Shown here: one piece after another, positions 1-36,134 of the stretch
Layout: each line of letters begins with the position of its first letter
Numbering within the stretch: the first letter of the stretch is position 1
NCBI GenBank assembly: GCA_937860145.1
Contig: CALMBF010000158.1
Coordinates: 1 to 36,134, forward strand
Origin: an uncultured Geobacter sp.
GTDB lineage: Bacteria; Desulfobacterota; Desulfuromonadia; Geobacterales; DSM-12255
Direction of reading: 5' to 3'
Length of the DNA: 36,134 bases
Program-made: the position numbers and the translations under genes
Notes under the pieces: model-generated
What the model was told of the DNA's origin: nothing
The model's database searches: none
Seen by the model: the letters and a program-made list of their open reading frames with translations, nothing else

Positions 1-17
1 CAACTATATACCCCTGG

Positions 18-40
18 AGCGGTCAACGACCGCTTTCTTT
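18..40 (+). terminator. Hairpin with T-rich tail
   Basis: Seven-base arms AGCGGTC and GACCGCT enclose the loop AAC and are followed by TTCTTT on the + strand. It could terminate a + strand transcript entering from the left, or be part of a further attC-like structure. The sequence to its left is not available, so the assignment is weak. Confidence 0.3.
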
Positions 41-52
41 CATATCATCTCC

Positions 53-175
53 TTACAGACCAAGCAATTTCCTAACGCCACCCCCGATACTCGGCGGTTC
101 GTTAATGTGCGTCCATGAATGACTGCAAGTATACTGTTTCTCTCTCGCCATGACCAAGAGAATTTTAATCGGCAT
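53..175 (-). CDS. 40-residue ORF of the last visible cassette, unknown function
   Basis: The ATG at 175 lies about 20 nt after the core of the attC at 194-252 in array direction, and a GGAAG ribosome-binding sequence sits 5-6 nt before it. The product begins MPIKILLVMAREKQY and ends GGGVRKLLGL. It contains no recognisable domain. The position just after an attC core is what a cassette gene would have, and this is the main argument that it is real. Against it, a weak inverted repeat (about 71-106, TAACG...CGTTA) lies inside the frame and could be a short attC. In that case the cassette would be only about 120 bp long and the ORF accidental. Confidence 0.35.
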   Translation of the reverse strand: MPIKILLVMAREKQYTCSHSWTHINEPPSIGGGVRKLLGL

Positions 176-193
176 CTGTGCTTCCTTTTATTT

Positions 194-252
194 CGCTAAC
201 GGGGCGGGAGAACAGCGGCGGTTCTCAGGCCGCTGTTTCTGTCTTGTTGACT
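194..252 (-). other. attC site (sixth from attI)
   Basis: This 59-bp imperfect palindrome has core triplets AAC at 198-200 and GTT at 246-248. A perfect 9-bp inner stem pairs AACAGCGGC (211-219) with GCCGCTGTT (229-237). Read on the - strand it ends GTTAGCG. Its R'' arm (complement of GTTGACTC, 246-253) exactly matches the first bases of the cassette that carries the FMN reductase gene (942-949). That supports it as the attC of that cassette. Confidence 0.75.
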
Positions 253-307
253 CAGCTCGTAAATTTTAGCCTGTGTCAGGGTGACCTCTCCGGATTCTCC
301 TTGTCTA

Positions 308-913
308 TTAAACCAGCCTTTTCGCAAAAGCTTTAATCCTAGTCCGTACCCGCTCTGGCAGTTTCGGATGTTGCTGCTTGGCAATCATACCGGTGAAAAG
401 GGTACCAACAACTTCGGCGCCAATCGTTTTTGCCGTCATTTTGAGTTGTTTGCTGGTTCCAAAAAAACAGCGTCCTAAAGCTCCCGGTGCTGCACACGAG
501 GAGACCAGTAGTGCTTTCTTCTTTGGTGCCCGAGCTTTTCTAAACTGTGGTCCATTCATATCCCATGGCCAATAGGCATACACAGCCAATCGCTCCATAA
601 AGCGTTTGAAGATAGACGTAACTGATCCAAAGTTAGTCGGTGCAGCTAGAATATAACTATCCGCACTTTCTATCTTTTCGATTAATTCCTGCATGCGATC
701 ATGGATCACACACTCCCCCAGTGTCTCACCTGGCTGTTGGGTGCAGGCACGGCAATTCAAGCAAAACTCGATAGGGTATTCACGAAGAAGTACTATCTCA
801 ACTTTAGCACCATTCAACTCTAGAACTTTTGCCAAGGCCTCGATAGATTGATCAGTAATCCCATCATCCCGATATGAACCATTAATTGCGAGTACCTTGA
901 TCATGATCGTCAT
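308..913 (-). CDS. NAD(P)H-dependent flavodoxin-fold oxidoreductase (FMN reductase family)
   Basis: The 201-residue product begins with a flavodoxin-like phosphate-binding strand-loop (IKVLAINGSYRDDGITDQS, residues 5-23), which binds the FMN phosphate in this family. A CLNCRAC cluster, a further Cys 14 residues on and a DRM follow at about 51-75, matching the CxxCxxC...GxC...D(D)M segment of NADPH-dependent FMN reductase/iron-sulfur flavoprotein relatives. A second conserved block, AAPTNFGSVTSIFKRFMER, contacts the flavin in homologues. It is probably a cytosolic quinone or FMN reductase; the substrate is unknown. The ATG at 913 has AGGAAG just upstream, and the ATG at 904 is an alternative. 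It is the only gene of its cassette: the attC at 943-979 precedes it and the attC at 194-252 follows it. Confidence 0.85.
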   Translation of the reverse strand: MTIMIKVLAINGSYRDDGITDQSIEALAKVLELNGAKVEIVLLREYPIEFCLNCRACTQQPGETLGECVIHDRMQELIEKIESADSYILAAPTNFGSVTSIFKRFMERLAVYAYWPWDMNGPQFRKARAPKKKALLVSSCAAPGALGRCFFGTSKQLKMTAKTIGAEVVGTLFTGMIAKQQHPKLPERVRTRIKAFAKRLV

Positions 914-942
914 TTCTTCCTGTGAAGGTTTCTGAATTTTTG

Positions 943-979
943 AGTCAACGGGGTCCGGCCTTGACCGGCGGCGTTAGCC
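943..979 (-). other. Short attC site (fifth from attI)
   Basis: This compact inverted repeat has AAC at 947-949 and GTT at 973-975, with inner CCGG/CCGG pairing around CCTTGA. At about 37-40 bp it is shorter than most attC sites. On the - strand its R' is GTTGACT, which opens the FMN reductase cassette. Its R'' arm (complement of GTTAGCC) does not match the start of the cassette it should belong to, so that cassette's attC may have been exchanged or shortened. Confidence 0.6.
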
Positions 980-1028
980 GTCCGCTCCTGAGGTCGATGG
1001 TTGGGCTGTGCCTTTCTCGTCTGGTTAC

Positions 1029-1057
1029 TTGACTCTGTGTAGCCTTGTGGCTACAAT
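1029..1057 (+). promoter_or_regulatory. Promoter and operator of the first HigBA module
   Basis: A -35 TTGACT (1029-1034) and a -10 TACAAT (1052-1057) are separated by 17 bp, which is near consensus. An inverted repeat, TGTAGCC-TTGT-GGCTACA (1038-1055), overlaps the spacer and the -10 and is the natural operator for the HigA antitoxin. The predicted transcription start falls at about 1064, on the toxin ATG, so the toxin message would be nearly leaderless. Confidence 0.65.
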
Positions 1058-1063
1058 GTGCTC

Positions 1064-1352
1064 ATGGTTGAAATTCGCAAAACAGAGCTTTGCCAAATGG
1101 CTTGATAACCTTCGTGATATCCAGGTCAGAGCTCGCGTCCTGGTCAGAATTGAACGTCTCGCCTCAGGAAATGCAGGAGACGTCAAGCCTGTTGGTGAAG
1201 GTGTCTCTGAAATGCGGATCGATTACGGTCCCGGCTATCGTGTTTATTTCGTCCAGCGCGGTAGTGAGTTGATTATCCTCCTGGCTGGTGGTGACAAGAG
1301 CAGCCAGTATAAGGACATTAAATCAGCAATTCGGCTTGCACAAAATTTATAG
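1064..1352 (+). pseudogene. higB: HigB/RelE-family toxin, frameshifted near its N-terminus
   Basis: From about 1089 the frame encodes a typical HigB/Gp49-like toxin body (FAKWLDNLRD, then a VSEMRIDYGPGYRVYF core and LLAGGDKSSQ). RelE-superfamily toxins of this kind cleave mRNA at the ribosome. The expected start, ATG at 1064, opens MVEIRKTE in a different frame and reaches a stop soon after. Removing one base (C1088) joins MVEIRKTE directly to FAKWLDN, the usual family sequence, so a single-base insertion is the simplest explanation. An in-frame ATG at 1056 exists, but it would replace the first strand with unrelated residues and lies upstream of the predicted transcript start. The toxin is therefore probably inactive or weakened, unless the shift is an assembly error. 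The antitoxin gene follows after 9 nt. Confidence 0.65.
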
Positions 1353-1361
1353 GAGTTGAAA

Positions 1362-1655
1362 ATGCCCAAAACAGCAACTAGTCGATATGATGTTGCCGAA
1401 CACCTCCGAACTCCGGAAGAAATGGCGGCCTATCTTGAAGCATCCCTCGAAGAGGCTAATGGCGATGCAGCCTTCATTGCCAAGGCCCTCGGTGACATTG
1501 CCCGCGCCAAAGGAATGACGCAGGTTGCGCGTGATGCCGGTCTTTCCCGTGAAAGCCTTTACAAGGCACTTTCAGGTGAGCGCATTCCGGGTTTTGATAC
1601 GATTCTCAAAATCGTCTCGGCACTGGGGCTTAAACTTCACGCAGAGGCTCGATAG
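1362..1655 (+). CDS. higA: HigA-family antitoxin with XRE-type helix-turn-helix
   Basis: This 97-residue antitoxin is partner to the toxin at 1064-1352. The N-terminal half contains the family's HLRTPEEMAAYLEASLEE segment. The C-terminal half is a helix-turn-helix (MTQVARDAGLSRESLYKALSG) of the kind that binds its own operator. It neutralises the toxin and represses the module. ATG 1362 is chosen because AGGAG at 1351-1355 sits 6 nt upstream; the in-frame TTG at 1356 is ignored. The module is on the + strand, against the direction of the array. A short inverted repeat (CCTCAA/TTGAGG, 1665-1679) follows it but has no clear T-run. Confidence 0.9.
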   Translation: MPKTATSRYDVAEHLRTPEEMAAYLEASLEEANGDAAFIAKALGDIARAKGMTQVARDAGLSRESLYKALSGERIPGFDTILKIVSALGLKLHAEAR

Positions 1656-1666
1656 ATTCGTATTCC

Positions 1667-1852
1667 TCAATTATTGAGGTAAATTATGCATCCTGCGATT
1701 ACAGTAAAACCAAGTAGAAACAGCAAGTTGATCCAGATTTCTTTCTTGAATGAATTCTGCTGATTGCCTAAAACCCAAGTTCGTAGGGTAAATGCCACAA
1801 ATCCCAACCCAACAAATCCAGAAATAATCAGAATTTTTCTTGTGAATTCCAT
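1667..1852 (-). CDS. Small two-helix membrane protein, unknown function
   Basis: The 61-residue product has two hydrophobic segments, about residues 7-24 (ILIISGFVGLGFVAFTL) and 43-58 (INLLFLLGFTVIAGCII). A short basic/polar stretch with NQQNSFKKE lies between them. ATG 1852 is preferred: GGGA lies about 10 nt upstream, whereas an in-frame TTG at 1867 falls inside the attC core. It starts directly after the attC at 1862-1922 in array direction, as a cassette gene does. It shares its cassette with the antisense HigBA module at 1064-1655, with which it converges. No family is recognised. Confidence 0.6.
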   Translation of the reverse strand: MEFTRKILIISGFVGLGFVAFTLRTWVLGNQQNSFKKEIWINLLFLLGFTVIAGCIIYLNN

Positions 1853-1861
1853 TTTCTTTAT

Positions 1862-1922
1862 TCCCAACGGCCCGGAAGAACACCTGCCGGGTTTTAGGGC
1901 AGGTGCTTCTTTCTGGTTGGAA
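1862..1922 (-). other. attC site (fourth from attI)
   Basis: In this 61-bp imperfect palindrome the core triplets are AAC 1866-1868 and GTT 1916-1918. The long stem pairs AAGAACACCTGCC with GGCAGGTGCTTCTT, with one bulge. The - strand R' is GTTGGGA. Its R'' arm (complement of GTTGGAA) matches 6 of 7 bases of the start of the cassette at 1868-2911 (GTTGGAT), supporting it as the attC of the SH3/HigBA cassette. Confidence 0.8.
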
Positions 1923-1944
1923 CCAAATTTTCGCCCTTCTTAGC

Positions 1945-1973
1945 TTGACCTGGATAAACAATTTGTTTATAGT
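1945..1973 (+). promoter_or_regulatory. Promoter and operator of the second HigBA module
   Basis: A -35 TTGACC (1945-1950) and a -10 TATAGT (1968-1973) are 17 bp apart. A perfect 17-bp palindrome, ATAAACAA-T-TTGTTTAT (1954-1970), fills the spacer and overlaps the -10. It is the likely HigA operator. The predicted start falls on or next to the toxin ATG at 1980, implying a leaderless message, as in the other module. Confidence 0.7.
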
Positions 1974-1979
1974 TGGCCC

Positions 1980-2261
1980 ATGATTACATCGTTCGCAAAC
2001 AAAGAAACGGAAAAACTCTTTGCGACAGGGAAGTCCAAGAAACTTCCCCCGGAAATCATTACTCGCGCAATCATGCGACTAACGCAGTTGGACAGTGCAC
2101 GCGAGGTTACAGATTTGTTGATGCCGCCATCGAACCGCCTTGAGTCGCTTTCCGGCGACAGGGTCGGACAATGGAGTATTAGAATTAATGACCAGTGGCG
2201 CATCTGTTTTTCATTCGCCAATGGCGAAGCAACCGAAGTTGAAATAACCGACTACCATTAA
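1980..2261 (+). CDS. higB: HigB-family mRNA interferase toxin
   Basis: This 93-residue RelE-superfamily toxin has the usual HigB landmarks: KETEKLF near the N-terminus, KSKKLPPEI, PPSNRLESLSGDR, and the C-terminal catalytic strand QWSIRINDQWRICF followed by VEITDYH. Ribosome-dependent mRNA cleavage is known for the family. Length and ends are those of an intact protein. ATG 1980 lies only 6 nt after the -10 box, so no Shine-Dalgarno can be present on the transcript; leaderless translation is inferred. It forms a + strand pair with the antitoxin 11 nt downstream, inside a cassette whose other gene reads the opposite way. Confidence 0.93.
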   Translation: MITSFANKETEKLFATGKSKKLPPEIITRAIMRLTQLDSAREVTDLLMPPSNRLESLSGDRVGQWSIRINDQWRICFSFANGEATEVEITDYH

Positions 2262-2272
2262 GGAGAAATCTC

Positions 2273-2575
2273 ATGGCAACTATAAACGGTCTTCCTCCTA
2301 TACACCCAGGGGCATTCTTGAAAGAAATTCTTGATGAACTTGGAATTTCTCAGAATGCCTTTTCGCGAGCAATCGGCGTTTCGCCGATGCGGGTTTCGCA
2401 TGTTATTAAGGGTACACGTCCTATTACTGCAGAGTTGGCATTGCTGTTCGGCAAGGCATTTGGTCAGACGCCAACTTACTGGATGAATCTACAGACTAGC
2501 TATGACCTCAAAACTGCTGAAAAAACGCTGGTGCAGAAGGTACGGCAAGTTCAACCGTTTTCGCAGGCTGCGTAG
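2273..2575 (+). CDS. higA: HigA-family antitoxin
   Basis: The 100-residue protein shows the standard HigA opening IHPGAFLKEILDELGISQNAF. An XRE helix-turn-helix (SQNAFSRAIGVSPMRVSHVIKG, about 26-47) and the family tail ELALLFGKAFGQTPTYWMNLQ follow. It binds and neutralises the HigB at 1980-2261 and should repress the promoter through the palindrome at 1954-1970. AAGGAG sits 7 nt upstream of the ATG and starts at the toxin stop codon, indicating coupled expression. The pair is intact and probably functional as an addiction module that stabilises the array. Confidence 0.93.
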   Translation: MATINGLPPIHPGAFLKEILDELGISQNAFSRAIGVSPMRVSHVIKGTRPITAELALLFGKAFGQTPTYWMNLQTSYDLKTAEKTLVQKVRQVQPFSQAA

Positions 2576-2582
2576 GTTTGGA

Positions 2583-2894
2583 CTATTTCTGCCGATGAAT
2601 GGTCAGCCACTTCTGACCAAAAGCTACCCATCCTCTAGTTCCTCCATCCGTTTCAACAAGAAGCGCTCCATAGTCCTTTCCGTAAGTCGCACGATTTACT
2701 TTTAGCTTATCTCCAGTTTTTAGAGTTCCCACTGGCTTATGGCTGCCGTATGCAGCATCAACTTCGCTGGCATAGAGTGGTGTCGTAGAATCTACAGTGA
2801 CTTTGATTTGCTGGTCCTGATATCGGTCCCACTCCCAAATGAAGAACGAGATAGCAATTACGCAAGCAATTATAAGCAGTAATTTCTTTTTCAT
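2583..2894 (-). CDS. Membrane-anchored SH3-like domain protein
   Basis: The product of about 103 residues starts with a basic N-terminus and one hydrophobic helix (LLLIIACVIAISFFIWEW) that acts as an anchor or uncleaved signal. The rest resembles a bacterial SH3 domain: LYASEVDAAYGSHKPVGTLKTG, a KDYGALLVET strand and GTRGWVAFGQKWL. Such domains often bind peptidoglycan or other envelope ligands; the ligand here is unknown. An in-frame ATG at 2906 overlaps the attC core and would add MKKI. Neither start has a strong ribosome-binding site. It begins right at the attC at 2905-2967, as a cassette gene does, and converges with the HigBA pair at 1980-2575 in the same cassette. Confidence 0.7.
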   Translation of the reverse strand: MKKKLLLIIACVIAISFFIWEWDRYQDQQIKVTVDSTTPLYASEVDAAYGSHKPVGTLKTGDKLKVNRATYGKDYGALLVETDGGTRGWVAFGQKWLTIHRQK

Positions 2895-2904
2895 TATTTT
2901 TTTC

Positions 2905-2967
2905 ATCCAACGGCTGAGAGCGCAGCGGCGTAGCGAAGTGGAGACCGTCTGTCGCGCTTGGTTGAGC
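2905..2967 (-). other. attC site (third from attI)
   Basis: The outer cores fit both consensus boxes: ATCCAAC (2905-2911, RYYYAAC) and GTTGAGC (2961-2967, GTTRRRY). The 63-bp length and imperfect inner pairing around GAGCGCAGCGG are typical of attC. In array direction its R' (GTTGGAT) opens the SH3/HigBA cassette, and the Fic stop codon at 2980 lies just before it. Confidence 0.8.
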
Positions 2968-2979
2968 ATTCCTTGCTGG

Positions 2980-4194
2980 CTAATCAAGACTGGCCTCAAC
3001 TCCTTCAGGATAAAGGCGAGGGAAATAATACCCCACCATTGATGCTGGAAAACCGAGCATTACAGGACCTTTTTCCGAATCGGAAACTAAATAACCTTTT
3101 TCCAATAAACTACTGATGACCCTACGTGCTGAGCGCTCAGGCATTCCTATGATATGTGGGATTTCTCCGCGAGTTATTTCCCCGCGTAAAAATACATCTC
3201 TCAGTAAATGACCAGCTTCAGGTTTCAATGCACCAAAAGAAACTTGACGATCAACCACTGCTTGTATTCTTTTCTGCATTCCATCCAAATCCAAAAGTCC
3301 TGACATAAAATCAATTTGGTCAATAGCAACTTTAAGAAAAAATTTACAAAATCTCAACAGGCCCGCTTGTGTCAAGTTTCCACGACCATCCAGATCTCCT
3401 CTGCGAGGTTGATCTGCCCCTGCCAATGAAGCAAGATATTCTTCACGATTTCTTGCGAAACCTCTAGAAACAGTCCACAATCCATGGCCATCTATTTGGG
3501 CTTTTTTTAGATAGGCATGTGTCATAAGACGTGTAACTCGCCCGTTGCCATCCAGGAAAGGGTGAATCCATGCGAGACGGTGATGAGATGCCGCCGCCGC
3601 GATAACTTGACTTAAACCCTTTAGTTTTTGAGGGTCGTAGACTTCTTCAAATCTTTTCATAAAATCATCTAGATATTCTGATTTAGGTGGCAAGTGCCTT
3701 CCAACCTCAACCTCTAATTCCCTTGTTTTGCCAGGAATCACGTTTTCAGTTTTTCCATCTGGGCGTTGTACGACAAGATACTCTTCAGGCATCCGCTCAT
3801 AAAATTCTTTGTGTATCCAGCACAAAAAACTCTTGCTTGTAATAACTGTTCCTGCATTATCCTCAATGTGGGTCTCAATGCATTTCTGAACTTCAATATG
3901 TGCTTTGCTTTCCAGTTGTTTTGCTCTTTTTGCAGGATCTTTGGAAAAGTCTTCTCGCATAGCGCGATCAATGTCTACAGGATGGGTGTTGTGCCCTTCT
4001 ATCAAATTGGAATAGTAGCTGTTCATTTTTCTTACTAATTCCACGATTCCTCTACGGGTAACTGGATGAACAGCGGCACTAATGCCGGCAGACTTACGAA
4101 TCACCTCAATCGCCAAATCATCGAGTTCTCCCGCAGGATCAGTAGGCATCATCGGTTCCATTTCAGAAATTTTTGTATAAAAGCCATCTTCCAT
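2980..4194 (-). CDS. Fic domain protein (class II) with C-terminal winged helix
   Basis: The 404-residue protein carries the complete Fic motif HPFLDGNGRVTR (211-222). The catalytic His, the phosphate-anchoring GNGR and the last Arg are all present. An N-terminal inhibitory motif SNLIEG (62-67, [S/T]xxxE[G/N]) places it in class II, where the helix precedes the Fic fold and blocks ATP. Family members transfer AMP to Thr, Ser or Tyr of target proteins. Residues about 325-395 form a winged-helix-like region (ITRGEIPHIIGMPERSARRVISSLLEKGYL), so it may also bind DNA. A GGAG lies 7 nt before ATG 4194. A 22-bp inverted repeat at 4210-4231, repeated further upstream, suggests autoregulation. It is the only gene of its cassette. 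The target is unknown. Confidence 0.92.
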   Translation of the reverse strand: MEDGFYTKISEMEPMMPTDPAGELDDLAIEVIRKSAGISAAVHPVTRRGIVELVRKMNSYYSNLIEGHNTHPVDIDRAMREDFSKDPAKRAKQLESKAHIEVQKCIETHIEDNAGTVITSKSFLCWIHKEFYERMPEEYLVVQRPDGKTENVIPGKTRELEVEVGRHLPPKSEYLDDFMKRFEEVYDPQKLKGLSQVIAAAASHHRLAWIHPFLDGNGRVTRLMTHAYLKKAQIDGHGLWTVSRGFARNREEYLASLAGADQPRRGDLDGRGNLTQAGLLRFCKFFLKVAIDQIDFMSGLLDLDGMQKRIQAVVDRQVSFGALKPEAGHLLRDVFLRGEITRGEIPHIIGMPERSARRVISSLLEKGYLVSDSEKGPVMLGFPASMVGYYFPRLYPEGVEASLD

Positions 4195-4209
4195 GTTAAT
4201 TCTCCGTAC

Positions 4210-4488
4210 ATCGGCCAGTATTCTGGCCGATACTGAACGTTGATATTTTAATTAATTTAAAGCCAGCTTTTGCGCGTGAATGTTTAATTACTCGGATAAT
4301 TTGGCCGGTTTATAGGCCGATCTTATAAAACAAAAAAATAAATAGAAACGAGTTATTGCAATTAATTGCACCGAAAGATATCGAGAGTTCTGGCCGATAT
4401 TTTGGCCGATGTTTTTGTACCGCAATTTATCAATAAAATAAACAGCTTTTTTTATTTTTTAATTTTGTTGGCCGATATTTTGGCCGAT
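4210..4488. repeat. Four paired GGCC repeats (TGGCCGAT, 12-bp period) upstream of fic
   Basis: Four sites each hold two GGCC cores exactly 12 bp apart. Site 1 (4210-4231) is inverted: ATCGGCCAG-TATT-CTGGCCGAT. Site 2 (4301-4321) is a degenerate direct pair. Sites 3 (4391-4410) and 4 (4469-4488) are perfect direct pairs of TGGCCGAT separated by ATTT. The sites are spaced about 78-90 bp apart. A 14-bp palindrome, TGCAATTAATTGCA, lies between sites 2 and 3 (4357-4370). The array fills the non-coding leader of fic (4195-4510), and site 1 sits 16 nt from its start codon. An operator array is the likeliest role. Confidence 0.75.
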
Positions 4489-4500
4489 CTTGCGGAACCT

Positions 4501-4531
4501 AACAATAAAAAAGGGACCATTCTGGTCCCTT
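4501..4531 (-). terminator. Rho-independent terminator on the array strand
   Basis: Read on the - strand, AAGGGACCA-GAA-TGGTCCCTT is a 9-bp stem with a 3-nt loop (4511-4531), followed by a TTTTTTATTGTT tail. It stops leftward transcription shortly after the attC at 4584-4654, before the fic leader. It should therefore insulate fic from read-through of the upstream cassettes. Confidence 0.8.
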
Positions 4532-4536
4532 ACCTC

Positions 4537-4584
4537 AGCATGATACCCTGCGGCCCACTATAGTGGGCCGCAGGGTATCATGCT
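4537..4584. repeat. 48-bp perfect palindrome
   Basis: The arms 4537-4560 and 4561-4584 are exact reverse complements with no spacer, centred on ACTATAGT and containing CCTGCGGCCCAC. It begins at the R' core of the attC at 4584-4654 and ends 5 bp before the terminator. It has no T-run. It could form a cruciform in DNA or a very stable RNA hairpin. Zero-spacer palindromes of this size are unstable in many hosts. Confidence 0.85.
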
Positions 4585-4654
4585 CGTAACATTAAATAAA
4601 TGAAATTATTTACTGACAACCGCCCGTTAGGCGGTTGTCAGTATAACGTTAAGC
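4584..4654 (-). other. attC site (second from attI)
   Basis: The R'' side is GTTAAGC (4648-4654, consensus GTTRRRY) and the opposite core is TCGTAAC (4584-4590). The centre is a perfect 14-bp stem (4611-4624 with 4630-4643) enclosing the loop CGTTA. An extra unpaired AT-rich stretch (4591-4610) makes it asymmetric and 71 bp long. It lies between the ATPase remnant and the fic cassette, where an attC is required. Confidence 0.6.
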
Positions 4655-4764
4655 TTCTATGCAGTCAATTTGTTTAAGCGACCTTTCTCTTCTGTAGTTT
4701 TTGCTCAACGCCCAAAGCCTGACCGGCCGGGACTTTTATGGCCGGTCTTGGCGCTGGTTAGATG

Positions 4765-6214
4765 TCAATTGCCAAAATTTGCAAACCGCAATTTCTTAGC
4801 AAAGCCGAAATGCACAATCAATTTCATATTCTCGTCGAAGGGCATATCGTGGTCCTTATACTTAAACAACCATCGCTTACGGTCATCCAAGTTCCCTAAT
4901 ACACTAAATTCAAAAAGTTTTTCGGCAATATTATTTAAAGACAAAGAATGACTTTCGACATATGTCATTATTTGCTTATCCTGTAACATTTTTGCTTCCA
5001 GCTCTGACATAGGAAATACACCTTTTCCGACTTTAGTGACAGCTTGAAGCGCTTCTTTCCATATTGGGAGATGACTATGTATTTCGTCTCTTAGTTCATT
5101 GTAAAACCAATTTGAATATTCTAGTTCGGCTTTTTGTACCGTTTTGAACGGTAATTTTCCTGACGTAGATTGTTTCTTGATACACTTAAGAAACTTTACA
5201 ATGTCCCTTGGTCGTTCAAATGTTCTGTTTGCAATATATGCCCAGACTGATTTGACTTTATCGGGCAACTCCTTATCAAGGTCATCTACAATAACATCCC
5301 ACCCATTTTTCTTCAAAATTGGTAACGATGCTGCAATCCTAATATTTACAAGGGATTTCAAAGAGTAGTCACCAACCTTGTCAGAATACCAGTTTAACCT
5401 TATTATGTAGTCGTCAAGTTTATTCAAGTCCGTTGTCTTCCAATGAATCGAATATGTCACTGCGTAAGGCTAATACCGGCCTCACTTTTAAGCCAGTACC
5501 GTCAAAATCTAAAAAAACATCCTCTACTGAACGAAGGAGGGATAAAAGTAACAATCTCAGATTTTTGTCTCCAGCCCTATATCCTTCATCTAATTCATCA
5601 AAAAATAAAAAGTATTGACACCTAGAACTAATTTTATGCAATTTTGATTGTATTATTTGAGATGCTTTTTGAAAATGCACATGCTCAATAGTTTGTACAG
5701 ATTGCTCTTCTGATGTACTGAGACCTAATAGTTTAGAAGTTATACTGACTTTGGCATCCTGTTTATCGAGATATGTGAGCGTGTCAACAAATGTAAATTC
5801 TTGTGGAAAATTCAATTTGATGAATTCTCGCAACTCTGAAACCTCTTGATGTGGTTCAGCGCTTTGATCAGTAGCTATAAATTTGCAAATTTCTACGAGC
5901 ATTAAAAACTTCCATACAGGAACAAACTGAGATTTGTCTTGATATGATTTATCTCTGAGTTTTCTAATTAGTGATAGGGGAAAATCCCTTAAAGATAATG
6001 ATGCCCCTTGCCACAAGGCATTAGATTCTACCTCTTCTCGTATTCTTTCTATAATAGCGGTTTTGCCGGTTCCTTTTCTGCCGATGACATATCTATATTT
6101 CCCATCCAAAATCCCGTCATACTCTGGTATTTTGAGGAAATATTTTACAAGGTTTCTGTCACCTTTGGCTTCATCTGCACCCCAGTCAACATCGACAAAA
6201 TTAAGAATTTCCAT
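4765..6214 (-). pseudogene. P-loop ATPase (Sll1717-like), interrupted by a frameshift
   Basis: Two overlapping frames together encode a protein of about 485 residues. Frame 1 starts at ATG 6214, which has AGGAG 6-7 nt upstream and is preferred over the ATG at 6241 inside the attC core. It carries Walker A GRKGTGKT (45-52) and Walker B FFDELDE (204-210). It runs to a stop at 5420, after RSDIFDSLEDNG. Frame 2 (down to 4765) continues DLNKLDDYIIRLNWYSD. Removing one G in AACGGAC near 5427 fuses them as SLEDN-DLNKLDDYIIRLNW, the continuation expected for P-loop ATPases of this type. Such ATPases occur as stand-alone or defence-associated proteins; the function here is unknown. Expect a dead gene or a one-base assembly error. 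The cassette starts at the attC at 6240. Confidence 0.75.
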
Positions 6215-6239
6215 TTTAATCTCCTGTGTATTATTTTGC

Positions 6240-6301
6240 ATCTAACGGCTTTGCGGATGACCTGAGAGCGAAGCGAAACAGGTCTATTCGCGTGTTATGT
6301 G
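6240..6301 (-). other. attC site (first from attI)
   Basis: The cores are ATCTAAC (6240-6246) and GTTATGT (6294-6300). An inner stem pairs GACCTG with CAGGTC around GAGCGAAGCG. On the - strand the R' is GTTAGAT, full consensus. The R'' arm (6294-6301) is an exact 8-base complement of the start of the first cassette at 7061-7068. The stop codon of the upstream cassette gene lies inside R'', a common arrangement. Confidence 0.88.
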
Positions 6302-7053
6302 CGCTTCAAATTCCTTGAAGTTTCAGCTCGATATATTGCCCAGTGAATCGCATTTCTATACTCGCCAGATGCATCATTGGGCAACTCAGCTATTGCAAGC
6401 CAATACAGATCTTTGAGGTATTCGGCATCTGTGACATGGGCTTGAAGGACAACAGCAGCGGCCAGTCGTTTGTTGCCGTTTTGTGTGTGTGGGCCAGCCA
6501 GCTTAATTACATCCGCTAAAGGAAGGGTTTCCAACTGCGCGAGTAATTGGTCTACTGCTGGGCCTTCCATATATTTGCTGGCTTTTTCTGGTTTTATTGA
6601 AATACCTCTTACTCTTTTCGCTTCAGACTTTAAATCGCTGACTGCTGTTAACTTCTCGTCGAGGGTAGGTAACGAGTGATTCATAACTGTGCCGAAAATC
6701 ACCAAGGAAAAGACAATTGGGCAACTGTAAATGCAGTGTTTGGAAGAATAGTCAACGTTGTTTATGAGTGATGTTAAGGGCTGAATATAACGTTGATCCT
6801 TTATAACTGCGGCAAGGTAGATCAACGCATCTGGTGTTCCCGCAGGTTTTGTTGAATGTTTTTTCAGTTCCCTAAGGACAATATTCCTGTATTTATTCTC
6901 GCTTGAAACGATGATGTCGAATGCTTTTTGCCTGTCATTCAAACTTTCGGAATAGAGAAACCTATTTAGCACCTTTTTCTCATTTTCGGCAGCGAACACC
7001 GTGCTTGAGACCAAGCAAATAACGATTGTGAACAGGATATATCTTAATTTCAT
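6295..7053 (-). CDS. Exported HEAT-repeat-like protein, first cassette
   Basis: The 252-residue product begins with a clear signal peptide (MKLRYILFTIVICLVSSTVFA, cleavage near AEN), so it is probably periplasmic. The remainder is helical with HEAT-like alternation (DRQKAFDIIVSSENKYRNIVLRELKK, PDALIYLAAVIKDQRYIQPLTSLINN). No catalytic motif is seen. Two Cys (CIYSCP) lie mid-protein. GAGG is 5-6 nt before ATG 7053. As the cassette nearest attI it is the most recently acquired and the best placed for expression from a promoter in the attI/repeat region. Function is unknown. Confidence 0.75.
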   Translation of the reverse strand: MKLRYILFTIVICLVSSTVFAAENEKKVLNRFLYSESLNDRQKAFDIIVSSENKYRNIVLRELKKHSTKPAGTPDALIYLAAVIKDQRYIQPLTSLINNVDYSSKHCIYSCPIVFSLVIFGTVMNHSLPTLDEKLTAVSDLKSEAKRVRGISIKPEKASKYMEGPAVDQLLAQLETLPLADVIKLAGPHTQNGNKRLAAAVVLQAHVTDAEYLKDLYWLAIAELPNDASGEYRNAIHWAIYRAETSRNLKRT

Positions 7054-7061
7054 TTTTCCTC

Positions 7062-7090
7062 ACATAACTCGTAATTGAGCCGTTAGTAGC
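7062..7090 (-). other. Candidate attI site
   Basis: Read on the - strand this is ACTAACGGCTC, a 6-nt centre, then GAGTTATGT. It forms a simple core site with inverted CTAAC...GTTA and CTC/GAG elements. The GTT at 7068-7066 is the junction with the first cassette, whose opening bases equal those stored in its attC R'' arm (6294-6301). It lies on the correct side of intI, although an extra ORF and a repeat array separate them. Confidence 0.6.
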
Positions 7091-7092
7091 AT

Positions 7093-7263
7093 GTTTACAG
7101 TATTGGAAACATGTTTATAGTATTGTAAATAAGTTTATACATCTACAAACATGCCATGTTTACAATACTATAAATATGGTGCTTGTTTTCTGCTTGGCGA
7201 ATGTTTCTAGTATTGTAAATATTGCTCGAATGTGCTTGTTACGTTGTTTCTAATACTAGTAAC
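7093..7263. repeat. Six copies of an 18-bp palindrome beside attI
   Basis: Copies start at 7093, 7113, 7133, 7158, 7203 and 7246, with approximate consensus GTTTACAATACTGTAAAC. Each is an imperfect palindrome with conserved GTTT and AAAC/AAAT ends. The first three are in exact 20-bp tandem register (about two helical turns), and the next three are 25, 45 and 43 bp apart. The last overlaps the 3' end of the ORF at 7239-7586. They could be integrase-binding direct repeats of an extended attI, or operators controlling transcription into the array. Confidence 0.8.
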
Positions 7264-7586
7264 TTTTCCAGTCTTGTCCCGCGGATGCATCCGTAGGGCA
7301 CTATCCAGAGTTTCCTGTCTTTGTCCCAGCGCCCGCCAACGGCTTTCACCTGGCTCTGCAGGGCTGTCTCCTTGATGCCGATTGCCAATCCCACCAGCAA
7401 ACTATCCGGATACTTCGCCGCTGGCGGTTCCCAGTCGGATTCGCTGACGATGATCTCGACCGTTTTGTACTGTTTGCGCTTTTGTTCGTCGTAGCGGTAG
7501 CGGACGCAGACCAGGGCGTCCCCGTATTGGGCCAGATACTGCTTGGTGCCGTTCTGGCCCGGTTTGAGTTTTGACCGTGTCTTCAT
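7239..7586 (-). CDS. 115-residue protein with DUF5710-like C-terminus
   Basis: The C-terminal half contains QVKAVGGRWDKDRKLWIVPYG, resembling the GA(K/R)WD...W.VP core of DUF5710-type modules, which often sit on DNA-processing proteins of mobile elements. The N-terminal half is basic, with YRYDEQKRKQYKTVEIIV. No catalytic motif is visible. GGGA lies 6 nt upstream of ATG 7586. The gene lies between the repeat array and intI, reading with the cassettes and away from intI. Its composition is GC-richer than that of the cassettes. The sequence ACTAACGGC occurs both just upstream of it (- strand, about 7590-7598) and in the candidate attI. The family assignment is tentative. Confidence 0.65.
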   Translation of the reverse strand: MKTRSKLKPGQNGTKQYLAQYGDALVCVRYRYDEQKRKQYKTVEIIVSESDWEPPAAKYPDSLLVGLAIGIKETALQSQVKAVGGRWDKDRKLWIVPYGCIRGTRLEKLLVLETT

Positions 7587-7667
7587 GGAGTCCCGCCGTT
7601 AGTGATTTCTCCACCCGTTGATATCACAGAAGCCGAATATTAGAAAACAATTTATTATCGAACGCTG

Positions 7668-7697
7668 TTGACACTGGGAAGATAACCGCGGTAAGGA
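7668..7697 (+). promoter_or_regulatory. intI: Possible intI promoter
   Basis: A consensus -35 TTGACA (7668-7673) is followed after 18 bp by TAAGGA(T) at 7692, a poor -10. It lies 44 nt upstream of the intI start. I see no clear LexA-type box, although integron integrases are often SOS-controlled. Confidence 0.35.
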
Positions 7698-7740
7698 TAG
7701 TCAGTATGATGCACTATCTGACGGCGCAAGAGAGGCGGAA

Positions 7741-9138
7741 ATGGTAACGGTACCGCACGAGGTCATGTCAGGCTTTGTGGAGCTGCTTCGCTCGAAGGGC
7801 ATCTCGACTGGGCAGGTCGAGTATTACCAGAAATGGTTGCGCTATTATTATGATTTTTCTGCCAAGTACCTTCATGAGCAGGACCAGTCGGTGAAGGTAC
7901 GTATGTTCCTTGATAAGCTTAAAAGCAAGGGTCAATCCCCGGTCCAATGTCAGCAGGCCGCCCACGCCGTCACCCTGTATTACGACCTTATGGCACGACA
8001 GACATCAGCTCATAAACATGATAAACCTGTGCCGTCACCGAGTGATTGCGTCGAGCCTGTCGTATCGGCTCCTCTAACGGTTACGACCGGGGAACCGGCC
8101 AGGCGTACGATGCCGACGGGTCACTTCCGGTTGTCACAGTTCAACGTGGCCGGTTACCAGGAAAAATCAGATTCTGCGGAGTGGGACGAAGTGATCGGCA
8201 AGCTGGCCGACGAGATCAAGGTCCGGCACTATTCCCGCAAGACGTTGCAGACCTATGCCCTCTGGTCGCGGCAGTTCCAACGGTTTCTGAAGGACAAGCC
8301 GCCTGAGGAACTGACCACCGAAGATGTAAAAGACTACCTGACCTTCCTGGCGGTGAAGTGCCACGTGGCGGCATCGACCCAGAACCAGGCCTTCAACTCC
8401 CTGCTGTTCCTCTTCCGCCATGCCCTGAAGCGGGACTTCGGCGCACTGCGGGATGTGCCGCGGGCGAAGAAGTCGCTCTACATTCCCACCGTGCTGTCAC
8501 GGGAGGAGATCGACAGCATCCTGGAGCATCTCTACTTCCCCTACAGCCTCATCGTGAAGCTGCTGTTCGGCTGCGGTTTGCGGCTGTTCGAGTGCCTGCA
8601 GCTCCGGGTGCGGGATTTCAATTTCGACGCCGGAGTACTGACGGTGCACGGCAAGGGGAAGAAGGACCGGACCGTGCCGTTGCCCGAATCCATCAACGTC
8701 GAGTTCACGCGGCAGTTGCTACGGGTGAAAACACTGCATGAAAAGGACCTGGCGGAAGGGTACGACGGGGTGTTTCTGGACGATGCGGTGGAACGGAAAT
8801 TCCCCAAGGCGCCGAAGGAGCTGCTGCACCAGTGGTTCTTCCCGCAAAAGGAGCTGACTCTGGTGGCGGAGAACGGACAGCGGCGACGGGCGCATGTGCA
8901 TGAATCGAATCTGCAGAAAGCGCTCTATATCGCGGTGCGGAAGGCGGGTATCACCAAGCGGGTGACGGCCCACACCTTCCGCCACTCCTTCGCTACCCAC
9001 CTCTTGCAGGCCGGTTACGACATCCGCACCATCCAGACCAAGCTCGGCCATGCCAGCCTGAAGACCACCATGATCTATACCCACTGCGTTCCGGTTCGCA
9101 CGATCAAGGAGGCGAGGAGTCCTCTGGACCTGGAGTGA
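7741..9138 (+). CDS. intI: Integron integrase (IntI-type tyrosine recombinase) with extra N-terminal domain
   Basis: The 465-residue tyrosine recombinase has all catalytic residues: Arg281 (GCGLRLFE), Lys305 (HGKGKKDR), His411/Arg414 (HTFRHSFATHLL), His437 (LGHAS) and nucleophile Tyr446 (TTMIYTH). Between Lys and HxxR it carries the insertion that marks IntI against XerC/D (DLAEGYDGVFLDDAVERKFP, then WFFPQKEL). It ends RSPLDL, as many IntI proteins do. A normal core-binding domain occupies about 148-235. It differs from the usual 320-340 residues by about 130 extra N-terminal residues: a second SAM-like helical domain (about 5-85) and a linker. AGAGG sits 6 nt before the ATG. It should recombine attC single-strand hairpins with attI. 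Confidence 0.92.
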   Translation: MVTVPHEVMSGFVELLRSKGISTGQVEYYQKWLRYYYDFSAKYLHEQDQSVKVRMFLDKLKSKGQSPVQCQQAAHAVTLYYDLMARQTSAHKHDKPVPSPSDCVEPVVSAPLTVTTGEPARRTMPTGHFRLSQFNVAGYQEKSDSAEWDEVIGKLADEIKVRHYSRKTLQTYALWSRQFQRFLKDKPPEELTTEDVKDYLTFLAVKCHVAASTQNQAFNSLLFLFRHALKRDFGALRDVPRAKKSLYIPTVLSREEIDSILEHLYFPYSLIVKLLFGCGLRLFECLQLRVRDFNFDAGVLTVHGKGKKDRTVPLPESINVEFTRQLLRVKTLHEKDLAEGYDGVFLDDAVERKFPKAPKELLHQWFFPQKELTLVAENGQRRRAHVHESNLQKALYIAVRKAGITKRVTAHTFRHSFATHLLQAGYDIRTIQTKLGHASLKTTMIYTHCVPVRTIKEARSPLDLE

Positions 9139-9183
9139 TCCGTCCGCGGGCCTGCAGGGTGGAACAGCAGGGTGGAAAAGAAA

Positions 9184-9214
9184 AAGGGGCTGCCGATCGG
9201 CAGCCCCTTCTTTG
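9184..9214. terminator. Bidirectional terminator between intI and ppdK
   Basis: A 26-bp palindrome (9184-9209, core GGGGCTGCCGATCGGCAGCC) is flanked by A-runs on the left and TTCTTT on the right. It can therefore serve the convergent intI (+) and ppdK (-) transcripts. It also marks the right edge of the integron. Confidence 0.88.
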
Positions 9215-9234
9215 TTGCAGCTATCTGGAACCTC

Positions 9235-11913
<2,679 letters not shown>

Positions 11914-11947
11914 GTGGCTCTCCTTGATCAATGATATGAAATCCTGA

Positions 11948-11973
11948 CGCCGTGCGGGACTCCCTGCACGGCG
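11948..11973 (-). promoter_or_regulatory. 26-bp near-perfect palindrome in the ppdK leader
   Basis: The outer arms CGCCGTGC (11948-11955) and GCACGGCG (11966-11973) enclose GGGACTCCCT, which pairs almost completely. It lies 35-60 nt upstream of the ppdK start. It has no T-run, so it is a candidate operator or 5' leader hairpin rather than a terminator. Confidence 0.5.
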
Positions 11974-12110
11974 ACGGTATACTGACACAGACCGCATGCT
12001 GTTGGCAATGCTTTTTGTTGGCTAACTACTTAATTTTACTTGCGTTAAAGCTTTACAGCCGGAGTAAAGCGGATGGGGTGCGTTCTTTAGCGCGAGTGAA
12101 AATATTTTCC

Positions 12111-13823
12111 CTACACGGGTGCCTCGATCAGCCCGCTTGCGGCCTCTTCCCCGATGCCGCCGAACCCTTCGTTGATGGTCGACGCCCGCTTCAGGGCGGA
12201 GGTGATGTTGGGGAGGATGTTGCGTGCCCCGACCACGCGGGGGAGGGTGGAGGTGTAGATCAGCCGCTTCGGCTGGCTCCGGGCCCCGCAGAGGAGGAGG
12301 GTCCGTCCCGAGGCGTGGAGACGCTCGTGGAACCTCTCGATGGCGTAGAGCCCGGTGGCGTCCAGGGCGGTCATGTAGCGCAGCCGCAGGATGACGATCA
12401 GGTTGAGATCGTCGATGACCACGTCGTTGAGCTTTTCCGCGGCACCGAAGAGAAACGGCCCCTGGATGTGGAAGATGCCCACGTAGGGGGGGATGGTCCG
12501 GTCCTGGAGCCGGTGCACCCGGGCCTTTTCGATGGCTTCGGAGGTGATCGGCGCGACCACGGTGGTCCGTGACACCTGGTAGATGTAGAGGAGCGCCGCC
12601 ATGGTCATCCCCACCTCCACGGCGATGGTCAGGTCGGCGAGCACCGTGAGGGCGAAGGTGATCAGCCAGACCACGATATCCTTCGGCTCCTGGTGGAGGA
12701 TCATGGGGATCTCACGCCACTCCCCCATGTTGTAGGAGACCACGAAGAGGACCGCCGCCAGGGTGCCGAGGGGGATGAAGCGGGCCAGGGGGGCGGCGAA
12801 GAGGATGATGGCCAGCAGGGTCAGCGCATGGACCATGCCGGAGACCGGGGTGCGGGCGCCGGAGCGGATGTTGGTGGCCGTCCGGGCGATGGCGCCGGTC
12901 ACCGGGATGCCGCCGAAGAGGGGGACGGTGAGGTTGGCGATCCCCTGGGCCACGAGCTCCACGTTGGAGTTGTGCCGGTCGCCGCTCATGGAGTCGGCGA
13001 CGACCGCGGAGAGGAGGGATTCGATGGCGGCCAGCAGGGCAACGGTGACGGCGGAGGGGAGGAGGGGGATCACCAGGTCGAGACGGAGCTCCGGCACCAC
13101 GAGGGGGGGGAGGCCGGTGGGGATGCCGCCGAATTTGCTGCCGATGGTCTCCACCGGGATCCCCAGCAGGGGGACGCAGGCCGTGGCCAGGACCAGGGCG
13201 ACGATGGAGCCGGGGACCTTCCGGGTGATGCGCGGAAAGGAGATGATGACGACCAGGGAGCAGAGGGCGAGGAGCACGGTGGTCGGCGAGGTGCTCCCCA
13301 GGTGCTCCCAGAGGTAGCGCATCCGTTCGATGAACTCGCTCGGCACCGCACCTTCGGCCCTGATGCCGAGGAAATCCTTGACCTGGGTCGAGGCGATCAG
13401 CACGGCGATGCCGTTGGTGAAGCCGATGATGACGGGCCGGGGGATGAACTTCACGGCGTTCCCCAGGCCGGTGATGCCGAGGAAGAGGAGGATCATGCCC
13501 GCCATCATGGTGACCATCAGGAGGCCGGAGAGGCCGTGCTTGGCGATGATGGCGGCGATGACCACGACGAAGGCGCCGGTGGGGCCGCCGATCTGGGTGC
13601 GGGAGCCGCCGAGGGCGGAGATGAGGAAGCCGGCGATGACGGCGGTGTAGATGCCGGCCTGGGGGGTGACGCCGGAGGAGATGCCGAAGGCCATGGCCAG
13701 GGGGAGGGCCACCAGGCCGACGGTCAGGCCGGCGGTCAGGTCGGCGGCGAAGTCGCCGCTGCTGTAGCCGGAGAGTGCTTCAACGGATTTAGGTAACCAG
13801 GAGCGGAATCTGTCGATCTTCAT
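12111..13823 (-). CDS. SulP family anion transporter with STAS domain
   Basis: The 570-residue inner-membrane protein has 10 or more hydrophobic segments, the SulP signature region near the N-terminus (GLTVGLVALPLAMAFGISSG) and GGSRTQIGGPTGAF. The STAS domain covers about 440-540 (FHIQGPFLFGAAEKL, LRLRYMTALDATGLYAIE). Family members carry sulfate, bicarbonate or dicarboxylates by symport or exchange; the substrate cannot be read from the sequence. The start ATG 13823 has AGGGA 8-9 nt upstream. The MarR regulator gene lies 88 nt upstream on the same strand, so the two probably form one unit. Confidence 0.93.
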   Translation of the reverse strand: MKIDRFRSWLPKSVEALSGYSSGDFAADLTAGLTVGLVALPLAMAFGISSGVTPQAGIYTAVIAGFLISALGGSRTQIGGPTGAFVVVIAAIIAKHGLSGLLMVTMMAGMILLFLGITGLGNAVKFIPRPVIIGFTNGIAVLIASTQVKDFLGIRAEGAVPSEFIERMRYLWEHLGSTSPTTVLLALCSLVVIISFPRITRKVPGSIVALVLATACVPLLGIPVETIGSKFGGIPTGLPPLVVPELRLDLVIPLLPSAVTVALLAAIESLLSAVVADSMSGDRHNSNVELVAQGIANLTVPLFGGIPVTGAIARTATNIRSGARTPVSGMVHALTLLAIILFAAPLARFIPLGTLAAVLFVVSYNMGEWREIPMILHQEPKDIVVWLITFALTVLADLTIAVEVGMTMAALLYIYQVSRTTVVAPITSEAIEKARVHRLQDRTIPPYVGIFHIQGPFLFGAAEKLNDVVIDDLNLIVILRLRYMTALDATGLYAIERFHERLHASGRTLLLCGARSQPKRLIYTSTLPRVVGARNILPNITSALKRASTINEGFGGIGEEAASGLIEAPV

Positions 13824-13911
13824 ACGGTTGTTCCCTGCTTTCTCTGCATGGTGCCGGTGAGCGCGGAGAGTCCGCCGGCCGATGCAGGGCCGGGTCTCCG
13901 GTCACGGGCTG

Positions 13912-14424
13912 CTACGGTTGACTGCGTCGTTTCCCCTTGGGGAGGTTGATCTCACTGGTGCCGAAGAAGGCCGGCGGCAGGTTGGTGGCGTCCAGGATCT
14001 GGGTCAGCCGGTCAAGGCCGTGGTAGATGATGGTCAACTCCGGGATGCCGAGGGATTCGAGGCCGTGGGTGATCTTGTTGGAGGCGACCTCCGGGGTGTG
14101 ATCCACCAGGCGGCGCCCCTCGTCGGTGAGGGAGACGTCCACCACCCGCCGGTCCGTGGCGGAGCGGGTCCGGGTGACGAGCCCCCGTTTCTCCAGGCGG
14201 TCCAGGATCCCCACCACCGTCGTGGGGTGGAGGTACATCTTCCCCGCCAGCTCGGAGACCCGCAGGGTGCCGTGGGCTTCGATCACCTTGATGGCCCAGA
14301 CCTGGGGGCCGGTCAGGCCGGTCTCCCGCTCCACCAGCTTGGACTGCTCGTTCACCACCTGGAACACCCGGCGGATGTTGTCCATGATCTCGGCGACCAT
14401 GGTTTCGGTCTTCGGTTTGGCCAT
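13912..14424 (-). CDS. MarR family transcriptional regulator
   Basis: The 170-residue protein has the winged-helix core of MarR: ETGLTGPQVWAIKVIEAHG, then LRVSELAGKMYLHPTTVVGILDRLEKRGLV and the wing TRTRSATDRRVVDVSLTDEGRRL. It should bind DNA as a dimer and lose affinity on binding a ligand. ATG 14424 has GGAG 6 nt upstream; the frame extends to a TTG at 14454 that overlaps the likely operator. It is transcribed toward the sulP gene, which is its most likely target along with itself. Confidence 0.92.
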   Translation of the reverse strand: MAKPKTETMVAEIMDNIRRVFQVVNEQSKLVERETGLTGPQVWAIKVIEAHGTLRVSELAGKMYLHPTTVVGILDRLEKRGLVTRTRSATDRRVVDVSLTDEGRRLVDHTPEVASNKITHGLESLGIPELTIIYHGLDRLTQILDATNLPPAFFGTSEINLPKGKRRSQP

Positions 14425-14443
14425 GGGGTCTCCACTGAATAGT

Positions 14444-14468
14444 TTGTGTACCAATAAATGTTATACAA
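14444..14468 (-). promoter_or_regulatory. Candidate MarR operator
   Basis: The inverted repeat TTGTGTA (14444-14450) and TATACAA (14462-14468) matches at 6 of 7 positions and has an 11-bp centre. It lies 20-44 nt upstream of the marR start in an AT-rich stretch. Its size and position fit an autoregulatory MarR-type site; the assignment is by position only. Confidence 0.5.
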
Positions 14469-14626
14469 AAAAATTGTGTCCCAAGGCAATCGGATTTTTA
14501 ATGTGAGGGGCGAGGTGTGGTAAACTCTGGCAGCCGGTTCATTTTCGGCGTACTATAAAGTGGTTGGCTTCATGGGATCACCCGGCGGTCGTCGCTGCCG
14601 GTTATCTGAGAGACGGGGGAATCGAG

Positions 14627-14896
14627 ATGAAAAAGCGTTACGTGACGATCATTGCCTTTACCGCTGCCATGGTGCTCGCGGGGAGTGTTGCCTATGCCGC
14701 CGACCGGCGGAAGAAATCACGGCAGGCTGCGGACGAGGCGAACAACCTGTCGGAGGAGATCCTCAGGGTCGAGCTCCTGCCGGCCGGTGAGGAGGGGCAG
14801 AAAAAAACGACTCCTCCCGCCGCCGTGAAGGGTGGCAGGGAGGATGGGCTGCAGGCCGACATGGACCGGGAGTACGCGGCGCTGCTCAACAAGTAG
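14627..14896 (+). CDS. Small exported protein, unknown function
   Basis: This 89-residue product has a signal peptide (MKKRYVTIIAFTAAMVLAGSVAYA, cleavage before AD). A short, very polar mature part follows, rich in Lys, Glu and Ala, ending REYAALLNK. ATG 14627 is preceded at 7 nt by GGGGGA; the frame is open further upstream without a comparable site. It diverges from marR, and a bidirectional hairpin closes it before glyS. No domain is recognised. Confidence 0.7.
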   Translation: MKKRYVTIIAFTAAMVLAGSVAYAADRRKKSRQAADEANNLSEEILRVELLPAGEEGQKKTTPPAAVKGGREDGLQADMDREYAALLNK

Positions 14897-14950
14897 GTGC
14901 GGTGCTCGTCACAACCGTATGCACGGGGTGACGCTAGGCCAGGATATGAA

Positions 14951-14983
14951 AAGGGGGAGCGGAATGATCCGCTCCCCCTTTGT
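14951..14983. terminator. Bidirectional terminator
   Basis: A perfect 13-bp stem, AAGGGGGAGCGGA and TCCGCTCCCCCTT, encloses the loop ATGA (14951-14980). A-rich sequence lies on the left and TTTG on the right. It serves the convergent small exported protein gene (+) and glyS (-). Confidence 0.85.
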
Positions 14984-15005
14984 GCAGGCATGTTGCTGAG
15001 TAGTT

Positions 15006-17066
15006 CTAGCTGATCCGGCCGAAGTCGGCGACGCCGGCGAAGAGCCGGGCGATGGAGGTGAGGAGGGCGAGCCGGTTGGTCCGGACCGCCTCGTCGTCGG
15101 CCATGACCATGACCTTGTCGAAGAAGGTGTCCACCGGAGCCCGGAGGGTGGCGATCTCGGTCAGGGCGGTGACGTAGTCCTTGACCCCGATCGCGGCCTT
15201 GACGGCGATGGTGACGTTGGCCACGTTGGCGGCCAGGTCCTTTTCCGCCGGGTCCTGGAAGTGGGCCGGGTCGATCTTCGCCTCGACCCCTTCCTTGACG
15301 ATGTTCCCCACCCGCTTGAAGGTGACCGCCAGTTCGGCGAAGTCGGGGCGGCTCTTGAACGCGGCCAGGGCACCGATGCGGGCCACGGCATCGACCAGGT
15401 CGTCGCAGCCGATGCTGACCGCCGCGTCCACCGCGTCGGTCGGGTAGCGGTCGGCGAGGAGGTTGACGAAGCGGCCGCGGAAGAACTCCAGCACGTCGCT
15501 CTTTACCTCGGCGGCCGGACGGGTCAGTTTGGGGGCCAGGCGGGAGAGTGCCCGGTCGAGGAGGTCGGAGAGGGAGAGGCGGTACTCGCGGTCGAGGATG
15601 ATGTTGATCACCCCGAGGGCCGAGCGGCGCAGGGCATAGGGGTCGGCGGAGCCGGAGGGGATGAGCCCCACGCCGAAGCAGCCGCAGATGGTGTCCAGCT
15701 TGTCTGCCATGGAGACGAAGGCGCCGATGTCGGAGGTGGGGAGATCCCCCCCTGCCTGGGTCGGGAGGTAGTGCTCGGAAATGGCGAGGGCGACCTCCGG
15801 GTCTTCCCCCTGGGCAAGGGCGTATTCCCGCCCCATGATCCCCTGAACTTCGGGGAATTCCCCCACCATGCCCGAGACCAGGTCGGCCTTGCAGAGGTAG
15901 GCGGCCCGGGATGTCTTGGCCTTGACGCCGGGGTTGAGCAGGTCGGCCAGCTCTTCGGCAAGGGCGCGGAACCGCTCCATCTTCTCATAGGAGGTCCCCA
16001 GCTTCTGCTGGTAGACCACCGCCTTCAGGGCTTCGACGCGGCTCGCCAGGGAGACCTTCAGGTCCTCCTCGAAGAAGAAGCGGGCATCGGAGAGCCGGGC
16101 ACGGAGGACCCGCTCGTTACCCTTGACCACGACCGTGGGGTCTTCGGTCAGGGTATTGTTGACCGTGATGAAGACGCTGAGCAGCTTGCCGTCGCCGTCG
16201 ACCACGGAGAAGTAGCGCTGGTGGCTCCGCATGGAGGTGATCAGTACCTCCTTCGGGACCTTGAGGAAGTCGGGGGAGAAGGTGCCGTGGACGGCGCTCG
16301 GGTATTCGCACAGGAAGGTCACCTCGTCCAGCAGCCCCTCGTCCGGCAGCAGGTGCCCGCCGGCGGCCTTGGCGACCCGGTGGATCTCCCGGCGGATGAT
16401 CTCCTTGCGGACCTCGGGGTCGGGGATGACGAAGTGGCGCTCGCACTCCTCCAGGTAGTGGGCAAAATCCTTCACCGGGAAGGTGGTGTTGGCCATGAAG
16501 CGGTGGCCCCGGGAGACCGTGCCGCTCTCGATGGGGCCGAAGCTGAAGGGGACCACGACGCCGTCGAAGAGGGCGACGATCCAGTGGATCGGCCGGGCGA
16601 AGCGGACGTCGAAATCACCCCAGCGCATGGACTTCTTGAAGGGGATGTTGCCGATCAGGCGGGGGAGGATCTCCCCGAGGAGCTCGTGGGTCGGGCGGCC
16701 GGTCTCCTTGCGGACCGCGGCAACGTACTCCCCCTTGTCGGTGGTCACCACGGTCAGGGAGGATACGTCGACCCCCTGGCCACGGGCAAACCCCTCGGCG
16801 GCCTTGCTGGGCGCGCCGTCCGGGCCGAAGGCGATGTTTTTCGCCGGCCCCAGGGCGGTGATCTCCGCATCCGGTTGCACCGCGGGGATGCCGCCGACGA
16901 AGAGTGCCATCCGCCGCGGGGTCGCCAGGGTCTTCATCTCGACGAAGTCGAGACGGGCGGTCTCCAGCTCCTTGCGGATCAGCGCCTCCATGTCGGCCAT
17001 GGCCCTGGGGAGGAACCCGGCCGGGATCTCTTCAGTTCCTATCTCAAGAAAAAGCTCTTTCGCCAT
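15006..17066 (-). CDS. glyS: Glycine--tRNA ligase beta subunit
   Basis: The 686-residue beta subunit of the bacterial alpha2beta2 glycyl-tRNA synthetase is responsible mainly for tRNA recognition. It opens with the family signature ELFLEIGTEEIPAGFLPRA (4-22). It contains KSMRWGDFDVRFARPIHWIVAL, the central EYPSAVHGTFSPDFLKVP and MRSHQRYF, and an HD-like region GDLPTSDIGAFVSMADKLDTICG. It has a C-terminal DALR-type anticodon-binding part. Length is normal. It starts 3 nt after the glyQ stop, with its ribosome-binding sequence (AAAGGGGGG) inside the end of glyQ. Confidence 0.97.
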   Translation of the reverse strand: MAKELFLEIGTEEIPAGFLPRAMADMEALIRKELETARLDFVEMKTLATPRRMALFVGGIPAVQPDAEITALGPAKNIAFGPDGAPSKAAEGFARGQGVDVSSLTVVTTDKGEYVAAVRKETGRPTHELLGEILPRLIGNIPFKKSMRWGDFDVRFARPIHWIVALFDGVVVPFSFGPIESGTVSRGHRFMANTTFPVKDFAHYLEECERHFVIPDPEVRKEIIRREIHRVAKAAGGHLLPDEGLLDEVTFLCEYPSAVHGTFSPDFLKVPKEVLITSMRSHQRYFSVVDGDGKLLSVFITVNNTLTEDPTVVVKGNERVLRARLSDARFFFEEDLKVSLASRVEALKAVVYQQKLGTSYEKMERFRALAEELADLLNPGVKAKTSRAAYLCKADLVSGMVGEFPEVQGIMGREYALAQGEDPEVALAISEHYLPTQAGGDLPTSDIGAFVSMADKLDTICGCFGVGLIPSGSADPYALRRSALGVINIILDREYRLSLSDLLDRALSRLAPKLTRPAAEVKSDVLEFFRGRFVNLLADRYPTDAVDAAVSIGCDDLVDAVARIGALAAFKSRPDFAELAVTFKRVGNIVKEGVEAKIDPAHFQDPAEKDLAANVANVTIAVKAAIGVKDYVTALTEIATLRAPVDTFFDKVMVMADDEAVRTNRLALLTSIARLFAGVADFGRIS

Positions 17067-17069
17067 GGG

Positions 17070-17945
<876 letters not shown>

Positions 17946-18075
17946 GGGGAATGCCCTCCTTGGAAGTTGACTCAACTGCCGGTCGGGATTCGGCCGGGTT
18001 GAAAAATGCCACGCAATACAATGGGTTAGACGCGTAAAAGTACACGCTGACGGGGCGTGTGTCAAGGGTTAATGA

Positions 18076-18930
18076 TTACTCAAGGTCCACGTCGGAGAGG
18101 CGGACGAACCGGTAGCCCCTCTTTTGCAGCTCCGGGAGTGCCTCGATGACCCCCGCGGCGGTGCCGCTCTCCGGGTGATTCATGTGCAGGATCACGATGT
18201 CGCCGCCATGGGCGCCGAGGAGGGCCTTTTTGACCTGCCCGGCGCTGAAGGTCGCCCCCGCATCGCCGAGCACGGAGAACCCGGCCACCTGGTGTCCCAG
18301 TTCCCCGGCGACGCGTACCGCCACCTCGTCGTAGTAGGCGGTGCCCGAGCGGTAGAAACGCGGCCTCACCCCGGTTATCTGCTCGATCTTGCGGGCGTTC
18401 AGCTCGATCTCGTCGACAACCTCGGCAACGCTCTTCGTGCCACTGATGCCGTAGGCCGAGCGGCCGGTCACGGAAGCCGGCCTGTGGCCGTAGCCGTGGT
18501 TGGCGATCTCGAAGAGCGGGTTTCGCGCCAGGCGGTCGAACACCGCCCGGTTCGGCTCGATCCACCGGGCGTTGATGAAGAGGGTCGCGGGTATCCGTTC
18601 CCGTTCGAGGAACTCCAGCAGGCGGCTGTCGACGCCCATCCCCCGGGGGCTGCCGCAGGCATCGAGGGTGAGGGCGATGAGCTTCTCTCCCCCCCTGATG
18701 CGCGTTCTGACGCCGGCAACTGTCTCGCCCCACTGGAGGGGACGGGCGGAGGAGTATCGCGCCACGATCTCCCCCCTCTGCTGCTGGTAGCCCGGCGGGG
18801 GTGCGGCTGCCTGGAGGAGTGAGGCGTGCAGGAGGATGGTGGCGGTGACCGCCCCGATCCGTGCGCTGTTCGCGGCACGGCGTGCATTAAAAATGATTTG
18901 TGCAGGGAATTTCCAACGATTTATTGACAT
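18076..18930 (-). CDS. Exported polysaccharide deacetylase family protein
   Basis: A product of about 284 residues with an N-terminal hydrophobic export segment (IGAVTATILLHASLLQAAA) and a NodB-type deacetylase domain. Visible motifs are LIALTLDACGSPRG (motif 1, with the catalytic Asp; the usual second Asp is replaced, as in the LDACG subgroup), ATLFINARW, EIANHGYGHRP (zinc-binding His pair), RPRFYRSGTAYYDE and IVILHMNHPESG (late His). It should remove acetyl groups from an envelope or secreted polysaccharide or peptidoglycan. ATG 18930 is chosen for the export signal; the ribosome-binding site is weak. It diverges from the gene at 18989 with 58 nt between starts. Confidence 0.88.
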   Translation of the reverse strand: MSINRWKFPAQIIFNARRAANSARIGAVTATILLHASLLQAAAPPPGYQQQRGEIVARYSSARPLQWGETVAGVRTRIRGGEKLIALTLDACGSPRGMGVDSRLLEFLERERIPATLFINARWIEPNRAVFDRLARNPLFEIANHGYGHRPASVTGRSAYGISGTKSVAEVVDEIELNARKIEQITGVRPRFYRSGTAYYDEVAVRVAGELGHQVAGFSVLGDAGATFSAGQVKKALLGAHGGDIVILHMNHPESGTAAGVIEALPELQKRGYRFVRLSDVDLE

Positions 18931-18988
18931 GTTACCGCTCGGTGTTTTATAAGTGGTGGAGTTTGCAGCGGATATGACGGAGGCACTT

Positions 18989-19633
18989 GTGAGGCGATGC
19001 ATCCTGGCAGTTTTTCTGCTCCTTTGTTTCTCGCCGGTTTTTGCCGAGGATATGGCCGTGGAGCTCCGTTTCGACTCCAAGCCATCCGGCCTGCAGAGCC
19101 AGGTGTTCACGGCAACGGTAAAGTCGTTTCGGCCCATCCGGATTCAGGCCTTTTCCGACACCAGGTCAAACGGGGAGACGTACCTCGGCGAGCTGAAGGT
19201 GAATGGGCAGCCCCGTAAAATACAGTCGAGGACGGCGGTCTCGGTGTATGCCACCGATGCCTTCCGCAAGGTGTACGATGGGTGGGGCGGAACCGTCTCT
19301 CCCGATGCCCCGCTGGTGCTGAAAGGGGAGATCACCCAGTTCTCCCTGGAGGAGACTGACGGTTACCTGGCCCGGGTCGGGTTTCATTTCCTGCTCAAGG
19401 ATGGCGAGGAGAAAGTTCTCTGGGACGGCCATAGCTCGGGGATCGTCAAGGGGACGGGGCGTGTCCTGACGGCGGAGACTCTCCCCGCCCTGTTCAACAG
19501 CCTGCTGCGCGAAGTCTACGAAGAACTCCTCGAAGACAAGAAACTGGTCGGCGTCTGGTCCGGCAAGGTCCAGAACACCTATGTCATAAAGGATCCATCC
19601 CCCTCATCCCCCGCGGTCGGCAAGGAGAGCTGA
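18989..19633 (+). CDS. Exported protein resembling YajG-type lipoprotein domain
   Basis: The 214-residue product starts at a GTG with GGAGG 5 nt upstream, which gives a compact signal peptide (RRCILAVFLLLCFSPVFA). The upstream ATG at 18974 has no such site. The mature part includes FSDTRSNGETYLGELKVNG, a TAVSVYATDAFRKVYDGWGG helix, LKGEITQFSLEE and VLWDGHSSGIVKGTGR. This layout recalls YajG and related envelope proteins that measure or present outer-membrane components. No lipobox Cys is seen at the cleavage site. Function is not known. Confidence 0.75.
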   Translation: MRRCILAVFLLLCFSPVFAEDMAVELRFDSKPSGLQSQVFTATVKSFRPIRIQAFSDTRSNGETYLGELKVNGQPRKIQSRTAVSVYATDAFRKVYDGWGGTVSPDAPLVLKGEITQFSLEETDGYLARVGFHFLLKDGEEKVLWDGHSSGIVKGTGRVLTAETLPALFNSLLREVYEELLEDKKLVGVWSGKVQNTYVIKDPSPSSPAVGKES

Positions 19634-19642
19634 GCCGTCGCT

Positions 19643-20050
19643 TCAGGCCTGATCGAGCCCTGTTTCGTATTTCTGCAGGGGGCTGCCGGCGATGAGCCGT
19701 GGCCGTCGGTTCTGGTCGTCCCACAGGGTCAGGTACCCTTTCCACCCCTTCATGGACAGAAGTTCCTTGATCTGGCTGATCACCTCCGGCGTTGGTGCGG
19801 CATGAAAAGCGTTGTACCCCGAGTAGCCGCCCGGGGGGACCAGCCGGTAGGCACCGAAGCCGTGGCTCTCTCCCCGTTTCACCAGCGCGGCCTTCCCCTC
19901 GTCCCAGGAGTGCTCCTCGAACTTGGTCCAGCCGCAGACCGGGCACATCGCGCGCCTCGAACTGCTGCTGTTCCATCTTTCCGTGTCGATCCGCGCATAA
20001 TCGAAACCGCACTGCCTGCACTTTTCATGCATTTCGGTAATATCAAGCAT
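19643..20050 (-). CDS. Small zinc-ribbon protein, unknown function
   Basis: The 135-residue product carries two CxxC pairs (CRQCG at about 11-15 and CPVCG at about 36-40) that should bind one zinc ion. A conserved-looking GYSGYNAFHAAPTPEVISQIKELL segment follows. No enzyme motif is visible. ATG 20050 is preceded by GGGAG about 11 nt upstream. It converges with the exported protein gene at 18989-19633, with 9 nt between their ends. Confidence 0.7.
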   Translation of the reverse strand: MLDITEMHEKCRQCGFDYARIDTERWNSSSSRRAMCPVCGWTKFEEHSWDEGKAALVKRGESHGFGAYRLVPPGGYSGYNAFHAAPTPEVISQIKELLSMKGWKGYLTLWDDQNRRPRLIAGSPLQKYETGLDQA

Positions 20051-20178
20051 CGTGTCGTCTGCTCCCGTTGCGGTGATACTGTAACACTCCCCCGGCCATC
20101 CGGTCGCAAGTGGCGGCTGGCGCACCGCACGACGTGCGGCCGGTGCGGCTCACATCTCCTCGAAGCCGGGGGGGATCG

Positions 20179-22023
20179 TCAGTTGAGACCCTTGCGGATC
20201 TGGTAGAGGTCTTCCAGGGGGAGACCGTTGAGTTCGAAATACTCCATCTCCAGCTCCTCGACGTAAAATCGGTCCAGACCGGAGTTGTCGAGGAAGTCCT
20301 CCCGGAGGGAGATGTCCTTCTCGGCGATGATCTGGGGGAGGAGGTTGTGCAGGTAGATGGCCTCTTTCTGGATGGTGAGGATCGTCTCGTTGAACAGGTC
20401 GTTGTTGATCGGTCCCTTGAGCAGTTTCTTGCCGTGCAACTCGTCCTCGACTTCCCGCTTCAGGGCGATCTGGTCGTCCCTGGTGTTGAATTTGGAGTAG
20501 AAGTTGCGGATCCTCTCCCTGATATGGCGCATCAGGACGAGGAAAAGCTGCTCCTCCCTGTCGATGGCCTGGAGCTGTTCGAGGACATCGGCCGAGAGCC
20601 GCTTCCCCTCCTCGATGTCCTCCAGCCCCTGGACCAGGGTGATCAGTTTCTTCCTGCCGTATTTCCCCAGGTACTTGTTCTCCATGACGCCGTCGATGAA
20701 GAGGTTGTTGAAGAGGTTCGGGCGCAGGGTATCGAACTCTTTCTTGTTGCCGAGGAGGCTGCGGAGCATCTCTTCGCTGATCCGCACGTTCTCCATGAAG
20801 GCGAGCTGGTTGATGACCTGGGAGGTGGTGTCATACCGGTCGAGGTAGGTGATGATGTAGGAGAACTCTTCCAGGAGCGAGATGTCCGCGCCGTCGCGGA
20901 TGTTCTCGTCACAGGCCTTGCTGGCATCGAGGAGGATCTCTTCGAAGGTGTGGTTGCGGTGTTCCGCCGCCAGTTTCTTGGCGTGGAGGAGCTTGAGCAT
21001 GTCATCCCGGTCGACCCGGCTCTCGATCTGGCGCTCGCTGAAGAAGATACCTTCGAGGATCTGCCTGGTTTCGGAGATGTAATCGCTCTCTTCCGTCTCG
21101 ACGAGCTTGCGGTCCTTGCGCAGCAGCTCGTCCAGGGTATAGAAAAGCGCGCCGGGGATCTTGTTGCGCACCGACAGCGTCTTCAGCCTGGTGAGACGGG
21201 CATTTTCCAGGCGGTTTATCTCACCCCGGATATTGCAGGAGCAGAGGATGTTGCGATACTCGTCGACGATGCGCCGGTTATCCGGGTGCTTGTACATGAC
21301 ATCGATCCGGATCCGCTCCTGCTGGTACCGGTCGATCTCGTTGCGGTTGGCCAGTTCGGTCAGGTGGGCGAACTCGTCGTCGGCAATCCGCTTGTTCCTG
21401 AAGTAGAGGGTCTGGAACGCGTTCCGGTACTCTTCGTGCCGGTTGTTGACCAGCTTGAAGAGGAAGAGCTGGACACCGTCGATGCCGATGGTTCCGAGGA
21501 TGTCGGCAATGATCCGGTTGTCGTCCCCGTTGCCGATGGCCTGGGAACGCTTGAGGGTCTTCCCGAGGCGGCGGAGGATCTTCTCCTGCTGCTCCTGGGT
21601 GGATGACGCGAACTCGTCGCTGTGCAGGAAGAAGAAGTAGTTGGTTACGGCATTGCCGTCGAAAAAGATCTTGTCGTAGGAGAGGGCGCCGTCGGTCCGG
21701 TTGCTGAATCTCAGGGTGCCGGCCTTCTGGTCGATATGGGTGCCGTACATGACGAGGCGGTTGATGACGTCCCCCTTGGCCATGTCGGTCAAGGGCTGGT
21801 CGACACCGAACATGTACTCGCAGAACGAGCCTCCGTTGCCCCGATGGGTGATCCCCTTGCTGCCGATGACGAATTCGTTGCTGGCCGAAAAGAACCGGAG
21901 TTCCGACTCGCTGCTCTGATCCAGGTTGAAAAAATAGCGCTTGTGGGCATCGACCCCCGCGGCAACTGCATAGTACTCGATGCGGTTTTCAAGGGATCCG
22001 TGGAGCCGGATGTCTTTGTACAT
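20179..22023 (-). CDS. Large conserved protein of unknown function (TIGR04442-like)
   Basis: This 614-residue soluble, mostly helical protein has no signal peptide, membrane segment or recognised catalytic motif. The N-terminal 150 residues look beta-rich (MYKDIRLHGSLENRIEYY, KRYFFNLDQSSESELRFFSA). The rest is long amphipathic helices (EEQLFLVLMRHIRERIRNFY, ETILTIQKEAIYLHNLLPQI). From memory it resembles the uncharacterised family TIGR04442 found in Geobacter-like genomes; this is not certain. ATG 22023 is preferred over the TTG at 22080. The metallo-hydrolase gene lies 72 nt upstream on the same strand. Confidence 0.8.
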   Translation of the reverse strand: MYKDIRLHGSLENRIEYYAVAAGVDAHKRYFFNLDQSSESELRFFSASNEFVIGSKGITHRGNGGSFCEYMFGVDQPLTDMAKGDVINRLVMYGTHIDQKAGTLRFSNRTDGALSYDKIFFDGNAVTNYFFFLHSDEFASSTQEQQEKILRRLGKTLKRSQAIGNGDDNRIIADILGTIGIDGVQLFLFKLVNNRHEEYRNAFQTLYFRNKRIADDEFAHLTELANRNEIDRYQQERIRIDVMYKHPDNRRIVDEYRNILCSCNIRGEINRLENARLTRLKTLSVRNKIPGALFYTLDELLRKDRKLVETEESDYISETRQILEGIFFSERQIESRVDRDDMLKLLHAKKLAAEHRNHTFEEILLDASKACDENIRDGADISLLEEFSYIITYLDRYDTTSQVINQLAFMENVRISEEMLRSLLGNKKEFDTLRPNLFNNLFIDGVMENKYLGKYGRKKLITLVQGLEDIEEGKRLSADVLEQLQAIDREEQLFLVLMRHIRERIRNFYSKFNTRDDQIALKREVEDELHGKKLLKGPINNDLFNETILTIQKEAIYLHNLLPQIIAEKDISLREDFLDNSGLDRFYVEELEMEYFELNGLPLEDLYQIRKGLN

Positions 22024-22095
22024 GGGCAAGTCCCGGTATGAAATTAGTGAAAAAATACCGTACTTTTGCGGTTTCAGCAACCTTAATGTTGACGG

Positions 22096-22851
22096 TCAGA
22101 GGGAGAAAGAGAGGCCGTCGTAGGCATAATAAACGCCTGCGGGGAGATCTCCTTCGCTGCCATGGGAGATATCGTGGGTCAGGTGGGTGATGTAGGTGCG
22201 TTCGGGGGCGATGGCTGCCGCCACCCTGATTGCTTCGGCAATGTTGAAGTGGTGCGGGTGGGGCGTATGGCGGAGCCCGTCGATGACCAGGATCTCCAGC
22301 CCGGTGAGAAGTGGCAACGAAGCCTCCGGAATCCGGCTGCAGTCGGTCAGGTAGGCAAACCTGCCGAAGCGGAAGCCGGTGGATGCCATGGTGCCATGGA
22401 GAAGGGGGATGGGGGTGATCCTCAGGCCGAACAGGTCGAAGGGGCCATCCACCCCGTGGGGTTCCATGATCTGGTGGTACCCGTATTCGGAACGGCCGTT
22501 GAAGAGGTAGTCGAACTTGCTCTCCAGTTCCGCCAGCGTCTCGGGCGATGCGTAACAGGGGATGATCTGCCGGTGGTGGAAATGAAACCCCCGCAGGTCG
22601 TCGATGCCGTGGACATGGTCGGCGTGGGTATGGGTGAAGAGGACGGCATCGATCCGGGGGATCTTTTCGCGGACAGCCTGGATGCGCAGGTCGGTCGAGG
22701 TGTCCACCAGGATGAAGTGGCCGTCATGCTCCACCAGCAGCGAAGCACGGGTGCGCGAGTCCTTTGGGTCGGTGGAAGTGCAGACCGGACACCCGCAACC
22801 GACCATGGGGATGCCGGTGGATGTGCCGCTGCCCAGGATGGTGATTTTCAT
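22096..22851 (-). CDS. MBL-fold metallo-hydrolase (PhnP-like)
   Basis: The 251-residue protein has the metallo-beta-lactamase fold: MKITILGSGTSTGIPMVGC, ILVDTSTDLR, the metal motif THTHADHVHGIDDLR (HxHxDH), LLHGTMASTGFRFG with a late metal His, and the final THLTHDISH. GCGCPVCTSTDPKDSRTRAS near the N-terminus is the CxCxxC zinc cluster seen in PhnP and its relatives, which hydrolyse cyclic phosphodiesters. The physiological substrate is unknown, and no phn genes are nearby. AGGGA lies 6 nt upstream of ATG 22851. Confidence 0.92.
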   Translation of the reverse strand: MKITILGSGTSTGIPMVGCGCPVCTSTDPKDSRTRASLLVEHDGHFILVDTSTDLRIQAVREKIPRIDAVLFTHTHADHVHGIDDLRGFHFHHRQIIPCYASPETLAELESKFDYLFNGRSEYGYHQIMEPHGVDGPFDLFGLRITPIPLLHGTMASTGFRFGRFAYLTDCSRIPEASLPLLTGLEILVIDGLRHTPHPHHFNIAEAIRVAAAIAPERTYITHLTHDISHGSEGDLPAGVYYAYDGLSFSL

Positions 22852-22970
22852 GGGAGTCCCTTGGCTATTTTGCCCACAGTACCATGAACCGTGAGCCGAG
22901 ACAAGAGCGCCCCTTGCAGCGGAGGGGATAACGGGGTATCCTGCGGGCAACCGAGAGGAGGGAGCCCGGC

Positions 22971-23972
22971 TTGAAGGTTGCTTTCATTACCCCCTGTTAC
23001 CTGCAGGACACGCGAGGGAACGCGGTGACGGTCCGGAGGATCGAGGGGCACCTGCGCGCGGCCGGCTGCACGGTCAGGGTATTTTCCCGGGAGGAGTACG
23101 GGGACGACTTGCTGCGGGGGATCCGCGCATTCGGCCCTGACCTCGTCCACGCTTTTCACGCCCTGCAGTGCGGAGGTGCGGCACGCCTGATTGCCGCGGC
23201 GTTGGACATCCCGTACCTGATCACCTTCACCGGTACCGACCTGTACGCCGGCAGGGCCGCCGACGGCGGGAGCGACCTGGCCGAACTCCTGGCGGCGGCT
23301 GCTGCCCTGGTGGTTTTTCACGAAGGCGCCAGGCAGAGGCTTCATCGTCTCCTTCCCCACCTCCTCACTCCTGTCGCCGTTATCCCCCAGGGGGTCGGAC
23401 TCCCCCCAACCGTCCCCCCCGAGCCGGCAGGCGATGTCGTCTTTCTCCTCCCCGCCGGCATCAGGCCGGTGAAAAACGTCATGTTCCCCGTCGCCCCCCT
23501 TGACCGTCTCCATGCCTCCCACCCCGGGCTCCGGCTCCGGCTCGAGGTGGTCGGCCCGGTTCTGGATGCGGCGTACGCCGGGGAGTTTTTTTCCGCCATC
23601 GACCGGTCACCCCATGCCGAATGGCTGGGGGAGCTCCCGTTCGAGGCGATGCCCGGCCTCTACGCCCGTTCCCACGTGGTGCTCAATACGTCCCTGTCCG
23701 AGGGGATGGCCAACAGCCTCCTGGAGGCGATGGCGTTCGGGAGGCCGGTCCTGGCCGCGGACATCGAGGGGAACCGCTCGCTCGTGCGGGATGGTGTGAA
23801 CGGGCTTCTCTACGGGAGTGAAGACGATTTCCTGGGGAAGGCGGAGTTGCTGCTGGCCAGCCCGGAGTTGCGCCGGCGTCTCGGGCGTGCCGGGAGGGAG
23901 CACGTGGAGGCGCACTGCTCGCCGGAGCGGGAGGCCGAAGCCTACCTGAAGCTCTATGCATCTCTGACATGA
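22971..23972 (+). CDS. Glycosyltransferase family 4 protein
   Basis: The 333-residue protein is of the GT-B type. The N-terminal domain opens KVAFITPCYLQDTRGNAVTVRRIEGHLRAAG, which is common to GT4 enzymes. The C-terminal donor-binding domain has LLPAGIRPVKNVMF, LNTSLSEGMANSLLEAMAFGRPVLA (the E-x7-E nucleotide-sugar motif) and GRAGREHVEAHCSPER. It transfers a sugar from an unknown donor to an unknown acceptor. The start is TTG 22971, supported by GAGGAGGGAG at 22954-22963. It is the only + strand gene here; the neighbours read the other way. Confidence 0.9.
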   Translation: MKVAFITPCYLQDTRGNAVTVRRIEGHLRAAGCTVRVFSREEYGDDLLRGIRAFGPDLVHAFHALQCGGAARLIAAALDIPYLITFTGTDLYAGRAADGGSDLAELLAAAAALVVFHEGARQRLHRLLPHLLTPVAVIPQGVGLPPTVPPEPAGDVVFLLPAGIRPVKNVMFPVAPLDRLHASHPGLRLRLEVVGPVLDAAYAGEFFSAIDRSPHAEWLGELPFEAMPGLYARSHVVLNTSLSEGMANSLLEAMAFGRPVLAADIEGNRSLVRDGVNGLLYGSEDDFLGKAELLLASPELRRRLGRAGREHVEAHCSPEREAEAYLKLYASLT

Positions 23973-24074
23973 GTCCGTTGGCACCAGGGGAGAGGAGAGG
24001 GGGGGACGAGATCGTTATCCCGACGTTATCGGCTCGGGAAGGGGACGAGTTTCCGGTGCAGCCACTGTTTCGTA

Positions 24075-25541
24075 TCAATAACTCGCGAACGTGTCGGTGG
24101 TGAAGTGCATCGGCATATGGGACCCGGCAAAATCGAAATGCTTCCCGTGGTCCTTCATCATCAGTTTGAAGGCGCTCATCATGTAGCGCCGTTTGAAACA
24201 GTCTTCCAGCGCGACTATTTCCGGTACCTTTTCCCCGTAGAATTTCATGTAGCAGGTGCCGAGGGCCTGGGTGATCTCGTCCATGGTCATCTCGTAGGGC
24301 TCCACGATCGGCGTCACCAGGTTGTATTTCGAGTAGTCCCAGACCCGGATCCGCTCCTTCATCTCCTTGAACAGGGGGGTGAACGGCATGGGGGTCACCA
24401 CGGGGAACACGGCGATGTCCGGGTTGAGGTACTTGGCCGAGGCGATGGTGTTCTCGATGGAGTCCCAGGTCTCGTTGGGGAATCCGATCATGAACGACGC
24501 CTCGGTGATGATCCCCGCCTCGCGGCAGAGGTCCAGGGCCTGCTTGTTCTGTTCGAAGCTGGTCCCCTTGTTGAGGCTGTTCAGGGTGTCCTTGTCGGCG
24601 CTCTCCGCCCCGATGTAGATGTGGATGATCCCCGCGTCACGGTACTTGTGCAGGATATCCGCATCCCGGATGATGTCCTCGACCCTGGTCTCGATGAGGA
24701 GCTGCACCCCGAAGTCCCGCTCGATGAGCAGGTCCAGGAACAGTTCCCAGCGCTCCCGGATCTTGGTGGGGTAGGCGTCGATCAGGGTGAAGAACCGGAT
24801 GTCGTAGGTGTCGATCAGGTGGGCCATCTCCTCGATGACGTTTTCCGGCTTCCGGCAGCGCCAGTCCTCGCGCCAGAACATCCGCTGGCTGCAGAAGGCG
24901 CACTCCATGTCGCAGCCGCGGGACGTGAGGATGGAGGCCATCCTCCCACCCGGGGCCACCCGGTACTGGTAGTCGTCCCAGTCCAGGAGGTGCCACGCCG
25001 GCTTCAGGGCATCCAGCTCCGCGATGTGGGGCTGCTTTTCATTGGCGACCACCACCTCCCCCTCCCGGTAGACGATCCCCTTGACGCTTTTCGCTCTCCC
25101 CTCGGGAAGCGCGGTCAGCAGCTGCTTCAGGGTCTGTTCCGGCTCCCCCGTGATCACGAAATCGACGTGGTTGTCCGGATCTTCCAGGATCTCGTTGTAC
25201 ATGAAGGTGGGGTGCGGTCCCCCCAGCAGGGTGACGATGGCCGGATCGACCTCCTTGGCCACATCCAGGATCCTCAGGGCATCGGGAACCGTGGCGGTGC
25301 TGATGGCACCGGTGACGGGGAGGTAATCAAGGGTCATGACATAGTCGGGCCGGTACCGTGCGATCTCTTCCCTGATGTCAGGGAAGCCGAGCTTCTTGTT
25401 CATGGCATCGAAGATCCTGGCCTCGTGACCCTCGTCAAGTGCCGCTCCAGCCAGATAGGCCAGGTGCAGCGGTGGCCAGGTACCGACCACCTGTACTCCC
25501 CAGCAGTGATAGGGTGCCGTTACAAAAAGAATCCTGCTCAT
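24075..25541 (-). CDS. B12-binding domain radical SAM protein
   Basis: The 488-residue protein has an N-terminal cobalamin-binding Rossmann-like domain (MSRILFVTAPYH start, LLGGPHPTFMYNEIL at about 105-119) and a radical SAM barrel with SRGCDMECAFCSQ (Cys210, 214, 217; CxxxCxxC). AESADKDTLNSLNKG and EASFMIGFPNETWDSI are further conserved strands. Such enzymes carry out methylations or cyclisations by radical chemistry on unreactive carbons; the product here cannot be named. It is a paralogue of the protein at 27803-29260, with the same order of motifs. The ATG at 25541 has GGAGAG just upstream. It converges with the glycosyltransferase gene. Confidence 0.92.
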   Translation of the reverse strand: MSRILFVTAPYHCWGVQVVGTWPPLHLAYLAGAALDEGHEARIFDAMNKKLGFPDIREEIARYRPDYVMTLDYLPVTGAISTATVPDALRILDVAKEVDPAIVTLLGGPHPTFMYNEILEDPDNHVDFVITGEPEQTLKQLLTALPEGRAKSVKGIVYREGEVVVANEKQPHIAELDALKPAWHLLDWDDYQYRVAPGGRMASILTSRGCDMECAFCSQRMFWREDWRCRKPENVIEEMAHLIDTYDIRFFTLIDAYPTKIRERWELFLDLLIERDFGVQLLIETRVEDIIRDADILHKYRDAGIIHIYIGAESADKDTLNSLNKGTSFEQNKQALDLCREAGIITEASFMIGFPNETWDSIENTIASAKYLNPDIAVFPVVTPMPFTPLFKEMKERIRVWDYSKYNLVTPIVEPYEMTMDEITQALGTCYMKFYGEKVPEIVALEDCFKRRYMMSAFKLMMKDHGKHFDFAGSHMPMHFTTDTFASY

Positions 25542-25672
25542 CGTCTCTCCCTGCCCGTGTGTTCAGAAACCCCGGTTCGGACAAAAATATGCCTTCGGGT
25601 ACTGTAGCAAGTAAACGGGTAACAAGTATGTAAAGATTTGGTAAAGAATCAGTGGAGGAGAGGGGGAAATGC

Positions 25673-26740
25673 CTATGCCGGGAGGGTGAACCAGACCCTG
25701 GTGCCGTCTGCGTCGCTTGCGGCCCCGACCGTACCGCCGTGGGCCTCGATGAGCTCCTTCACGATGGCAAGGCCGAGCCCCGCCCCGCCAGCATCCCGGG
25801 AGCGGGAACGGTCCGACCGGAAGAACCGCTCGAACAGGTAGGGGAGGTCCTCTTCGGCAATCGCCGCGCCGCTGTTGGCAAAAACGGTCCTGACGCCGTC
25901 GGCCGTGCGCCGGGCCGAGATCGTGACCCTTCCACCACGGGGGGTGTATTTCCAGGCATTGTCGACCAGGTTGCGGATAGCCTGCAGGAGCTTGTCCCGG
26001 TCCGCCGTTATCCGGTCGCTCCCCGGGTCGAGCTGCCACTCCACAGCGATCTCCTTCTCCTGGAATTTCGGCCGGTACAGCTCCATGATCTGGGCGAGGA
26101 GCTCGTGGAGGGAGAGCTCCCGGCAGTCGAGGAACGACCTGGCGGCATCGGCCCGTGCCAGCTGCTGCAGGTCATCCACCAGGTGGACCAGGCGCAGGAC
26201 CTCCTGCTCCAGCATCTGGAAGGTCTCCCGGTCCGGCGGGATGACGGCGTCGCTGAGCCCCTCCAGGTAGCCGCGCAGGTTCGTCAGGGGGGTACGCAGT
26301 TCGTGGGAAATGTCGGCCACCATGTTCTTGCGCAGCCGCTCGATGGCCTCCAGGTTGTCGGCCATGTGGTTGAAGGCATCGGCGAGCTGCCCCCCTTCGT
26401 AGCGGGAGACCACGTTGACCCGTTCGGTGTAGTTGCCGTCGGCGACCTTCTTGGTGATGGCGGTGATCTGCAGCAGGGGGCGCAGGACCCAGGTGGTCAG
26501 GAGATAGGTGAACAGGCAGCTGAAGATCAGGGCGGCGAGCATCCCCCAGAACATGTGGTGGTGGATCGCCTCCAGAAACCGGGTGTGGGCCTCCAGGGGC
26601 GCCACATGGAACCGTTCGGTCAGCTCCCGGTAGTATTCGGCCGCACGCTTGTCCACGGCCTGCCAGACCACCACGGAGAAGATGGCGAAGATCGGGACGA
26701 AATGGCCGATGAGCAGTTTCCAGAGCAGTCGCTGGCGCAT
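25673..26740 (-). CDS. Sensor histidine kinase with HAMP domain
   Basis: In this 355-residue membrane kinase, TM1 covers about 8-28, a short periplasmic sensor follows (about 29-63), and TM2 covers about 64-85. A HAMP linker (VLRPLLQITAITKKVADGNY) leads to the dimerisation helix with phospho-acceptor His146 (ADISHELRTPLTNLRGYLE). The ATPase domain carries the N box (AIRNLVDNAWKYTP) and G boxes (GGAGLGLAIVKELIEAHGG). It starts immediately after the stop of the response regulator gene and should phosphorylate it. The signal is unknown; the periplasmic loop contains HHH (60-62), possibly metal-binding. Confidence 0.95.
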   Translation of the reverse strand: MRQRLLWKLLIGHFVPIFAIFSVVVWQAVDKRAAEYYRELTERFHVAPLEAHTRFLEAIHHHMFWGMLAALIFSCLFTYLLTTWVLRPLLQITAITKKVADGNYTERVNVVSRYEGGQLADAFNHMADNLEAIERLRKNMVADISHELRTPLTNLRGYLEGLSDAVIPPDRETFQMLEQEVLRLVHLVDDLQQLARADAARSFLDCRELSLHELLAQIMELYRPKFQEKEIAVEWQLDPGSDRITADRDKLLQAIRNLVDNAWKYTPRGGRVTISARRTADGVRTVFANSGAAIAEEDLPYLFERFFRSDRSRSRDAGGAGLGLAIVKELIEAHGGTVGAASDADGTRVWFTLPA

Positions 26741-27484
26741 CTACCCCCCCGGGAGTTCGCTGAACGCGTAGCCATGGCCGCGCACCGTCAGGATGAAGCG
26801 GGGATGGGCGGGATCGTCCTCGACCTTCTGGCGGAGTTTGCCGATATGGACGTCGATGACCCGTTCGATGACCGCCTCCCGGTTCTGGTAGCACTGGCTC
26901 AGGAGTTCGTCCCGGGAAAAGGCTTTCCCGGGAGAGCTCATCAGTGCGTGCAGCAGCTTGAATTCCCAGACGGTGAGGGGGATTGCCCTGCCGTCGCGGG
27001 TGACCCTGCGCCTCACGGGGTCCAGCTCCAGTCCGGCGACGGAGAGGAGGGGCGATGCTGCTGGGGGGGCGGGCCTGCTGCGCCGCAGGATCGCCTTGAC
27101 CCGCTCCACCAGTTCCCGGGGGCTGAACGGTTTGACCACGTAATCGTCGGCCCCCATGGCCAGCCCCGCGACCCGGTCCACTTCTTCCTCCCGTGCCGTG
27201 AGGATCAGGACCGGTACGTCGGAACGGCCCCGCAGTTCCCGGCAGATCGTCCAGCCGTCCATGTTCGGCAGCATCACATCCAGGATGACGAACACCGGGT
27301 CGCACCTGTCCGCTGCCTCCAGGGCCTGACCGCCGTCATGGACCACAACGGTGGCAAACCCGTCCCGCTCCAGGTAGGTTGCCACCAGCGCGGCCGTGTT
27401 GCGGTCGTCCTCCACGATCAGCACGGTCCCCTGGTTGCCGCCGGCGGGGGATGGTCCTGCTGTCGCGCTCGTTTCGTCCGTCAT
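26741..27484 (-). CDS. OmpR/PhoB-family response regulator
   Basis: The 247-residue regulator has a receiver domain with the acidic pair ED/D (25-27), phospho-acceptor Asp69 (FVILDVMLPNMDG) and Lys118 (DDYVVKPFSPREL). The winged-helix DNA-binding domain has LTVWEFKLLHALMSSPGKAFSRDELL and a recognition helix region VIERVIDVHIGKLRQKVE. ATG 27484 has AGGAG 7 nt upstream and overlaps the rhodanese stop codon (ATGA). It is translationally coupled to the kinase gene that follows without a gap. Confidence 0.95.
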   Translation of the reverse strand: MTDETSATAGPSPAGGNQGTVLIVEDDRNTAALVATYLERDGFATVVVHDGGQALEAADRCDPVFVILDVMLPNMDGWTICRELRGRSDVPVLILTAREEEVDRVAGLAMGADDYVVKPFSPRELVERVKAILRRSRPAPPAASPLLSVAGLELDPVRRRVTRDGRAIPLTVWEFKLLHALMSSPGKAFSRDELLSQCYQNREAVIERVIDVHIGKLRQKVEDDPAHPRFILTVRGHGYAFSELPGG

Positions 27485-27798
27485 CGAGCACTCCTCACCT
27501 GGGGGAGGCCGAGGCTCCTCCAGGCGGCCATGTGCCCGGAGAGCAGCCGGGCGTTGCGGTAGCCGAAAAGCCCCAGCAGTTTCCTGGCCATGACCGCCCG
27601 GGGTCCCAGTTCGCACAGGACCACCATCTCGGCCGCCTTGTCCTCGGGGAGGGGTGCCATCCCCAGGAGGATCTTCCAGGTCGGCGCGTGGAGGGCGCCG
27701 GGGATATGGCCGGCCCTGAATTCGAAGCCGGTGCGGACATCCACCACCACCGGGGGGTGACCGGCTGCTATCGTCTCCGCCAGTTCCTTCGGCTCCAT
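27481..27798 (-). CDS. Rhodanese-like single-domain protein
   Basis: This 105-residue rhodanese domain has PPVVVDVRTGFEFRAGHIPGA at the start and the active-site loop VVLCELGPRAVMA, where the Cys would carry the persulfide. SGHMAAWRSLGLP closes the fold. It probably transfers or holds sulfane sulfur in the cytosol. ATG 27798 is preferred because GAGGTG lies 6 nt upstream. It starts 4 nt after the stop of the radical SAM gene and overlaps the response regulator start by 4 nt, so the four genes form one unit. Confidence 0.9.
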   Translation of the reverse strand: MEPKELAETIAAGHPPVVVDVRTGFEFRAGHIPGALHAPTWKILLGMAPLPEDKAAEMVVLCELGPRAVMARKLLGLFGYRNARLLSGHMAAWRSLGLPQVRSAR

Positions 27799-27802
27799 GG
27801 TA

Positions 27803-29260
27803 TCACCTCGTAAGTTGCCGGCTTTCATCCTTGCCCCGCCGCATCTCTTCCATCTTTGCCGGGATCTTGCCGAACAGCCCGATTCCCAGCTTTCTCATGA
27901 CAAAGGAACTCCCCATGAACAGCCTGGTGATCCCCATGAGATAGTCCCGTCTGAAATCGGCCTTCATGGTCATGAATTCGATGATCTTCCCCATGTAGAA
28001 GCGGCGGTAGCTGTCCGCCTGGGCCACCTCGACCTGGAGCATGCTCATCCCCTCGGGTTCCAGGACCGGATCCACCATGTTGTACTTGCCATAATCGCGG
28101 ACCCTGATTCGGGGTTCCAGGTCCCGGTATCCCTCTGCATAGGGCCAGGGGGTGTAGGTGAAAAAGTTGGCGATGTCCGGGTTGTACTGCTGGACCATCT
28201 GTATGGTCCTGTTGATGCTCGCCGGGGTCTCGTCGGGAAATCCCAGCATGAACGACCCCTCGGACACGATCTCCTCGGCCCGGAGCAGTTCGAAGACCTC
28301 CCGGACCTCGTCCGTTGCCATCCGTTTCCCCTCGGCATCCAGAAAACCCTGGTCGGCGGTCTCGATGCCGACCGAGACGTAGATGACCCCCGCCGTGCGA
28401 TACTTCCCGAGGATGTCCCGGTCCCGGATGATGTCCGCTCCCCTGGTTTCCATGAGGAGATGGACCGGCATCTCCCTGGCGATGACCGCGTCCAGGAGCG
28501 CTTCCCACCGTTTCCGGTCACGGGTGGGATACTCGTCGGTGATCAGGAAGACGTTCACCCCGTACGTGCCGTGGAGGTATGCCAGTTCGTCGGCCACCCT
28601 CTGCGGATCCCGGGAGCGCCAGGACCTCCCCCAGAACTTCTGCTGGGAGCAGAACCGGCAGCCCTGGTCGCAGCCCCGGGAGGTGCTGACCGCGCCGAGG
28701 CGCGAACCGGGGATGGCCAGGCAGGTGTAGTCGTCCCAGGCAATCAGGTCCCACGCGGCCTCAAGCGCATCGAGATCGTCCAGAAGGGGGCGCCTGGCGG
28801 TGGCGGTGATGGTGCCGCCGGGGGCCCGGAACGCGATGCCGGGGACCGTGGCCGGATCGCCGCCGGCTTCAAGAACCTCCAGCAACTGCCGGAGGGTGGC
28901 CTCCCCCTCGCCGCAGACGATGTAGTCCACGGCAGCTGTGCCGGCTAGCACCTCCTCGTACATGAACGTCGGGTGGATACCCCCCAGGATGGTGACGGTG
29001 CGGGGATTGGCCGCCTTTGCCAGTTCGAGGGTCCTGACTGCGGCATCGATGGTGGCGGTCATGGCCGAGGTGGCGACATAATCCGCGTTGGTATCGCGCA
29101 GCCGGCGCTCCACATCCCCGAAGCCATCTCCCCTGGCCATGGCGTCGTAGATGGCCGGTGTCACGCGTGCCTGGCGCGCCGCGGCGGCAAGATAGACCAG
29201 GCCGAGGGGGATCCAGCGGCCGGCTATCTCGTCAACACCGCTGTGGTAGGGAGGGGTCAC
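27803..29260 (-). CDS. B12-binding domain radical SAM protein, second paralogue (5' end unclear)
   Basis: A B12-binding domain (TILGGIHPTFMYEEVL) is followed by a radical SAM cluster SRGCDQGCRFCSQ (CxxxCxxC, Cys197/201/204) and EGSFMLGFPDETPASI. The motif order is that of the protein at 24075-25541. The C-terminal tail differs and is basic. The GTG at 29260 falls inside the first conserved strand (ILFVTPPYH). No canonical start precedes that strand before an in-frame stop at 29294-29296, and no ribosome-binding site precedes the GTG. The real start may be a rare codon, or a base may be wrong. It heads the unit radical SAM, rhodanese, response regulator, kinase. Confidence 0.85.
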   Translation of the reverse strand: MTPPYHSGVDEIAGRWIPLGLVYLAAAARQARVTPAIYDAMARGDGFGDVERRLRDTNADYVATSAMTATIDAAVRTLELAKAANPRTVTILGGIHPTFMYEEVLAGTAAVDYIVCGEGEATLRQLLEVLEAGGDPATVPGIAFRAPGGTITATARRPLLDDLDALEAAWDLIAWDDYTCLAIPGSRLGAVSTSRGCDQGCRFCSQQKFWGRSWRSRDPQRVADELAYLHGTYGVNVFLITDEYPTRDRKRWEALLDAVIAREMPVHLLMETRGADIIRDRDILGKYRTAGVIYVSVGIETADQGFLDAEGKRMATDEVREVFELLRAEEIVSEGSFMLGFPDETPASINRTIQMVQQYNPDIANFFTYTPWPYAEGYRDLEPRIRVRDYGKYNMVDPVLEPEGMSMLQVEVAQADSYRRFYMGKIIEFMTMKADFRRDYLMGITRLFMGSSFVMRKLGIGLFGKIPAKMEEMRRGKDESRQLTR

Positions 29261-29440
29261 GAAAAGGATTGTGCTGGGGTGTGCTGCCGTTTCTATCTGG
29301 ATTCTCCCGGGAGGGTCTCCGCAGCAGGCCGGTTTCCCGCGTGTTTGGTATGTTTAAATTTCTATCATATTGCGTCCGAATGTTCCATTCAATTGCTGGC
29401 CGCCATTACCTCCAGCAGGAGTTCTGGGATTTACTCTTCG

Positions 29441-29710
29441 GTGAGGATCAACACCACAGGGGTTGAAGGGGTCAGGAATCTCGCCAATTCTCTCCAGATG
29501 GCAGGGAGAAATGCCGAGGCGATCGAAGTGTTCCGCCAGGCGGTCTGGCTGAGTCCTCAAGATCCGGAAAGCCATTTTCGCCTGGGGTATGCCTACCTTC
29601 TGGCAGGAAACAGCGACCTTGCCTACCAGGAGTACAACCAGTTGGTGCGACTGAACAGCCCATACGCCCAATCGCTGCGTGAATCCCTCAGGGTGCCCGC
29701 TCAACGCTGA
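29441..29710 (+). CDS. TPR-domain fragment or small TPR protein
   Basis: Residues from about 29475 onward read as two tetratricopeptide repeats: NLANSLQMAGRNAEAIEVFR then PESHFRLGYAYLLAGNSDLA. The protein ends at 29710. TPRs are protein-protein interaction modules. The start is uncertain; GTG 29441 is in frame, but without a clear ribosome-binding site. The frame is open far upstream only because it opposes the radical SAM gene. It may be the tail of a decayed longer TPR gene. About 180 bases of AT-richer sequence (29261-29440) precede it with no other gene. Confidence 0.45.
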   Translation: MRINTTGVEGVRNLANSLQMAGRNAEAIEVFRQAVWLSPQDPESHFRLGYAYLLAGNSDLAYQEYNQLVRLNSPYAQSLRESLRVPAQR

Positions 29711-29766
29711 GCCGCGTCATTTCCCTTCAGGTGAGCGTGCCTGAACCGTTGAAGGACGACGACCGC

Positions 29767-30519
29767 TCATCTTTTCCTTGCCACGAAACAGGCGTTCCAT
29801 GTGTCGCTGCCAAGAGCCCTGCCGGTCATGAACTCGCCGGTTTCGACAACCTCGAGGCCGTTCAGGGAAGCCAGAAGATCTATCTCGGGGCAAAAGAGAT
29901 AGCGCATGGAATGAACTTCCCTGATCTCGTCATGGGTATCGTCTCGTGTGTCGTGGGCCAGCATCTGGTAGTGAACCTCGACCAGATTGTCATTGGGCCT
30001 GATGACAGGCTCGGCGATTCTGATGAGTTCCAGCCTGTCACCTGCGCACCTCTTGACCCGGACAGCCGGTCTGTCGTTCAGAACAGCCGGTCCATACCAG
30101 CAATCGAAGATGAAATGGCCGCCGGGGCGCAGATGCTCAGATGCGGTAGCGAAAAACTGGCGGATATCGTCATTGCCCGTCTGATAACTGATGACATGGA
30201 AGAGGGCAAGGACGACGTCATATGTTGCCGGAAACCTTATTTCCCGGGCATCGCCGCAGGAGAATGCCGGATTGTCATCCCGGGACCGGCGACGCGCCTC
30301 CGCAAGCATCACTTCGCTCCGGTCGACGCCATGCACCCGGTAGCCTTCCCCGGCCAGCAATGCGGCATGGATACCCGTGCCGCACCCAAGTTCAAGCAGA
30401 GAAACAGCCTGGGCATCACGGCTCCTGATGAGGCCGGTCACGTAGCGAACCTCGGCGGCATAATCCTTGTCCGCGTAGAGCAGATCGTAGTAGCGCCCAT
30501 ACCGGGCAAAATTTTCCAT
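29767..30519 (-). CDS. Class I SAM-dependent methyltransferase
   Basis: The 250-residue Rossmann-fold methyltransferase has motif I SLLELGCGTGIHAALLA (SAM-binding GxGxG), an acidic motif II (RVHGVDRSEVMLAEA), FSCGDAREIRF, and the post-motif strand YDVVLALFHVISY. The C-terminal half is beta-rich (KRCAGDRLELIRIAEP) as in methyltransferases acting on sugars or small molecules. The substrate is unknown. ATG 30519 has GAGG 7 nt upstream. The cupin gene lies 63 nt upstream on the same strand, and the pair may act together on a saccharide. Confidence 0.9.
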   Translation of the reverse strand: MENFARYGRYYDLLYADKDYAAEVRYVTGLIRSRDAQAVSLLELGCGTGIHAALLAGEGYRVHGVDRSEVMLAEARRRSRDDNPAFSCGDAREIRFPATYDVVLALFHVISYQTGNDDIRQFFATASEHLRPGGHFIFDCWYGPAVLNDRPAVRVKRCAGDRLELIRIAEPVIRPNDNLVEVHYQMLAHDTRDDTHDEIREVHSMRYLFCPEIDLLASLNGLEVVETGEFMTGRALGSDTWNACFVARKR

Positions 30520-30582
30520 GCTCAACCTCGCGGAGAAGATTTCCCGCCGGTGTTACCCGTCCCTATGGTGCCGGGAAGAGAG

Positions 30583-31032
30583 TCAGCCATCGGTCTCACG
30601 TGCCGCAGCCTCGGCAGCGGTGATGCCGGCAAACCTGGTCTTGTCGGCTTCGCCTGAGTAAGGCCCCTGTTTCACCTCGATCATCTCCACCTCTTCGAGC
30701 GCTTCGAATCCGTGACCTCCCGCTGCCAGGAGGATCACGTCGCCAGTTCCGAGAATCCGGCTGGTGACATAGCTGCGCTGCTGATCGTAGAAATCCACCC
30801 TCAATCGTCCCTTCTTGAGCAACAGGACCTCCTGGGTGATGAATACTTCGCGCTGCACCGGATTGTGGACGTGGGGGTCAATGACCTTGCCCGGCGGGTG
30901 TCTCATGTAGGCTAGCTGCTGGGAAAACTCGTCCGGGGTGAAGAAAACGATCCCGTTGTTGCGATACTCTGCATAGATGATGAGCGCCAGCATGACATTG
31001 TCATGGGTTATCTGTTCGAAATTGTTTTTCAT
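30583..31032 (-). CDS. Cupin-fold protein
   Basis: The 149-residue product has a single small beta-barrel with the first cupin motif PHVHNPVQREVFITQEVLLLKKGRLRVDF (HxH plus Glu) and a weaker second motif (TGDVILLAAGGHGFEAL, with the His). The metal-binding residues are therefore present. It resembles cupins next to sugar-modifying genes; no specific activity can be assigned. ATG 31032 has only a weak upstream site. The following gene on the same strand encodes a methyltransferase. Confidence 0.8.
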   Translation of the reverse strand: MKNNFEQITHDNVMLALIIYAEYRNNGIVFFTPDEFSQQLAYMRHPPGKVIDPHVHNPVQREVFITQEVLLLKKGRLRVDFYDQQRSYVTSRILGTGDVILLAAGGHGFEALEEVEMIEVKQGPYSGEADKTRFAGITAAEAAARETDG

Positions 31033-31153
31033 GATGTTCTTGTATCACCTTGGCTGGTTATGGCAAGCGTATTCACGCATCCCGGCCCTCTTCAGCAGAG
31101 GCGCACGCGAACTCCCGGTCATGCTTGCGGTCGGGATGACCCGTCCGGGCGGA

Positions 31154-32416
31154 TCATCCCCTGTCCGCCAGGCCCCGCTCCGCGACAAGGTCGAGTGCCT
31201 CATGAAACACTCCCGCGTGTCTTCTTGCCCCCCCTTCGGCTCGGGAAGACGCCTTGATCACACCATGCTCGGAGGTGAACACCATTTCCCTGCGGGGGAA
31301 GAAGAGCCTGAGCGGTAGCCAACAGCATCCTGCAAGCAGGTAGAACAGGGCCGTTGCCCATATGAGCAGGAGGCCGTAATCACCGATGAAGTCGGTTACC
31401 ACCAGACGCCTGACGTCGGGTAGCGACAGGCGATAGCCGTCGCGCTCATAGCCTCCCCCTGCCGGAACGCTCCCTGTGAAAAGGAGTTCCTTTCCTTTCA
31501 GCAGCTTGAACCCGAGAGTCTTGTTGTCCGCCATGTAGGATTGGTAGGGGTCACTGCCGGCAGCCGGTTCCGGAATGCTGAAGACGATCTTGTAGGGGGA
31601 GCCCGGCACCGCCACGCTATCCTCTTTTCCCGGAGGGTAGCAGTTCAACGTGTAGGGAGTCTCGTAGCCTTCCGGAAGGTCGGGAGCGGAGAAGCGGAGG
31701 AAGAGGGCCAGTCCCAGGTAGCGGGGGTAGATGAAATGCCCTTCGTACAGGGAAGGTGGATAGATGCCGAAGGACCTCTTGCCGTGTCCTGCCGGTGACG
31801 GCGCCAGTTCCATGGTCAGGGTCCTTCTCAGTATCGAGCTGGATGATTCCGCCAGAGTGATCCGCGAAATCGTGCCGCCGATCCCGTGCGGCGTCGGTAA
31901 CGGTTCGCCCTCGATGACCATCTGCCGGTGGACGGACCGGGTGGTGAGACTCACGAGAATACCTGCGAAGAGACAGAGCGTACCTGTCAGAAAAAGGATG
32001 CGGAGCGGGAAATTAGTGGTGCCGCGCCAGGCGGCAAGAGAGTTCCCGGTGCAGCGCGTCTTGTATTCTGCGGCAGCGAGGCGGCCCTGGAGTTCCGGGA
32101 AGACGGTTGTGGCGGGCAGTTCAACCGTTTCGTCGAACAGTTCCGGCATGACATCTGCCGATCTGCCGGACATTATCCGGCGAATCCTGCGGTGTCTGGC
32201 CGTTTCCTGAACAATCCTGGACAGGTAGTTCAGGGGAATCAGGGCGAGCAGTGCGGTAAGGATGATACTCTTGCGGGTGAAAGCCATCAGCGTGACCAGG
32301 GTTTCATCGGTAAAAAAGGCGATTCCGATGTAGATGACAAAAAACAGGGAGAGTACCAGGGGGGGGACGGCCCGGGACGATATCAGCGGCAGCGCGGCAG
32401 AGAAGAGTCGGTTCAT
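31154..32416 (-). CDS. ResB-like membrane protein of the iron-transport operon
   Basis: The 420-residue product has three N-terminal membrane segments: about 16-34, 48-65, and near 140-158 (FPLRILFLTGTLCLFAGILVSL). A large periplasmic beta-rich domain follows. A last helix (LLLIWATALFYLLAGCCWL) leads into a basic tail (RLFFPRREM), the layout of ResB/Ccs1-type proteins, which hold apocytochrome c or heme for assembly. No CXXC is obvious. The start overlaps the stop of the DUF2318 gene by 4 nt (ATGA). Here it probably serves electron or metal handling for the transporter; the ResB link rests on topology and the tail only. Confidence 0.65.
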   Translation of the reverse strand: MNRLFSAALPLISSRAVPPLVLSLFFVIYIGIAFFTDETLVTLMAFTRKSIILTALLALIPLNYLSRIVQETARHRRIRRIMSGRSADVMPELFDETVELPATTVFPELQGRLAAAEYKTRCTGNSLAAWRGTTNFPLRILFLTGTLCLFAGILVSLTTRSVHRQMVIEGEPLPTPHGIGGTISRITLAESSSSILRRTLTMELAPSPAGHGKRSFGIYPPSLYEGHFIYPRYLGLALFLRFSAPDLPEGYETPYTLNCYPPGKEDSVAVPGSPYKIVFSIPEPAAGSDPYQSYMADNKTLGFKLLKGKELLFTGSVPAGGGYERDGYRLSLPDVRRLVVTDFIGDYGLLLIWATALFYLLAGCCWLPLRLFFPRREMVFTSEHGVIKASSRAEGGARRHAGVFHEALDLVAERGLADRG

Positions 32417-33747
32417 TTGCCCCCCTCCGTTGCCCCTGTCGTCGCCCGCACCGTTGCGGTCCAGCTGTTGATGAGCGTTATGCCATCAATGGCTATGCCG
32501 TCAGCCTTTTCCGTGAATTGGACCGGCACGGGGTTGCAGCCCCCCGGTTTGCCGACGGTATCCAGGGGGATGAGCGTCTTGCAGTAGTAGCAGATCACCG
32601 ATCCTTCCGCCTGGCCATAGCCGTCAGGCTTGCAGATGGCGCAGGCATCGAGGTCAACGGTGAAGCTCCCCGCTGGACTCATCAGCACGAAGAAACGGGC
32701 TTGCCGCTCACCCCGTTTGAACAGGTACTTGTGCAGTTTGCCGTCTTCCAGGTCGACCTCCCCCTTTTTCGGGATGAAAATCTCCCCCGACGGGCTTGCC
32801 GTGACCGGGATCGGCTTGGGGTCCCAGTACTCCACGGCGGGAAAACTGCTCCGGTAGGCTGCCCCCCCGAGGATGACCACGGTGAGCAGGGGTACGACGA
32901 GGAGTGAGCGCTGCCTGCCGATGGCTGCAGCCAGCAGCTTGCGGCGCTGTGCCCCCTGGCGGATATGGGCCACCGACGGGGGGCGCTGGAGCTGAATGGC
33001 AAGGAGGACCAGCAGCGCCGGGGTGAACCAGATGGCCATCCCCCCCCAGAATCCGACCTCCTTGCCGAACAGCAGACCGATGAGCTTCCAGGCAATCGGG
33101 CGGATAAAGAGGTGGTCCGGGACCAGAACAGATTCCATGAACTGATGCACGAAATCATGAATCCCCTTCATGACCTTCATGCTCAGGGGGGAGAAAAGGT
33201 CGAGGCGGAGGATCGACGAGGAGCTGTAGAGCAGGAGCGACACCACCCCGGCCAGCATGCCCGAGGGTGATACCCGGAAAGAGTCGGGGAGCAGCCTCTC
33301 CAGATGCCGGGCGCCGGATGCCAGTACCGCGGCCGCCAGTACGAGGAACACAAGGTGCACAAGTGTGCCGCTTCCCCCCTGGAGCGTACAGGCGCCGACG
33401 GCCCCGGCCAGAAGGCCGGCCAGCGCAGCGCAGATGCCGGCGCCGAGCGGCGTGCCCAGGAACCGCTCTCCAGTGGGCGTCACCCCTCGGTCGGTACTCC
33501 GGTAGATGGCCACGACGGAGCTCCCCCAGAACAGGAGAAAGCTTACTCCCAGGGCCGACCTGATCGTTCCGAAGAGGGTGTTCACCGGAAGGGAGCCGAA
33601 AAGAAAAAAAGTCCCCGCAGCGCCCACGGTGAAGCCGACATTGCCCGCGATGGCAACGGTCGGTCGTTGGCCGGAAAACCCCCGCAGCAGGACCAGGACG
33701 ACGATGGCCCAGGAGAGGATATGGGGAATGAATTTCAGGGCGGACAT
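32413..33747 (-). CDS. FtrD-like (DUF2318) membrane protein with C-terminal Cys-rich domain
   Basis: A 444-residue inner-membrane protein with about eight hydrophobic segments in its first 300 residues. A periplasmic DUF2318 domain follows at about 300-430, with three Cys groups: DACAICKPDGYG, ICYYCKTLIPLD and PGGCNPVPV. This pattern defines the FtrD-like family, found in FtrABCD and P19-type ferrous iron uptake systems, where it is proposed to pass electrons or iron across the membrane. Its neighbours (ABC ATPases and an FtsX-like permease) match that setting. The ATG overlaps the stop of the preceding ABC gene by 1 nt, so expression is coupled. Confidence 0.88.
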   Translation of the reverse strand: MSALKFIPHILSWAIVVLVLLRGFSGQRPTVAIAGNVGFTVGAAGTFFLFGSLPVNTLFGTIRSALGVSFLLFWGSSVVAIYRSTDRGVTPTGERFLGTPLGAGICAALAGLLAGAVGACTLQGGSGTLVHLVFLVLAAAVLASGARHLERLLPDSFRVSPSGMLAGVVSLLLYSSSSILRLDLFSPLSMKVMKGIHDFVHQFMESVLVPDHLFIRPIAWKLIGLLFGKEVGFWGGMAIWFTPALLVLLAIQLQRPPSVAHIRQGAQRRKLLAAAIGRQRSLLVVPLLTVVILGGAAYRSSFPAVEYWDPKPIPVTASPSGEIFIPKKGEVDLEDGKLHKYLFKRGERQARFFVLMSPAGSFTVDLDACAICKPDGYGQAEGSVICYYCKTLIPLDTVGKPGGCNPVPVQFTEKADGIAIDGITLINSWTATVRATTGATEGGK

Positions 33748-34421
33748 CAGGCGTTCATCCGTTCTTCCCGCACCAGCACCCCGTCATCGAGGTAGATGGT
33801 CCGGTCCCCCCAGGCTGCCACTTCCTGGTTGTGGGTTACCATGATCACCGTGAACCTCTCCTCGGCCCGTAGCTCCCTGAGGAGTTCCATGACCATCATG
33901 GTGCTCTTGTGGTCGAGGTTCCCGGTCGGTTCATCTCCCAGGAGCAGTTTCGGGCTGTTGATGATCGCCCTGGCGATGCAGACCCGCTGCTGCTCCCCGC
34001 CGGAAAGCTCCCCCGGCCTGTTCTTCAGGCGATGCCCCAGCCCGACCCGCTCCAGTGCTGACCGGGCCTCGGCTTCATCGGGAACGCTGTGGAAGTACTG
34101 GGCCATCATGACATTCTCCACGGCGGTCAGGTAGGGTACCAGGTGGTGCTGCTGAAAAATGATCCCCACGTACTCCCTGCGGAACCGTGCCAGCCCGTCC
34201 TCGGAAAGCGTGAGCAGGTCCCTTCCCCCGACGAGCAGCGAACCGTCGCTGGGCCGGTCGAGTCCCCCGATGAGGTTCAGCAGCGTGCTTTTACCGGAAC
34301 CTGAATGCCCCATCACCGACAGCCACTCTCCTTCCGGTACGGTCAGGTCAAGGGGTTTCAGGGCGCAGATCTCGCCGTAACTGCGGCTGAGCCTGCCTGT
34401 TTCAACAATCGTTGTTGCCAT
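33747..34421 (-). CDS. ABC transporter ATP-binding protein (LolD/MacB type)
   Basis: The 224-residue ATPase is complete: Walker A GHSGSGKST, Q-loop IIFQQHHLVPYLTAVENVM, signature LSGGEQQR, Walker B LLLGDEPTGNLD and H-loop VTHNQE. The PTGNLD and LVPYLTAVENV signatures place it with LolD/MacB ATPases that drive FtsX-like mechanotransmission permeases rather than solute channels. It begins 20 nt inside the preceding ATPase gene and ends overlapping the DUF2318 start. It probably pairs with the permease at 35064-36090. Confidence 0.95.
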   Translation of the reverse strand: MATTIVETGRLSRSYGEICALKPLDLTVPEGEWLSVMGHSGSGKSTLLNLIGGLDRPSDGSLLVGGRDLLTLSEDGLARFRREYVGIIFQQHHLVPYLTAVENVMMAQYFHSVPDEAEARSALERVGLGHRLKNRPGELSGGEQQRVCIARAIINSPKLLLGDEPTGNLDHKSTMMVMELLRELRAEERFTVIMVTHNQEVAAWGDRTIYLDDGVLVREERMNA

Positions 34422-35067
34422 CAGTGCCGACCTTTCCTTTGTGCAGCCGTAACCGCCGTACCCCCGTGCAACCGGTGAGCCGATCGGTGCCCGCGATCAC
34501 CAGGGTTGCCCGGGTATCGTAAACCTGCTTCATGACCAGTTCCAGCGCCCGTTCCCGCCACGTCTCTCCAAGTGCGGCGAAGGGTTCGTCAAGCAGGAGC
34601 AGCCGGGGTGTGGGGAAGAGTGCCCTGGCCAGGTTCAGACGCCGTTTCTCCCCCGCGGACAGCTCCGCCGGGAAGCGATCGAATACTTCGGCAAGCCCGA
34701 ACTGCTCCAGGAGCGATTCCCCCCGGCCGGTGACGGAATCCTCCCCGGAGCGGCTGAGCGGCAGGAGGAGATTCTCCATGACCGTCAGCTCGGGGATGAA
34801 CACCGGTTCCTGAAAGGCAGGGGAGATCGTCCCCTGCCGGACGCTGCCGGGGAGCAGTTCCGTTCCGTCCAGCCGGATACTCCCCGATGTCGGCCGGGCC
34901 ACTCCCCCCATGATATCCAGGAGTGTCGTCTTGCCGCATCCCGACTCGCCGCGGAGCAGCGCCCGCTCTCCGCTCTCCAGGTCCAGGTCGACGCCGGCAA
35001 GCACCGTGACGAAGCCGCCATGGGGCAGCACGTGAGTTTTTCGAATCCCCCGCAGTTCGACTCTCAT
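34402..35067 (-). CDS. ABC transporter ATP-binding protein with altered H-loop
   Basis: The 221-residue ATPase has Walker A GESGCGKTT, Q-loop AFQEPVFIPELTVMENLLLP, signature LSAGEKRR and Walker B LLLLDEPFAAL. In the H-loop the usual VTHD is replaced by IAGTDRL, so the switch His is missing. That suggests a weak or structural ATP site and a heterodimer with the canonical ATPase encoded next. Its start overlaps the permease stop by 4 nt, and its 3' end overlaps the next gene by 20 nt. Confidence 0.9.
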   Translation of the reverse strand: MRVELRGIRKTHVLPHGGFVTVLAGVDLDLESGERALLRGESGCGKTTLLDIMGGVARPTSGSIRLDGTELLPGSVRQGTISPAFQEPVFIPELTVMENLLLPLSRSGEDSVTGRGESLLEQFGLAEVFDRFPAELSAGEKRRLNLARALFPTPRLLLLDEPFAALGETWRERALELVMKQVYDTRATLVIAGTDRLTGCTGVRRLRLHKGKVGTDGNNDC

Positions 35068-36090
35068 CGGCCCCCCCGCAGCAGGTCTGCCGGTTCACGT
35101 CGCAGGATGAGGAGCACCAGGCCACCACCCGCAAGGCCCAGGGCGCCTGCAAACGCCGGGTAACACCAGGTGATGGCAACGGCAGAGCGGGTGAGCCAGC
35201 CGGGGAGGAGCGGTACCCCTGTTGCCATGGTGAGGTACTGACTGCTGAGCCCGAGGGCGATGAAAGCCGCCGCCCCTCCCGCTGCCATGCCCGCCAGGGA
35301 GAGAACGAGGGTCTCCAGGCCGAACATGGTGGCCAGGAGCCCCCTGCCGTAGCCGTACGAGCGCAGCAGCCCGAGGCTCGACCGGCGTCCCTGGAGGCCG
35401 GTGAAGAGGAAGGCTCCCCCCGAGAGGAGGGCGATGAGCCAGAACGCCGCGGCAAGGGGACCACGGCCCCGGCCCAGATTCTCCAGATGCAGCCGGCCGG
35501 CGCGCAACGCCCCGTCAATCGGGAGCGCCCGGATGCCGGGGTGCTGTCGTTCCAGTTCGAGAGCCGTCTGTTGCGGCTCAATCCCGTCGGCAAGCCTGAG
35601 GAGCAGCAGGGATGGCCTGCCCCATGGGATGGTGAGCCGGTTGCCGCGGCTGCGTGATGACCGCTCCATCGCGGCCAGCCCTTTCAGGGGGATAAAGAGC
35701 GCCGTGTCGAAAGGTGCGGACCTGCTCTGGTCCAGCCGGGCCGTCAGGGTGAAGGTGTGGTCAAAGAATCGCATGGCAGCGCCGGGTGCTTTCATGACCC
35801 GCCCGCCGGCCAGAAGTTGCAGTTCGTTGTCCGGAAGAGAGTCTTCCGGACGCAACCAGGGCTGGACCGTAAAGTCCCGCGCAGGGTCGAACCCGACCAG
35901 GAGGACTTTCCCCAGTTCACAGCAGGGGTCCGCGGCCGATGTCAGGACATACTGGGGAGCGACCCGGCGGACTGCCGCCATGGCGGCGATCCGCTCCGCG
36001 ATACCCTCCGGCAGGACGGAATCGACCGGTATCCCGCCGATCAGTCTCTCGATGCCGTCGAGCCTCGTCCCTTGCGGCACGATCATAATG
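35064..36090 (-). CDS. FtsX/MacB-like ABC permease, 5' end cut off by the contig end
   Basis: The about 340 visible residues form the C-terminal part of an FtsX-like permease. A periplasmic domain (about 1-220, with LTSAADPCCELGKVLLVGFD) is followed by three membrane segments (LAAAFWLIALLSGGAFLFTG; GLETLVLSLAGMAAGGAAAF; YPAFAGALGLAGGGLVLLIL) and the family ending REPADLLRGGR. The N-terminal helix and true start lie outside the window. The residues that appear before IMIVPQ come from library adapter and must be discarded. It heads the visible operon and should be energised by one or both downstream ATPases. Confidence 0.88.
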
Positions 36091-36134
36091 CTGTCTCTTA
36101 TACACATCTGACGCTGCCGACGAATAGAGAGGTG
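36091..36134. other. Nextera transposase adapter and index (not genomic)
   Basis: From 36091 the sequence reads CTGTCTCTTATACACATCT, then GACGCTGCCGACGA. This is the reverse complement of the Nextera read-1 transposon end. ATAGAGAG follows (reverse complement of i5 index CTCTCTAT, S502), then GTG of the P5 arm. It is an untrimmed library adapter at the contig end, so genomic sequence stops at 36090. Confidence 0.98.

What the first reader, a model, noticed from the sequence alone, without database searches (positions are those of the whole stretch)
4210..4488. Operator-like array of paired GGCC motifs in the fic leader
Four sites with two GGCC cores exactly 12 bp apart, spaced 78-90 bp, occupy the whole non-coding leader of a Fic protein that itself ends in a winged helix. 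One site is inverted and next to the start codon; the others are direct. A Fic enzyme binding its own multi-site leader, perhaps with DNA looping, would be unusual.
Basis: partly seen in the sequence, partly recalled or inferred. Interest (0 to 1): 0.6.

Follow-up and report, generated by a model that had tools for sequence, protein, structure and literature searches.

The report
Fic enzyme's own tandem-repeat operator
A bacterial enzyme of the Fic family appears to control its own gene by gripping short DNA words repeated every 12 bases in front of it; in related genes from distant bacteria the words change together with the enzyme's DNA-reading helix, which gives a protein-to-DNA rule that can be tested at the bench.

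Summary
The array is real: four runs of two half-sites 12 bp apart (fic strand, ATCGGCCA-N4-ATCGGCCA) at 4212-4488 are the window's best hits to a matrix trained on 20 orthologous loci. All 21 distinct close-orthologue leaders (window included) carry a 12-bp-lag repeat. Distant homologues (38-65% identity) have other half-site words at the same pitch. In all, 83 of 107 leaders have it; no other lag from 4 to 40 exceeds 11, and control regions give 1-7. The word covaries with the recognition helix of Fic's own C-terminal winged helix: Arg-Arg goes with CGGNC (11 of 11 clusters), other helices with A there (21 of 21; Fisher 8e-9). Loci fetched later agreed in 13 of 13 scorable cases, one scored on a chance pair. 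Twenty other Fic genes of the same order lack such core pairs. Best reading: a class II Fic represses its own gene through a head-to-tail direct-repeat operator. The 'inverted' site is private to this window. Self-repression by a Fic protein is known (CccR), with an inverted-repeat operator. Binding, repression and looping are untested.

The parts
2980..4194 (-). fic gene: 404-aa class II Fic protein with C-terminal winged helix
   Evidence: Pfam Fic PF02661 4.9e-15; translation; AF2 model mean pLDDT 88; closest solved fold 7xux, TMq 0.71, which is CccR
3994..4011 (-). inhibitory-helix motif S62-NLIE-G67, (S/T)xxxE(G/N)
   Evidence: N63, I65, E66, G67 invariant and S62 nearly invariant in 27 aligned sequences, window included; place checked; motif definition from PMC9755527 passages
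3538..3564 (-). catalytic Fic motif H211PFLDGNGR219
   Evidence: H211, P212, F213 and D215-R219 invariant in 27 aligned sequences; place checked
3055..3216 (-). C-terminal winged helix-turn-helix, residues 327-380
   Evidence: H327-337, H342-349, H353-365, E369-371, E378-380 in the AF2 model; the name winged helix is my reading of these elements
3100..3138 (-). recognition helix 353-365 (ERSARRVISSLLE), with R357 and R358
   Evidence: positions covary with the half-site word
4212..4231 (-). operator run 4, next to the start codon: ATCGGCCA plus degenerate copy
   Evidence: 14.3 bits; same place in orthologues
4302..4321 (-). operator run 3: ATCGGCCT and ACCGGCCA
   Evidence: 25.8 bits
4391..4410 (-). 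operator run 2: ATCGGCCA twice
   Evidence: 37.2 bits
4469..4488 (-). operator run 1: ATCGGCCA twice
   Evidence: 37.2 bits
4411..4446 (-). partly conserved AT-rich block between runs 1 and 2, a promoter candidate
   Evidence: alignment of 17 close-orthologue leaders; the promoter scan did not call it, so 'promoter' is inference
4511..4531 (-). intrinsic-terminator-like hairpin upstream of the array
   Evidence: similar GGACC...GGTCC-T stretches seen in several orthologues
4537..4584 (.). perfect 24-bp palindrome upstream of the array
   Evidence: its arm is found nowhere else in the held own genome at up to 3 mismatches; similar or partial in L023, L033, L007, L013

Best explanation
The array is the operator of the fic gene, read by the winged helix of the Fic protein itself. 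Each winged helix reads one roughly 8-bp half-site (here ATCGGCCA). Two or more protomers sit head-to-tail on half-sites 12 bp apart, and the runs lie around the promoter, so the protein limits its own synthesis. Shown by computation: conservation, pitch, orientation, and covariation of the word with the protein's recognition helix. Inferred: physical binding, head-to-tail assembly, repression rather than activation, promoter position, and cooperation or looping between runs. The likely purpose is to keep a potentially toxic class II AMP-transferase at a low, self-limited level; the gene lies near an integron integrase here and relatives occur on plasmids.
For: Lag 12 in 21 of 21 close-orthologue leaders (window included) and 29 of 38 distant ones; dinucleotide shuffles averaged 0.05 and 0.1. 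Enlarged set: 83 of 107 distinct leaders by exact 7-mers, next lag 24 (11 of 107); at lag 12 the controls give 2 of 107 (first 300 nt of gene), 7 of 107 (inner stretch) and 1 of 105 (downstream). Core-pair criterion: 96 of 107. Orientation: TCGGCCA 115 on the gene strand against 2, TCGGCAA 72 against 0. Covariation: RR with C in 11 of 11 clusters, other helices 0 of 21, Fisher 7.8e-9; 31 of 31 against 0 of 61 sequences. On a tree built without the winged helix, helix state and base each change 7 times and 4 of 4 supported independent pairs agree. Loci fetched later: 13 of 13 scorable. Other Fic genes of the same order: core pairs at lag 12 in 0 of 20. Recognition helix in a well-modelled region. 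Precedent: CccR represses its own promoter through its C-terminal domain (PMC9755527, section 10 part 1 read).
Against: No binding or expression data. The sign test on supported independent changes cannot reach 0.05 (4 pairs, p 0.125). A group of Alphaproteobacterial plasmid genes uses 13 bp (6 loci, plus one with both). 11 of 107 leaders have no core pair at lag 12. In the 20 other Fic genes, exact 7-mers at lag 12 occur in 2, which is the highest of the lags scanned there. Later loci include relatives of the first set, so they are not all independent. A loose search for sites elsewhere in the genome was uninformative.
Confidence: 0.82

Rival explanations
1. The array is an operator, but for another regulator encoded elsewhere that controls fic.
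For: No binding data; by themselves show only conservation.
Against: Half-site words follow Fic's own recognition helix in several lineages. Among the plasmid loci viewed with annotation no neighbouring gene is shared by all, although some groups share one (e.g. repC or an exonuclease gene).
Confidence: 0.07
2. An extension rather than an exclusive rival: the DNA array is also an antitoxin-like scaffold. Fic protomers lined up on the repeats are held in an inactive or deAMPylating state, and unbinding or loss of the DNA frees active enzyme.
For: Several runs in front of one gene; 15 of 156 runs have three to five half-sites. [quoted passage not shown] EcSofic: ATP binding is reported to move the C-terminal domain (PMC12249575, passages).
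Against: No activity data for this family. In CccR a mutation that lost dimerisation and repression had only marginal effects on toxicity and AMPylation (PMC9755527).
Confidence: 0.12
3. The repeats act in the transcript as a structured leader RNA.
For: They lie in the leader; one run can be drawn as a hairpin with a T-rich tail, though on the strand opposite to fic. Transcript starts are unknown.
Against: Direct repeats of fixed pitch whose variable base follows the state of a DNA-reading helix.
Confidence: 0.03
4. The repeats are iterons or a recombination element of mobile DNA, unrelated to fic.
For: Tandem 12-bp copies resemble iterons; a palindrome lies next door; in four plasmid loci a replication or partition gene (repC or repA) lies near fic (L124, L125, L159, L128).
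Against: Same orientation and similar distance to the fic start in chromosomes and plasmids; covariation with Fic's helix; no replication gene recognised among the proteins scanned near fic here.
Confidence: 0.02

Closest known systems
CccR (YPK_0951) of Yersinia pseudotuberculosis
   Same: Class II Fic domain plus C-terminal HTH; binds and represses its own promoter (PMC9755527: passages and section 10 part 1); closest solved fold to our model, 7xux (TMq 0.71, 19% identity)
   Different: Operator is two inverted 10-bp repeats 26 bp apart, bound by a dimer; here roughly 8-bp half-sites in direct repeat at 12 bp in several runs. CccR is a T6SS effector; that was not examined here.
CbFic2 of Coxiella burnetii
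   Same: Class II Fic whose C-terminal winged helix binds DNA (PMC10628234, passages); second-ranked fold (8cil)
   Different: Tested with random DNA; the passages seen name no operator; AMPylates histones.
SoFic / Sofic anti-phage Fic
   Same: Class II Fic with a C-terminal domain; PADLOC SoFic profile matches at 1e-29
   Different: 28.9 bits against NCBI's SoFic cut-off of 550; its C-terminal domain is described as regulating toxicity (PMC12249575, passages)
NanR (GntR family)
   Same: Operator made of repeats, (GGTATA)3 (abstract start in a search listing only, PMC8012715)
   Different: Unrelated repressor, not a Fic enzyme

Membership tests
Class II Fic AMP-transferases | HPFx(D/E)GNGR motif | tested here: met
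   HPFLDGNGR, residues 211-219
Class II Fic AMP-transferases | (S/T)xxxE(G/N) inhibitory helix N-terminal to the Fic motif | tested here: met
   SNLIEG, residues 62-67
Class II Fic AMP-transferases | AMP transfer to a protein target | not testable with these tools
   needs an enzyme assay
CccR-type self-repressing Fic-HTH proteins | C-terminal HTH or winged helix | tested here: met
   AF2 model; Foldseek to 7xux over 381 columns
CccR-type self-repressing Fic-HTH proteins | binding to and repression of the own promoter | tested here: inconclusive
   conservation and covariation support it; no binding or expression data
CccR-type self-repressing Fic-HTH proteins | operator of inverted 10-bp repeats 26 bp apart | tested here: not met
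   direct repeats at 12 bp in one orientation
SoFic anti-phage family | NCBIfam NF046030 score above its cut-off (550 bits) | tested here: not met
   28.9 bits
SoFic anti-phage family | protection against phage | not testable with these tools
   needs plaque assays
Integron gene cassette | integron integrase gene nearby | tested here: met
   7741-9138, TIGR02249 365.3 bits, cut-off 265
Integron gene cassette | attC site at the cassette end | tested here: inconclusive
   three candidates, chosen by motifs recalled from memory, fold as DNA with z 0.78, -2.88, -1.01
Iteron-controlled replication origin | replication initiator gene next to the repeats | tested here: not met
   none recognised among 8 and 7 scanned proteins near fic in the window; repC or repA does lie near fic in four plasmid loci

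The most novel reading that the evidence does not exclude
A broad subfamily of Fic enzymes (in Geobacteraceae and relatives, Balneolaceae, other Bacteroidota and Alphaproteobacteria) carries its own cis DNA scaffold of 12- or 13-bp repeats. It is not only a self-repression operator with a residue-to-base rule but a DNA-based antitoxin: binding in a head-to-tail file sets the catalytic state of the enzyme, so loss or disturbance of the DNA releases activity.
Probability: 0.12. Interest if true: 0.85.

Novelty: new variant of a known kind. Interest (0 to 1): 0.62.

Why it matters
In the papers found here only CccR among Fic proteins has a mapped operator. Here one subfamily's operator can be recognised by sequence in distant bacteria, and two residues of the enzyme predict a base of the DNA word. 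Binding, repression, specificity and any coupling of DNA binding to AMPylation thereby become directly testable. A direct-repeat operator read by a Fic protein differs from CccR's dimer on inverted repeats and raises the question of how the enzyme assembles on DNA.

Tried and rejected
Palindrome model: set aside, because the near-palindrome is private to the window among 21 leaders. Trans targets: a stringent pattern (up to 2 mismatches) finds only the two perfect runs in the own genome. A looser pattern gives 42 hits there against 16 for the reversed control, and matches in 37 of 38 genomes, which I take for G+C-rich coding background (not checked), so it decides nothing. The sigma-70 scan called one site, far upstream (4640-4668), and none inside the array. 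The first covariation count let ACCGGCA words count as both CCG and CGG cores and gave 10/1 against 2/19; one search removed the double count. In one search, L124 and L125 were scored on chance CCGG pairs near -264; their real repeats are at lag 13 and also read A. L074 is weak (3 C, 2 A, 1 T). L029 is a tie between A and T, still not C. 32 of 38 clusters had both an aligned helix and a pair; 6 had not. First-Arg rule (position 6 not Arg goes with CCG core): 2 of 4 clusters against 0 of 28, p 0.012, suggestive only.

Later loci: 21 loci; 4 dropped (L155, L169 short upstream; L161 no usable start; L167 N-terminus missing); 17 used; 13 with a pair, all as predicted (11 C, 2 A); 4 without (L160, L164, L165, L166, the last with no aligned helix). 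L159's pair was a chance one. Read afterwards at lag 13, L159, L160 and L165 show ATCGGCA and L164 AGTGGCA; this second look was made after seeing the misses.

Rows dropped before the 107: 9 of 146 (missing N-terminus or short upstream), then 30 of 137 as identical leaders. One search searched largely the same phylum as and mostly returned duplicates. Spacing phase: R 0.56 at 10.5 bp, p about 4e-4, from 25 related entries; 10, 11 and 12 bp also gave p of 0.011 or less. attC folding inconclusive. The 20 comparison Fic genes were chosen by me from the list; their C-terminal domains were not classified.

Literature: 8 searches listed, by title and abstract start, no paper on a direct-repeat Fic operator. 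PMC4257102 (phd-doc), which holds the words 'direct repeat', was looked at in passages: its operator is an inverted repeat. Only open-licence PMC papers are held and listings are capped.

Full report
WHAT IS THERE. The window is a whole contig (C158) of a 4-Mb genome. Close homologues of its fic gene (81-93% identity over the full gene) come from records titled Geobacter, Geotalea, Geobacteraceae, Desulfuromonadaceae, Deltaproteobacteria and one Desulfobacterales; I call this set the close orthologues. An integron-integrase gene lies at 7741-9138. To its left on the minus strand lies fic (2980-4194), 404 residues, with the class II inhibitory motif SNLIEG and the catalytic motif HPFLDGNGR. An AlphaFold2 model from 24 aligned sequences has mean pLDDT 88 and ends in helices and strands laid out as a winged helix (327-380), with the recognition helix at 353-365. 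The closest solved fold is 7xux, which is CccR.

THE OBSERVATION. The four GGCC pairs are at the stated places. On the fic strand each run is ATCGGCCA, four bases, and a second such word, 12 bp apart. A matrix from 46 paired sites of the 20 other close-orthologue loci puts these four runs first in the window (37.2, 37.2, 25.8, 14.3 bits; best site outside the leader 7.7). The run next to the start codon looks inverted because GGCC is its own reverse complement; of 21 leaders only the window has GGCCGAT there.

CONSERVATION. Leaders of homologues came from the genome collection, genome searches and plasmids. Of 146 loci with a match, 137 were usable, giving 107 distinct 300-bp leaders in 38 protein clusters. 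An exact 7-mer with at least three G/C repeated at lag 12 occurs in 83 of 107 (25.8 of 38 clusters, weighted). Over lags 4-40 the next are 24 (11) and 10 (6). At lag 12 the first 300 bases of the gene give 2 of 107, an inner stretch 7 of 107, the 300 bases downstream 1 of 105. In the first set of 59, 20 dinucleotide shuffles averaged 0.05 of 21 and 0.1 of 38 against 21 and 29 observed. By a core criterion, 96 of 107 have a lag-12 pair. Of 156 runs, 141 have two half-sites and 15 have three to five. Of 60 spacings between neighbouring runs, 24 are 87-92 bp, 15 are 76-79 and 5 are 68-69. Orientation is nearly fixed: TCGGCCA 115 to 2, TCGGCAA 72 to 0, CCCGCAA 32 to 3. Six Alphaproteobacterial plasmid loci use 13 bp and one uses both.

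COVARIATION. The words differ between groups: ATCGGCCA, ATCGGCA, AACCCGCAA, ATCGGAAT, AAGCGGACA and others. They follow the recognition helix. With the window's PERSARR as positions 1-7: where positions 6-7 are Arg-Arg, the second base after CGG is C in 11 of 11 clusters (31 of 31 sequences); elsewhere it is A in 21 of 21 clusters by majority, and not C in 61 of 61 sequences (Fisher 7.8e-9). The pair criterion asks for similarity between the two half-sites, not for a given letter there. On a tree of 62 rows built from the part before the winged helix, helix state and base each change 7 times; four independent pairs on well-supported branches all agree, too few for significance (p 0.125). With the rule fixed I scored 21 further loci: 4 unusable, 13 with a pair and all 13 as predicted, 4 without. 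One of the 13 (L159) was scored on a chance pair, and some of these loci are relatives of the first set. Where position 6 is not Arg, 2 of 4 clusters have CCG instead of CGG, against 0 of 28 (p 0.012), suggestive only.

SPECIFICITY. Twenty other Fic genes of the same order show no core pair at lag 12 (0 of 20). Exact 7-mers at lag 12 occur in 2 of 20, the highest lag in that small set. In the own genome a stringent pattern finds only this leader; a loose one was uninformative.

HOW IT PROBABLY WORKS. The Fic protein reads half-sites with its own winged helix, protomers head-to-tail at 12 bp. In the two-run layout of many distant homologues (about -120 and -30) a promoter would lie between or under the runs; the close orthologues mostly add two runs upstream. 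Partly conserved AT-rich blocks lie between runs, but the promoter scan called none there, so promoter position is inference. Repression is inferred from CccR (PMC9755527, section 10 part 1). Looping is possible: spacings show some helical phasing (R 0.56), but related entries inflate that test.

KNOWN OR NEW. Self-repression by a Fic-HTH protein is known from CccR, with inverted 10-bp repeats 26 bp apart. CbFic2 binds DNA through a winged helix and changes dimerisation and activity with DNA (PMC10628234, passages). Searches of open-licence papers listed no direct-repeat Fic operator and no residue-to-base rule (titles and abstract starts). I rate it a new variant of a known kind. It is not filed as SoFic: 28.9 bits against a cut-off of 550, although the PADLOC SoFic profile matches at 1e-29.

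LIMITS. Everything is computational. Start codons were assigned by rule. Clusters are related, so counts overstate independence.

Noticed in passing
window 7090-7234: A second operator-like array: partly palindromic TTTACAnTATTGTAAA-type motifs between the minus-strand genes and the integron integrase (one 35-nt repeat family with 5 copies spanning 7070-7234; inverted 20-nt arms 95% complementary). Possibly a repressor array.
   Followed up: partly
window 4765-6241: A Sll1717-family P-loop ATPase appears split into two overlapping ORFs: N-terminal part 5420-6241, C-terminal part 4765-5460.
   Followed up: no
window 7741-9138: Integron-integrase ORF of 465 aa whose integrase match starts only at residue 152, leaving about 150 extra N-terminal residues.
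   Followed up: no
window 4511-4584: Terminator-like hairpin and perfect 24-bp palindrome upstream of the operator; parts recur in orthologous loci L023, L033, L007 and L013, as if marking the end of a mobile fic unit.
   Followed up: partly
L124, L125, L159, L160, L164, L165, L128: Alphaproteobacterial plasmid fic genes with the same kind of half-sites at a 13-bp pitch (L128 has 12 and 13).
   Followed up: partly
L163 41-1222 and 1495-2733: Two Fic genes in tandem on an Agrobacterium pAt plasmid.
   Followed up: no
L161, L122, L127, L130, L118: Some plasmid relatives sit beside defence or toxin-antitoxin genes as annotated: Shedu and ParDE (L161), AbiEi (L122), BrnTA (L127), VapBC (L130), TIR proteins (L118). 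Not tested against background.
   Followed up: no
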